Assembly: GCF_000186865.1 (NCBI RefSeq)
Contig: NW_008705567.1
Location: 824,994 to 888,993 of the forward strand
Direction: 5' to 3'
DNA: 64,000 nt
Origin: Aureococcus anophagefferens
Lineage: Eukaryota > Sar > Pelagophyceae > Pelagomonadales > Pelagomonadaceae
Of this stretch, positions 1-64,000 are shown piece by piece. The notes under the pieces are model-generated. The model did no database searches and was not told the DNA's origin. It was given only the letters and a program-made list of their open reading frames with translations. Position 1 is the stretch's first letter. Each line of letters begins with the position of its first letter. The position numbers were made by a program, and so were the translations under genes.

Positions 1-74
1 GCTCTTGCTGCGCCGTCGGAGGACCGCGTGGCAGAACTCCGGAGGCGACGCGGCATGGCGGGTCTGGACGCGGC

Positions 75-562
75 CTACCAGAGCTTGAGCGTCGAGTGGC
101 CCCCCGGCGGCGCGTGGAGCCGCGTCGTCGAGCGGTCCGTGAGCACGTTGCCCGTGTTCTGGCTCGCGCCGTTCGCGAAGGCGTTGGACCCGTGGCGCGT
201 GTTCGCGCCGAAGGCGAGGGGGGGCGCGGGGCCGCCGGGGCCTCGGTCTCGAAGGCCTCGACGCGCGGGCGCGGAACCGGCGCGGGCGGAACCAGCGCGG
301 CGCGCGCGGCCGGCGCGTCGTCCCCTTGCGGCATTGGCACCTTGGTCGCCCAGGGCGGACCGTCCGGCGGCGGCGCCGGAGCCTTTCCCGCGGGCGGCAC
401 CATCTCGACGACGACGTCCTCCTTCTTGGCCGGCTCGTCCCACGCGAGAAGCGATCCCAACGACGAACCGCCGCCGGGCGGGGCGAGGACGCGCGAAGTG
501 GGGCGATCCGTAATCACATTTCCCGTCTCACCGTTGGAGAAGGCGTTGCAGGAGGTGCTCAT
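75..562 (-). CDS. HN1/Jupiter-like small protein, frame broken once
   Basis: Reading from the ATG at 562, the N-terminus carries TDRPTSRVLAPPGGGSS followed by an acidic DEP. This resembles the SRVLRPPGGGS...DEP signature of HN1/Jupiter (JPT) microtubule-associated proteins. A second copy of the motif (NVLTDRSTTRLHAPPGG) lies near the C-terminus, just before the stop at 75-77, but in a different frame. Between the copies is a proline/alanine-rich linker. Changing the length of the G7 run at 218-224 by one base would join the frames into a protein of about 162 aa with one motif at each end; a small intron is the alternative. The gene diverges from the next gene across about 190 bases. The family assignment rests on the short motif only and would place the protein on microtubules. 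Confidence 0.45.
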
Positions 563-751
563 GATTCCGCGGCGCGGCGTCGAGCCACCGGCTTTTTGCC
601 CTGCTTTTTTTTTGCTGTGGCGAAAAGAGGCTCGCCGCACGCGCTCGTCGCCCCGTAAGAGCGCCCCCCCCCGTCCGCCACAAGAGACGGAACAGGCCCC
701 AGAACACGCGAAGGAGACCGCACGAGCCCTCGCTACGACGAGGACCGCACG

Positions 752-1885
752 ATGCGCGACTGGGAGAAGAAGCAAAAAGAATATGAAGAGCGCATGGCCC
801 GGGTGAAGAACGCTAAGCTCCGTACGACCTGCACCATCTGCGGAGCGAAAGCGAAGCTCCCATGCCCCTGCGGAACCGCCCAGTACTGCAGTGTCGCCTG
901 TCAGAAGGTCGACTGGCGCGAGCGCGGCCACCGGACGGCGTGCAAGAAGATCCGAGACGAGCGCGCGGCGGAGGCGGCGCGGGCCGAGGCGCCGACGCCC
1001 CCGCCGTCGCCGCCAAAGGAGGTGTTCTACGGCCCCGCGCCGCGGTCGCACGCCGACGAAGTCCGCGCGCGCATCGCCGCGGAACACGAGGCCGCTCGCG
1101 CGCGGCGCGAGGCGAACCCGGAGCCCGAGCCGCTGTCGGCGCGATTTGGGAGCCGGTGCCCAGTTTGCTTCGAGGACTGGGACGTGAATGAGTGGCAAAA
1201 CATGCGTCCGTGTTGCTGCCTGAAGGTCTGCGAGTCGTGCCACCACAAGATCGGCTACAAGCCGTGTCCCCTCTGTCGTAAGCCGGCGCCGAAGACTCAT
1301 GCGGAGTGTCTGGCTCACATTCGTCGCCACATGGAAAATGATGTGCCAGAAGCGATCAGTCATTTGCAGTGTCGGCGCATGGGTGCCTACGTAGTCTCGT
1401 CCGGAGCCTACAAACCAAGCCGAATCCACGTAGGTTTTTTGGCGGATTGCTACTTTTCTGGTAGCCATGAGCTCGTGATATCTACCAAGAAGGGTGCGAG
1501 ATTGTATAAACGTGCGGCAGAGCTCGGAGACGTTAATGCGACGTGGAATCTTGCGATTTTGTACAAAAACGGACAGGGCGTCAAGATGAACGAGACCAAG
1601 GCCATGCAACTGAGTCGCGTGGCCGCGGACCGGGGCCATCCAGTAGCACAGTTCCAGTTGGGAATGGAGATTCTAGGGGAGAAAAACAAGGAGACAGAAC
1701 AGGAGGGGCTCCGTTACGTCTGGTTAGCGGCAAAACAAGGCCTTATGGACGCGGAGTTCATCCTGGGCGGTATTTATTCCTGCGGAGAAGACGCCAACCT
1801 CGACGCAGCCAAATTCTGGCTTTCGCGGGCCGCCGCCAAGGGCAGCGAGCAAGCAAAGACGCGCCTGGCGCAACTCGACGCGTGA
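752..1885 (+). CDS. MYND zinc finger / RING-like / Sel1-repeat protein
   Basis: Intact single-exon protein of 377 aa. Residues about 27-66 form a MYND finger (CTICGAK ... CPCGTAQYCSVACQ ... GHRTAC), with the Cys/His spacing expected for zinc binding. Residues about 136-173 form a RING-like cluster (CPVCFED ... CCCLKVCESCHHK ... CPLCRK). Residues about 248-377 are Sel1-like repeats (AAELGDVNATWNLA, YKNGQGV, AAKQGLMDAEF), a TPR-like protein-binding scaffold. The start is taken at 752 because it begins the continuous reading of all three modules. MYND plus Sel1 proteins are often substrate adaptors, so a role in protein turnover is likely, but no substrate can be read from the sequence. It converges on the BRC-repeat gene, the two stops being about 32 bases apart. 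Confidence 0.9.
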   Translation: MRDWEKKQKEYEERMARVKNAKLRTTCTICGAKAKLPCPCGTAQYCSVACQKVDWRERGHRTACKKIRDERAAEAARAEAPTPPPSPPKEVFYGPAPRSHADEVRARIAAEHEAARARREANPEPEPLSARFGSRCPVCFEDWDVNEWQNMRPCCCLKVCESCHHKIGYKPCPLCRKPAPKTHAECLAHIRRHMENDVPEAISHLQCRRMGAYVVSSGAYKPSRIHVGFLADCYFSGSHELVISTKKGARLYKRAAELGDVNATWNLAILYKNGQGVKMNETKAMQLSRVAADRGHPVAQFQLGMEILGEKNKETEQEGLRYVWLAAKQGLMDAEFILGGIYSCGEDANLDAAKFWLSRAAAKGSEQAKTRLAQLDA

Positions 1886-1917
1886 GATCCCCTAGTAAGG
1901 CTAGCGAACAGCTCTCT

Positions 1918-4909
1918 TTACCCCACGTCCGCCATCCAGTCCCCCGGCTCGCCCGCGTCCGCGACGCCCGCGGCGGTGACGGCGAAGTGCGACGACGGCA
2001 GGTCGCCGAAGTCGTCGCGCGCGCCCGTGACGAGCGTCGCGGACCGCTCGCCGGAGGCCGCGCTCCGCGTGAGCCGCAGGCGCGCCGTCGCGACCTTGGC
2101 GAAGGTCGCGTCGTCGGCGGCGACGACGGCGCTCGGGTCGGCGCCGTCGGAGAAGTCCGCGGAGACGTGGTTCGTGAGCACCGCGGGGACGCCGTGCGCC
2201 TGCGACAGCGCGGCGACGGCGGCGAGCGCGTCCGCGAGCGCGGCGCGCCGCTCCCGGGGCGGCAGCGCGCGGACGACGTCCGCGAGGCAGTCGACGACGA
2301 GGAGCGACACGCCGTGGGCCGCGCAGACCTTGGGCGCGTCGCGCGCGAGCGTCGCGAGGAGCACCTCCGCGTCGTGCGCCGACGACACGAGCAGGTCCCG
2401 CGCGCGGTCCGCGTTTCCGCCGCGGGCCTTGAGGAAGGCGAGCGACGCGCGCGCGGCGCTCCGGCCCTTGGTCTCGACGACGAGGACCTTCGCGCCGGGC
2501 GCCGTCCGCGCGAGCGTGAGCGCGACGAGCGTGTGCGCGAGGTTCGACTTGCCCGCGCCGGCCTTGCCGTGGATCTCGAGGATGTCGCCGCGGCCGAGGG
2601 CCAGCGCGCGGTCGACGGCCTCGCCGCGCAGGAGGCCGAGCCGCGGCCGCGGCGCGCGCGGCGCGGGCGGCGGCGGCGGCGGCGGCGTCGCGGGCCGCGG
2701 CGCCGCCGCGGGCCGCGCGGGCGACTGGCGCGAGCGCTTCCGCGCGAGCGCCGCGGCCTTGTTCTCCTCGATGCGCCGCTTCAGCGCCTCGTTCGCCGTG
2801 ACCGCCGCGCAGGGCGGCCGCGGCCGCGGCTCCGGCTCCGCGGGCGGCGCGGCCGCGGGCGGCGNNNNNNNNNNNNNNNNNNNNNNNNNNNNNNNNNNNN
2901 NNNNNNNNNNNNNNNNNNNNNNNNNNNNNNNNNNNNNNNNNNNNNNNNNNNNNNNNNNNNNNNNNNNNNNNNNNNNNNNNNNNNNNNNNNNNNNNNNNNN
3001 NNNNNNNNNNNNNNNNNNNNNNNNNNNNNNNNNNNNNNNNNNNNNNNNNNNNNNNNNNNNNNNNNNNNNNNNNNNNNNNNNNNNGCGACGTGATCGCGGC
3101 CATCGCCGCCGCGACGGCGGCTCCCGCCGGGACCGCGGGCGGCGGCGCGTCTTGCGGCGCGGGCGCGGGCTTCGGCGGGCCCACGCGCTTCGGCACGCGG
3201 ATGGGTCTCGGGCCCTTGGGCTTCGCGGCCGCGGGTTTCGCGGCCCGCGCGTCGTTCATGAGCTTCGACGCCTTCTTCAGCGCCGCCTCCGACGGGCAGA
3301 CGAGCTTGCGCGAGCCCGACGTGACGAAGACGCCCGGCGTGACCGCGGGCGGCTCGTCGTCGACCTCCGCCGCCGGCGCCGCCGGCTTGGCGGGCGCGGC
3401 CACGGGCCGCGGCACGACGATGGGCCTCGGCCCCGCGGGTCTCGACGCCTTCGTCGCCCCGGCGTCCTTCATGAGTTTCGTCGCCTTCTCGAGCGCGGCG
3501 TCCGACGGACACACGCGCTTCCGGGAGCCCGACGTGACGAAGACGCCCGGCGGCGGCGCCGGCGCCTCCGGCTCGGCCGGCGGCGCGGCGGCTTTCGCCG
3601 GGCCCGAGTCGCTCATCAGCTTCGTCGCCTTCTTGAGCGCGGCGTCCGACGGGCACACGAGCTTTCGCGAGCCCGACGTGACGAAGACGCCCGGCGGCGG
3701 CGCCGGCGGCGCGTCCAGCTCGGCCGCCGGCGCGGCGGCTTTCGTCGGGCCCGAGTCGCTCATCAGCTTCGTCGCCTTCTTGAGCGCCGCGTCCGACGGG
3801 CACACGAGCTTCCGGGAGCCCGACGTGACGAAGACGCCCGGCGGCGGCGCCGGCGGCGCGTCCAGCTCGGCAGTCGGCGCGGCGGCTTTCGCCGGCTCCG
3901 AGTCGCTCATGAGCTTCGTGGCCTTCTCGAGCGCCGCGTCCGATGGCGACACGCGCTTCCGGGAGCCCGACGTGACGAAGACGCCCGGCGGCGGCGCCGG
4001 CGGCACGTCCAGCTCGGCCGCCGGCGCGGCGGCTTTCGCCGGCTCCGAGTCGCTCATCAGCTTCGTCGCCTTCTTGAGCGCCGCGTCCGACGGGCACACG
4101 AGCTTCCGGGAGCCCGACGTGACGAAGACGCCCGGCGGCGGCGCCGGCGCCTCCGGCTCGGCCGCCGGCTCGGCGGCGTTCGCCGGCTCCGAGTCGCTCA
4201 TCAGCTTCGTCGCCTTCTTGAGCGCCGCGTCCGACGGGCACACGAGCTTTCGCGAGCCCGACGTGACGAAGACGCCCGGCGGCGGCGCCGGCGGCGCGTC
4301 CAGCTCGGCCGGCGGCGCGGCGGCTTTTGTCGGCGCGGCGGCTTTCGCCGGCTCCGAGTCGCTCATCAGCTTCGTCGCCTTCTTCAGCGCGGCATCCGAC
4401 GGGCACACAAGCTTCCGGGAGCCCGACGTGACGAAGACGCCCGGCGGCGGCGCGTCCATCGTCGCCTCGTTCGTCTCCGGCTCCGCGGCGGCCGGCGCCT
4501 CGGGCCGCGACGCGGGCTCCTCGGCGATCGCGGGCAGCGGCGGCGGCGGCGGCGGCGCGACGGTCGCCACGACCTCGCGACGCGGCGGCGGCGCGACGGC
4601 GCGCGGCGGCCGCCGCGGCGGCGCGACGGCGCGCGGCGGCGCGACGAGCTCGGCGCCGAGCAGGATGACGACCTGCTCGCCCTTGATCGTGTTCAGCAGA
4701 TAGTTCGTCAGGCGCACGACGCCGCCGATGCCCAGGCCGCGCAGCGTCACGTTCAGCTTCTGCGCGACGTTGCACGCGATCGTCGCGTCGCCGTCGGTGA
4801 GCGTGAGGCGCAGGCGCTGGTGGTGGTTGAAAGACATGGCCTTGACGCGCAAGCACGGGTTGACGACCGCAGCGCTCTCGGCCTTGATCTTTTCTATCAA
4901 TCCTTTCAT
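1918..4909 (-). CDS. RPA70N-like + eight BRC repeats + RecA/RAD51-like ATPase fusion
   Basis: The protein starts MKGLIEKIKAESAAV. Residues about 15-85 resemble the N-terminal OB fold of the large RPA subunit (NHHQRLRLTLTDGD, VVRLTNYLLNTIKGEQVVIL). Residues about 157-552 hold eight near-identical repeats with core FVTSGSRK...PSDAALKKATKLM. This matches the BRCA2 BRC pattern F-x-T-[A/S]-S-G-x-x ... S-x-x-A-L-x-K-A-x-x-L-[F/M], the module that binds RAD51. After proline-rich linker and 220 unknown bases, the last ~315 residues contain a charged helix and a RecA core with Walker A GKAGAGKSN and Walker B LLVVD. A final stretch (ATARLRLTRSA...FAVTAAGV) resembles XRCC3-like RAD51 paralogues. The frame after the gap differs by one base from that before it, which is expected if the gap length is only an estimate. 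Total about 1,000 aa. Inferred role: nuclear homologous recombination. Confidence 0.8.
2865..3084. other. Assembly gap (220 N)
   Basis: Unknown bases inside the BRC/RecA gene. Proline/alanine-rich coding sequence without stops lies on both sides, so the gap probably spans a low-complexity linker. Confidence 0.99.
3240..4450 (-). repeat. Array of eight BRC-like repeats
   Basis: Eight copies of a unit of about 147 bp (48-55 codons in six copies; the last two have longer linkers). Each encodes PPGVFVTSGSRK followed by ALKKATKLM or ALEKATKLM, with A/P/E-rich spacers. Copies 1, 2, 3, 5 and 6 are almost identical in the core, while copies 4 and 7 share KRV and ALEKA. Compared with human BRC2, the FxxA-type anchor and the ALxKAxxL(F/M)SD helix are both present. 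Confidence 0.85.
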
Positions 4910-5093
4910 TGCGCCACGCGTCCGACGCGCCGCGCGCGTCTCGAGACGCGCGCGCGCGCTCGAGACGTGCGCGCGCGCTCGAGACCGCGCCGCGACGACG
5001 ACGAGGGCGCCCTTTGAGCGCTCGAGCTCGAGCGGGAACGCGCTGGCTCGGACAGTCGCACCGGCGCGGCGGCCGACGGCGGAGCTGGTCGGC

Positions 5094-7306
5094 ATGGAGC
5101 GCCAGTCCTCGTCTGGCTGGCGCATCGACGCGCCGAGCTGGACGCCGCCACCGCCAGCGCCGCAGGCCTCGGCGCCAGCACCGCCGCCGCCACCGGCGCC
5201 GACATCGCCGCGACCGAACCCCAAGGAGCCGTCGCAGCGAGGCGGCCGCAGCGGCGGCGGCCGCAGCGGCAGCGGCGGCGGCCGCGGCGGCCGCGGCCGG
5301 GGCCGGGGCAAGGGCAAGGGCCGCAAGGAGCCGCCGGGTCTGCACCGACTCCTGGAGATGGGCTACGACGCCGCCGCCGCGCGCGAGGCGCTCGCGGCAT
5401 GCGGCGGCGACGTCGCCGCGGCCGTCGGGTCGCTCGGCTCGGGCTCGCCCGCGCGCGGGTCGCCGCCGCGCGGCGGCGGCCGCCGCGCGGACCACCTGCT
5501 GCGCTTCACGAGCGACCGCGACCGGCCGAGCAAGCCCGCGCCGCGGCCGAAGGCGCGGCCGCACAAGGCGTTTCGGGCAAAAGGTATAGCGTTCGAGCAG
5601 GCCTCGGCGCACCTGCTCGTGGACGCGCCGGCGTGCTCGCCGCTCGTCGCCGACGCCGACTGCGCGCCGGACTGGGCCGACGTCGTCGCGCTGGACGTCT
5701 TCGGGGGCGAGTACGTCGACTGCCCCGTCTGCCTCGGGGCAGGAAAAGAGAGCGACATTCCCAACTTCAAAGGCTCCGAGCTCGGCCGTTTTCCACTCGT
5801 TTCGGCTGATTTTTGGACGAGCGATCGTCTCTCGGAACGGTCTCGAAGCGTGGATGTGTTTTTTGTAACGCGCGCGCGCGGAACACTCATGTTGAAGAGA
5901 ACTTGAATCACCCTTTTCCTGCCCAGGTCTGCCTCGACGCGGCGCGCATGCCCGTGGCCGCGCGCTGCGGCCACGTCTTCTGCGGGCCCTGCGTCGTGCG
6001 CCACGCGAAGATGGACGACGTGAGCCGGAGCGCGCGCTGCCCCTGCTGCGGCGGGCCGCTACGGGTGGGCGACCTGAGGCCCTGCCGCGTGCGGCAGCGC
6101 GACGCGCCGCCGGCCGCGGCGAAACGCGCGATCGAGCTCGTCCTGCTGCGGCGGCCGCGGTCCGCGCGGGCGCCCCGGGCGCACTGCGAGCGCGACGACG
6201 GGGATCTCTGCGAGCCGCTGGGCAAGCTGACGGCCTGCGACGGCGCGGCCTTCGACCGGGCCTGGGCGCGCTTCGACGACGCGGCGGCCGCCGCGGCCGC
6301 GGCCGCGGACGACTCCGTCGAGCGGCGCGACGTCGCCGTCGCCGTCGAGGCGCTCGCGGCCGTGCGCGCGGCGGCGGCATCGCGGCCGCGCGACGCCGTC
6401 GACGTGCCCTTGGACGCCGCGGAAAAGGCGTATTATTTCTACGGGCGCCGCGACGGCGCCCTCGAGTTCCTGCACCCGCTCTTCCTGAAGCTGCTCCTCG
6501 CGGCGGCGGGCGGCGACAGCGACGCCTTGCCGCGGACGTTGACGGCGACGGTGTCGCACGTCGAGCGCGTCGAGCAGACGGAGGAGGCGCGGAGGCGGTT
6601 CCCCTGGGCGGCGCACGTGCCGCTCGGGACGGACTTTGCTTTGCTCGACGCGACGAAGATCGCCGGCGACGGCGACGACGCCTGGGCGAAGCGCTGCGCC
6701 GACGCGCGCAGGGCCGACGAGGGCCTCGACGCGGGCCTGCGCGAGCGCGCGGACGCGGTGAGAAAGGAAAGGGACCGCGCGAAGCGCGAGGAGAAGCGCC
6801 ACGCGAAGCACGGCGAGGCGCGGCTCCCGAAGAAGGCGGACCCCTTCGCCTACTCGCGGAGCGACTTCGGGCGCCTCTCGTCCGAGGCCGTGCCCATCCC
6901 CGGCGCCGGCGCGCGCGTCGGCCGCGACGACGACGACGACTCCGACGACGGCGACGGCGCCGAGGCCGCGCCGGCGCTCGGGTCGTCGCCGAACCAGATG
7001 TCCTTCGCGGCGACCGTGAACAGGGACTTGTTTTCTGTCGCGTCGGCCTTCCCCGAGCTCGGCGGGGGCCGCGCGCCGGCGCCGGCCCCTCCGCCTCGCT
7101 GGGGCCGGCCCGCGGCGCCGCCCGCGGAGTCGGCCGTCGTCGACGACGCGGGCGAGGCCGTCGACTTCGGCGGCTCCGCGGACCTCGCCGGCGCGCTCGC
7201 GACGGCGCTCGCGGGCGTCGACGCGGCCTCGCCGCCGCGGCGCGGGAAGAAGGGCGGCCGGAAGAAGGTGCTCCTCTCGTCCGGCGGCGGCCGGCGCTAC
7301 GACTAA
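5094..7306 (+). CDS. RNF10-type RING E3 ubiquitin ligase with UBA domain
   Basis: Two exons (5094-5726 and 5927-7306) encode 670 aa. An N-terminal proline- and RG-rich region is followed by a UBA-like helix bundle at about residues 83-112 (LHRLLEMGYDAAAAREAL). A RING finger at about 209-250 has CPVCLDAARMP...CGHVFC...CPCC and is complete only when the introner element is removed. Downstream is the RNF10 landmark KAYYFYGRRDGALEFLHPLF, then a long basic coiled region (RKERDRAKREEKRHAKH) and an acidic tail. RNF10 proteins are cytosolic ligases that ubiquitylate small ribosomal subunit proteins on stalled ribosomes. That function is inferred from the family. The gene shares a 184-base divergent region with the BRC gene and converges on the transferase gene. 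Confidence 0.88.
5727..5926 (+). mobile_element. Introner element A1 (intron of the RNF10-like gene)
   Basis: 200 nt. The duplicated target GTCTGCCTCG lies at 5727 and again at 5927. The element begins GGGGCAGGAAAAG and ends CTTTTCCTGCCCAG. The first target copy provides the GT donor and the element end provides AG. Removal restores the RING codons CPVC-LDAA in frame (phase 0). Confidence 0.95.
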
Positions 7307-7350
7307 CAATTTTCTCGAGGGTGTCGTATATGCAGAGTGCCCCCCCCGAC

Positions 7351-8361
7351 TCACTCGTCGGACCGGACCGAGTCGGCGCGCGGCGGCGCGTCGAGGAGCG
7401 CGCGCGCGTCGTCGCCCGGCGGCAGGACGATGGCCACGGGCCCGGCCGCGCGCGCGGCGTCGAGGCGCTTGAGGAAGTCGAGGCGCGGCAGCGTCGACGC
7501 GCCCATGGCGATCTTGTAGGGCAGCTCCATGCCCAGGTCCCAGAGGCCGTAGCCGCTGAGCTGGAGCGCCTTGGCCGTCGCCGCGCACTGGACCGAGCCC
7601 GCGGACGGCGCTCGCGAGAAGCCGCTCAGGGACGTGTAGACGTCGCCGACGGCGTAGCCGAGCTCGCCGGCGACGAGGGCGCCCGTCTTGCGGTCGCGGC
7701 ACTCGAAGGTGTGCATGGTCACGGGCGGCGCGGCGCCGTCGCCCGCCAGGCGGCCCTCGAAGAGCGCTTTAAACGCGCGGACGAGCGGCGGGTAGAACCA
7801 GCACTCGTCGCCGTGCTGCTCGCGGATGCCCGCGACGACGGCGTCGAAGGACGTGTCCACGGACAGAGAAAATTGCTTCGCCTTGCGGCGCGCGGACCGC
7901 GACACGTGCAGGTCGGGGAAGACCAACGCGCACCGCTGCCGGTGCATCTTCGGCAGGAGCGCGTGGCCCTCGCGGCCGACGCGCTGGGCCATGGTCAGGA
8001 AGCCCCGGGCCATGAGCGCCGCGACGAGCCGCGGCTCGAAGGACGCGGCCCAGCAGAACTCGCCCCGGTAGTGTCTGGACACGACGTCCGCGACGCGGTC
8101 GAGGTCGCTCCCCGCGGCGATGTAGGGCACGTTGCTCAGCCAGGGGCAGGCGCCGACGATGCGCTTCGCGTCGGCGTCGCCGTCGGCGGGCGGGGCGTCG
8201 CCGCCGCCCGACGACCGCCCGACGCGCCAGGACCGCCGGGAAGCTTTGTGGCCCTTCTTCGACCGGCCCCCGGGGGCCTTGCGCGACGTGAGAGAGATGA
8301 GACTTGACCGCGGCGTGTCCACGGTGCTCGACACGCACAGCTCCGTCATGGTCTTGATCAT
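7351..8361 (-). CDS. aat: Leucyl/phenylalanyl-tRNA-protein transferase (Aat family)
   Basis: Single exon, 336 aa; bacterial Aat is about 230 aa, so there is an N-terminal extension of roughly 65-100 residues rich in Ser/Arg/Lys. The core shows the family signatures: HYRGEFCWAA near the start, a central HGDECWFYPPLVRAFKALF, then VTMHTFECRD, GALVAGELGYAVGDVYTSLS, and the C-terminal GLWDLGM and LPRLDFLKRL. The enzyme transfers Leu or Phe from aminoacyl-tRNA to proteins with basic N-termini, creating N-degrons. The family is best known in bacteria but has scattered eukaryotic members. The extension could be a transit peptide or simply a disordered tail. It converges on the RNF10-like gene (stops about 45 bases apart). 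Base composition does not differ visibly from the neighbours. Confidence 0.88.
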   Translation of the reverse strand: MIKTMTELCVSSTVDTPRSSLISLTSRKAPGGRSKKGHKASRRSWRVGRSSGGGDAPPADGDADAKRIVGACPWLSNVPYIAAGSDLDRVADVVSRHYRGEFCWAASFEPRLVAALMARGFLTMAQRVGREGHALLPKMHRQRCALVFPDLHVSRSARRKAKQFSLSVDTSFDAVVAGIREQHGDECWFYPPLVRAFKALFEGRLAGDGAAPPVTMHTFECRDRKTGALVAGELGYAVGDVYTSLSGFSRAPSAGSVQCAATAKALQLSGYGLWDLGMELPYKIAMGASTLPRLDFLKRLDAARAAGPVAIVLPPGDDARALLDAPPRADSVRSDE

Positions 8362-8511
8362 TATTTTTGTGGCCCCCGCGCGAGGATCTTCCGGCGTTCG
8401 CGCCGGCCAGCTCTGGGCGCGGCTTTGGCTCCGGCCTCCGTGGCAGGCCAGGAAAGTAGCTAAAAGTCAATGTCGGCAAGTTGAACACGCACCCTCGCCC
8501 GCGGCCGCAAC

Positions 8512-10209
8512 TTAGCACGCCGGCAGCCCCCCGACGCACGTCATCATGCCGGCGACGACGCCCGGCGGCGACGGCGGCCGGAGCTCGTCCCCCGGCGCGT
8601 CGCCGTCGTCGTCCTTCCGCCGGGCGGCCGCGGCCTCGGTCGCCGCGGCGGCCGCGGCCTCGGCGATGCGGCGCTCCGCCGCGTCCGCGTGCCGCCGCGC
8701 GATGCGCGCGCGCTCGTCGGCCCGCGCTCCCGCGCCCAGAAACACGGCCGCGTCGACGGCGGCGTGCTGCTTCGCCGCCGCGTCCGGGCCCCCCGCTGTT
8801 TTCGGGAATTTCAGACCGCCCCGGCACCTCGGGCAGAGCGAGCACTTGGCGAGCCAGGGCCGGAGGCAGCCGAGGTGGAAGACGTGGCCGCCCTGGCAGG
8901 GCACGCGGACGACGGGCTTCGACGCGAGCGGCGCGAGGCAGATGTCGCAGTCGTCCGCTCCGTCGAAGGTGCCCGGCGCGCAGATCGACCGCTCGAGCGC
9001 GGCGAGGCGCGGCGCCGGCACCGGCGGCGACAGCTTCGAGGGGTCGTCGGGCTCCGCGACGGCGGTGCCCCGCCAGGGCCGCGCGTCGTCCGTCGACGTC
9101 GGCGCGGGCTCCGCCTCGTCCCCTTCCGCCTCGGCGCAGGCGACGTGGTAACGATGAACCGCAAGGCCCCGGCGCCAGACGCAGACGTCGCCGCCGAGGG
9201 CCAGGCCTCCGGCGCACGCGCGGCAGAAGCGGCCGACGTCCGTGCGGTTCGCCGCGCGCACGACGACGTCGCCGCGGCCGCGGAACCGCGGGAACCGGTC
9301 GCGCGCGCGCGCCGGCGGCGGCCGCGCGGCCACGGCCCGCCGCTCGCGGTCGACGTCCTTGACGAAGCACCGCGCCTTGTAGACCATGACGCCGTGGCCC
9401 GCGGCCGCGTCGCGCGGACGGTCCGTCGAGACCCGCAACAGCTCGACGCCGTCGAGCGCCACGGCGACGTCGCGGCCGCGCACGGCGACGGCGACCTCGC
9501 GCCAGGGCCGCGACGCCGCCGGCGCGCGCGCCTCGGCGAGCCGCCGGCCGCCCGGGAAGCTGTCGACGACGACGTTGCCCCGCGAGACGCCCGCGGCGAG
9601 CCACGCGTCGCCGACGATCTCGAAGGCGAGGAAGAAGGACTGGCAGACGTGGAGGTGGTCGCCGACGTGGCGCGCGGGCTTGAACTTGGCCGAGACCTCG
9701 TAGGCCTCGCCCCGGGGCGTTCGCGGCGGCGGCGCGCGCGCGAGGCACGGCGACTCGGCGCTCCGGCCCTCGAAAACGTACTCGCCGCCGCGCACGCGCT
9801 CCAGCGTCCCGCGGCCCCGGCGGCTCCAGCCGTCGGGGAAGTCCGGCGGCGGCGGCGGCGCCCTCTTCGCCGGGTACGCGCGCGGCCCGCGCGGCTCGCG
9901 GTTCCCGCGGTCCGCGAGGGGCCGCCGCGCGGGCTCCTCCGCCGCGCGGTCGCGGTTCGCCCAGCGCGGCGTCGACGCCGCGAGGTGCGCCTCGCGCTGG
10001 GCGACGCGCGTCTGCCAGGACGTCGACGGCCGCTGCAGGGCCGCCGCGGCGAGGGGCCGCCGCAGCGTCGCCGTCGTCGCGGGCCGGCCCGCGGACCGCT
10101 TCAGCGTCGTGGGCCGCGTCGCCGCGAAGGTCCCGCCGCCCGTCGCCGCCATGGTCGTCTCCATTGGCTGCCCCGCTCGGGGCCGAGAGCAACGATGCTT
10201 CTTCACCAT
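8512..10209 (-). CDS. RING-H2 protein with a lectin-like central domain
   Basis: Single exon, 565 aa. The middle (about residues 110-300) alternates beta strands such as YVFEGRSAESPCLARA, FFLAFEIVGDAWLAAGVS and VAVALDGVELLRVS, which looks like a concanavalin-like sandwich. A Cys/His cluster follows (CRACAGGLALGGDVCVW ... VHRYHVAC), reminiscent of PARP-type or PHD-like fingers. A RING-H2 finger then sits at about 416-460 (CDICLAPL...CQGGHVFHLGCLRPWL...CPRC). The C-terminus is an Ala/Arg-rich helix. It is probably an E3 ubiquitin ligase; the ligand of the sandwich domain is unknown. An internal Met at residue 16 is an alternative start. It is divergent from the dynein gene with about 158 bases between the starts. 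Confidence 0.8.
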   Translation of the reverse strand: MVKKHRCSRPRAGQPMETTMAATGGGTFAATRPTTLKRSAGRPATTATLRRPLAAAALQRPSTSWQTRVAQREAHLAASTPRWANRDRAAEEPARRPLADRGNREPRGPRAYPAKRAPPPPPDFPDGWSRRGRGTLERVRGGEYVFEGRSAESPCLARAPPPRTPRGEAYEVSAKFKPARHVGDHLHVCQSFFLAFEIVGDAWLAAGVSRGNVVVDSFPGGRRLAEARAPAASRPWREVAVAVRGRDVAVALDGVELLRVSTDRPRDAAAGHGVMVYKARCFVKDVDRERRAVAARPPPARARDRFPRFRGRGDVVVRAANRTDVGRFCRACAGGLALGGDVCVWRRGLAVHRYHVACAEAEGDEAEPAPTSTDDARPWRGTAVAEPDDPSKLSPPVPAPRLAALERSICAPGTFDGADDCDICLAPLASKPVVRVPCQGGHVFHLGCLRPWLAKCSLCPRCRGGLKFPKTAGGPDAAAKQHAAVDAAVFLGAGARADERARIARRHADAAERRIAEAAAAAATEAAAARRKDDDGDAPGDELRPPSPPGVVAGMMTCVGGLPAC

Positions 10210-10367
10210 GACGAGGAACTACCAATTAAATCAGCCGACAACCCGTCGGGGCAGCGCGCGCTGTTGGGCTGGGCTAGGTCGGCGCCCTCGCGTCGCGGTC
10301 GCGGCCGAGGCCCTCCGACGCCCCCGGCGCCCGGCGCGCTTTTTGAAAAACCGAGCCCGCCGGAGCC

Positions 10368-13300
10368 ATGGCGCTCCAGGCGCGGCACCGCTACATCGTG
10401 TCGCGCATCAACGAGGCCTTCAAGCTCGACGACGAGGAGATGATCGAGGAGCTCATCCGCAAGGAGAACTTCATCAGCCGCATCAACGCCTTCTTCCGCG
10501 CGAACGGGCCGACGCGCATCTTCATCTTCTGCGAGAAGCTCGGCGGCAACCGGCGGTCGACGCCCGAGGACGCGGCGGCGCTCCAGAAGAAGACGTGTTC
10601 GCACAACGACGACGTCGCGCTCTACTACAGCGACGGCAGCGACCTCGAGTCGCTGCCGTCGTCGGCCATGGCCAAGGTCGTCTACTTCATGAAGCGGCCG
10701 GGCAAGGAGCGCGACGACAAGGTCGCGCTGGACCCGCTCAAGGCGCAGGACGGCGCGCTCTTCTTCGGCACCATCGGCCAGCCGCTCCAGTCGCTCGAGG
10801 CCATGCTGCGCACGCTCTACAGCCCCATGCTCGCGAGCGACAGCAGGCACGTCTGGGGCGCGTCGAGCGACGAGCACAAGAACGAGTTCATGGTCGGCGT
10901 CGAGGGCTTCGTGCGCAACGTCCAGGAGAACATCAAGTCGCTCGGCGGCGGCCTGGAGCTGCAGCAGCCGAACCCGGACGTCGCGGACGTCGACGCCGTC
11001 ACCGCGGCGGCGGACCCGGCCATCGTGACGCACTACATCGAGCTCCTGGAGGAGTGGTGCGCGTCCATCGAGGTCTACCTCGGCGACACGGACCGTTCAA
11101 GATGGGAGACGACGGACTCCGGGCCCGCGACGGAGCTCGAGTACTGGCGGCGGCGCATGCAGCGGCTCACGTCCATCACGGACCAGCTCAAGACGAAGCG
11201 CTGCAAGCAGGTCATCGTATTGCTGACGTCCGTGACGAAGCAGCCCGAGGACGCGATGATCAACCGGAACCACATCCTGGGCCTCATGCGCCGCTGGCGC
11301 CAGATCGACGTCTGCATCACCAAGGCCGCCAACGAGGCCAAGGACAACTCCAAGTTCCTGTCGACGCTCGAGCGCTTTCTGGATCCGCTCCAGAGCGGCA
11401 CGCCGGAGACGATCGTCGACTCGATCCCCGCGCTCATGAACGCTTTAAAGATGGTCCACACGATCTCGCGCTTCTTCAACACGACAGAGCGCATGACGAA
11501 ACTGTTCATGAAGATCACGAACCAGATGATCCAGAGCTGCAAGCTCGCCATCAACGGCAAGGACTCGCCGCAGAAGCTCTGGAGCCGGCCGACGGAGCCG
11601 CTGTTGGAGACGCTCGAGTCGTGCCTCCGGCTCAACGAGTTCTACCAGGAGCAGTACCGCGTGACCAAGGACAAGCTGCTGACCATGCCCAAGGGGCGCC
11701 AGTTCGACTTCGCGGAGGCCCAGATCTTCGGCAAGTTCGACCTCTTCTGCCGCCGCGTCATCAAGCTCATCGACATGTTCTCGACGATCCAGCAGTTCCA
11801 CGCGCTCGTGGACCACAAGCTCGAGGGCATGGAGCCGTTGCTCGTCGTCTTCGACCAGATCATCGTCCAGTTCAAGGAGAAGCGCCACGACCTGCTGGAC
11901 TACCACAGCAACAAGTTCGACCGCGACTACGTCGAGTTCAACGTGCGCATCGGCGAGCTGGAGACGTCGCTGCAGCACTTCATCAACCGCAGCTTCGAGT
12001 CGATCTCGTCCATCGAGCAGTCCCTGAGCCTCCTGAAGAAGTACCAGTCGATCCTCCATCGCGAGAACCTCCGGAGCGACCTCGACTCGAAATTCATGAT
12101 CATCTTCCACAACTACGGCCTCGAGCTGGCGTCGGTGCAGGAGACCTACGAGAACCACAAGCACAGCCCGCCGACGGCGCGGAACATGCCGCCCGTCGCC
12201 GGGAACATCACCTGGGCGCGGCACCTCCTGCGGCGCATCGAGGACCCCATGAGCCGGTTCCAGTCGAACTCGGCCGTGCTCGCGTCGAAGGAGTCGAAGC
12301 GCATCGTGCGCACCTACAACAAGGTCGCGCGCACGCTCATCGCCTTCGAGTACCTGTGGTACGAGGCCTGGTGCAAGAGCGTCGGCGCCGCGCGCGCGGG
12401 GTTGCAGGCGACGCTCATCATCCGCCACCCGCACAGCCAGAAGCTCTTCGTGAACTTCGACGCGCAGGTGCTGCAGCTCATCCGCGAGGCCAAGTGCCTC
12501 ACGCGCATGGGCATCGACATCCCCGAGGAGTCGCGCATGGTGCTGAGCCAGGAGGACCGGTTCAAGGGCTTCTACAACGAGCTCAAGTACGCGCTCTCCG
12601 AGTACGACCGCGTCTGCGGCCGCATCCAGCCCCAGACGGCGTCCGTGCTGAGCCCGCACCTCCAGACGTTGGAGTGCAAGCTGCGGCCGGGCATGGTCAC
12701 GCTGACCTGGACGAGCATGAACATCTCCACGTACCAGGCGCAGGTGCACCTCGGGGCGGAAAAGAGTGCGACATTCCCAACTTCAAAGGCTCCTCTCTCG
12801 GTCGTTTTCCGCTCGTTTCGGCTGATCTTTGGACGAGCGATCATCTCTCGGAACGGCCTCGAAGCGTGGATGCTTTTCTCCGGAACGCGAGCGCGCGGAA
12901 CACTCACGTTGAAGCGACGTTGCATCTCTCTTTTCCCGCGCAGGTGCACCTCGCGCTGCAGCAGCTCGAGGACCTCATCACGAAGATCAACGACCTCGTG
13001 GAGAACCGCATCGAGAAGAATCTCAAGATCATCGCGCGGACCATCTTGGTGGATCTCCCGGAGGACAAGTCCGTGACGCTCGACGAGTTCGTGTCCATGC
13101 AGGAGCTCGCGGTGCGGGAGCAGACGGAGATGCTCGTGTCGAAGAATCTCGAAGTAGAAACGGCCGTCGAGGACCTCATCGCCATGCTCAAGCAGTTCCC
13201 CCTGGACCCCTCCGTGCCCGACCTGCCGGAGCCGGAGCTGTCGGCGCTCCGCGTGCACTACAACCGGATGACGTACCAGGCGCTGCTCAACTGCGCGCGG

Positions 13301-16300
13301 AATTCGCTGAACCAGATCAAGAAGCGCGTCTGCGCGCGCGGCGGCACGGGGTTCCTGTTCGTCCAGCGGCCCTTCTTCGAGGTCGACGTCCAGCTCAGCG
13401 TGCCGTCCGTGCGGCTGTCGCCGTCGCTCGAGGACGTGCAGCGCGCGATCAACCGGTCCGCCGTCGCCGTTTTAGGCTGCGCGAAGCGCATGTGGGACTG
13501 GGGCCAGCTCGGCATGCCCGACGAGCGGAAGCGGGCCTTCTTCGACCGCCTGGGCCGCGACACGGAGATCATCAAGGTCGCGCTGCTGCTCACGGGCGCG
13601 CTCCACGCGACGCGGAACCAGGTCGCGGAGTGCCTGGGCACGTTCAAGAAGTACGACTGGCTCTGGAAGGACGACAAGGACCTGCAGTACCGCAAGTTCG
13701 TCGAGGGCAACCCGACGATCACGGACTACGACGTCGAGCTCCGGCGCTTCATGGAGATCGAGCGCGAGATCGAGCGCATCCCGCCGATGCACAACATCGG
13801 CGCGCTCACGCTCAACACGGCGAACCTCAAGCTCCAGCTCCGCGCGGAGTCGCGCCAGTGGAAGATCCAGTACAGCGCCAAGGTCCACCAGCAGGCGCGC
13901 GAGGCCATGTACAATTTGCTCGAGCGCGTCCCGGGGCGGGAAACGAGCGCGACGTTCCCGGGGCTCCTCCCTCGGCCGCGTTCCCCTCGTTTCGGCCGAT
14001 GCTTGGACGAGCGATCGTGTCTCGGAGCGGTCTCGTGGATGCTTTTTCCCGGAACGCGCGCGCGCGGCGCGCTCGCGTCGAAGCGGCATCACCCTTCAGG
14101 TACATCCGCGTGACGACGAACAAGCTGCACGTCGAGGTCAAGGACCTCGACAGCCTGCGCTTCGTCATGACCATCCTGCGCGAGATCCGCGAGCGCGAGT
14201 CGTCCATCGAGATGGAGCTGACGCCCATCCTCGACATGTACCAGATGCTCGAGCACTACCTTCCCGGCGGCTTGGTCGACAAGGACGAGATGGACCAGAA
14301 GACGATCATGCGGCCGTCCTGGCGCAAGCTCGTCGACATGGCCGAGGGCATCGCCGACACGCTCTCCCAAATCCAGGGCCAGTACAAGAAGCAGCTCATC
14401 CTCGACGTCCGCGAGTTCGTCGCCGACTGCCGGAGCTTCCGGTCCGACTTCGAGGACAACGGGCCCCAGCAGCCGGGCATCCCGCCCCAGGAGGCCGTCG
14501 AACGGCTGCGGCGCTACAAGGACGAGCTGGGCATCCGCGAGCGCAAGATGGAGATGTACGTCGCCGGCGAGGAAAAAACAGACTTCAAACCTCTCTCCCT
14601 CGGTCAAATCGAAGTCGATTCGGCTGATTTTTGGACGGGTCGAGTGCTCTCATCGAGTTCTCGAAGCACAGTGGAAGTGCTTGTGTCAAAACGTTCGAAT
14701 ACCCTCCCATTGAAGTCGAGTTGAAGATTTGATTTGCACACAGGTACGTCGCCGGCGAGGAGCTCTTCGCGCTCCGCACGTCCAAGTACCCCGAGCTGCT
14801 GCGGACGCGCAAGGAGGTCGGGCTGCTCGACCAGCTCTACAGCCTCTACCTCGACGTCATCCAGGCCGTCGACGGCCAGCGGAGCGTCCTCTGGTCCGAC
14901 GTGCCCGGCCTGCTCCAGGGCATGATCGACGAGACCGCGGCCTTCGACCTGCGATGCCGCAACATGCCCAAGCGGCTCCGCGAGTGGCCCGCGTACACGG
15001 ACCTGCGGACCAAGCTCACGGCGCGACGCCGCGTCCCGCTTTCTGGCCACCGTTTGCGGCCGCCGCGCGGCCCCGCGCGCCGCCGCGCGCGGCGCCGGCC
15101 GCGCCGCCGGAGCGGCCCGGCGGCGAACGCAACGCGCGCGCGCGCGCGCGTCCGCCTCCTCGGACTCCTCCGCCCCCCACAGGACTTCCAAGAGCTTTTG
15201 CCTCTCATCTCGGAGCTCTCGAAGCCTAGCATCAAACCCAGGCACTGGCTAGAGCTCTTCGAGACCATCGGAGCAAGTCTCCCCTACGACAAGGAGGCCT
15301 TCCAATTGCAGGACATCTTCGAAAGTCCTGTGCTTAAATTCCGCGAACAAGCGCGCCCCCGCGTCCGACCATCGCGCGCGTTTGCCGAACTTCAACATTT
15401 TGGTTGAAGTGACATATCTTCGACAAAACTGTCCCGGACGCGCGGCGGGGCATGACTTGCTCTCTCCGGCGGCGGCGCGGACCGGGCGGGGGACGCCCGG
15501 GCGCCCGCCGGCGCCGCGCCACGGCGGCGGGCATGGCCGCCTCCTCGCTGGGTACGAGGGGCGCCGACACCACCACCACCTGCCGCCGTCCAAGGACGGC
15601 GGCGGCGTCGCCGGCGCCCGCCGCCGCCGAAGGCCGCCTCCGGCGGCGATCTGCCACGCCGCCACCGATCGGAACCGTCTCTCCCGAAACCTGTCTTCAT
15701 ACCCAAAACATGACCCGAAAAATTTTAGGTCGAGGAGATATGCGAGGGCGCAGATAAACAATTAGGAATCGAGACGAAGCTCAACGATCTGCGGGAGCTC
15801 TGGGCGCGGAACGCGTTCACGTTCAGCCAGTGGAAGGGCCGCGACGTCCCCATCCTGTCCGCCTTCGGGCAGATCATCGACGACCTCGAGGAGGCGCAGC
15901 TCAACCTGCAGACGCTGCTCTCCATGCGCCACGTGACGCCCTTCCGCGAGGCCGTGACGCTCCAGCTGACGACTTTGAGCGACACGACGGACACGCTCGA
16001 GCTGTGGATCAAGGTCCAGCTGTTGTGGACGTCGCTCGAGTCCGTGTTCATGGGCGGCGACATCGCCAAGCAGATGCCCCTGGAGGCGAAGAAGTTCGCC
16101 AAGATCGACCGCGACTTCGTCAAGATCATGATCAAGGCCGCGGAGACGCAGATCGTCGTGACGTCGTGCGGCAACGAGTTGTTGCGCAACACGCTCCCCG
16201 TGCTCTACGCGGAGCTCGAGAAGTGCCAGAAGTCGCTCGAGGGCTACCTGGAGCAGAAGCGGTCCACGTTCCCGCGCTTCTACTTCGTGTCGAACCCCGT

Positions 16301-19300
16301 GCTCCTGCTCATCCTGTCCCAGGGCAGCGACCCGCTCCGCATGCAGCCCTACTACGAGAAGGTCTTCGACAGCGTCAACCAGGTGACGCACGACCGCCAG
16401 GACAAGGGCAAGATCGTCGCGCTGAAGAACATCTCGGGCTCCGACGAGGAGATTGTGAAGTTAGCGACGATCGTCCAGGCCGCGGGGTCCATCGAGGTCT
16501 GGCTCGGCGCGCTCGTCAAGGAGATGCAGCGGTCGCTCAAGGCGCTCTGCGAGGTCGCCGCGGCCCAGTGCGCCGAGCTGCCGCTCGCGGAGTTCATCGA
16601 CAGCAACTGCGCCCAGTTCGCGCTCCTGGGCATCCAGTTCAACTGGACCGCGCAGTGCCAGGAGGCCTTGGACAAGTCGAAGTCGTCGAAGGGCATCGTC
16701 GGCGAGACGAACAAGCAGCAGCTCGCCGTGCTCCAGGAGCTGTCGAGCTGGTGTTTGACGGATTTGAAGACGAAGATGAACCGGCGGAAGATCGAGACGC
16801 TCGTGACGATCCACGTGCACCAGCGCGACGTCTTCGCGGATTTGGCGCGCATCTTCAAGGAGCGCAAGCAGCTGGACAGTGGCGACTTCGAGTGGCTCAA
16901 GCAGGCGCGCTTCTACTGGCGCAACGACGCGCGGGACCTCCACGGCAACGCGGCCTGCGTCGTGTCCATCTGCGACATCGACTTCCAGTACAACTTCGAG
17001 TACCTCGGGTGCAAGGAGCGGCTCGTCATCACGCCGCTCACGGACCGCTGCTACATCACGCTGAGCCAGGCTTTGGGCATGCACCTCGGCGGCGCGCCCG
17101 CGGGGCCCGCGGGCACGGGCAAGACGGAGACGGTCAAGGACCTGGGCCGCGCGCTCGGCGTTTTTGTGGTGGTCACGAACGGGGCGGCAAAAGAGAGCGA
17201 ACTTCCCAACTTCAAAGGCTCCGATCTCGGCCGTTTTCCACTCGTTTCGGCTGATTTTTGGACGAGCGATCATCGCTCGGAGCGGTCTCGAAGCTTAAAT
17301 GCTTTTTTTGGAACGCGCGCGCGCGGAACACTCACGTTGAAGCGACGTTGAATCACTCTGTTGCCGCCCAGGTCACGAACTGCACGGACCAGCAGCGCTA
17401 TACGGACATGGCCAAGATCTTCAAGGGCTTGTGCCAGGCGGGCCTCTGGGGCTGCTTCGACGAGTTCAACCGCATCGAGCTGCCCGTGCTCTCCGTCGTC
17501 GCGCAGCAGGTGCTGGCGATCACGAACGGGAAGCGCGTCGGCGCGTCGACGTTCACGTTCCCGGGCGACAGCCAGGTCATCCAGCTCAACCTGAACGTCG
17601 GCTACTTCATCACGATGAACCCGGGCTACGCCGGCCGCCAGGAGCTGCCCGAGAATTTGAAGGTCCTGTTCCGGAGCGTGTCGATGATGGTCCCCGACCG
17701 CGAGATCATCATGAAGGTGAAGCTTTGTTCCGTGGGCTACTCCAAGTTCCCCGAGCTCGCGCGCAAGTTCAACGTGTTGTATCGCCTGTGCGAGCAGCAG
17801 CTCTCGAAGCAGAAACACTACGACTTCGGGCTGCGCAACATCCTGTCGGTGCTGCGGACCGCGGGGCAGACGAAGCGCGACAACCCCGAGGACGACGAGG
17901 ACCTGCTGATCATGCGGACGCTCCGCGACATGAATTTGTCGAAGTTCGTCGCCCAGGACGTGCCCCTCTTCCTGAGCCTGCTGGGCGACCTCTTCCCGGC
18001 CATCTCCATGCCGTCGGGCGGCGGCCACGGCGACCTGCAGAAGGTCGTGTCCGGCGTCGTCGACAAGTACGGCCTCATCAAGCACCCGTCCTGGAATTTG
18101 AAGGTCGTCCAGCTCTACGAGACGACGCTCGTGCGCCACGGCATCATGATGGTCGGCCCGCCGGGGTCCGGCAAGTCGACGATCATCAAGGTGCTCCAGG
18201 ACGCGCTCACGGCGACGACGGGCGTCCAGAACAAGCGCGTGCGCATGAACCCCAAGGCCATCCGCGCGGAGGAGATGTTCGGCGAGACGGACCGCCTCAG
18301 CGGCGAGTGGCTCAACGGCATCTTCGCGTCCATCTGGTCCAAGTTCAACGACCGGAGCCGCAAGGACAACACGTGGATCATCTGCGACGGCCCCGTCGAC
18401 GCGGTCTGGATCGAGAACCTGAACACGGTCCTCGACGACAACAAGATTTTGACGCTGGCCAACGGCGACCGCATCCCCATGGCCGACACGGTCAAGCTCA
18501 TGTTCGAGGTCGAGGATCTGCGGAACGCGTCGCCCGCGACGGTGAGCCGCGCGGGCATCATCTTCGTCTCCGCGTCGGATCTGGACTGGGAGCCCGTGCT
18601 CCAGGCCTGGCTCGGCAAGCAGGCCCACGGCGACATGCTCCGGGGCCACTTTTCCAAGTACCTGGGGAGCTGCAAGTCGCTCCGCGAGCCGGGCATCGCC
18701 TTCGAGTTTTTACGGGGCTCCTGCGGCCAGCCGCTCGCGGTGACGCGCGTCGGATCCGTCGAGAACACGCTCGTGCTCCTGTCCGCCCTCCTGAAGCACG
18801 CGGAGCTGTCCGAGTCGCAGGACGACGCCGACGGCGAGCTCGAGCGCCTCGTGCTCTTCGCCATCACCTGGGGCATCGCGGGCCTGCTCGAGGCCGAGGA
18901 CCGCGCGAAGCTGTGCCGAATTCAACCACTGGTTTGGGTGGTCCTGACCAAACTTGAGAATTTTCTAGCTCGGTCACATCGAAGTCGATTCGGCTGATTT
19001 TTGGACGGATCGTTTTCTCTCATCGAGTTCTCGAAGCACAGTGAAAATTCTTGTGTCAAAACATTCGAATACGCTCACATTGAAGTCGTGTTGAATATTT
19101 GAATTCGGCACAGGCGCGAAGTGGGACGCGTGGCTCCGCGAGGGGCCCGCGGCGTCCGCGAACACGCCGCGCGAGGTCGCCGACGGCGAGACCATCTTCG
19201 AGTACGCCGTCAACATGGAGACCATGGAGTGGGAGCGCTGGAGCCCCGCGACCTTCAAGGCGCCCCGGGGCGACGTCGACGACTGGAGCTCCGTGCTCGT

Positions 19301-22300
19301 GCCGACGATGGAGACGTGCCGGTCGACGGCGCTCATGAAGTACATGCAGGAGATGCACCAGCCCGTGCTCCTCGTCGGCGGGTCCGGCACGGCGAAGACG
19401 TCGAACGCGCTCACGTTCTTCGACACGTTCAACGCGGACCACATGCTCCTGAAGAAGATGAACTTCTCGTCCGCGACGACGCCGGGCATGTTCCGGCCGG
19501 GGCGGGAAACGAGCGCTTCACGTTCGCTTCAACATGAGCGTTCCGCGCGCGCGCGTTTCAAAAAAAAAGCATCCACGCGTCGAGGGCGCTCCGAGAGATG
19601 ATCGCTCGTCCCAAAATGAGCCGAAACGAGTGGAAGACGACCGAGCGAGGAGCCTCCAAAGTTGGGAGTTTCGCACGCTTGTCCCGCCCAGGTTCCAGCA
19701 GGCCATCGAGGCCGAGCTCGACAAGCAGGGCGGCAAGAACTTCGGCCCGCCGGGGGGCAAGAAGATGACCTTCTTCCTCGACGACCTGTCCATGCCCGAG
19801 GTCAACGTCTGGGGCGACCAGCCGACGCTCGAGCTCGTGCGCCAGTTGATCGAGACGTCGGGCGTCTGCTTCCTCGACAAGGACAAGCGCGGCGACTTCA
19901 AGAACATCGAGAAGCTCCACTACGTCGCGGCCATGGACCTGCCGGGTGGCGGCAAGAACGACGTGCCGAACCGCATCAAGCGCCACTTCTTCACGTTCAC
20001 GATCATCACGCCGTCCGAGGCGACGATCGAGTCCATCTACGGCCAATTGTTGGGCTCGCGCTTCAACGCCAAGGACTTTGGCGGGCTCGGCGACTCGTTC
20101 CAGGGCTTCGTCGAGCGCATGCCCGCGACGACGATGGCGCTCTTCAAGTGGATGCGCGCGAAGATGCTGCCGTCGCCGACGAAGTTCCACTACACGTTCA
20201 CGCTCCGGGACCTGAGCCGCCTCTTCCAGGGCGTGCTGCGCACGCCCAAGTCGACGTTCTCCGGCGACCACGTCATCGTCCAGCTCTGGCGCCACGAGGC
20301 CGAGCGCGTCTTCGCGGACAAGCTCGTGTCGCTCGCGGACGCCCGCGTGAAATCTTCAACCCGACTTCAATGTGAGCGTATGAAACAGCTTCGACGCGAC
20401 ATTTTCTGCCGTGTTTCGAGAATCCATTGAGAGCCATCGATTCGTCCAAAAATCAGCCGAATCGACTTCGATGTGACCGAGCGAGAGAATGTCAAAGTTT
20501 GGTCGGGACGTCCCGGCTCACCGGTTGATTTCCACACAGGCGGACAAGGACCTCTTCGCGACGGAATTGGACTCGAACACGGCGACGCTCATCTCGCCGC
20601 CGAGCGCGTCGGGCGGCGGCGGCGCGTCGGCGGACAACTCGCGTGCGAACACGGCGTCGGGCGGCGGCAAGAAGGGCGGCCGCAAGGCCGGGTCCGCGCG
20701 CGGCGGCGACTCGGGCGGCGGCCGGCCCGGGTCGTCGCAGCAGCAGAGCTCCGCGGCGTCGCTGGGCGCCGACATCCACGACAAGTGCATGGAGCGGGCC
20801 CACTTCGTCGACTTTTTGCGGGACGACGAGTACGACGAGGACGGGATCCTCGTCGCGCTCGCGCCGAAGATCTACGAGGTCGGCGGGCCGCTCGAGAGCC
20901 TGCGGGAGCGCACGCTGGGCTTCCTGGGCCGCTACAACGAGGAGCACCCGGGCCGCAAGATGAGTTTGATCATCTTCGACGACGCGCTGCTCCACCTCAT
21001 TCGCATCTCGCGCGTCTTGGGCATGCCGCGGGGCAACATGATGCTCGTCGGCGTCGGCGGCTCCGGCAAGCAGTCGCTGACGCACCTCGCGGCCTACATG
21101 GCCGGGGCCCAGCCCTTCCAGATCTCCTTGACGAAGACCTACAACCTGAATTCCTTCCTCGACGACCTGCGCATGATGTACAAGGTCTGCGGCAGGGCAG
21201 GAAAAGAGAGCGAAATTCCCAACTTCAAAGGCTCCTATCTCGGCCGTTTTCCACTCGTTTCGGCTGATTTTTGGACGAGCGATCATCTCTTGGAACGGTC
21301 TCGAAGCGTGGACGCTTTTTTGGGAACGCGCGCGCGCGGAACACTCAGTTGAAGCGACGTTGAATCACCCTTTTCCTGCCCAGGTCTGCGGCCAGCAGCG
21401 GCGGAAGGCGACGTTCATCTTCACGGACGCGCAGATCAAGGACGAGAACTTTCTGGAGCTGCTGAACTCGCTGCTCATGACGGGCGAGATCTCGGGCCTC
21501 TTCCCCAAGGACGAGCTCCAGATCATGGCCGGCGAGATCCGCCAGTTCGCGACGAAGCGGCCCGACTACTCGGACACGCCCGACTTTCTCGTCAAGAACT
21601 TCTTCGACACGGTGCGCCAGAACCTGCACGTCGTTTTATGTTTCTCGCCCGTCAACGCCAAGTTCGCGGACCGCGCGCGCAAGTTTCCGGGCCTCATCAA
21701 CGGCTGCGCGCTCGACTGGTTCCTGAGCTGGCCGAGCGAGGCTTTGATCGCGGTGTCCGAGGGCTTCATCGGCGCCATGGAGATCCAGTGCGAGCCGGAG
21801 ACGAAGAAGAACCTCATGCAGCACATGGCCTTCGTGCACCACATGATCGTCGAGTCCTGCGACGAGTACTACATGAAGATGCGGCGCCGCGTCTACCAGA
21901 CGCCGCGGTCCTACCTCTCGTTCCTCGCGGACTACCAGAAGGTCTACGCCGTCAAGCTCGGCGAGATCGAGCAGAAGGCGTCGCGCGTCCAGGTCGGCCT
22001 CGAGAAATTGCAAAAGGGCGCCGAGGACGTCGAGTCCATGAAGCTCGTGCTCGCGGACGAGGAGGTGAAGCTCCAGAAGGCCAACGAGGCGACGACGGAG
22101 ATGCTCGGCAAGCTCCAGCAGTCGTCCATGGAGGCGAAGAAGGAGGCCGACGCCGTCGGCAAGATCAAGGAGTCCTGCGTCGCCGACGCGAAGCGCATCG
22201 CCGGCGAGAAGGCCGAGGCGGAGAAGGATCTGGCGAAGGCGCAGCCGTTCGTCGAGGAGGCGGAGCGCGCGGTCAACTCCATCAAGCCCAACGACCTCAA

Positions 22301-25300
22301 CGAGCTCAAGAAGCTCCAGAAGCCGTCGGACATCATCAAGCTGATCTTCGACGTCGTCGGCATCCTGAAGATGGAGAAGCTCAACAAGGTCGAGCTCTGC
22401 GAGGTCACGATGGGCATCGGCAAGGAAAAGCGGACGTTCCAGTTCGTCCGCGACTCGTACAAGCTCATGCAGGGCGGGCTGCTGAGCGACGCGCGCTTCC
22501 TGCAGAACATCTTTTATTTTAGCAAGTACGAGAAGGACTTCATCAACGACGAGACCATCGAGCTCATGGCGCCGTACGTCGAGATCGAGGAGTACAACAC
22601 GCTCGTCGCGCGCAACGCGTCCAAGGCCGCGGAGGGCCTGTGCGCCTGGAGCCGGGCCATGGGCTCCTACCACGAGGCGTCGAAGATCGTCAAGCCCAAG
22701 CTCGAGGCGCTGCGCATCGCCGAGGCGCGGCTCGCGGACGCGCAGCGCGAGCTCGACAAGGCCGAGGCGAAGCTCCAGGCGTGCATGGACGTGCTCGCGG
22801 GGCTCCAGGCCGACTTCGAGGCCCAGATGGCCAAGAAGGAGCAGATCGAGGCCGGCGCGCTCGCCACCCGCAAGAAGATGGAGCAGGCGACGGCTTTGAT
22901 CGGCGGCCTCGGCGGCGAGCGCGCGCGGTGGACCGAGGACAGCCACAAGTTCGACCAGACGAAGAAGGCCCTCGTGGGCGACGTGGCCATCGGCTGCGCC
23001 TTCGTGTCCTACTGCGGCCCCTTCAACCAGGAGTTCCGCGACTACATCGTCCACAACCGGCTCACGTCGGACCTGAAGAAGCGCGCGGTGCCCTGCTCGC
23101 CGAGCCTGGACATCATCCCGCTCCTCGTCGACGTCGGCGAGATGGGCGACTGGAACCTCGAGGGCCTGCCGACGGACCCCCTGTCGATCCAGAACGGCAT
23201 TTTGGTGACGCGGTCGTCGCGCTACCCGCTCCTCATCGACCCCCAGGGCCAGGCGCTGAACTGGATCAAGTGCCACGAGGAGGCGCGGCTGCCCACCTTC
23301 GGCCCGACGTCGCTGAACAACCCGCGGCTCCGGGACCAGGTCGAGTTCACGATGGCCGAGGGCCGCGCGCTCATCGTCACGGGCATCGAGGAGGAGCTCG
23401 ACCCCATGCTCGACCCCGTGCTCCAGAAGCAGGTCATCGTCAAGGGCAAGTCCAAGTACATCAACATCACGGACAAGCTCTGCGAGTACCAGGACGAGTT
23501 CATGCTCTACCTGACGACGCGGCTCCCGAACCCGACGTTCAGCCCCGAGGACCAGGCGAAGACGACGGTCGTCGACTTCACCGTGACCATGAAGGGCTTG
23601 GAGGAGCAGCTCCTGGGCCGCGTCATCCAGAAGGAGCAGCGGTCCCTGGAGGAGCAGCTCAACACGGTGCTCGAGGAGGTGTCGACGAACACGAAGGCGC
23701 TGTTACGATTGGACGAGCTCCTGTTGGAGCGGCTGAGCGCGAACTCGGGCAACCTCCTCGACGACGAGGAGCTCATCGCCGTGCTCGCGGAGACGAAAAC
23801 GAAAGCCCTCGAGGTCAACGACAAGCTCAACGCGGCCGCGACGACGCGCGAGTCCATCAACGACAAGCGCGAGCAGTACCGGCCCGCGGCGACGCGCGGC
23901 TCCGTGCTCTATTTTACGATCGTCGACATGTCGCAGGTTAACGTCATGTACCAGACGTCCCTGGACCAGTTCCAGGCCTTGTTCGACGCGGCCATGGACC
24001 TCGCGGAGCGCGCGTCGCTCGCGAGCCGGCGCGTCGCGAACGTCATCGACACGATGACGTACCAGGTCTACCGCGCGATCTCGCGGGGGCTGTACGAGAA
24101 GGACCGGCTGTCCTTCAAGCTGCTGCTCCTCTTTACGATTTTGGTGACGGCCGAGCGCCTGAAGCCGCCGGACGTGACTTTGTTTTTAAAGGGAGGCGCG
24201 GCGCTCGACATCAACTCGGTGCGCGCGAAGCCCATGCAGTGGCTCACGGACACCGCGTGGCTCAACGCGATACAGTTATCCAACGAGAACGCCATCTTCA
24301 AGCAGCTGCCCGAGGAGCTCATGCGCAACGACGCGGCCTGGCGGTCCTGGTACGCGGAGAACGAGCCCGAGGCGCGCGACATCCCAATGTACGAGACGGG
24401 GCAGGAAAAGGGTGATTCAACGTCGCTTCAACGTGAGTGTTCCGCGCGCGCGCGTTCGGAAATAGCACCCACGCTTCGAGAGCGCTCCGAGAGATGATCG
24501 CTCGTCCCAAAATCAGCCGAAACGAGCGGAAAACGACCGAGATAGGAGCCTTTGACGTTGGGAATTTCGCACCCTTTTCCTGCCCAGGTACGAGACGCGG
24601 TTCACCGCGGACAAGGCGTCCATCGGCCAGTTCTCGCGCATGCTCCTCGTGCGCGCGCTCCGCGAGGACCGCACGATCTTGTGCGTCAACGACTTCATCC
24701 GGGGCATGGAGACGCTGGACGTGGGCGGCTTCAAGCTGCCCGCGCTGGGGCCCAAGTACGTGCAGCCCATCAACGAGACCATCGAGATGATCTTCCCGAA
24801 CATGTCGCCGCCCGTGCCCGTCATCTACCTCTTGAGCGCCGGCGCGGACCCGACGGACTCGGTAGAGACGCTGGCGCGGAAGAAGAAGAAGGTCGTGACC
24901 TGCGTGTCCATGGGCGAGGGCCAGGAGCCCGTCGCGCTCCGGGCGATCAACAACGCGACGGTGAACGGCGACTGGGTGCTGCTCCAGAACTGCCACCTGG
25001 GCCTGCCGTTCATGGACGGGCTCGAGGATTTACTCGCAAAAATCAAGCTCGAGGGCTCGGGCTGCCTGCCCGACTTCCGGCTCTTCACAGGGCAGGACAA
25101 GAGAGCGAACTTCCCAACTTCAAAGGCTCCTTTCTCGGCCGTGTTCCACTCGTTTCGGCTGATCTTTGGACGAGCGATCATCTCTCGGAACGGCCTCGAA
25201 GCGTGGGTGCTGTTTCCGGAACGCGCGCGCGCGGCACACTCACGTTGAAGCGACGTTGAATCACTCTTGTCCTGCCCAGGCTCTTCATCACGACGGAGCC

Positions 25301-26837
25301 GCACCCGAAGTTCCCCATCGGGTTGCTCCAGCTCGCGATCAAGGTCACGAACGAGCCGCCGTCGGGCCTGCGGGCGGGCCTCATGCGGTCCTACACGGTC
25401 ATCATCGACCAGGACCGCATGGAGCGCATCGAGACGGCCCAGTGGCGGTCTTTAGTCTACGCGCTCTGCTTCCTCCACTCCATCGTGCAGGAGCGGCGCA
25501 AGTACGGGTCCATGGGCTGGTGCATCCCCTACGAGTTCAACGACGGCGACCTCAACGCGTGCCTCACCTTCCTCGAGCGCCACCTCTTCCACGGCCAGCT
25601 GTCCTGGCCCACGCTCCAGTACATGGTCTCCGAGGTCCAGTACGGCGGCAAGATCACGGACGATCTGGACCGGCGGCTCTTCAAGACCTACGGCGAGACG
25701 TGGCTGACGCTGGCGACGACGAAGCCCGGCTTCAAGTTCAACCCGGAGCAGACGCTCCAGAAGCTGCCCGACGACTTCGTCTACTCCGTGCCCGCGGGCG
25801 ACACGTTCGACGACTTCGCGGCGTTCACGCGGACGTTCCCCGAGGTCGACAGCCCCGAGGTCTTCGGGCTCCATCCCAACGCGGACCTCACCTTCCGGAA
25901 CAAGGAGGTGCAAAATTTATTGAACACGATCCTGGAGACGCAGCCCAAGTCGGGCAACGTCGGCGGCGGCCGGACGCGCGAGGACGTCGTCTACGAGAAG
26001 TGCGAGGAGACGCTGTCGCAGATGCCGGCGGACTACGTCGAGGAGGACTCCATGCGGTCCCTGGACCTGAGCCAGCCCCTCGACGTGTTCCTGGCCCAGG
26101 AGGTGCAGCGGTTCCAGCTGGTGCTCGACGACGTCCGCGCGGAGCTCGGGACGATGCTCGGCGCGATCCGCGGCGAGGTCGTCATCACGAAGCAGATCAT
26201 CGACGCCATCAACAGCGTCTACGACGCGCGCGTGCCCCACTTCTGGACCTACAACCCCGCGGGCGACGAGATCTCGTGGCTCGCGCCGACGATCGGGTTG
26301 TGGGTCTCGGGCCTCGCCGCGCGCGACAAGCAGCTCCGGGACTGGCTCGGCGCCAAGGGGCGGCCGAAGACCTACTGGTTCCCGGGCTGGTTCAACCCGG
26401 CGGGGTTCCTCACGGCCGTGCAGCAGGAGGTGACGCGCGCGCACGCCGCGGACAAGTGGGCGCTCGACGGCGTCGCGCTCAACTCCGAGGTCACCGAGTA
26501 CGACCGCGTGGAGCAGGTGCGCAACCCGCCGCCCGAGGGCGTCTACATCTCGGGGCTCTTCCTCGACGGCGCGACCTGGGACAAGTCCGTGAACTCGCTC
26601 GCGGAGTCCGCGCCCAAGGTCCTCTTCTGCGACATGCCCATCCTCTTCGTGACGGCCGTGACGAAGAGCCAGCGCAAGGGCGCGGACCTCGGGCCCTTCG
26701 GGGGCTTCGTCTGCCCGGTCTACAAGTACGTCAAGCGCACGGACAAGTACATCATCTTCTCCGTGACCCTCGCGTGCCAGCAGAAGCCCGAGCACTGGAT
26801 CCTCCGCGGCGTCGCGCTCCTCTGCTTCACGAACTAG
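10368..26837 (+). CDS. Outer-arm axonemal dynein heavy chain, gamma (DNAH5/DNAH8) type
   Basis: Thirteen exons give 4,649 aa, close to family length. Proposed exons: 10368-12743, 12944-13923, 14100-14555, 14744-15020, 15183-15350, 15729-17171, 17372-18902, 19114-19489, 19692-20334, 20540-21184, 21384-24388, 24588-25079, 25280-26837. Every junction then keeps frame. The N-terminal tail and linker precede AAA1 (P-loop GPAGTGKTETVKD, about residue 1877), AAA2 (GPPGSGKSTIIKV, about 2160), AAA3 (GGSGTAKTSNA, about 2499) and AAA4 (GVGGSGKQSLTH, about 2920). The stalk coiled coil and microtubule-binding tip lie at about 3157-3504. The end WILRGVALLCFTN is typical of the gamma class. It powers ciliary beating. 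Ten introns are introner elements. Introns 15021-15182 and 15351-15728 are ordinary and start GCGCG, or alternatively GT at 15033 and 15363, both in frame. Confidence 0.93.
12744..12943 (+). mobile_element. Introner element A2 (dynein intron)
   Basis: 200 nt, GT donor from the duplicated target GTGCACCTCG (12744 and 12944), ends CCGCGCAG. Removal joins TYQAQ to VHLALQQLED. Body in the same orientation as A1. Confidence 0.95.
13924..14099 (+). mobile_element. Introner element A3, diverged (dynein intron)
   Basis: Starts near CGGGGCGGGAAACGAG and ends CACCCTTCAG; the ends are more eroded than in other A copies and no clean target duplication remains. A GT donor at 13928 leaves the frame off by one. 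A GC donor at 13924 (GCGCGTCC) joins NLLE to YIRV in frame and gives the length seen in other gamma chains. Confidence 0.75.
14556..14743 (+). mobile_element. Introner element B1 (dynein intron)
   Basis: 188 nt, GT donor. The target copy GTACGTCGCCGGCGAGG is duplicated over 17 bases, longer than usual. The 5' terminal repeat is missing, so the element starts directly in AAAAAACAGACTTCAAACC, while the 3' end TTTGCACACAG is intact. It looks like a 5'-eroded or atypical insertion. Removal restores EMYVAGEELF. Confidence 0.9.
17172..17371 (+). mobile_element. Introner element A4 (dynein AAA1 intron)
   Basis: 200 nt, GT donor in target GTCACGAACG (17172 and 17372). Ends CTGTTGCCGCCCAG. Removal gives VFVVVTNCTDQQRY just after the AAA1 P-loop. 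Confidence 0.95.
18903..19113 (+). mobile_element. Introner element B2 with GC donor (dynein intron)
   Basis: 211 nt. Target GCGCGAAG is duplicated at 18903 and 19114. The terminal repeats CTGTGCCGAATTC and GAATTCGGCACAG are perfect. Only splicing from the GC of the first target copy keeps frame (DRAKWDAWLRE); the GT inside the element would shift it. Confidence 0.95.
19490..19691 (+). mobile_element. Introner element A5, body reversed (dynein intron)
   Basis: 202 nt, GT donor at GTTCCGGCC, ends GTCCCGCCCAG. The body is the reverse complement of A1/A2, yet the 3' end still reads CCCAG. Removal restores PGMFQQAIEAELD. Confidence 0.93.
20335..20539 (+). mobile_element. Introner element B3, body reversed (dynein intron)
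   Basis: 205 nt. GCGGAC precedes the element and follows it. A GC donor at 20335 joins LVSL to ADKDLF. A GT donor at 20347 would also keep frame but add ADAR. The 5' terminal repeat is degenerate (GCGTGAAATC); the 3' end TGATTTCCACACAG is intact. Confidence 0.88.
21185..21383 (+). mobile_element. Introner element A6 (dynein AAA4 intron)
   Basis: 199 nt, GT donor in target GTCTGCGG (21185 and 21384). Ends CTTTTCCTGCCCAG. Removal restores MMYKVCGQQRRK. Confidence 0.95.
24389..24587 (+). mobile_element. Introner element A7, body reversed (dynein intron)
   Basis: 199 nt, GT donor in target GTACGAGACG (24389 and 24588). Body is reverse-complemented relative to A1. Removal restores IPMYETRFTADK. 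Confidence 0.95.
25080..25279 (+). mobile_element. Introner element A8 with GC donor (dynein intron)
   Basis: 200 nt. Target GCTCTTCA is duplicated (25080 and 25280). Ends CTTGTCCTGCCCAG. A GC donor is required for frame: DFRLFITTEPHPKF. Confidence 0.95.
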
Positions 26838-27214
26838 GGGGGGTCCGTAAGTCGCCGCAGCTGTGGGTCCGTCGCATCCGGGGGGGTGGGGGGCTCGCGC
26901 GCCGCCGAAGCGCCGCGTCGCGCTTGATGGCGTGCGCGACGACGTTCCCTCGGACGACGACGCTCACCTTCTCGACCCGCTCGCCCACGTGCGTGAGCTC
27001 GACCTATAGATCTCACCCAACATGACACGAATGCCCTTACTTCCACCGCGGCGGCGGCCGCCCTGGGGGGAGCGGCGGCGGCGGACCGCCTGGATCCTCC
27101 GCGGGGCGCCCGGGGAAGCGTGATCTCGGGGCCGTCCTGGCTTTCGACGAACTCGTCGCCGGGCGCGCTCCCAGGGCTCGATCGCGCCTTCTTGGTTCGA
27201 GGGAGCTAGCTCCC
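26838..27214. other. Intergenic, convergent gene ends
   Basis: About 377 bases between the dynein stop and the stop of the minus-strand membrane protein. GC-rich simple stretches, no convincing gene seen. Confidence 0.7.
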
Positions 27215-28462
27215 TCAGGCCTCGACCTGGACCTCCGCGTCGGGTTGCGGCATCGACGTCTCCTCCGCGGCGCGGCCGCGGAGCTTGCGGACGACGACGG
27301 CGAGGCCGAGGACGAGGACGGCCGCGCCGACGCAGAGGCCGACGATGAGCGGCGTGGAGGATTTGTAGGTGGCGTTGCCTTTGCCGTCCGTTATCGACTC
27401 TTGCGTTGTCTCGTCGGGAAGGTAGAAGGTGTCCTCGCCGGCGCCGCCCTACGAAGAACATGTCGAGAACGCGGCGATGGTTTTTGGAATGGACGCGGGA
27501 GACGCTGACGAAGAGGCGGTTGTAGGTGCCTTCGATGACGGTGAGCTTGTCGTTGTTCGCCTCTCCCTACGCGTGCGCGAAGCGTCGACGCGAGCGTCGG
27601 GCCGAGCGCGCGGACGAGGCGACGACGGGTGGGGATCCCGGACGGACGCGGGAGACGCTGACGTAGAGTTGGTTGGCGTCGCCCTTGACGACGGTGAGCG
27701 CGTCTTCGCCGTCGCCGCCCTACGCGCGCGCGAAGCGTCGACGCCAGCGTCGGGCCGTGCGCGCACGGACGAGGCGACGAAGGATGGGGATCCCGGACGG
27801 ACGCGGGAGACGCTGACGTAGAGGTAGTTGTATACGCCCTCGACGACGGTGAGCGCGTCCTTGCCCTCGCCTCCCTACGCGTGCGCGAAGCGTCGACGCG
27901 AGCGTCGGGCCGCGCGCGCGCGGACGAGGCGGCGACGGATGGGGATCCCGGATGGACGCGGGAGACGCTGACGTGGAGGTGGTTGCCGTCGCCCTTGACG
28001 ACGATCGCGTCGTCGCCGCCTCCTCCCTACGCGCCGCGCTGAGGCGAAGAAGAGCCACGGACGTTTCAGACGCGGGGAGGTCGCCTCGATTTTGTTGGAA
28101 ATGCCCTTGAGGAGCACGCAGTCGTCCTCGTCGGTGAGAGTGTTCAAATATTTTGATTCGGTGACGCACGCACCCGTGATGCCCTCGCAGCACTTGCCGC
28201 AGGACCCGCCGTCCGCGAGGCAGTCGGCGCGCTCGGCTGCGGTCTTCTTGAGCGTCTTGGTCGCCGCGGCGCCGTCGCACGTGTGGCCGCTCGGGCAGGC
28301 CGTGCACTCGTTGTTGAGGACGTAGGTGTTCGTCGCGCACTTGTAAGGCCAGAAGGCCACGCACACGTTGTCCTTGACGAACCTGGGCGCGGCGCACGCC
28401 GTGGCGCAATCGGTGCACGCGGAGCAGGCGTTGGTGTCCCAGCCACAGCGCTCATTCCACGG
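27215..28462 (-). CDS. Type I membrane protein: Cys-rich ectodomain, duplicated-exon repeats, C-terminal TM (5' end lost in gap)
   Basis: Read from the gap downward. The Cys-rich segment (CGWDTNACSACTDC, CTACPSGHTCDG, GGSCGKCCEGITGACV) looks extracellular. It is followed by five related repeats of 23-25 aa, such as GGDGEDALTVVKGDANQLYV ending SVSR. Repeats 2-5 are single exons (27958-28026, 27803-27874, 27648-27719, 27495-27566). They are separated by phase-0 introns at 28027-28071, 27875-27957, 27720-27802, 27567-27647 and 27449-27494. The last exon (27448-27215) adds a transmembrane helix (LIVGLCVGAAVLVLGLAVVV), basic stop-transfer KLRGR and a short acidic tail. All exon lengths are multiples of three. 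The N-terminus and signal peptide are not visible. Family unknown; a cell-surface role is inferred. Confidence 0.72.
27495..28026 (-). repeat. Tandem exon-intron repeat array, period about 155 bp
   Basis: Three 72-nt exons and one 69-nt exon, separated by near-identical introns of 81-83 nt (donor GTCCGTCCGGGATCCC or GTCCATCCGGGATCCC, acceptor CGCGTAG). The unit duplicates exon and intron together. Confidence 0.85.
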
Positions 28463-28512
28463 NNNNNNNNNNNNNNNNNNNNNNNNNNNNNNNNNNNNNN
28501 NNNNNNNNNNNN
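28463..28512. other. Assembly gap (50 N)
   Basis: Gap that removes the 5' part of the minus-strand membrane protein gene. Confidence 0.99.
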
Positions 28513-28703
28513 GCGTCAGGGGGCTTTTGTGCACGATTTTTCGACCTCAACGGCGTCTTCGGGCGCCCTCGATGCGCTCAACGCCTTCGGCGCCACCCCC
28601 CGAGGCGCGCGTCGGGCGATGGACTCTAAGGGGGGCGGGCAACGCGATCCAACCCCTAAAACGGCGCGAGAGCGCGCGCAAAGCCCGCGCCGGCGCGCGC
28701 GAG

Positions 28704-29559
28704 GAGTCAACTTCCCAATAAGCGAGGCGGACCGGTCGTTAATCGGGAAAAGTACAATTACGGTCGCTACGACGCCGGGGACGCCTGGTCTTACCCCGGG
28801 GACGCAGGGCCGAAGCCAGAGGCGTCGATGGACGCCATTCGCGCCGTCGGCCCCGGCCCCGGCCGGTCGGCCGGCTGGCCGGCCGACCGTCGTCGTCGTC
28901 GTCGTCGTCGTCGCGCGCGCGCGTGGAGATTATAGCGGAGAGCAAGTCCATGGCTTCCTCGAACGTGCTCTAGACCACCTCCATGAAGCTGCGCAGCGCC
29001 CAGGCACCGGTTTTGCTCTGGAGCGCCTCCTTGCCGCGCGAAGCGCGAGAAGAAAAATTCGGCGGGATCCAGCGCGCGTAGCGGTCCAGAACCGGCGCAG
29101 CTGTACGTGCCGCTCGCGCGCTGCGTGCAAGAGATCGCGCCCTCGCCGGAGAACGAGCCCGCTCCGCGCAGCCGCCGCCGCCGCCGCAGAGGCCACTGCC
29201 ACAAAGTCGCCGCACCCGCCCCGCGCGCAGCGCGGGAGAAAATTTCGACTTCGTCGCTGGCCAGAGCGTAGAAACGACCCTCGCGAACAGGTGTGAGGTC
29301 AGGCACGCAGCCCAGCAAGTCCACCGCGCGCAGCGCGCTGAGATGGTAGCGCCATGCTCTCACTCGGCTGTGGTATTTTTCGTCCGCACCTTCGCCGGGG
29401 TTTGAGAGAGGTACCCCGATCGATTTCGCCGGGGGGCGCCGCCCGAAGCCCAAAACGAAGAGGGTACCTTCCCAAAGCGTCTAGGAACCCTCCGCGGACG
29501 TAGGATTCGCCCGGGGACGTCTTTACGTGCTAGCGGACGCCTTATTGGGAAGTTGACTC
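28704..29559. mobile_element. 856-bp inverted-repeat element (MITE-like)
   Basis: GAGTCAACTTCCCAATAAG at 28704 is repeated as its exact reverse complement ending at 29559 (19 bp). CGAG flanks both ends (28700-28703 and 29560-29563), a possible 4-bp target duplication. The interior has no recognisable transposase; a minus-strand frame at 28791-29453 gives no recognisable protein. It also holds short self-complementary stretches near 28860-28890. Probably a non-autonomous DNA transposon. The 191 bases between the gap and the element hold nothing recognisable. Confidence 0.65.
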
Positions 29560-29841
29560 CGAGACGGTGATGCCTGAGCAGTTCTGAGAGCTGTCAAGCT
29601 GGTGCCTGATCGACTTGGCCCGGGGTCGGCGAACTCTCGCCCGACAATTTGACCGGGGTACGAGACGCCCCAAACGCGCCCGCCCGGCCTGGACAAGTGT
29701 TTTGTGGGACTCGAACTCGATTCCCACGTCATGGACCACGCGGACCACGAGGGCTACGCCAGCGGCTCGGACGCGACCGTCGTCCCCGCGCTCCTGCGCC
29801 GAGGACCAGATCTTCTCGTGACTCAGCGTCTTACGAAACCC
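29560..29841. other. Intergenic spacer
   Basis: No gene recognised between the inverted-repeat element and the end of the glycosyltransferase-like gene. Confidence 0.6.
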
Positions 29842-31194
29842 CTAGCAGCGCCGGGGCGCCTTCTGGTCGTGGCAAAAGTCGCGCGCGTCCGCGTTGACGG
29901 CGCAGACGCGGAAGTGCTGGCGGAGGAAGTTGCCCTCGCCCGCGATGAGCGCGAAGGAGTCGCCCGGCGCCTCGTCGCTCGGGCTCGACGCCGGGTCGGC
30001 GATCTGGAAGAGCTCGACGGCGCGGTCGCGGCCGTTCTTCCAGTGGCTCCGGTGCTTCGCGCACGGCGCGCGATCGAAGCAGCAGCTCGCCTTCGTGACG
30101 TCGACGACGCGGTGCAGGGCCTTGGCGTCGTTGAGCGCGAACTCCGCGAGGGCCATGGCGCCGGGCGCGTGGCGGAAGCCCCGGCGGGCCTTGGCCTTGC
30201 CGGGCTTCTTCGGCGCGTCGCCGGACTCCGCGTTGAGACTGTCCGCGCCCGGGTGGCCCGTCCAGTCGAGGGGCTCGGGCCCCATGTCGCGGCGCCGCGG
30301 CGCGGGCATGACGCGGTGCGGGAGCACGTGGTTGGGCACGGCGCCGTTGCCCGCGATGTGGAGCAGCTGGTTCACGTCGCGGACGTGGAGGATCTGGTCG
30401 CTCTCCGTGTAGAACACGAACTTGAAGCCGGCCCACCGCGGGTCGTGCTGGAGGGCCTGCTGCGCCGTGTAGAGCGTGGCGAAGCCCAGGCGCGACGGCT
30501 TCGTGATGTCGAAGCGCTTGAGGACGTCGTAGAAGCCGAGGCCGTTCGCCGCGTCCGTCACGTACGCGTGGTCCGGTTCCGTCGCGACGCAGACCGTGTA
30601 CTTGGGGAAGGTCGGCTTCAGGGACTCGAGCGTGAGCTTGAGGTAGGCGCGGCGGCTCTCGAGGGCGCTGTGGCCGCTGTCGCCGCCGGCCGTCGCGTAG
30701 TAGGGCATGATGACGACGACGTCGTCGCGCGCGCGGCCCGACGGGTTCACGGCCGCGCTGTCGTGGTAGGTCCACTCCCTGAGCCGCCGCAGCGTCCGCG
30801 CCCTTAAGCTGTCGGCGTCGGCCTTGAAGCGCCGCTCGTACCAGGAGAGGTGCTCGATGAAGAAGTCGAACATGTCGACGGTCTTCAGGAGCCGGTTCTT
30901 GCGGAACATGGCGTTGGACGCGCCCTCCATGTTCGCCGCGCCCTCGAAGAGGCGCTTCTCCGCGACCTCGGACTTGAGGAAGACGGCCCGCGTGCAGAGG
31001 AAGGCCGCGCTGTAGGCCTCGCCCGTGTCCGGGCACTCGTAGGTGCCGGCGAAGCGCGACTCGTCGCCGGCCTCCTCGCTGGCGTTGAGGTGGTGCGTGC
31101 GGTCGCGCACCCACGACGCGACGTCCGCGCCGTGCCGCTCCCGCTTCTTCCCGTCCACGGCCGCGAGGGCGACGACGAGCCATCGCAGGACCAT
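29842..31194 (-). CDS. Secretory-pathway glycosyltransferase-like protein
   Basis: Single exon, 450 aa, starting MVLRWLVVALAAVDG, a short hydrophobic leader suggesting ER entry. The central region (DDVVVIMPYYATAGGD, YLKLTLESLKPTFPKYTVCV, FKFVFYTESDQILHVRD) has the layout of a GT-A glycosyltransferase: an N-terminal nucleotide-binding strand, then an acidic motif (TESDQ) at the place of the DxD. Cys pairs occur near both ends (CPDTGEAYSAAFLC, CCFDRAPC). The frame is open upstream to 31515, but the Met at 31194 fits the leader best. The donor and acceptor cannot be told. The upstream region is unusually long for this window. Confidence 0.65.
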   Translation of the reverse strand: MVLRWLVVALAAVDGKKRERHGADVASWVRDRTHHLNASEEAGDESRFAGTYECPDTGEAYSAAFLCTRAVFLKSEVAEKRLFEGAANMEGASNAMFRKNRLLKTVDMFDFFIEHLSWYERRFKADADSLRARTLRRLREWTYHDSAAVNPSGRARDDVVVIMPYYATAGGDSGHSALESRRAYLKLTLESLKPTFPKYTVCVATEPDHAYVTDAANGLGFYDVLKRFDITKPSRLGFATLYTAQQALQHDPRWAGFKFVFYTESDQILHVRDVNQLLHIAGNGAVPNHVLPHRVMPAPRRRDMGPEPLDWTGHPGADSLNAESGDAPKKPGKAKARRGFRHAPGAMALAEFALNDAKALHRVVDVTKASCCFDRAPCAKHRSHWKNGRDRAVELFQIADPASSPSDEAPGDSFALIAGEGNFLRQHFRVCAVNADARDFCHDQKAPRRC

Positions 31195-32242
31195 GATTAT
31201 TACTTGTAGTGGCAGCGTACAATATAGAAATAGTACTTGGCAGCGTACTGCACGAAACACCCCCGGCGACCTGTGTTTTGGTGCAAATGTGTTACGCAGT
31301 TCGGCCGTAACTCGGGCTGCGTCGCGCGCGCGGACGAGCCCTTTTGCCAGGCCCTGGACACCCTCTCGGGGCGGCCCTCCGCCGCAAGAACGGCGGAAAT
31401 CGACTCGGGTGGCGCGTTGATGTCGTCGCTCAAAGACGCGATTCGGGGCCGATTTTTGCTCGGGACGACTTTTTGACCCTCTAGGGCTGCCCGCCGCGCG
31501 CCGCGGCGGCGCCAAACTCTGCCCGGGGTACCGCGACGGCCTCGGGAAGCTCTCAAGCGGGGCAAACGACGTCGATCGCGCCGAGAACGGCTGGGGGGGA
31601 CTCGGGATTGCCCGAACCCCCGAAACGCGTCCACTCGAGTTCGCATCGATGACGGCGGTTCCATCGATCCCTGGCGGCTGCGGAGGCCGTCACCATCCAC
31701 ACCAAGACCTGCGAAGCTCTGGCTGCGACTCGGAGTCCCATCCAGATCCCGCGCCACGTTGGCGTGCTCGGGCCGTTTTCGGCCCCGAGCCGCCATTTTT
31801 TCGTCGACGAGAAAACGCTGCGATTGTGCCATTTTTTTGTCTGGACCACCGAGTATGGTCATGGGGAGACGCGCGCGGGCCTTGAAAGCGCGAAAAACGA
31901 CTCAAAAGTTGTCGCGTAAGGGCCAGTCCGGGGCTTGAAATCCGCCTCGAAAACCCTTAAATACCTCCCGAAACGCGCCGAAATGATCGAGCCCACACTA
32001 GCTGCGCTGCGTCAACCTGGGTCTGACCTAGGGCTCCCGCCCGGTGGTCTTGGTTTGCCGCCACACGCCCAGGACGTCGCGTAAGACGGCGCGCCCCATG
32101 CCCAAAACGCAGGTCGCCCTCGGCGTTTTGTGCAGGAAGTAGCGACTCCTCCAGCGGGGCGACGATGCCGTAAACGTGCACCTAGATTGCACCGCGCGCG
32201 CCGTAGGTACCCCCGGAACGTGCTGAGCACAACACGCGCGCG
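31195..32242. other. Gene-poor interval of about 1 kb
   Basis: Both neighbours are on the minus strand. Open frames here are short or compositionally odd and resemble no family. Somewhat richer in A/T runs (poly-T at 31796-31838) than the coding DNA. Probably the promoter and 5' leader of the glycosyltransferase-like gene plus spacer. Confidence 0.5.
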
Positions 32243-35200
32243 TTAGGTCTTCGAGCCGCCCGTCGTCGTCGACCCGCCGCCCCGGTCCTTCTTCGCCTGG
32301 GCCCGCTTCTTCTCGACGGTCGACGTGCCGTCGGAGACGACCGTGTCGCCGTCGTGCTCGGAGATGCCGTACTTCTTGCAGAGGCGCGCGGCCTGCTTGG
32401 CGAAGACCGTGAGCTCCGCGTCCGTGTAGTTGACGCCCGGCTGGAAGCCCGTGCGCGCCATGACCTCCTGCTCCGTCTCGGGCCGGTCGTCCGTGTTCGT
32501 GCCAAAGAGGTTCGACAGCGCGCCCTTGGCGGCCTTGATGGCCTTCTCCGCCGCCGTCTCCTTGTGCTCCTTGTACTTCTTCGGGTTGAACTTGATCTTG
32601 CGCCGCATGCGCGCGCGCTCGAGCGCGCCCTCGCGCGCGTCCTCCAAACGCCGCGCCTTCTCCTCGTCGCCGCGGAGCCGCAGCGCCTCCGGGTCGCGGA
32701 TCGTCGCCTGCTCGAGCTTGAGCAGGGCCAGGGCGTCGCGCGTCGCGGGCAGCGGCGCCTCGTCCTCGTCCCAGACGAGGAGCTCGGGCTCGTCGCTGTC
32801 CTCCGACTCGGACTCGACCTCCTCGGCCTCGTCGCCGTCGGCCGTGCCCGCCTCGCCGGCGACGACGACGGCGGCGCCGTCCTCGCCGGGCGACGGCGGC
32901 GGCTCGTCGCCCGTCAGCAGCGACGGCTGCTCCAGGTCCCCGGAGCCGTCCTCGTCGCCCGCGTGGTCGCTGCTCAGGTCCGTGAACGCCTCCGACGCGG
33001 ACTCGGAGCTCAGGTCCACGTCGACGTCGCCGCCGTGCTGGGCGAGCGCCTGCTCCGTGAGCACCTCCTCCCAGCCGTGGGGGTCGTCCACGGGCAGGTC
33101 ATGCGGGAACCGGGCCTGCATGCCCGGCGGCAGCAAATTCTCGAACGTCGGCTCGTCCCACACGATCCCGTCCGTCTCCGTGTGGCGCCAGAAGGGCAGG
33201 TCGCTCCACTCGTCGTGGCACTTCTCGAACTTGTCCAGGTTCCAGTGGGCGAGCTCGATGGCCGCGACGCAGTCCGCGGCCCACTGGAGCTCGTCCTTGC
33301 GGCTCGCCCACCTGGGCAGGACAAGAGTGCGAAATTCCCAACTTCAAAGGCTCCTCTCTCGGCCATTTTCCACTCGTTTCGGCTGATCTTTGGACGAGCG
33401 ATCATCTCTCGGAACGGTCTCGAAGCGTGGATGCTTTTCCCAGAACGTGCGCGCGCGAAACACTCACGTTGAAGCGACGTTGAATCACCCTTGTCCTGCC
33501 CTGTCGCCCACTTGTCGCGCGCGCGCCGCCGGACCTCGCGCCGCGTGTACTTCTTCCAGCCCTTGAAGACGTCGTGGACGCCGAGGCCGGCCCAGGCGGC
33601 GCTGATCTTGCGCATCTTCTCGTGCTCCTCGCGGATGACCTTCTCGGCCTTGGCCATCTCCTTGGACGTGTAGCGCTTCACCAAATCGACGGCGAGCTCC
33701 TCCGCGAGCTCCTTCTGCTCGCTGTCGAAGGTGTTCTGGAGGAAGCGGCCGACGAAGCCCGCGGGCTTGAAGCCCCGGCCGTAGACCTCCTGCTCCGCCT
33801 TGTTGCAGGCGATCTTGTGGTCCCGCTCCAGGATCGCGAGCTCGCCGTCCTCGGGCAAATTCTGCAGCGACCGCAGGAGCTCCTCGATCTCGCGCTGGGC
33901 GATCTCCTTGGCGTAGCCCACGGCGGCCTCCTCGCGGGGCTCGAGCTCCTCCCGCAGCTTGACGTAGAGCTTCTTCTCGCGGTCCGCGCGCCGCTTGTTG
34001 ATTTTGACCTGCTTGACGTCGTGGTCGCGCTGGAGGTCCGCGACGCGCTTGTCGAGCTTGAGCTTCGAGCTCTTCTCCCAGCGGTCCTTGCGCCGCTGGT
34101 CCATCTCCTTCCGCGCCTGCTTGATGGCCCGGAAGTGGAAGCGCTCCTGGCCCTCCTCGCTGTCGCAGTACTGCTTCGCGGCGACGCGCGCGGACCTGCG
34201 CGGATTCCAAACCTTCAACCCGACTTCAATGTGCGCGTAATCGAACGATTTGGACCGGACTCTTTCGCTGTGCTTCGAGAACTCGACGAGAGCGATCGAT
34301 TCGTCCAAAAATCAGCCGAATCGACTTCGATGTGACCGAGCTAGAGAATTCTCAAGTTTGGTCAGGACCACCCAAACCGATGGTCGGAATCCACGCTGGC
34401 GCGGACTCGAGCGTCTGCTCGATGGCCTGGTCCTCGCGCTTGCGCTGGTCGTGGTAGAGCTTCTCGCGCTGGAGCACGACGTGCATCTTGAAGATGTCGG
34501 CCTGGCGCTCGCACATCCAGCCCTGCTGCGGCGGCACGCAGACCTTGCGCCTGCCGCGCTTGTCGACGCACGCGCACCGCCGGAAGTAGCACTTCTGGTT
34601 CCGGATGTAGACGCGGCCCTCGGCGTCGCGGTAGTTCTCCAACACCTTCTCGATCTCCTCGCGCTGGAAGGGCAGGGACGTGCAGCGGCCCTTCTTCGCC
34701 CGCTTCTCGTCCCAGACGTCCTGGAGCGCGGGGATCGCGTCCTTCCAGAACGCGTCCATGACGATCTGGTACCAGTGGTCGTCGGAGCGGAAGACGTTGG
34801 GCTCGAAGTAGGCCGGGGACGTGACCTTGGGCGTCGTCTCGACGATCTGCTCCATGACGTCCTGGATCGTCGTCACGATGCGGTGCCGCCGGATGAACAG
34901 CGCGTGCTTCTGGCGCCGCTTGAACCAGTCGCGCACGGGGCCCGCGCCCATGATCAGCTTCGCCTGCGTCGGGTACATCATGCCCGTGTTGCCCTCCATG
35001 TGGAGCTCCACGAGGCTCGTGAGCATGTAGAAGTTCCAGGGCAGCGCCGCGATGGGCTTGTTGTGGTCGAGCCAGAGCGCGCGGAGCTTGGGCATGGTCG
35101 AGATCGACTCGGGGATCTCGCCGATCTGGTTCGCGCAGAGCTTGATGGACATCAAGGACTTGGAGCTGCCGATGTTCATCGGCAGCGCCTTGAGCTGGTT

Positions 35201-36301
35201 GTCGTTCGCGCTCAGCAGCGACAGGTTCGCCATGTTCACGAGGCACCGCGGCAGCGACACGAGCTGGTTGCAGTTGAAGGACAGCGTGTGGCAGGTCATG
35301 CGGCTCAGCGTCTCGGGCACGCGCCGGAGCCGGTTGCAGTCCGCGATGACGCGGTCGAGCTTCGTCAGATTCCCGAAGGTGATGGGCAGCGTCTGGAGCC
35401 GGTTCGTCGCGATCTGGAGCGACTCGAGGTTCACGAGGTCGCCTAAACGGTTCGGCAGCGCCTCGAGCCGGTTCCGCAATAAATTGACGCTCTTGAGGTG
35501 GATGAGGTCGCACACGGAGTCGGGCAGCTCCGTGAGCAGGTTCGACGACAGCGTCAGCGTGTCGAGCTTCGTGAGCACGAGCCCGACCCGCCGCGGGAAC
35601 TCCGTGAGCTCGTGGGCCACGAGGCGCAGCGCCACGAGGGGCCGGCCGTAGGTCTTGGAGAACTCGTAGAGGTAGGGGTGGATCGTGCCCGTGCGCTTGT
35701 TGAGCATGTTGAGCTCGCCGGACTCGCCGGCGAAGTCGAAGGCGTCCTTCCACAGCTTCTGGAACGCCGCCTCCTCGGCCTCGATGCGCGCGATCTCCGC
35801 GCGGCGCCGCTCCTCGCGGTGCTTCGCGCGGACGATGTCGACCAATTTCGTCCGGTCCCAGCGCTCGCGCAATTTCCGCGACGCGATGTGGGCCCGCTCG
35901 AGGCGCAGCGCCGACGCGAACTCGGGCTCGGGCGGCTGGAGCGGCAGGCCCCCGACGACCTGGGGGATGGACCACGTGCTGTACGCCGGGTCGTCGCGCT
36001 TCGTGTAGTAGTACTCTCCGCTGCGCGCGTCGACGTACTTCTGGAACTCGTGGGTCTCGAGCTGGAGCCTCCGCCGCTTCTTGCGCCAGATGCTCTGGAG
36101 CTTGACCGTCGCCATGTGCTCGTGGACGCTCCCCGTGAGCACCTCCCAGAGCATGAGGGGCCGGTCCACCTTGCTGAACTTGACGTCGCCGGGCTTGGCG
36201 TAGGCCTGGGGCAGCGTCGGGTCCTCGACCTCGGCCATCATGTTCAGCTGCATGGCGTCGCGGCCCATGAGGGCCGACCGCTGGCCCCCGCGCCGCGCCA
36301 T
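32243..36301 (-). CDS. LRR protein with IQ/WW-like N-terminus and coiled-coil tail
   Basis: Three exons (36301-34407, 34195-33512, 33311-32243) give 1,215 aa in frame. Near the N-terminus an IQ-like helix (ATVKLQSIWRKKRRRLQ) is followed by a WW-like strand pair (DARSGEYYYTKRDDP...STW). At least eight leucine-rich repeats follow (LDTLTLSSNLLTELPDSV, LKSVNLLRNRLEALPNRL, LRALWLDHNKPIAALP). The C-terminal half is charged coiled coil, then acidic and Ser-rich disorder. No enzymatic motif is visible. Ciliary LRR/IQ proteins have this general look, and the dynein gene is near, but linkage in a compact genome is weak evidence. An upstream in-frame Met at 36355 is an alternative start. Both introns are introner elements. 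Confidence 0.8.
33312..33511 (-). mobile_element. Introner element A9 (LRR gene intron)
   Basis: 200 nt, GT donor. Target GTGGGCGA is duplicated (33504-33511 and 33304-33311). Begins CAGGGCAGGACAAG and ends CTTGTCCTGCCCAG in the gene's sense; the body is reversed relative to the gene. Removal restores RDKWASRKDELQW. Confidence 0.95.
34196..34406 (-). mobile_element. Introner element B4 (LRR gene intron)
   Basis: 211 nt, GT donor. Target GTCCGCGC is duplicated. The ends are diverged from the family B ends (GCGTGGATTCC and GGAATCCGCAG) but remain inverted repeats. Removal joins QTLES to ARVAAKQY. Confidence 0.92.
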
Positions 36302-36836
36302 GGTCGACGGGCCGGGGCTGGGTTGGGCACAGCCTAGGGCCAGTCTATTTAACAATCCTCAACCGGGAGCCGGTTTGGCAGACCGCAAGGTAAATGTTGG
36401 CTGGCTGGCTGGCTCGGTCGCTGGCAGCCACCCATTTCTTCAATGTAGACGTTGCATGTGCAAATCTTGCGATTTTCGCGCGGGAATCATGTCAAAATCT
36501 AGTTAGGCGCCCGGAGTGGCCCGCCGGGGGTGACGGAAGCGCGAGCGCCGACGCGCGTGGCCGGCGGCCAGCCGGTCGCCGCAGCCGCCCCAGGACGGCG
36601 CGGCGCGCCGTAGGCGCGCGTTGTAGAGGTTGTAGCGAGGGGTCGTTTCGTGGACTGGACGTCCCTGGCTGGCTGGCTGGCTCGGCCCCCGGCGGCTGGC
36701 TGCTGTCTTGGCCTGCCCTTGGCACAGCGTCGATCGGCGGTGCACCGTCTGGATTGTTGCACGGCTCCTTCGGCCTCGCGGCCGCCGCCGACCTGCCGAT
36801 AGGGATCAGGCCGACGTGCTCGGCAGACCTTCCACC
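36302..36836. other. Divergent promoter region with GGCT microsatellites
   Basis: 535 bases between divergent starts. Two short GGCT tandem runs (near 36395-36415 and 36667-36685). No gene recognised. Confidence 0.6.
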
Positions 36837-38301
36837 ATGCGACCCTCGCTCCCGAGCACGCTCTTCATCGCGGTGCTGCTCGTCGTCGACGGCCAGCCGC
36901 TCCTCGCGCAGGAGCACACGCTCCCGACGCGGGCGAAGAAGATGTCGCAACGCGTGACGCCGAGGCTGCGGTCCATGGACGATTTCACGACCCTCGCCGT
37001 CCAGCGCGCCAGCCTCACCCACGACGCCTATCGCGCGGCGGCGCCGTCGACGTGGATCTTCCTCATCGGGGCCTATCGGACGTTCTACTACGTGCGGCGC
37101 TCCGTGAAGAAGTTCGCGGAGCTCACGGCGCCCGGCGACTACGCGGTCGCGCTCGTCTGCTGGGACGACGAGCGCCTCGAGAACGTGAAGCTGAACAAGT
37201 ACGGCTGGGGCTCGAAACAGTTCAACGAGGCGAACGTGCGCGCGGCCTTCGGCGGCGAGAAAACGCTCGCGGCGCGGCTCGCCGACGACGCGGCCTTCTT
37301 CGGCGGGCGCCTCGTCCTGTGTGGAAATCAAATCTTCAACCCGACTTCAATGTGCGCTCATGCGACCGTTTCGACGCAATGCTTTCTGCTGTGCTTCGAG
37401 AACTCGATGAGAGCAATCGATTCGTCAAAAAATCAGCCGAATCGACTTCGATTTGACCGAGATAGAGAGTAACTCTGAAGTTTGGTGGGGGGGGCCCAAA
37501 CCAGCGGTTGATTTCCACACAGGCCTCGTCTACCGCGCGTTCGCGCGCCGGGGCGTCCTCGTGAGCGGCGTCACGTGGGAGAACTACGCGTTCCTGAACC
37601 GCGAGGCCTTCCGCCTCGCGCGCGGCGCGCGGGCGGCCCTCCTCGCGGCGGGCGCCGCGCCGGCGCCGGCGACCGAGATCGTCGTGCGGTCGCGGCCCGA
37701 CGTCTGCCTCGAGCGCGGCTTCGACCTCCGGGAGGTGCGGCGCCGCTACGACGCGGGACCGGCGGCGCGGGACCACGTCGCGTACGGGCAGCTCGTGGAC
37801 GGCGACATCTTCCTCATGACGTCCTGGGACCTCTTCGAACGAGACATCGCGGGGCCGCTGCTCGACCCGCCCGAGACGCCGTCGCTCGACGTCTCCATCG
37901 CGCTCCGCAACATGTGGCAGTTTACGCGGGCCCACCTGCCCGACCCGGAGGTGAACCCCTGGGCCGAGCTCTACCCGGAGCGCTGCGCGGCGGGGACCGC
38001 GCCGTGCGCGATGCGCATCATGGAGGCCACGCGGGCGCACTGCCTCGTGCGTTTCGGCACGGCATTGCAGAACAGGAGCGAGATGGGCAGGCCCATCGAC
38101 GGCATCCTCGAGCGCCCGACGACGCGCGACCCGGCCCGGGAGGCCAGGTGCCAGTACCCCGCGGCGATCCACTTCCGCGCGAACCCGCGGCTCGACAAGA
38201 CGCCCCCGCTCTCGCGCGCGCTGCCCGGCGGCTTCGGCGCGCTCCGCGACAAGCGCGAGGACCGGGGCATCACCGCCGCGACGTGCCCGGACGCGTACTA
38301 G
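36837..38301 (+). CDS. Secreted or Golgi protein, possibly glycosyltransferase-like
   Basis: Two exons (36837-37308, 37523-38301) give 416 aa. The N-terminus (LPSTLFIAVLLVVDG) is hydrophobic and probably a signal peptide or anchor. The body has STWIFLIGAYRTFYYVRRS near its start, a conserved-looking EIVVRSRPDVCLERGFD, then GQLVDGDIFLMTSWDLF. Together these resemble eukaryotic and viral-type glycosyltransferase-like proteins that share an RPD motif. Several Cys near the C-terminus may form disulfides. No catalytic activity can be assigned. The intron is introner element B5, and the frame is kept only with its GC donor. Confidence 0.65.
37309..37522 (+). mobile_element. Introner element B5 with GC donor
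   Basis: 214 nt. Target GCCTCGTC is duplicated (37309 and 37523). Perfect terminal repeats CTGTGTGGAAATCAA and TTGATTTCCACACAG. Body reversed relative to the gene. Removal with the GC donor restores GGRLVYRAF; a GT donor inside the element would shift frame. Confidence 0.96.
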
Positions 38302-38464
38302 GGCATGCGAGGGTAAAAAGGGGTCGTACGCGGGAGGGGTCCGTCGAGGGGTCGGTTCGCTTGTGTGCATGGCGGCGCGTGTGTGCATGGGCGGGTGGTG
38401 ACGATGATGTGCAGGGGCGGCGCGCGCGCTTTCTTTGTGCAGGGCGGCATGGGCGGGCGGGCGC

Positions 38465-38736
38465 CTAGGCGCGCTTTGGCCTCATGCCGCCGCGGCGGAA
38501 CGTCGGCACCGGGCGGACGGCGATCGCGAGCTCCTGCGGGGGGGAAACCGGGCGTGGGGGCGCGGTGCGGCGGGCCGCCGGGGACGCGGCGAACGCGCGG
38601 CCCGCTGGAACGTCGCCTCGTCGATGATCTTGGGGATCTGCGCGAGCCGCTGCTCGCAAGACAGCTCCATCTGCGTCGTGTCCGTAGCTGATGCCAGCGA
38701 GGCGGCGAAGGCGACGAGGAGTGCGATGAGCTTCAT
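38465..38736 (-). CDS. Small secreted protein, 68 aa, two exons
   Basis: Exon 1 (38736-38599) encodes a clear signal peptide (MKLIALLVAFAASLASA) and a short mature part (LSCEQRLAQIPKIIDEA). A proposed intron (38534-38598, GCGCG...CCCGCAG) leads to ELAIAVRPVPTFRRGGMRPK and a stop. Without splicing, exon 1 runs into a low-complexity Arg/Pro/Ala tail. The GC donor is the one that keeps frame. No family recognised. The open frame is short, so this could still be chance, but the signal peptide is convincing. Confidence 0.45.
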
Positions 38737-39066
38737 GGCGGGTAACCTGCGGGGCGCGGCGGGTGCGCGCGCGGCGCTCGGCGGCGCGAGGGGCGGCCGG
38801 GCGGCCGGGTGGGCGTACGATTCTGAGGCTGTCAGCCGTTACCAGCTGTTTTGCGCTTCGAAACGTTACCGGGCGGCGATTTCGAGCGGCGCGGCGGGGC
38901 GGGGCGAGTGCGCGCTGGGAGGTGGGATTGGTGCGGACGCAGCAGAAGCGCACCGAATCCTCGAGCAGATTATTCGCGCAGCGACAGCAGTCGGTTGAAG
39001 GGCAGAAGCGCTTCGCGTGATTGGCTCGGGCCGACGGCACCGACTTCATCTTCGACACGTTGAACC
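38737..39066. other. Intergenic spacer
   Basis: 330 bases between two minus-strand genes. It should contain the promoter of the small secreted protein. No other feature seen. Confidence 0.5.
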
Positions 39067-41673
39067 TTACGCGTCCTTCCCCGCGCCGGAGCCGCGGCTC
39101 CGCAGCGCCGCCGACACGAGCGCCACCACCCCGCCGCCCGCGGCCCAGAAGCCGAGGCGGTCGTCGGGGGCCAGGAGCGCCGCGTCGAAGAGGACCGCGC
39201 CCGACCGGGGCCTGGGCAGGACAAGAGAGATTCGACGTCGCTTCAACGTGAGTGTTCCGCGCGCGCGCGTTCCGGGAAAAGCATTCACGCTTCGAGACCG
39301 TTCCGAGAGATGATCGCTCGTCCAAAAATCAGCCGAAACGAGTGGAAAACGGCCGAGAAAGGAGCCTTTGAAGTTGGGAATTTCGCTCTCTTGTCCTGCC
39401 CTGACCGGGGCCCGAGCGTCACCCGGTCCGCGGCGCCGCAGCGAAAGTCCCAGGGGTCGACGTAGGCGCCGCCCAGGGGCACGTCGAGGTCCACCAGGTC
39501 CGACGGGTTGTAGAGCGCGACGCCGCGGTCGAAGACGCGCCGGTAGGTGAAGTGCTCCGGGACGCGGTACGCCTCCAACAAATCCCGCGTCTCCCGCGGC
39601 GCGCCGACGTCGAGGAACAGAACCGGGTGGAGCCAGGGCGCGACGGTTCCCGTCGTCCCGCGGTGGAAGGGGTGGACGCCGAGCGCCAGCGGCCCAGACG
39701 GGTCGCGCACGGCCAGGAGGAACGACGCCCAGTACGCGAGGGCCCAGCCGTGCACATCGCCGTCGCGCTGGTGCTCCTGGGCGACGGTCTTCCAGCCCGC
39801 CTGGCCGACCTTGACGAGGACGCCGTAGCGCCGCGCCGCCGCGTGGGCGGCGACGCGCACGTTCGCGCGCCAGAACTCCGCCGGCGGCCGCGTCGTCTCG
39901 AACGCGCAGCCGTCGCCTACCGGGAAACCTTCGACGCGACGTCGCCGAAAAAAAGGAGCGGCGCCGCGCCCCCGCCGCCGAGCCAGGAGCCGCAGCCGTC
40001 GCCCTCGGCCTCGTTGAAGCCGAAGAAGGACTCCATGTTGAAGCCGTCGAGCGACGCGTCGCCGAGGTGGTCCTGCGTCGCGTCCATCTCGTAGTGGAGG
40101 ACGCTCTGCGCCGGCGCGGCCTACGATCGCGCCGCGTCCCCGGCTTGGGACGCCGTCTCCGACCCGTCCCCGCGATCCGGCGCTCGAAAAACGCGGAGCT
40201 CGGAGCCCCGTCTCCTCCGGACGCCCGCGGCGGTCGCGATGCGAAACGCGCGGAGCTTCCGGCGCCGCGCGGGACTGCGAAGGGCGCCGGCGGCGCGTGG
40301 GTCGCGACGGCCCACGCCGCGTCGCGGAGGTCCGCGTCGAGCGTCGCGAGGCGCGCGGCGTCGCGGGCCGCGCGGTCTTTGAGGTACGCGGCGGATATTT
40401 CGCCGATCTGCGCCGCGCGCCAGTAGTAGCTGTGCTTGAGGCCGTTGGCGTAGAGCGCCGTGCCGTTGCCCGCCGCGGCGCGCGCGGCGGCGAGCCGCGC
40501 GCGCTGCGCCGCCGCGGACCGTTCGAGCTTGCAGAGCTTGAACTCGCGGCGGTTGCATTTCTCCCGCCGTTCGTCGTGGCCCGCGAAGGCGGTCCGCAGG
40601 CACGCGCGCGCGCTCTCGCCGCAGGCCGCGCGCGCGCGAAAGGCGGGCCGGAGCTCCGCCGTGTGGAGCGCCGCGCCGTCGGCGTCGCACGCGCCGTAGA
40701 CGTTCGCGCCCAGGTTGTCGTACCACGTCCCGTCCAGGCCCAGCGCTTGATCGCGCGACGCGTAGGCCGCGACGCAGGCCGCCGCGGCGGGCGACGCGTA
40801 GTCGAAGGCGTACTGCGGCGGCGCGTAGAGGCAGTCGCGGCCGCCGTCGAGGACGCCGCCGTCGAGGAACGCGGGCGCCAGGACGGCCGCGCCCGCGGGG
40901 GCCGCGCGGCGGCCGCCCGTCGGCGCGGCGCCGTCGCGCCGGAGCGCGAGCACGCAGGTCCCGTTGGGCCCGCTCCGCGTCGATACGACGGTCGCGACCT
41001 CGCCGTCGACCGCCACGAGCGACCGCCGCCGGAGCACGCCGCGCCGCTCCGCGGAGCGGTCGCAGAAGCTCGCCTCGCGGTCCAGCGCCGCCGGGTCGCT
41101 CGCGGCGACGGGGCAGGGGTCGTCGAGGCGCCGCCGGCCGTCGCGGTTCCCGCGCGCCGCGAGGCCCGCGCCGCGGCCCCGGACGCGGATCTCCGCGGCG
41201 CCCGCGGCCGCGCGCGCCGCGAGCGTCGCGGCCTCGTACCAGGCGAGCGTGCCGTCGTCGCGCTCGAGGCGCGCGCGCTTCTCGGCGTCGCCGTAGCCCA
41301 GGCACGAGTCCGCGCCGCGCGGGTTCGTGCCGCGCGGGTTGTGGTAGAGCACGACCTTCGCGCCGCCGGCGCGCGCGAGCGCCGCGGCGTCGCGCAGCGT
41401 CAGCGACCGCTTGAGGAGCGCGTCCTCGACGACGCGCGCGGCGCTGTAGGCACCGTCGGGGCCCGCGACCTCGCCGATGACGCAGACGACGCGCAGCGCC
41501 GCCGCGACGGCCGGCGCCAGGGACAGGCCGCCGAGGCGGTTGCGGTGCACCTGCGCCCAGATCGGGTAGCTCGGCGTCGTCCGCCAGGCGACGCGCGGGC
41601 ACCGCGTCGCCCAGGGCGCCGGCTTCGACCGCGAGGCTGCCGACGTTGCGAGGAGCAGCCATCGGAGCACCAT
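39067..41673 (-). CDS. Secreted glycoside-hydrolase-like protein with C-terminal membrane anchor
   Basis: Starts MVLRWLLLATSAASRS. Strand-like segments (LRVVCVIGEVAG, GGAKVVLYHNPRGTNPRG) and an acidic LDGTWYDNLG followed by CDADG recall TIM-barrel glycosidase-like proteins with a DGxxxDN motif. Downstream, GWALAYWASFLLAVRD, HPVLFLDVGAPRETR and ALYNPSDLVDLDVPLG look like the end of the barrel and a beta domain. The last exon adds a hydrophobic helix (FWAAGGGVVALVSAAL) before RSRGSGAGKDA. Two interruptions occur: a probable short intron near 40120-40190, where an in-frame stop precedes AAPAQSVLHYEMD, and a one-base shift that an extra base in the A7 run at 39948-39954 would repair. The last intron is introner A10. 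Substrate unknown. Confidence 0.6.
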   Translation of the reverse strand: MVLRWLLLATSAASRSKPAPWATRCPRVAWRTTPSYPIWAQVHRNRLGGLSLAPAVAAALRVVCVIGEVAGPDGAYSAARVVEDALLKRSLTLRDAAALARAGGAKVVLYHNPRGTNPRGADSCLGYGDAEKRARLERDDGTLAWYEAATLAARAAAGAAEIRVRGRGAGLAARGNRDGRRRLDDPCPVAASDPAALDREASFCDRSAERRGVLRRRSLVAVDGEVATVVSTRSGPNGTCVLALRRDGAAPTGGRRAAPAGAAVLAPAFLDGGVLDGGRDCLYAPPQYAFDYASPAAAACVAAYASRDQALGLDGTWYDNLGANVYGACDADGAALHTAELRPAFRARAACGESARACLRTAFAGHDERREKCNRREFKLCKLERSAAAQRARLAAARAAAGNGTALYANGLKHSYYWRAAQIGEISAAYLKDRAARDAARLATLDADLRDAAWAVATHAPPAPFAVPRGAGSSARFASRPPRASGGDGAPSSAFFERRIAGTGRRRRPKPGTRRDRRPRRRRASSTTRWTRRRTTSATRRSTASTWSPSSASTRPRATAAAPGSAAGARRRSFFSATSRRRFPGRRRLRVRDDAAAGGVLARERARRRPRGGAALRRPRQGRPGGLEDRRPGAPARRRCARLGPRVLGVVPPGRARPVWAAGARRPPLPPRDDGNRRALAPPGSVPRRRRAAGDAGFVGGVPRPGALHLPARLRPRRRALQPVGPGGPRRAPGRRLRRPLGLSLRRRGPGDARAPVRAGQESEIPNFKGSFLGRFPLVSADFWTSDHLSERSRSVNAFPGTRARGTLTLKRRRISLVLPRPRSGAVLFDAALLAPDDRLGFWAAGGGVVALVSAALRSRGSGAGKDA
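39222..39411 (-). mobile_element. Introner element A10 with GC donor
   Basis: 190 nt. Target GCCCCGGT is duplicated (39404-39411 and 39214-39221). Begins CAGGGCAGGACAAG and ends CTTGTCCTGCCCAG in the gene's sense. Splicing from GC joins DRVTLG to PRSGAVLFDAALL in frame. Confidence 0.94.
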
Positions 41674-41771
41674 CGTGTTTCTGAACCTTGCCGTAAACTT
41701 GCAGTAATGGGGGCACAAAAGCGGCCGCGCCGGACGGCCGCGCGCGCGGGGCGCGCGGTTCGTCGCGGGCC

Positions 41772-42752
41772 TCAGGGGCGGGGGAGGAGGCCCGGCGCGT
41801 CGCGGACGGCGTCGAGGTCGTAGGCGTCGTAGGCGCGCGTCGCCGCCGGGGGCGGCGCGAGGAACGCGGGCGCGTCCTCCCGCTCCTCCGAGTCGGCGTA
41901 GTAGGCGACGAGCGCCGCCGGCGCGTCGACGGCGTCGCTGAAGCACGCGGCCTCGTAGGACGCGTCCGCGGCGTCGCCGCCGTCGCGCCGCGCGTCGCGC
42001 GCGTCCAAACCGCGCGCGTCCTCGGCGTCGTCCATGAGTTCGACCTCGCTGTCGTCGAGCACCGCCGCCGGGGGCAGCGTGAAGTGGAAGACGCGGTCCT
42101 CGTCGTCCGCGGGGTCGTCGAGGTCGCTCGACTCGTAGTCCGATCCGGCGCCGAAGTCGTCGACGTCGACGGACTCGTAGTCGTTGAGCTCCTCGGAGAA
42201 GCCGTCGTCGTCGACGTCGCCGTGGGCGCGGTCGAGGCCCTCCTCGGAGAAGTAGTGGTCCGAGTTCGCGGCCGCGTCCGACGCCTCGCCGAACGACGGC
42301 GCGGGCGACGCCGCGAGCGCGGGCGACAGCACGAGCGGCACGGGCGACGGCGGGCGCGGCGCGCCGTCGTCCCAGAAGCGGCGGCCGCAGTCGAGCCCCT
42401 TCAAGATCTCCGCCTCGACGTCGCTGTCGGGCGTCACCGGCGTCGCGGGCGTCCACGCGGGGCTCCGCGCGAGTTGCGACATGAGGCGCCCCACGAGGCC
42501 GCTCGCCGGCGGCGACGCGGCCCGCGAGCTGCGCCGCGCGCCGGAGAAGCGCAGCGCCTTCGCCGGGGTCGCGCTCGCGACGACGACGGGCGACACGGCT
42601 TCCCGGATGTTCCGCATGGCCGCGAGGGCCGCCTGGGCGCTCGCGACCTGGGACCGCATCTTCGCCGCGTCCCGGCTACTGTAGAACGCGACGGCCGCGG
42701 GCACGGCGTCGTCGTGCGCCACGGCCACGGCGCGCCCGATGGGCACCGCCAT
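41772..42752 (-). CDS. Acidic, mostly disordered protein
   Basis: Single exon, 326 aa. An N-terminal part of about 65 residues is Ala-rich and probably helical (AVAFYSSRDAAKMRSQVASA). It is followed by Ser/Pro-rich and then strongly acidic stretches with repeated Asp/Glu/Ser and aromatic residues (DYESVDVDDF, DYESSDLDDP). No domain recognised. The aromatic-acidic clusters are reminiscent of activation domains, but this is only compositional. It lies 98 bases upstream of the glycosidase-like gene on the same strand and is divergent from the methyltransferase-like gene. Its reality is supported by the long open frame and compact placement. Confidence 0.55.
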   Translation of the reverse strand: MAVPIGRAVAVAHDDAVPAAVAFYSSRDAAKMRSQVASAQAALAAMRNIREAVSPVVVASATPAKALRFSGARRSSRAASPPASGLVGRLMSQLARSPAWTPATPVTPDSDVEAEILKGLDCGRRFWDDGAPRPPSPVPLVLSPALAASPAPSFGEASDAAANSDHYFSEEGLDRAHGDVDDDGFSEELNDYESVDVDDFGAGSDYESSDLDDPADDEDRVFHFTLPPAAVLDDSEVELMDDAEDARGLDARDARRDGGDAADASYEAACFSDAVDAPAALVAYYADSEEREDAPAFLAPPPAATRAYDAYDLDAVRDAPGLLPRP

Positions 42753-42873
42753 GGGCGTCGCAGCGCTCGGAGAGCCCGCGCTTTCTCAACGTGTTTTCTG
42801 CTCCTTTGGCATGTTGCCTTTGGCTTTTACACACCTTGAGTGACTGGGTCTGGGCAGCCTCTGCGGCGCAGGC

Positions 42874-43976
42874 ATGCGCGCAGGCCTGCTCTGTCTCGCG
42901 GCGTGCGCGCTCGGGCGAGAAACCGAGCTCATCCCCAAGGAGGGCGACCCGCTGGCGCCGGCGGGGGACCTCGCGCCGTCGGCGCCGCCGCTCCTGGACG
43001 AGGCGCTGTCGCACGCGCACAACCAGCGGATCGCTCAGCTCGAGCGCAACGCCAACGCGAAGCGCGCGGAGCGCACGGCCTGGCTCGGCACGGAGGAGGG
43101 CGCGTGGCACAAGCACGGTGCGTCCGTTCGCGCGCGCGCGACGCCGCCTATGAGCGCGCGCCGAACGCAGGCATGGTCTACCCGTGGCTGCTCTTCGCGC
43201 CCTACTACCCGTGCCTCTGGACGCTGTCCAAGGTGCCGACGGTGACGCGCCTCAAGGACGGCGGCAAGTGGGTCTGCGGCGCGCCGGAGCTCGAGGCCGC
43301 GCGCGCGGCCGACGAGGCCGCGCGCTGCGTCGCGTACAGCTTCGGCAGCCGCGGCGACACCTACTTCGAGAGCGCGCTCGTCGAGGCCGCGCCGTCCTGC
43401 GAGATCCACACCTTCGACAAGACGACCGTGGCCCAGCCCCACAGCCTCGCGACGTTCTGGGACCCGAAGGCGACGCCCGAGCCGGACCCCGTGGACCGCT
43501 TCTGGTTCCACCGCGGCTACCTGCTGCCCGAGGACGACGCGGCGGTGCCCGGGTGGACGCTGGCGACGATCATGGACGGGCTCGGGCACAGGCACGTCGA
43601 CATCCTCAAGGTCGACGTCGAGGGCTGGGAGTTCCGGGTCTTCCAGAACATCTTCAACGGCACGCGCGCGCCGCCGCGCGTCGGCCAGATCCTGCTCGAG
43701 GTCCACCCGGAGCGCTCCTTCGGCCCCGCGGACATCGACGACTTCTTCCGCCTCTTCGAGGACCTCGGCTTCCGGCTCATCTCCCTGGAGCCCATCGGCG
43801 CGAACGTCATGCCGCCGCACCCGGGACAAAAGGAGCAGACCGCGGCCGAGGTCGTCTTCGTCCACCGGTCCTGGACCCCCGAGGGCTTCGCCCGCGCGCG
43901 CCGCGGGCACCCGCGGCAGCACCGGGACCCGCGGCCCGCGGACGTCCGTCGATCGCGCGCGCGCGTCCGAGTTTAG
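42874..43976 (+). CDS. METTL24/FkbM-type methyltransferase-like protein
   Basis: Two exons (42874-43117, 43171-43976) give 349 aa. The first exon encodes a leader (MRAGLLCLAACALG) suggesting secretion or Golgi targeting. The second contains CVAYSFGSRGDTYFESALVE, CEIHTFDKT, WTLATIMDGLGHRHVDILKV and DVEGWEF. These match the METTL24/Methyltransf_21 pattern, in which the Asp in HxFD and the KxDxEG motif line the S-adenosylmethionine pocket. The intron is ordinary: donor GTGCGTCCG, acceptor CGAACGCAG, 53 nt, in frame (KHG-MVYPW). The substrate is unknown. It converges on the Tudor-like gene with 11 bases between the stops. Confidence 0.82.
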
Positions 43977-43987
43977 TCGGGCCGAGT

Positions 43988-45308
43988 TTAGTCCGTCGGC
44001 GCCGCGAACATGGGGTTCTTCTCGCCGTAGGAGACGTAGGCGTCGTTCGCGACGGTGTAGGTCGGCTCCGTCGCGTCCGCGGCCGGATCGAAGTAGACCG
44101 CGTGGATCTCCCGCTTGAGCAGGGCGGACCCGCGCCTACCAAGCACGACGGTGACAATTTTTCATTGCTTTCCCACCCCGAATCTCTCGAAAAATCGTCA
44201 CAGGACGCGGACCCGCGCTCCTCGACGACGTCGAACTTGAGCAGCGTCGGCTTGAGCTCCATGCAGCCGAGCGACAGCGCGACGGCGAAGAAGTGCCTGC
44301 GACGCGCGCGCGGGTCCCCGCGGCGACGCGCGACGCAAGGCGGCGCGACGTCCGAAATGCGTCCGCTTGGGACGGGCCGCATCGAGTCCGCCCGAAGGAC
44401 GCGGGCGCGCGCTCGAGCCGCAGCTTCTTCTTCTCGCCCTTGGCGACGCCGAGCGCGCCCGGCCCGAGGAGGTCGCGGACCGCCGCGATCATGCCCTTCT
44501 CGCCGCCGTGCTGCGACGGCCCCGTGTACCCGAGCCAGAAGCCGTCGTGGAAGTTCGCGAGGGCGTAGACGTCGCCCTTGAAGCGCTTCTTCCCGACGGT
44601 CAGCGTCACGGTGAAGACGGCGGACTGGCCCTCGCAGCCGCCGCACTCGCGCCACGCGTCGTCGGCCTCGGCGTGGTCCCAGCGGCCGCCCTTGTTCTCG
44701 TAGATGTCCGTCGTGTCGAAGGACGTCGCCACGGCGAGCGTCGCGTCGCTGTTGACGGTCCAGACGGCTTTTGCGGTGGCGTTGCGGTGGAGGTAGCGGC
44801 GGGTGGGGGTCGGCTTCTTGACCTCGCACGTCGGGCGCGCGGGCTCGAAGCTCGTGAGCTCCAGCAAATCAAGCCAGTCGACGTCGGCGACGACGGGCCG
44901 GAGCTCGTCGAGGATCTTGGCCTGGAGCTTCTGCAGCTTCTTCGTCGGCTTTTTTTCCGTCTTCTGCGGAGCCTTGGTCGCCTTGGTCGCCTTGCTCACC
45001 GTCGCCTTCTTTGCCGCGGCGGGCTTCTTCTTCTTCTTCGGCGCGGGCTCCGCCGGCGCGGGCGCGGGCGGGCGCGCCCTGGGCGTGGCGGCGACGGGGG
45101 CCGGCGGGCGGCTCCGCGACGCGCGGCTCGCGCGCAGGCGCGCGACGGCGTCGGCGTCGCCGAGCGCGATGGGCTCCTCGAACATCTTAAATTTGCGGTC
45201 CGAGTACTTGAACCACAGCGTGTGGGCGTCGCGGCGGGTGACGTAGCCTGCATACCACTCTCCATTCACCTCGTAGTCGACGTAGTCGCCGGGCTGGGCG
45301 TCGTCCAT
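43988..45308 (-). CDS. Tudor/agenet-like N-terminal domain protein, three exons
   Basis: Exons 45308-44413, 44296-44219 and 44135-43988 give 373 aa. The start (GDYVDYEVNGEWYAGYVTRR, then LWFKYSDRKF) looks like a Tudor/agenet barrel, a chromatin or methyl-mark reader fold. A basic Lys/Ala/Pro linker follows (KKKKKPAAAKKATVSKATK). The C-terminal half (TAKAVWTVNSDATLAVATSF, SAVFTVTLTVGKKRFKGDVY, LLKREIHAVYFDP) reads as beta-rich and is unassigned. Both introns need GC donors to keep frame. One (44297-44412) is ordinary with donor GCGCGCGC. The other (44136-44218) is the short family C element. Likely nuclear; function unknown. Confidence 0.7.
44136..44218 (-). mobile_element. Short introner-like element C1 with GC donor
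   Basis: 83 nt. GCGCGGGTCCGC is duplicated on both sides (44207-44218 and 44124-44135). The inserted part starts near TGTGACGATTTTT and near its end carries AAAAATTGTCACC, an imperfect inverted repeat, ending GGTAG. Removal restores VVEERGSALLKREI. Unrelated in sequence to families A and B. Confidence 0.8.
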
Positions 45309-45445
45309 AGTCTCGTGATAGTTGCTTCAAGTGGTGGGCAGCGTGTTCAAATTGAACTTCAATACGGACTTCATTCATTCGACGACCTCAGTCGGGGCGC
45401 GCGCTATCCAGCTTGTTCGCGCTGCCGTCGTTGCAAGGATCAAAA

Positions 45446-46126
45446 ATGCCGCGCGACGTGCGCGTGTCGCTCTACGACGTCCTGGGCGTCGCGCGCGACG
45501 CGTCCGCAGCGGAGATCAAGCAGGCCTACCGCAAGCGGGCGCTGCTCAGCCATCCCGACAAGAATCCCGGCGATTGCGACGCCGTCGATCGCTTCCTGCG
45601 CGCGACGCTGGCCTATGAGATTCTTCGTGATCCGGCGAAGCGCGAACGCTACGACGACGGCGACGGCGACGAGGCGACGATCTTCGCCGGCCGCGGCTTC
45701 GACGGCGCCTGCGACCTCTTCGACGCGAACGTCGGCGACCGCCTCATGCGCCAGTGGCGGCCCGGCGCGGTCGTGTCCGGCGTGCTCGTCGCACACGGAA
45801 AGCGGACGTGGATCACCATCCACGCCGACGGCTCGACGACGGAGCGCGAGCGGCGGGAGGCGCTCGCGATCGAAGAGGCGCTGCCCGACTGCGGCCACCG
45901 CGGCTGCGGCAAGGCGCCCGTCTTCTTCTCGTCCATGAAGGTCGAGGAGGTCGCCGCCGACGGCACCTTCGAGCTCGCCAGCTCGTGGAGCGCGAGCTGC
46001 GACGCGCGCGTCGCCGCGGACGGCTCGCCGCTCGCGCTCACGCACGCGTGGGGCGCGAGCTGCGAGCGCATGCGCCCGACGCCCGTCGCCTGGGACACGA
46101 TGTCCCTGCGGCGGCGCGCGAGGTAA
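45446..46126 (+). CDS. DnaJ (J-domain) protein
   Basis: Single exon, 226 aa. Residues 8-68 are a J domain: LYDVLGVARDASAAEIKQAY, the HPD loop in LLSHPDKNPGD, then YEILRDPAKRERYDD. It should stimulate Hsp70 ATPase. There is no Gly/Phe-rich or zinc-finger region, so it is a class C protein. The remainder (HGKRTWITIHADGSTTERER, CGHRGCGKAPVFFSSMKVEE) is a small beta-rich domain that I do not recognise. No signal peptide, so probably cytosolic or nuclear. It shares a 137-base divergent region with the Tudor-like gene. Confidence 0.9.
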   Translation: MPRDVRVSLYDVLGVARDASAAEIKQAYRKRALLSHPDKNPGDCDAVDRFLRATLAYEILRDPAKRERYDDGDGDEATIFAGRGFDGACDLFDANVGDRLMRQWRPGAVVSGVLVAHGKRTWITIHADGSTTERERREALAIEEALPDCGHRGCGKAPVFFSSMKVEEVAADGTFELASSWSASCDARVAADGSPLALTHAWGASCERMRPTPVAWDTMSLRRRAR

Positions 46127-46237
46127 CGTTTAGTAAATACTTTGGTCGCCATACCAGTCAAGTGGTGGGGAGCTGATTTTGATCGCCTGTGCCAGGCTGG
46201 GCATCTCTGTGGCGAAAGCGGAATCGAGCGCCAAAAT

Positions 46238-46975
46238 ATGGAGTCGCCGTCGGTTAATGAAGACGCGTGTGTGGCCGTATCGAACAATAATGAGGAGAAG
46301 CTGCGCGACGCGCTTGGGCGCGGCGCGGACCCAAACTTCCGATTTCGCGATTCGAGAGCGGATTTCACTTTGCTCACGTACGCCGCCTGCTTCGGGTTGG
46401 ACGGATGCTGCTATTTGCTCTTGGCACGAGGCGCGGACCCGAATCTTTCAGACGGGTGTATAGCACCCCTACACGGTGCCTCTTCTTCTTCCAGTTGGCG
46501 AACGGGCGAAGGGCCGACTGTAGTCGCCGAGCGGTGTGCGTGCGTACGCCATCTTCTGGACGCGGGCGCGGACCCAAACCTTCTTGACTCGTATGGAGAA
46601 ATCGCTCTCCACCTCGCTTGTAGTACAGACGCGGAAATAGAAACGGTAAAGCTTCTCATTCAGCGCGGTGCGAACGTCGAATTGAAAGACGGATCCGGTT
46701 TTACGCCTTTGGCATGCGCCGTCGTCGACAATCGCCGGAACAAGGCCTTATTCATGCTTCGCGCCGGCGCGAGACCGCAAGCCTTGCTGTACGGATTTGT
46801 CACCCCGCGTAACTGTGACATCAACGACTACATGATCAACATACTGAACGACGGCGGCTGGGCGGCGCGCGCGCAGAAACACCAGGACGCTTGCCTGCGC
46901 GTGGTCTCCCGCTGCGCGCCGCTCCCTCGCGACGTCATGCTCTCCATCGTCTCCTACTGGTCGCTCCCACACTAG
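46238..46975 (+). CDS. Ankyrin-repeat protein
   Basis: About 245 aa from the Met at 46238; an in-frame Met at 46142 would add 32 residues. Four to five ankyrin repeats are visible (LRDALGRGADPNF, CCYLLLARGADPNLSDG, VRHLLDAGADPNLLDSYGEI, VKLLIQRGANVELKDGSGFT, LFMLRAGARPQA). The C-terminus ends LPRDVMLSIVSYWSLPH, which resembles the start of an F-box/SOCS-like helix. It is a protein-interaction scaffold, possibly a ubiquitin ligase adaptor. Codon use is less GC-biased than in neighbouring genes. It converges on the zinc-finger gene. Confidence 0.88.
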   Translation: MESPSVNEDACVAVSNNNEEKLRDALGRGADPNFRFRDSRADFTLLTYAACFGLDGCCYLLLARGADPNLSDGCIAPLHGASSSSSWRTGEGPTVVAERCACVRHLLDAGADPNLLDSYGEIALHLACSTDAEIETVKLLIQRGANVELKDGSGFTPLACAVVDNRRNKALFMLRAGARPQALLYGFVTPRNCDINDYMINILNDGGWAARAQKHQDACLRVVSRCAPLPRDVMLSIVSYWSLPH

Positions 46976-47005
46976 AGAATTCGCCGGGGTGCCACATGAA
47001 ATAAC

Positions 47006-49928
47006 TTAGGACCCCCCGCCCGCCTCATCCACGTCGAAGCCCGGGTAGCCGGACGAGAACGTCGACTCGCGCATGCTCCGGCCCGGCGGCGGCTTCGCGA
47101 CGACCTTGGAGTGCATCCGGAAGTCGCCGATCGCCGCCGACGTCGGCTTCGGCGTGCGCTCCAGCGCCGCCCGCTCGGCGTTGACGCGGACCTCGCGCGC
47201 GCGGCCGACGCCGCGGCCCGTCCGCTGCGGCAGGCTCGCGAGCGCGTCGTCGCGCGCGGAGCTCGCGTGCATCTGCAGGAGGACGGACCGCCGCTCCAGC
47301 GCGACCTCGAGCGCCCGCGCCTCGAGCCGCCGCAGGTCGTCCTCGAGCGCGCCGACCGTCGCCACGCGCGACGTCTCGCGGTCCCGGAGCCCCTCGGCCA
47401 ATTTCCGCCGCTCGCGGATGCGCTTCGCGGCGGCGTCGCGCTCGTCGTCCTCCGCGAGGCGCGCGGCCGTCCGCGCCGCGGTCTCCGGCGGCGGCGCGCC
47501 GGAGTCGCCGAGGCGGCTCGACACCTTGGCCGCCAGGGGCGGCGGCCCTTTTTTGGCCTCCGCCTCGTCGACGGCCGCGTCCTCGGCGCGCGCCTTCGCC
47601 ATCGCGCGCATGACCTCCTCCACCGACGGCTTCGGCCGCCGCCGCAGCAGCTTCTGGGCCACGGTCGTCGCCCGCGACTGGACCCAGAACGCCGCGAGCT
47701 TCGTGGGCCAGCGCTTCCGGCCGCGCGCGTTCTGGCACGTGAGAGCGTGCGCGGGCGCGTCGACCGCGCAGCAGGTCCGATCGCAATAAAAAACAACCCC
47801 GCAGAGGTGGCAGGGCCGCATGGGCGCGCCGTCGGACCCGTAGAAGGACCGCAGGCCGCAGGCGTTGCACTGCGCGAGCGCGACCGCGGAGCCGACGCGG
47901 CCCTCCCAGCGGTCGTGCTCGTCGCGCTCGCGGCGCCCTTTCGAGGTCAGCTGGTCCCGCGCCGGGTCCCGGTCCGTCGCCCCCGTCCAGGCCTCGCGCC
48001 GCCGCGGCTTCGCCTCCGCCCGGTCGTCGTCGTAGAGCGCGGTCCGCGCGGCGAACGCGTCGACGACGTTCCTGCCCTCGACGCCGTGCTCGCGGAGCCG
48101 CGACGCCTTCTTGCGGTAGATGCCCTCGAGGGCCTTGCGGATCTTCGCGTTGTAGAGCCGGTTCTCCCGGTCCGCCTTTTTGCGGCGCGCGGCCGCGTGG
48201 CAGTGCTTGGGCTGGCCCGTCGGCGCGGGCCGCGTCCGCATCGTCGGCTTCATCTTCGCGATCTTGCCCCCGAGCTCCCGGTTCCGCCGGTCGCGCTCGT
48301 CGGCGAGCACGCGCCGCTTGTAGGCCGACTGCCAGCTCAGGGCCTTGCCCCGGAAGGGCGCCCGGTCGACGTAGGCGTCGTCGAGGCGCCGGTCCGCGCC
48401 CTCGAGGCGCGTCGACCGCACCTCGCGCAGCGCGTTGAACACGGCGCCGAAGAGCGTAAAGTCCGCGGGCGTGTGCTCGCAGAGCTCGGCGCCGACGGCG
48501 ACGACGGCGCAGTCCGTGATGGTCACGCCGCCGAGGACGCCGGGGACGAGGTCCGGGCAGGGGACACCGCGGTCCTCGAGCTGTTTGGACGTCGCCAGCG
48601 CGCCGCGGGACGCGCCCAGCAGGCCGTCCTTCGTCGCGCGCGCGATGCGCGGGTTCGGGATGCCGAAGACGCGCCCCGTGATCGCCAGCGTCGCGCCCTT
48701 GTCCAGCACCTCGACGTGCGTGATCCGCACCTTGGCCGCGTCCGCGCGTCCCCGCGTCGCGAGCCACGCCCGCAGCGCGGCGTCCGCGGGCTCCGCGAGG
48801 CCGCCGTCCAGGGCCAGCAGCAGCCGGTCCGTCGTCGCCTCGACGGCCGCCGTGCCCGCGAAGCGCACGGTCGTGCAGCCGCCGAGGTGGTGCTTCCGGA
48901 GCTTGTCCTGCCTGTGTGGAAATCAACCAGTGGAACGCCCTGTCCGGCAAAAACTTGAAACCTCTCTATCTCGATCAAATCGAAGTCGATTCGGCTGATT
49001 GTTGGACAAATCGATTGCTCTCGTCGAGTTCTCGAAGCACAGCTGAGGTGCTTGTGTCGAACCTTTCGAATAAGCGCACATTGAAGTCGGGTCGAATATT
49101 TGATTTCACACAGTGTCCCGCTCCACGAAGTCGCGGTCGCAGAACGCGCAGCGCGGGCACGTCGACTTCCAGATGGCGAAGGCCTCGGCCGAGTAGGCGT
49201 CGCGCGCCGCGTCGCTCGAGGTCGCGTCCGGGAGCGGCAGGTGGGGCGGGTCCGGCGGCGTCGCCCTCGCGACGGCCAAAGGCGGCGGGTCGTCGCCGAA
49301 GAGGTCGCGGTCGCGCGCGACGCGTAGCGCGGCCGCCGCGTCCTCCCGCCACCGCTCCAGGCACCGCGGCACGTGGAGCCGCACGCTCGCGACGAGGCAG
49401 CGCCGGCCGCAGAGGTAGCAGACGACGCCCGTCGTCTTCGGGGGCGGCGCGACGGAGTCGTCGTCGGCGGCGGCCGGCGGGCAGCACGCGGCCTCGTGCT
49501 TGCGGAGCGCCGCGGCGCCCGCGGGCGTCGCCCCGAAGCGCGCGCCGCAGCCGGCGCACTGGGGCGCGGCGACGCAGGATGTGGCGTGGGCCGCGAGCTT
49601 GCGGCCGTCGGCGAAGGTCCGCCCGCACGCGCCGCACGTCGCCGGCGCGGCGCTCTCGAGCTGCGCGAGCGCCGCCGCGGACCAGGCCGCGAGGACGGCG
49701 TCGGACGCGCCCGGGCCCGGGAGCCGCGCGAAGGCCATGTCCGGCAATCCCCGGCGCCAGGCCGTCGGGCGGTAGCGGTCCCGGCGCGCCCAGCGCCGCC
49801 GGCAGGCCGCGACGTGCTCAAGGATGGACCGCTCGGACTCGCGCGTCGACCCGCAGGTGTAGCACATGCGCACGAGGGGCCGCTCGGAGAAGGCCTCCTC
49901 GCCCGTTTCCTCCGCCTCCTCGTCGTCG

Positions 49929-49961
<33 letters not shown>

Positions 49962-52900
49962 AGGAGGTCGTCGTCGCGCGCGTCCGGCGGCGCCGCCGGC
50001 GCCTCGTCGCCGATGTCGTACTCGAGCAGCGCGGGCGGCGCCGGCGGCGGCTTCTGGTCCGCCGCGGGCACCTCGTCCTCGACGGCGCGCCACTTCTCGA
50101 GGCACGCCCGGTAGTGGAAGGGCAGCGACTTCTTCGAGAGGACGCGCTTGCCGCAGAGGTGGCAGACGACGCCGCCCTGGGTGTCGCCCGTCGGCGGCAG
50201 GTCCGCCTCGAAGTCCGCGAGCCGCTTCGCGCTCTCGCGCTTTGCCAGGATCTGCGGGCAGCAGCTCGCCATGTGCTTGAGCAGCTTCGCCTCGCCCTCG
50301 AACGTGCGGCCGCACCTCTCCCCGGGGCACGTCGCGGCCGCGGACTCGCGCCTCGCTTTGACGGCGTCGTTCCAGGCGGCGACGGCGTCCGGCGACGCGT
50401 CGACGGTCGGGAGCGCCAGGCCCCTGGGCGGTTTCGGGAGCGCCGGCCGCCGGTGCTTCGGCTCGAGGGCCGCCGCGGCGCGGAAGCGCGCCTCGCACTG
50501 CTTCGCGTGAAACCTCAAACCCGCGAGCGTCGCGAGCGTCTTCCCGCAGACGTGGCACGCGGGGCTCAGGGCGTGGGCCGCCCGGGGCCGGTCGCCGTCG
50601 TCCGGCGGCGCGGTGAAGGCCTCGAGGAGCGCCGGGCAGCACGTCTTCGCGTGCTTGTCGCGGGCCTCGGGGTCCTCGAAGGTCCGCGCGCAGCCGTAGC
50701 ACTTCGCCGCGCAGCTCTCCCGCCGGAGCCGCGCGGCCTCGGCCTCGTACTCGTCCGCGAGCGCCGGGTCACCGCGCGGCGGCGGCCACAGGTGGGGCGG
50801 CGGGAACTCCAACTTCCGCCGCGCGGTCGGCGGCAGCGCGTCGTTCTCGATGCGCCACCGCTTTTCGCAGGCGACGATGTGGCGCCCGACGCTCGCGGAC
50901 CCGTAGCGCTTGCCGCAGATGAAGCAGGGCACCGTCGGGTCCGGCGCGCCGCTCGGGACGCGGTGGAACTCGGGCTCCGCGTCGCTCGCGTCCGCGTCGC
51001 TCAGCCGGTCGACGAATTCCGGGCAGCAGCGGTCGCAGTGCTTCTTCCGCGCCGCGAGGCGCTCGAAGCCCCGGCCGCAGCCCGGGCAGGCGTGGACCTG
51101 GCGCGGATCCTGGCGGCTCTCCTGGACCGCCGCGTTCCACGCGTCCAGCGCGGGGCCCGGCGCGCGCGGCAGCGGCAGGTCGGGCCAGGGCGGCGGCGGC
51201 CGCCGCTTGTCCGCGGGCCGCGTCGACTCCGCGGAGATCCAGGCCCGCTTGCAGCCGTCGAGGTGGCGCAGCAGGGACCCGAGGAGGGCGCGCTTCCCGC
51301 AGATCGGGCAGAGCGCCGCGGCGTCCTTCGGCGCCTTCGCCTCCTTGGCCCGTTTCAGGTCGTCCTGCTGCTTTCGCCACGCGGCGCCGTCGCCGCAGCG
51401 CCTGAAGTGGGCGTCGCGCCGCTCGCGGTCCGCGAAGGACCGGCCGCAGTTGTCGCAGGCGCAGACCGTGACGCCGTCGAAGATGGCCCGCGCGGCCGCG
51501 TTCCAGCCGTCGAGCAGCGCCGCGGCGGCCGCGTCCGCGGCGGCCGCGGCGCCGCCGTCGACGTCGTCGGGGGCCATGTTTCGTCGCGCGTAGTAGTCGT
51601 GGTCGCCCGGCGGCTTCGGCAGGTCCGGCCCCCTGGGCCGCGGGCGCATGGGCTCGGACACGGGCCGCGCGCGCTCCGCGAGGTCCCACCGCGTCTTGCA
51701 CCGCGCGAGGTGCCTGTGAATCAAATCTTCAAGCTGACTTCAATGTGTGCGCAATCGACGGTTTGGACCAAACTCTTTCGCCGTGCTTCGAGAACTCGAC
51801 GAGGGCAATCGATTCGTCCAAAAATCAGCCGAATCGACTTCGACTTGACCGAGATAGAGAGTTCTGAAGTTTGGTGGGGACCCTCCGAACCAGTGGTTGA
51901 TTTCCACACAGCGAGGTGCCGCCGCAGCGACCCCACGAGGCAGGGCTTCCCGCAGAGGTAGCAGACGGCGCCGTGGGGCTCCAGGCACACGGCGTCGCTG
52001 CGCGCCGCGCCGCTCTTGCCGTCGACCCAGGGCGGCGCGGGCGCGGGCGGCCGCGGCGACGGCGGCGCCTCGGCCTCCTCCTCGAGCGCGCAGCGCCGCT
52101 CGTGGCTCGCGCGGGCGTCGGGGTCCGCGAAGCGCCGGCCGCAGTGGCGGCACTGGGCCCGGCGGCCCCGGCGGCTCGTGGTCACGTAGACGCGCGCGGC
52201 GAGCACGTTGTACGCGTCCAACGCCGCGCGGTGCGCGGCCTTGGCCTCCGAGTCCAGCCGGTCCTCCTCGACGGCGACGGGCAGGTCCGTCGGCGGCGGC
52301 GGGAGCGGCAGCCGCTGCGCCTCGGGCCGCAGTTTCTCCGCGAAGACCCAGCGCGCCTCGCACTTGTCGAGGTGGTGGTCCAGCGACGCGACGAAAGCCG
52401 CGGAGCCGCAGAGGTGGCAGACCGCGGCCTTCGTGCCCACGGCCTTCAGACAGGAGTTCACGGCGGGGTCGACGTCGACGGCGAAGACGTGGTCCGGCCG
52501 ATCGGTCTGGTCGCCGCCCCAGGCCTTGGCGCCGAGCACGGACGGCGCCGTCCGATCGTCGAAGACCGCGCCCGCGCCGGGCGGCCGCTGCTTCGTCGGC
52601 GGCCCGCCGAGGCAGCGCTTCGCGTGGGCGTCGCGCGCGGCGACGGACGCGAAGCGCCGGTCGCACTGGCCGCAGCGCGGCAGCGACTCCGTGAAGGCGA
52701 CCTTGGCCGCCGCGTTCCACGCGCGGATCGCCGCGGCGTCGGACGCGGCGTCGGGCACGGCGACCTTCGGCGCCACGGGGACGGCCGTCGCGGCCTCGCC
52801 GGCCTCGAGCTCGAGGCGGTGCGCGGCCTCGGCGAGGCGCTCGCACTTGGCGAGGTGGAGCCGCAGCGACGACGCCGACAGCACGCGCTGGCCGCAGATG

Positions 52901-53061
52901 TAGCAGATGCAGCGGCCCCGCTCGTCGTCGGGGTCGCCATCCTTCTTCGGCGGGGCCGCGTGGCGCGGCCGCGTCGACTTCCGGAGGCAGTGCTCGAGGT
53001 GCGCGCCGAGCGCCAACTCGTCCGGGAAGCTCTCGAGGCAGACGGGGCAGCTCTGCGACAT
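47006..53061 (-). CDS. Giant C2HC zinc-finger protein (about 19 fingers) with MYND-like cluster
   Basis: Three exons (53061-51920, 51713-49122, 48911-47006) give 1,879 aa in frame. About nineteen C2HC fingers run through the first ~1,300 residues. Two alternating types occur: CxxCGRxFxxxxxxxxHxxxC (CDNCGRSFADRERRDAHFRR, then C) and CYLCGKxxLxxSLxxHLxxC (CYLCGKPCLVGSLRRHLARC). This implies duplication of a two-finger unit. The last finger (CAFCDRDFVE-QDKLRKHHLGGC) is split by introner B6, and the RRHLARC finger by B7; both are whole only after splicing. After a region of unknown fold comes a MYND-like cluster (CNACGLRSFYG...CHLCGVVFYCDRTCC) and a charged helical tail. Comparable fingers occur in ZC2HC1/ZNF474-type proteins. 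Ligand unknown. Confidence 0.85.
48912..49121 (-). mobile_element. Introner element B6 with GC donor
   Basis: 210 nt. Targets GCGGGACA and GCAGGACA differ at one base. Ends CTGTGTGAAATCAAA and TTGATTTCCACACAG in the gene's sense; body reversed relative to the gene. Splicing from GC restores the zinc finger DFVEQDKLRKHH. Confidence 0.94.
51714..51919 (-). mobile_element. Introner element B7 with GC donor
   Basis: 206 nt. Target GCACCTCG is perfectly duplicated (51912-51919 and 51706-51713). Starts CTGTGTGGAAATCAACC; ends TTGATTCACAG. Splicing from GC restores the zinc finger SLRRHLARCK. Confidence 0.95.
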
Positions 53062-53117
53062 TAGCTCATCGTCTCATTTTTGACGGGGCAGCTCTGCGAC
53101 ATTAGCTCATCGTCTCA
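53041..53117. repeat. 41-bp tandem duplication over a start codon
   Basis: GACGGGGCAGCTCTGCGACA and the following bases up to CGTCTCAT occur at 53041-53077 and again at 53082-53118, offset 41. The unit includes the zinc-finger gene's ATG (53061) and its first codons, so a second ATG lies at 53102 out of frame. Confidence 0.9.
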
Positions 53118-53199
53118 TGATTTTGAACAGTTGAGCGGCTTGTTGTAGTTCAATTGTGACTTATTGTACGTTCGTTCGGCTGTGTCCAGGTCTGACATC

Positions 53200-54355
53200 A
53201 TGGGGCTGCGTGTGATGCTTGCGCTCCTCGCGCAGGCGTCGGCCCTCGACGCCGTGACGAAGACCCGCGCGCGCGCGGCGTCGCTGGCGCGGGAGTCGCG
53301 CGTGCCCGGCACGCTCGTGCGGGCCATCGCCAGGAACCCGGCCTACGAGGCGCCGCCGCGGGCGCCCCGCCTCGCGCCGGCCGGCGTCGACGTCGGCGTG
53401 ACCATCACGGGCTGCGGCGGGCTCTACACCTACCTCTTCGGCGTCGCGGCCCACATCCAGGCGCACTTCGACCTGTCCGGCGCGGCCTTCGCGTCCGCGT
53501 CCGCGGGCGCGTTCCCGGCGTTTCTGCTCGCGACGGGCATCGACGTCGAGCGCTTCCACCGGACGCACAACAAAGAGCTGCTGCGCGACGCCCACGCGCG
53601 GGCGCCGGACCCGCTCTCGGCGCGGCGGCCGGACCTCGCGGGGCGCCTCGGACCGCTCCTGTGCTGGAACGGCCTCGTGAAGCACCACTTTTCGGCGGCG
53701 CTGCGCGCGAACCTCGGCGACGAGGGCCACGCGGCGCTGCGCGGCCGCCACGCCGTGTCCATCACCCAGGTCGTGCGCGACGACGGCGACGCGCCCTGGC
53801 GGCTGCGGAACGCGCTCGTCGACGACTACGCGTCCGTCGACGAGCTCGTCGACGCGTACATCGCGTCGGCGTACGTCCCGCTCTACGACCGCCGCGCGGA
53901 GCCGACGACGCGCTTCCGCGGCGACCGAAGCTTCGACGGCGGCATCACGGACAACGCGCCGCGGCCCTACGACGACGTCGACTGCCTCGTGCTGTCGCCG
54001 TCGAAGTGGCGCGACCACCTGTGTGGAAATCAACCACTGGTTTGGGGGGTCCCCACCAAACTTCAGAACTCTCTATCTCAATCAAATCGAAGTCGATTCG
54101 GCTGATTTTTGGACGAATCGATTGCTCTCAGCGAGTTCTCGAAGCACGGTGGAAGTGCTCGTATCAAAACATTCGAATACGCGCACATTGAAGTCGGGTT
54201 GAAGATTTGATTTGCACACAGGCGACCACGGCACGACGCTGCCCATCCCCCTCGTCAACTCGGACTGGGACTGGTGCGACGCCAAATTTGAGCTCGGCAA
54301 GCGCGACGCCGCGGCCCACCACGACGAGATCGCGCGCGTCCTAAAGCCCCTGTAG
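53200..54355 (+). CDS. Patatin-like phospholipase, signal peptide, variant nucleophile elbow
   Basis: Two exons (53200-54010, 54222-54355) give 314 aa. A hydrophobic leader (MGLRVMLALLAQASALDA) suggests secretion. The patatin fold is indicated by the oxyanion loop TGCGGLYTYLFGVAAHIQ, the nucleophile elbow SASAGAFPAFLLATGI and the catalytic DGGITDN. The elbow reads S-x-S-x-G where the family usually has G-x-S-x-G, so activity should be tested rather than assumed. Cys and basic residues are few. Patatin proteins hydrolyse acyl chains from phospholipids or triacylglycerol. The intron is introner B8 and needs a GC donor (KWRDHGTTLPIPLV). It is divergent from the zinc-finger gene and convergent with the channel gene. 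Confidence 0.82.
54011..54221 (+). mobile_element. Introner element B8 with GC donor
   Basis: 211 nt. Target GCGACCAC is perfectly duplicated (54011 and 54222). Starts CTGTGTGGAAATCAACCACT, ends GATTTGCACACAG. GC donor required for frame. Confidence 0.96.
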
Positions 54356-54396
54356 CGCGCCGTTGCTGCTACGTGGAGCGCGAGGTCGCATCGACC

Positions 54397-57300
54397 TTAG
54401 ACGGTCCGCGTCCGCTGCAGGGGCGCCGTGCCGTCCTTCTCCTCCGAGTCGTCGTCCGGCGTCACCTCGACGTGGATGTTGCGCAGGGACGGCGACAAGG
54501 GGAGCGGGTCGCTCGCCGCCGGCGGCGGGTAGTCGGGCGGCGGCGGCGGCCAGGGGATCGCGACCTCGTCGTCGCCGGGGCTCCGCGGCGACAGGAACAG
54601 GCCGTCGTCGTCGTCCTCCTCCTCCTCGTCCATGGCCGAGAAGAAGTCGACGTCGCCGCGGTAGGCCGCGTCGAGGCGCATGGACACGCGGCGGCGCTCC
54701 GCGCGCGACGCCTCGTGGGGCCGCCGCGCGTCCGGCAGCCGCGACAGGCGATGGAGCGACGACATCATCGCGGATTTCCGCGCGACGTCGTCGGCGGTCT
54801 CCGGCGTCGACAGGGGCACGAGGGGCCGCCGCCGCCGGTCGCTGTCCGCGACGTCGAAGGTCACCTTCCGGCCCTCGGCCGGCGCGGGCGACTCGGGCTC
54901 CGCGGGCACCGCCGCGAGCAGCGGGTCGCCGTCGTGCAGCAGGCTCTCGAGCTCCGCGTCCGCGTCGAGGTGGCCCTGGTCGCGCAGCGCCGGCTGCGTG
55001 TACAGGTTCGACTCGAAGCGCGCGTCGACGGACGCGGCGACGTGCCGGTCCTTCGTCACGGCCTCGTCGAGCGCGACGCCCACGGACGGCGCGCCGTAGG
55101 CCTCCTCCGCGAACTCGCGAAAATACAGCACGAGGAGCGGCAGGGGCGACACGAGGAGCGCGTAGCCCACGAGGCTCCGCGCCAGGAGCCAGAAGAAGAG
55201 GATCGCGTTGGACACGAGCACGCCGAAGAGCACGCGCTCGACCATGCGGTAGTAGAAGCGCCCCCCCGACTCGTAGACGGGCATGTGCACGAAGAGGATG
55301 AGGTAGCGGAACGCGAAGGAGATGAGCGAGAAGTAGACCAGCGAGATGACGCTCAGCAGCGGCGCGAAGACCCAGAACGTCGAGAAGATCGTGAACGTCA
55401 TCATGACCTTGGGGAACGCCCAGCCGTACATCATGCCCGGCAGCTCCGGCGGCTGCACCGTCCAGGTCTTGAAGCCCCGCGAGATGAGGGGCCAGGCGCG
55501 CAACAGCCAGAGCGGCGACGAGCCGCACTGGAACACGATCAGCTTCGCGAAGTAGAACGCGGCCTCGGGCGTGTCGAGGCCGATGCGCCGCACGAACGTG
55601 AACGGCGACTCCCAGGCGCCCTTCAAATCGCTCAGGATCGCCGTCGAGAGGATGGACACGTAGACGTTGATGAACTGGAAGCGGAAGAAGCGCTCGACGA
55701 CGCTCAGGTCGACCTCCGAGTGCGCCTTGAGCCGCTCGTAGAACCGCGCGATGAGCTGGAAAAACAGGGGCAGCAGGTTGATGATGGACAGGAGCACGAT
55801 GACCGGGAGGATGGACGCGATGGCCTGGGAGATCGTCGACGCCGGGTCGAAGCCGAGGTAGGCCAGGATCTGCGTCGACGACGCGCAGAAGGACACGACG
55901 GACGCCCAGAAGACGACGAGCGTGAGGATCGCGCCGTTGACGACCCACTGGCGCCGGCTCACGGACTCGGCGCTCACGTAGACGTTCTCCCAGATGACGT
56001 CCCGCGGCTCCGGCGCCTCGCCCGCCTCCATGGCGAAGGGCTGCGCGGCGAGGAGCGCGTTCGTCGCGAGGAGCTTGGCCGTGGGCCGCGTGAACGTCAC
56101 CTGTGCCGAATTCAAATCTTCAACCCGACTTCAATGTGAGCGTTTGCGACAGTTTCGACGCAAGCGCTTTGGCCGTGCTTCGAGAAGTCGACGAGAGCAA
56201 TCGATTCGTCCAAAAATCAGCCGAATCGACTTCGATGTGACCGAGCTCGAGAATTCTGAAGTTTGGTCGGGACCACCCAAACCAGCGGTCGAATTCGGCA
56301 CAGAACGCCACGAACGCCGTGCCGCTCGGCGCGAAGGACGCGTCGCGGCCCCCGACGATGCCCGCCGTCGCCAGCAGCGTCTCCTTCTCGCCGCCGCACA
56401 GGTAGTCGCGGAAGATGGCGAAGAGGCCCGCCTTGGCGACGCCGTAGTACGTGGGCAGCGTGACGTTGCGGTTGTGGTCCGCCCACCGGACGACGCGGCG
56501 CCAGATGTGGGGCAGCGACGCCCGCAGGGGCTCGGCCCCGAGCACGGCCATCCAGTGCCGCTCGGCGGCCTGGCCGCCCATGATGCGGTGCCGCTGGCGC
56601 TCGTGGCGCTTCCGCGACCGGACCTCGCTCCGGCGCTGCGACGCCCACGTCCTGCCCCGCTCCGGCGACGACGCCTTGCCGCCCGCCTGCTCCGGCGACT
56701 CCGTCGGCCGCTCCTCGTCGTCGTCGCTCGAGACCTCGTCGTCGACGCGCCAGAAGCAGCCGCGCCAGTTCCGCTTCGACCCCAGCGACTTCTCGCGGCG
56801 CGCGCGCTGGCCGTGGAGCTCCGCGGCGGCCATCTTCGCGAAGTGCTCGCGCAGGATCGCCTGGTTCAGCTCGGCGACGAGCTGCTCGTAGTAGGGGATG
56901 CTGTGCACGAAGTAGCCGTCGCACGCCTCCGAGTAGCCGTAGAGGCAGCCGCACGCGGGCCCGCAGCCCGGGCAGTTGACGTGGCGCGGGATCGCGTCGA
57001 CGGCCTCGCGCCGCCGCACGGCGGGCAGGGCGAGGCGCCACGTCGGCTGGGCCTCGACGATGGCCTCGTCGCCGGACGCGACGGAGCTCGCCGCGTCCTC
57101 GAGGCTCTCGACGGCCATCGACTCGACGCGCGAGATCGTGTTCGTCCGCGCGCGCCGCTGCGTCTTGGCGATCTCGCCGCCGGCCGTCGCGTAGAGCGCG
57201 CCGTGGTCCTCCGTGACCTGCTCGTCGAGGCCGATGAGGTCCGCCTCCGGAGCGTCGTCTCGCGGCTCGTCGTTCTTGCACGCGAACTTCTCGAACCAGG

Positions 57301-58673
57301 GCACGTGCACCGACGACCCGCGGCGCTTCCGCGGCGACTCCGGGTCGCTGTCGCTCCGGAAGCCGAACCAGGTGCCGGCCCGCGCGCGGTCGTCGCCCGC
57401 GGCCGCGCGCGCGTCGAGCGCTTTCCGCAGCCGCGCGTCCGCGTCCGCCGCGAGCCTGTGTGGAATTCAAATCTTCAACCCGACTTCAATGTGCGCATAT
57501 GCGACAGTTTCGACGCAAGCTCTTCGGCTGCGCTTCGAGAACTTGACGAGAGCAATCGATTCGTCCAAAAATCAGCCGAATCGACTTCGATGTGACCGAG
57601 CTAGAGAATTCTGAAGTTTGGTCAGGACCACCCAAACCAGTGGTTGAATTCCACACGGCCGCGAGCTTCGCGCGCTTCGAGATCGCGTCCTCGAGGGCGT
57701 CCTGGGCCTTGTTGCGCTGGGCGCAGAGGCCGTCCAGGTCCTTGAGCCCGTCGACCATGACGTGCGCGCTGTGCACGGAGCCGGGGCCGCACAGCTTCTC
57801 GAACTTCTTCTTCACCCGGTCCATGGTCCGGAGACCCTCGGGCAGGTTCTCGACCTTGACCGTCAGGGCGCGCTGGGCCTCGATGCCCGGGGCGCGCCGG
57901 CTCAGGCCCGACGTGAGGTACCAGTGGCGCAGGTGGACGAACTGCTGGTAGTTCTCCGCGAGCTTCGCCAGCGCTCGGAGCGTGAACAACCACGCGCACG
58001 CCACCACCAGCGCGAAGCGGAACTGGGAGCGGCCGTTGCGGCACTCGGGGAAGAGGGGGTTCTCGCCGAGCTCCTCGGCGACGTCGAAGCGGCACCGGAT
58101 GTTCTGGACCGTCGTCTCGGAGAAGGACCACTCGCGCGCGTGTTCGCCGTCGTCGTCGCCGCCTCCCGCGTAGAGGCCCCGGCCCGTGTGGTAGGCCGGC
58201 ACGAGCACGAGCAGGCCGACGACGGACGCGAAGAGGCACTGGTCCGTGGCGAAGCGCAGGAAGTAGATCATGACGAGGCCGTCGACGCCGCCGTACATCA
58301 GAAAGTCCTCGTCGCTCCAGAGCTTCATGACCGCGACGACCCATTTGAAGAGCCCCCGCCCCGGCGGCGGCGGCGTCCGGTCCTTGTAGGCCGCGTGGTG
58401 CAGCCGCGGCTCGTAGACCCACCAGAGCCGCGTGCGCACGAAGTCGAAGACGAGGAGCAGGACGATGAAGAGGATGACGGCGACGATGATGCTGAAGTAG
58501 ATGCGGTCCCCCTCCATGCCGTCGTCGTCGTCGTCGCCGCTCGCCTCGGAGGTCGTGCGGTTCATGCCCATCATCATCGTCGCCGCCGCCGTCGCGTTGG
58601 CGCACGGCATGGCGCGCGCTGCCCCGGGGGCTGCGCCCCACCTCGTCCCGCGGCACCGGCGCGGCACCGTCAT
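54397..58673 (-). CDS. OSCA/TMEM63 (CSC1-like) mechanosensitive or hyperosmolality-gated cation channel
   Basis: Three exons (58673-57667, 57455-56312, 56100-54397) give up to 1,284 aa. N-terminal TM helices: IYFSIIVAVILFIVLLLVFD, CLFASVVGLLVLVPAYH, FALVVACAWLFTLRALAKL. A long cytosolic loop carries an RRM-like segment (LTVKVENLPEGLRTMDRVKK), as in the family, but with a large acidic insert containing CPGCGPACGCLYGY. The C-terminal channel core has GAILTLVVFWASVVSFC, ISQAIASILPVIVLLSIINL, FFQLIARFYERLKAHSEVD and several further helices. A long Ser/Asp-rich tail follows. The channel conducts calcium or cations on membrane tension. The Met at 58610 may be the real start, because 58673 lies only 19 bases from the divergent neighbour's ATG. 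Both introns are introner elements. Confidence 0.9.
56101..56311 (-). mobile_element. Introner element B9
   Basis: 211 nt, GT donor. Targets GTGGCGTT and GTGACGTT differ at one base. Ends CTGTGCCGAATTC and GAATTCGGCACAG. Removal restores TAFVTFTRPTAK. Confidence 0.94.
57456..57666 (-). mobile_element. Introner element B10 with GC donor
   Basis: 211 nt. Target GCTCGCGG is perfectly duplicated (57659-57666 and 57448-57455). Ends CGTGTGGAATTCAACC and GAATTCCACACAG. Splicing from GC joins RAKL to AADADARL in frame. Confidence 0.95.
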
Positions 58674-58692
58674 TTCATTGACGTGGGACGCG

Positions 58693-60576
58693 ATGGGAAG
58701 GCCGCTGCGGCGGGCAGCCCTCGCCGCCTGCTGGCTCGCCGCCGCCTTCGAGCTGCCGTCGGACGCGCCGCCCTGCGTCGTCGAGCTGCCGGGCGTCGGC
58801 CTCGTCGCGACGCAGGTCGACCTCGTGAGCCCGACGCACCGGTCGCGCTGGCCGCTCGGCGACCCCGTGCCGCTGTCGTTCCTCGTCGAGGTGCAGCCCT
58901 CGGAGCTGGCGGCCTACGACGGCCTCCTCTTCTGCGCGGGGCTCGACGGCGAGGCGCCCAAGTGCGCGCCGCTGGGCCGCATCGCGCCTGCGCCGCTCCG
59001 CGGCCTCGAAGCGGGCGAGCACGCCGTCGAGGCCTACCTCGTCGTCGACGACGAGCGGCGCACGCGCGTCGACTGCAACCTGCGCGACCACGACGCCGTG
59101 ACCTTCTTCGTCGACGAGGCGCCGCCGCCGTTCCCGCTGCGCGTCGTCGCGCCCGCGGACCGGGCCCACGCGCGGCCCCGGAGTTTTTTAGGAGCGGGGG
59201 CGGCGCGCGCCGCGACCGCGCCGTCCGCAGGTGCGCGGGCCCCAGGTCGTCGTGCGCATCGAGGCCGCCGGCGCCTGCCCCGCGGCCGTCGACGCGCGCC
59301 TGCGCCACGCGGAGTCCGGCGCGACGGTCGACGCGCAGTGCCTCGAGTACAAAGGCGCGTTCGAGTGCGTCGCCGCCGTCGCCGAGCCGGGCATCTACGA
59401 GGTTTTTGCGCTCCTCGGCGACGGCGGCGACGTCGCGTCGGCGCCGCGCCACGAGGTCCGCGTCTTCGGGGCCTTTGGGACCGCGGCGGCGTCGCTCGTC
59501 GCGGTCACGGCCGCGGACGACGGCTACTTCCGGCGCCTCTCGAACCTCGTCGGCTCGCTCCACTTCTGGGAGCCGGGGCTCGCCGTCGACTTCTACGACC
59601 TGGGGCTGGCGCCGGCGCACGCGGCCGCCGCGCGGGGCTGGGCCGACGTGCGCGTCCGGCGCCTGCCGAAGCGCGGCGCGCCGGGCGGCCTCCCGGCCCA
59701 CGTCTACGACGAGGTCCACCTCGTCGGCTGGAAGTTCTGGGTCGTGCTCGACGCCCTCGAGCGCGACGCGCGCGTGCTGTGGCTCGACGCGAACGCGGAG
59801 CTCCGGCGGCCGCTCGACGCCGTCCGCGCCGGGGCCGCGAAAGGGCGTATCGCTTCAACGCGAGTGTGCCGCGCGCGCGCGCGTTCCAGAGAACACATCC
59901 ACGCGCCGAGAGATGATCGCTCGTCCAAAAATCAGCCGAAACGAGTGGGAACCGGCCGAGCGAGGAAGTCGGGAACGTCGCGCCCTTTCGCCGCCCAGGT
60001 CCGCGCGGCGCTCGACGCGGACGGCCACTTCTTCACCGTCGCCGGTGCGTGTCGCTTTTCTTTTTGGGAGCTTGTGAACGTTTCCTCTAGGCCACCGCTT
60101 CCCGACGACGAAGACGACGCGGCCCGCGACGACGCGCGCGCTCGGCTGCCGCGCGCGCCCGGCGGAGTTCATGGAGTGCACGTCGGCCTACCTCGGCCTC
60201 GCGCGGGGGTCCAAGGCCCACTACTCGCTGCTCCCCCTCGCCCAGAGCTGCGCCTTCGTCCGCGACTGTCCCCGCGCCGCGTCCCGGGGCGCCGCGGCCG
60301 CCCGGGGGGGGAACCGCGTTCCCGCCAGGCCTCTACCCGGCGGACGCGGTCAACAACACGAACAACCGGCGGGACCAGTCGGCCTTCAACGCGGCGCTCT
60401 GCGCGCTGCGGAACCGCGGCGACGACGACCTCTTCTGCCGCGCGGACCGGCGCTTCTGGATGTGGAAGGGCCAGAGCGCGTTCGTGCCCGCGGACGACCC
60501 GGGCGACTGGAACGACATGGTCCTCTACTCGCGCCGCGGCCGCGGGGCGGCCTACGTGCCCCGGGGCGGGGGGTAA
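58693..60576 (+). CDS. Secreted nucleotide-sugar transferase-like protein (DUF1647-like)
   Basis: Signal peptide (LRRAALAACWLAAAFEL), then an Ig-like beta region (VVELPGVGLVATQVDLVSP, AGEHAVEAYLVVDDE). A GT-A-like domain follows: SLVAVTAADDGYFRRLSNLV, VGSLHFWEPGLAVDFYDLGL, the acidic VLWLDANAELRRPLDAV, and MECTSAYLGLARGS. This resembles DUF1647-type glycosyltransferase-like proteins, whose LWLDAxxEL acts as the metal site. Proposed exons: 58693-59169, 59231-59821, 59999-60044, 60091-60576. The first intron starts GCGCGG, the second is introner A11, the third is ordinary (GTGCGTG...CTCTAG). One base too many in the G8 run at 60304-60311 breaks the last exon; with G7 it ends ...DDPGDWNDMVLYSRRG and a stop at 60576. 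Donor sugar unknown. Confidence 0.68.
59822..59998 (+). mobile_element. Introner element A11, body reversed
   Basis: 177 nt, GT donor. Target GTCCGCGC is duplicated (59822 and 59999). Starts CGGGGCCGCGAAAG, ends CCCTTTCGCCGCCCAG; slightly shortened. Removal joins LDA to VRAALDADGHFF. Confidence 0.93.
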
Positions 60577-61026
60577 AAGGGGTTCGTGGGGGTTGGGGGC
60601 GTCCTTTCCCCCGGGGCAGCCTTTTCCCCCTCAACGGCTTTCGTTCGCCGCAAAGCGGGAAAAGTTCCCTCAGTTCCAGAACACTCGGTGACCCGATTAC
60701 GTACACTAATTCTGGCACCTGGTTGACGCAGGGAGAGAGAGAGTTCACTGGCCCGAAATTCGTTGGTTGAGGTCCTTGATTCCAATCCGCGTCTAAATGT
60801 CGAAAAGAATGAGGCCGACCGTGCGACTTTGACGCTTTTTGGATATAAAGGGCAAGCTGGCCCCAAAATTGGAGTGTGTTTCGCGCAATTGCATTCTGTA
60901 GAGGGAACTTGTGCAGGCCTGCTTGCAGACCGCGCGCCCACCGCGCCCCAAAGCGCCGCCAACTCGCGCGTCCCTCCCGCCAACCTCCGCTCGCCCGCGC
61001 TCGACGCGCCCGCTTTTTTTGGGCCC
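60577..61026. promoter_or_regulatory. Intergenic region with a TATA-like box
   Basis: About 450 bases upstream of the next ATG with lower GC than its surroundings. GGATATAAAG at 60841-60850 is a plausible TATA box. Its distance to the start codon (about 180 bases) would allow a short leader. No gene recognised. Confidence 0.4.
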
Positions 61027-61515
61027 ATGTACCTCCAGCTCCAGCGCATCAAGCGCGCCGGCGCCTGCGACGACCTCAACGACTGCGAGCCCGGCGGCCT
61101 CTTCGCCGTCGACGAGGCGTCCCTGGCCGTCGACGAGCCCTACATGTCCCTCGCGGAGCGCGCCCTGCACCGGCGCCTCCGCGGCAGCCCCGCGGCGCCG
61201 TCCGTCGCGTCCGTCCTCGGAAAGCGGCGCCCGAGCCGCGACGTCGAGCCCGACTCGCCCAAGACGCCGGGCAGCCCCGGCGTCGCGGCCTTCGCGCGCT
61301 CCTTCGCCGCCGCCGCGCGCAAGCGCCAGGCGCTCCGCCTCGGCAAGCTCGCGACGGGCGGCGCGCCCGCCGCGGCGCCGCGCGTCGCGGCGGCGGCGGC
61401 GCCGCCGCCGCCGCCCGCCGTCGACGAGCCGTCGCCGCGGCTCATGGCCAAGGCCAAGCCCTGCGCGGCGACCATCGCCCTCGCCGACATCCGAAACCTC
61501 GCCATCACCGCCTAG
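61027..61515 (+). CDS. Hypothetical Ala/Pro-rich protein
   Basis: 162 aa from the Met at 61027 (MYLQLQRIKRAGACDDLNDC); the frame is open further upstream, but that part contains AT-rich promoter-like DNA. A short ordered-looking N-terminus (FAVDEASLAVDEPYMSLAER) is followed by Ser/Pro-rich (RDVEPDSPKTPGSP) and Ala/Arg stretches, then a Pro run. The end KPCAATIALADIRNLAITA may be a short motif. SPKTP sites could be proline-directed phosphorylation sites. No family recognised. The gene lies upstream of the helicase gene on the same strand. Confidence 0.45.
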   Translation: MYLQLQRIKRAGACDDLNDCEPGGLFAVDEASLAVDEPYMSLAERALHRRLRGSPAAPSVASVLGKRRPSRDVEPDSPKTPGSPGVAAFARSFAAAARKRQALRLGKLATGGAPAAAPRVAAAAAPPPPPAVDEPSPRLMAKAKPCAATIALADIRNLAITA

Positions 61516-61930
61516 CCGCGCCAATTCACCCGCACCCGAACCGGCGCGCCCGCATCGCCGCCGCGTGTACGAGCCCCAAAACGGCTCTGTTCTAATACTG
61601 TTGTTGTGCCCGCGTCGCTCTCTGGGGGTGCGGCCGTCGGAGTCGTCCGGGGCGTCGCGGTGTACGGGCGCGGATCGCGGCGCGAAGGCGCGTTCTCGCA
61701 ACTTTCTTGAGCGATTTACGTACGACTCGAAATCTTGATTTTCCAGTATCTTGAGCTGGCGCAGAGTCGATGATGTTACCAAGTTATTGAAGGGAAACGC
61801 GGAGGACGTTGAGGCTACGTTGATGATAGCTGAGCCCGGACCGCTCCGGCGCGTTCCCGGTTGGCCTCGCACAAGGCCTCCAGCCGCGGCGCGGCGTGCC
61901 GCACCGCCGCCCGCCACACCTATACGAACC
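61516..61930. other. Intergenic, promoter of the helicase gene
   Basis: About 415 bases without a recognisable gene. An A/T-richer patch lies at 61700-61800. Confidence 0.55.
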
Positions 61931-64000
61931 ATGCGCGCCCTCACGGAGGAACAGCAAGCCGCGGTGGACTACCGCTTCGACGCGCCCTTGGCCATCGTCG
62001 CGGGCGCGGGCTCGGGGAAGACGGAGACGCTGACGCGGCGCGTCGCGCGCGCCATCTCGTCCGGCGCGCGGCCCGAGGGCGTGCTCGTCCTCACGTTCTC
62101 GAACAAGGCCGCGCGCGAGCTCCGGGGCCGGCTCGCGAAGCACCTCGGCGAGGCCGTCGCGGCGCGCGTCGAGTGCGCGACGTTCCACTCGTTCTGCCTG
62201 CGCCTGCTCCGGCGCTTCGGCCGCGAGGCGGGCCTGGGGCCCGACTTCTCCATCTTCGGGGACGCGGCGCAGCGCGCGCTCGTGAAGCTGTGCTGCGCGG
62301 CGGCCGGCGACGACGACGACGCCGTCGAGCGCGACGCGCGGCAGGTCTGGTCGCTGATCAAGCGCGCCAAGAGCAGCCGGCTGCGCGCGGGCGACTTCGA
62401 CGGCCGCGTCGGCGCCATCTTCCGCGCCTACAGCGCCAAGCTCCGGGAGCAGCGGGCCGTGGACTTCGACGACGTCATCGACGTCGCCGCGGGTTTGCTC
62501 GCGCGCGACGGGCCCTGCCGGTCCTGGGCGCGCGGCCGCTTCGCCCTGGGCTTCGTCGACGAGTTCCAGGACACGTCGGAGCTGCAGCTCGCGCTTTTAG
62601 ATGGTGTCTTCGGCCTGGAACGCACGCCGCTGACCGTCGTCGGCGACGACGACCAGGCGATCTACAGCTGGCGCGACGCCATGGGCGACGCGTTCGGGTC
62701 CTTCGCGCGCCGCTTCCCCGGGGCGACGCTGCTGCGGCTGACGCGCAACTACCGGTCCGGGGGCCACGTCGTCTCCGCGGCGCGGGCCGTCGTCGCGGCG
62801 AACGCCGCGCGCGTCGACAAGGCGCTCTGGACGGCGCGGCCCGACGGCAGCAAGCTCGAGATCCTGCGCGTCGAGGGCGGGCCGGGCGCCGAGGCGCGCG
62901 CGGCGGCGCGGGAGGTCGCAAAGCTCCTGGACGCGGGCGCGAAGCCCCGCGACGTCGCGGTGCTCTGCCGCTCCGCGGCGCCGGCGCTGCGCTGCGCGGA
63001 GAACGCGCTGACGAAGCTCGGCGTGCCGTGCCAGATCGCGGGCTCGAACCGCTTCTTCGAGCGCGCGCCCGTGGCCGCGGCGCTGGCGCACCTGCGGCTC
63101 GTCGCCAACGAGCTCGACGACGACGCCTGCGCGAAGTGCCTCGCCGAGGGCTGCCGGGGCCTGGGCGCCAAGTCCGTCGAGGCGCTGCGGAGGGGCGGCG
63201 GCCCGCTCCTGGGCGCGTGCCGGACGGCCGCCGCGCGGGGGACGCTGGCGCCGCAGCAGACCGCGGCGCTTTGGGTGTTGCTGGCGCGCCTCGACGCGCT
63301 CTACGACGCCGTCGCGTCGCGGGCCGCGTCGGCGTCGCCCGTGCGATCGGCGCTCCGGCTCCTCGACGACGTTTTGGCGCCGCCCGTCGACGGCGGCGAC
63401 GCGAAGAAGCGCGAGGAGCGGCGCACGGCGCGGGACTTACTCGAAGAACTGCGCGGCGTCGCCGGCGAGCGCGAGCGGGAGCTCGAGGCGGCGGCGCCGG
63501 GGCTCGACGCGTTGCGCCACTTCCTCGACACGGCCATGGTCGCGCCCGACGCGTCCGAGGGCGTCGGCGACGCCGTCGGCACCGTGACGCTCTGCACGAT
63601 CCACAAGTCCAAGGGCCTCGAGTGGCCCCACGTGCTGCTCCTGCGGGCGACGGACGGCGTCTTCCCCGCGCGGCTCCGCGACGCCGCGGGCGACGCGGCC
63701 GCGGGCTCGCTCAACGGGTCGCCGAGCCGGCTCCGGCGCCGCGACGAGGCCGCGCACCTCGAGGAGGAGCGGCGCCTGTTCCACGTCGCGATCACGCGCG
63801 CGGAGCGCACCTTCGCGGCGCTCCACGCGACGCGCGAGGCCGACGGCAACGGCGGCGACGCGGGCGCGGGCGCGTCGGCGCAGCGGTCGCCGTTCCTCGA
63901 CCTGCTGCCGAAGGCCGCGGTGTCCGCGCGCGCCGTCGGCGCCGAGGAGGACGAGTTCCCGCGGCACCGGGCTCGGGCGCCGGGGTTCGCGGCGGCGGCG
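61931..64000 (+). CDS. UvrD/PcrA-type superfamily 1 DNA helicase (3' end outside window)
   Basis: Open from the ATG at 61931 to the window edge, 690 codons. Motifs in order: Q-motif-like LTEEQQAAVDY; motif I AGAGSGKTET (about residue 24); Ia LTFSNKAA; motif II VDEFQDTS (DExQ box); motif III GDDDQAIYSWRDA; motif IV LTRNYRS; motif V TIHKSKGLEW; motif VI FHVAITRAER. These are the full set for a 3'-5' SF1A translocase, so the ATPase and helicase core is intact. Bacterial UvrD acts in excision and mismatch repair; eukaryotic homologues include Srs2-like and organelle-directed enzymes. No clear transit peptide is visible at the chosen start. The C-terminal Tudor-like region would lie beyond the window. 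Confidence 0.93.
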   Translation, partial: MRALTEEQQAAVDYRFDAPLAIVAGAGSGKTETLTRRVARAISSGARPEGVLVLTFSNKAARELRGRLAKHLGEAVAARVECATFHSFCLRLLRRFGREAGLGPDFSIFGDAAQRALVKLCCAAAGDDDDAVERDARQVWSLIKRAKSSRLRAGDFDGRVGAIFRAYSAKLREQRAVDFDDVIDVAAGLLARDGPCRSWARGRFALGFVDEFQDTSELQLALLDGVFGLERTPLTVVGDDDQAIYSWRDAMGDAFGSFARRFPGATLLRLTRNYRSGGHVVSAARAVVAANAARVDKALWTARPDGSKLEILRVEGGPGAEARAAAREVAKLLDAGAKPRDVAVLCRSAAPALRCAENALTKLGVPCQIAGSNRFFERAPVAAALAHLRLVANELDDDACAKCLAEGCRGLGAKSVEALRRGGGPLLGACRTAAARGTLAPQQTAALWVLLARLDALYDAVASRAASASPVRSALRLLDDVLAPPVDGGDAKKREERRTARDLLEELRGVAGERERELEAAAPGLDALRHFLDTAMVAPDASEGVGDAVGTVTLCTIHKSKGLEWPHVLLLRATDGVFPARLRDAAGDAAAGSLNGSPSRLRRRDEAAHLEEERRLFHVAITRAERTFAALHATREADGNGGDAGAGASAQRSPFLDLLPKAAVSARAVGAEEDEFPRHRARAPGFAAAA

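Follow-up and report, generated by a model that had tools for sequence, protein, structure and literature searches.

A predicted Aureococcus anophagefferens protein combining an RPA70N-type domain, BRC repeats and a RAD51-family ATPase module

Layout of the locus

The window, that is, the whole stretch of 64,000 nucleotides of Aureococcus anophagefferens DNA that we analysed, carries three domains in one order on its minus strand: an RPA70N-type domain, an array of eight BRC repeats and a RAD51-family RecA core. Pfam matches were judged by their curated cut-offs, and all three domains of the fusion gene pass. The original prediction, which placed these three parts on one strand, was correct in both coordinates and content. 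The features of the locus are as follows.

1918..4909, minus strand: whole gene, comprising RPA70N, BRC array, linker with a 220-N gap and RAD51-family core (open reading frames, Pfam and the JL721_6829 model)
4907-4909, minus strand: ATG start codon
4643..4903, minus strand: RPA70N-type (Rep-A_N) domain, residues 3-89 (Pfam)
4358..4441, minus strand: BRC repeat 1
4193..4276, minus strand: BRC repeat 2
4049..4132, minus strand: BRC repeat 3
3902..3985, minus strand: BRC repeat 4
3755..3838, minus strand: BRC repeat 5
3608..3691, minus strand: BRC repeat 6
3464..3547, minus strand: BRC repeat 7, the best-scoring stretch for PF00634
3251..3334, minus strand: BRC repeat 8
2865..3084, no strand: assembly gap of 220 N
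2725..2787, minus strand: basic, probably helical segment ALKRRIEENKAAALARKRSRQ, after the gap (translation)
1921..2655, minus strand: RAD51-family RecA core with Walker A GKAGAGKSN, Walker B LLVVD and Lys at the position of the catalytic Glu
1918-1920, minus strand: stop codon

The gene has 608 codons before the gap and 314 after it, and a Pro/Ala-rich linker lies between the BRC repeats and the RAD51-family module. Open frames are cheap at the GC content of the window, several of them exceeding 1000 codons. Upstream of the gene, CG-alternating runs with repeated CTCGAGAC-like words (4927-4990) separate it from an open frame on the plus strand, whose ATG lies near 5094. On its other side a convergent gene with a MYND zinc finger and Sel1 repeats (659-1885, plus strand) comes within 32 bases of its end. 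The same pairing is found on contig C3, where two RAD51-family loci lying 67 kb apart and sharing one 134-aa stretch (L002, G000 C3:2616094, and L003, C3:2682883) each adjoin a MYND-Sel1-like open frame. The MYND-Sel1 family is however very large, numbering 214 genomic matches at E<=1e-10 (109 of 339 candidates having been scored), so that chance suffices to explain the neighbourhood despite the pairing on C3, and we did not retain it as a functional clue.

Continuity across the assembly gap

If the 220 N are taken literally, the two halves of the gene fall in different frames and the window alone hence does not show one open reading frame. The earlier statement that no stop separates the domains is accurate within each half but does not extend across the gap as written. 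Evidence on continuity comes from four other gene models of A. anophagefferens, which we took as separate assemblies by inference from their tags and the lengths of their contigs. JL721_6829 (P0001, 985 aa, on a 498-kb contig) contains RPA70N, the BRC array, with 6 intact GVFVTSGSRK motifs, and the ATPase in a single model, and JL720_2390 (P0005, 281 aa, on a 7.1-Mb contig) retains, in the same order, RPA70N, a single repeat and the last part of the ATPase. The other two models, SO694_00179035 (P0004, 377 aa), which has its own start, and AURANDRAFT_69219 (P0003, partial, on a 2.3-kb contig), cover the ATPase only. The halves are joined, then, in two of the four models and not in the other two. 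The presence of joined models in two other assemblies led us to discard misassembly as an explanation.

We also considered that two tandem genes might be split within the gap, one encoding an RPA70N-BRC protein and the other a separate RAD51 paralog. The modelling of SO694_00179035 as a separate 377-aa protein and of AURANDRAFT_69219 as an ATPase alone would agree with such an arrangement, and intergenic spaces can be short, as the 32 bases to the convergent MYND-Sel1 gene illustrate. Nevertheless, we regard two genes as unlikely, given that the halves are joined in the models of two other assemblies and that the ATPase half has its first Met only at residue 310 of 314. GC at third positions next to the gap (0.93 before it and 1.0 after it) also speaks against a split, even if the GC content is high everywhere. 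In the JL721 gene model the gap measures ~227 nt, provided that there is no intron there, and is read through without a stop; this is weak evidence, because the frame of this stretch is shifted with respect to both flanks and gene models are stop-free by construction. A single gene encompassing RPA70N, repeats and ATPase is very probable and remains, as originally proposed, the best reading of a locus that is found in one piece in JL721_6829, in the same order in JL720_2390, and without an early Met in its ATPase half.

Repeats, ATPase module and RPA-type parts

The eight repeats, 5 of which are identical in protein, are spaced by 55, 48, 49, 49, 49, 48 and 71 aa. The BRCA2 repeat profile (PF00634, cut-off 20.3 bits) gives 37.9 bits for the whole N-terminal half and 43.3 bits for the array alone, in which 7 stretches pass E<=10 individually. 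A single repeat yields 13.2 bits, below the cut-off, and the match spans profile positions 7-29, without the Phe motif at the start of the profile. Chance is an unlikely source of this score: of four shuffled arrays made, three were scanned, and none of them had a Pfam match at E<=10. Yet the array is also over the cut-off for two unrelated families, DUF2786 (32.6 bits, cut-off 23.9) and Nse4-Nse3_bdg (30.7 bits, cut-off 23), and pooling eight copies into one score therefore does not settle the matter alone. We set both families aside, not through an excluding test but on the grounds that only short pieces of their profiles are matched and that the repeat is present in the BRCA2 of this genome.

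It is mainly this last observation that identifies the repeats as BRC type, and it upholds, together with the PF00634 cut-off, the original assignment. The genome's BRCA2 (contig C31) contains the same repeat type twice ahead of its OB1 domain, with linkers that are alike by eye. Its repeat 1 reads LVTS and its repeat 2 FVTS, and on their own they score 13.8 bits for PF00634, again below the cut-off. A further protein, P0002, is alike by eye to the C31 BRCA2 and has helical and OB1 domains (Pfam). Loci with a BRCA2 OB1 domain are found at G000 C31:163475-163852 and C42:186567-186944, and of the two stretches around them the repeat motif was seen in that of C31 only.

All 8 repeats of the fusion gene read FVTS, keeping the Phe of the FxxA motif and replacing its Ala with Ser. 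In the genome's RAD51, the segment that precedes the core contains FVTA. A Ser at the Ala position of human BRC5 is described as linked to low affinity (PMC9162458), and rice BRC repeats are described as mostly FxxG (PMC12611145), so that FVTS does not rule out RAD51 binding.

The repeats are under purifying selection as protein. Their pN/pS is 0.19 in frame, compared with 2.45 and 2.12 in the other sense frames, and with 3.5, 2.1 and a low 0.27 in the antisense frames; differences summed over repeat pairs amount to 19, 31 and 142 at codon positions 1, 2 and 3. On the strength of this selection we rejected decay of the gene. That the locus is not a working gene at all, being decayed or mispredicted sequence, might be suggested by parts of the other assemblies' models that read in other frames, but is made highly improbable by the in-frame pN/pS and by the near-identity of the ATPase to AURANDRAFT_69219, with one difference in the 214 aa that the two share.

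The C-terminal half passes the Rad51 profile (PF08423, 33.9 bits against a cut-off of 22), and its Walker A GKAGAGKSN and Walker B LLVVD are kept and align with those of RAD51 and archaeal relatives, which supports the RAD51-family core. The predicted model has a RAD51-type fold, the alignment behind it being composed mostly of archaeal relatives. The position of the catalytic glutamate (RAD51 E163) is occupied by Lys, the sequence reading ETKG where RAD51 has DTEG. More broadly, the RAD51 stretch DTEGTFRP, which we take to line the Ala pocket, corresponds to ETKGRSAA in the fusion ATPase. Of the DNA-contacting loops, the L1 motif and the L2 glycines are not kept. The replaced glutamate and the altered loops suggest that the module is probably an ATP binder rather than a recombinase, and they go against the notion of a 'self-contained' mediator with a working ATPase. 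Human RAD51D and XRCC2 are described as binding ATP without the catalytic glutamate (PMC7614784; PMC7618403).

Loss of the glutamate does not, however, name a paralog, since the same position reads DTEH at the genome's XRCC2-like locus and DCDG at its RAD51C-like locus. A tree places the ATPase in no named paralog group (end branch 5.23), its highest identity in the tree set being 33%, to a locus on contig C10. The best NCBIfam model is RadB, at 51.7 bits against a cut-off of 172.4, and RAD51B is the only named paralog among 41 PDB sequence matches at E<=1. The genome has a separate RAD51 (contig C14) that is over the RAD51 equivalog cut-off.

The RPA70N assignment is a narrow pass for Rep-A_N (PF04057, 28.1 bits against a cut-off of 26.7); the best PDB matches to the N-domain are RPA70N, only at E about 0.09, and the rpa1 model scores 12.3 bits against a cut-off of 334.2. 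RPA70N is a docking domain, and Pfam returned no OB-fold or other RPA1 domain match in the fusion protein. PF04057 matches 7 places in the genome, 6 of them over the cut-off, the one in the window included. At another locus (L025, G000 C5:575235-575426) Rep-A_N and a SPRY domain share one open frame, both over Pfam cut-offs.

The basic segment at 2725..2787 resembles, in our estimation, the RPA32C-binding motifs of SMARCAL1 and UNG2, and forms a helix over 20-44 in a poor single-sequence model. A PDB search with this segment returned no SMARCAL1 or UNG2 peptide, and a genome search returned only the fusion gene's own copy (1 candidate scored). RPA_C is over its cut-off at three loci of the genome, which constitutes weak evidence for RPA2, since the same profile also matches in 8 of 14 prokaryote control genomes, in 2 of them over the cut-off.

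Mode of action and comparison with known systems

The anatomy of the protein and the selection on its repeats are read from the sequence itself, and from them we infer every step of its action. The reading that we favour, with a probability of roughly 0.55, is that of a natural recombination mediator of roughly 1000 aa in which RPA docking, a BRC array and an ATP-binding paralog module are combined. RPA70N, perhaps together with the basic helix after the gap, would dock the protein at RPA-coated single-stranded DNA. There the array, made of eight probably weak RAD51 binders, would hold several copies of the separate RAD51 (C14) in trans by their polymerisation pocket. The C-terminal module would bind ATP with little or no turnover, stack on the delivered RAD51 and seed or cap the RAD51 filament, as paralog complexes do. 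Such a design is plausible because engineered BRC-RPA fusions are described as correcting the recombination defect of BRCA2-deficient cells (PMC3240595); a BRC-RPA fusion also appears in PMC2408642.

The protein could instead be a brake rather than a loader, its array sequestering RAD51 next to a degenerate, idle ATP module and so limiting recombination. The change of the catalytic Glu to Lys, the L1 motif and L2 glycines that are not kept, and the lack of a Pfam match to a BRCA2-type DNA-binding domain would all be compatible with this, as would the inhibition of filament formation in vitro described for Leishmania BRC peptides (PMC9162458). On the other hand, a dead module would have no need to keep its Walker A and Walker B motifs, as this one does; the Glu is likewise missing from human RAD51D and XRCC2, which are nonetheless described as parts of loading complexes (PMC7614784; PMC7618403); and the parts that dock on RPA, should they prove genuine, would be a sign that the protein is targeted to single-stranded DNA. 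We find a brake improbable on balance.

The original prediction had the repeats acting either on the protein's own ATPase or on separate RAD51, and of these options the second is preferred. Binding in cis, which would make the protein auto-inhibited or self-oligomerising, draws on the fact that the chain keeps RAD51's own order of N-domain, Phe motif and ATPase, and that the ATPase half has no Phe ahead of its core. It appears even less probable than a brake: the same repeat type also occurs in the genome's BRCA2, which makes RAD51 the likelier partner, and ETKGRSAA stands in the place of DTEGTFRP, whose role at the Ala pocket we presume. As for origin, the conserved order would fit a RAD51 paralog in which the single polymerisation motif gave way to eight BRCA2-type motifs and the N-domain to RPA70N, a derivation that we put forward only tentatively. 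In that case a single chain could line up several RAD51 protomers behind its own ATP-bound module and offer them to single-stranded DNA, bringing BRCA2 and paralog functions into one polypeptide.

Taken separately, all parts of the fusion are of known kinds, and usually sit on separate DNA-repair proteins; it is their combination that is new to us. We did not find the same fusion outside Aureococcus in searches of limited reach, nor such a protein in the titles and abstract openings of the open-licence PMC papers listed in our searches. With RPA1 the protein has the Rep-A_N domain in common and no other matched domain. Like BRCA2, it carries tandem BRC repeats, near-identical to one another and of the type found in the genome's own BRCA2, and a recent BRC expansion is described in Trypanosoma brucei (PMC2408642). 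Where BRCA2 has helical and OB domains, however, the fusion protein has RPA70N and a RAD51-type core; neither half matched BRCA-2_helical or BRCA-2_OB1 at E<=10, and the 220-base gap could not accommodate such domains.

With the RAD51 paralogs the protein shares the RAD51-type fold, both Walker motifs and a missing catalytic Glu, as in human RAD51D and XRCC2. It differs from them by the RPA70N and BRC repeats in front, where no RAD51-type N-domain is seen. The residue at what we take to be the position of the lysine finger, a feature described in PMC7614784, is not Lys. RAD51D is the most alike on some counts, with the highest identity (26%, 8faz_D) among the 50 matches listed, but is absent among the 50 matches listed in another comparison of the ATPase module. 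BRCA2 and RAD51 paralogs both regulate RAD51 loading in human cells, and a natural BRC and RAD51-paralog protein would offer a small single-chain system in which to test their cooperation.

A further comparable design is man-made. Engineered BRC-RPA70 fusions, described as active in recombination (PMC3240595), also place BRC repeats and an RPA-related part on one chain, but do so with ssDNA-binding parts of RPA, whereas the protein described here has a docking-type N-domain and a RAD51-type module. It would be a natural counterpart of these laboratory-built fusions.
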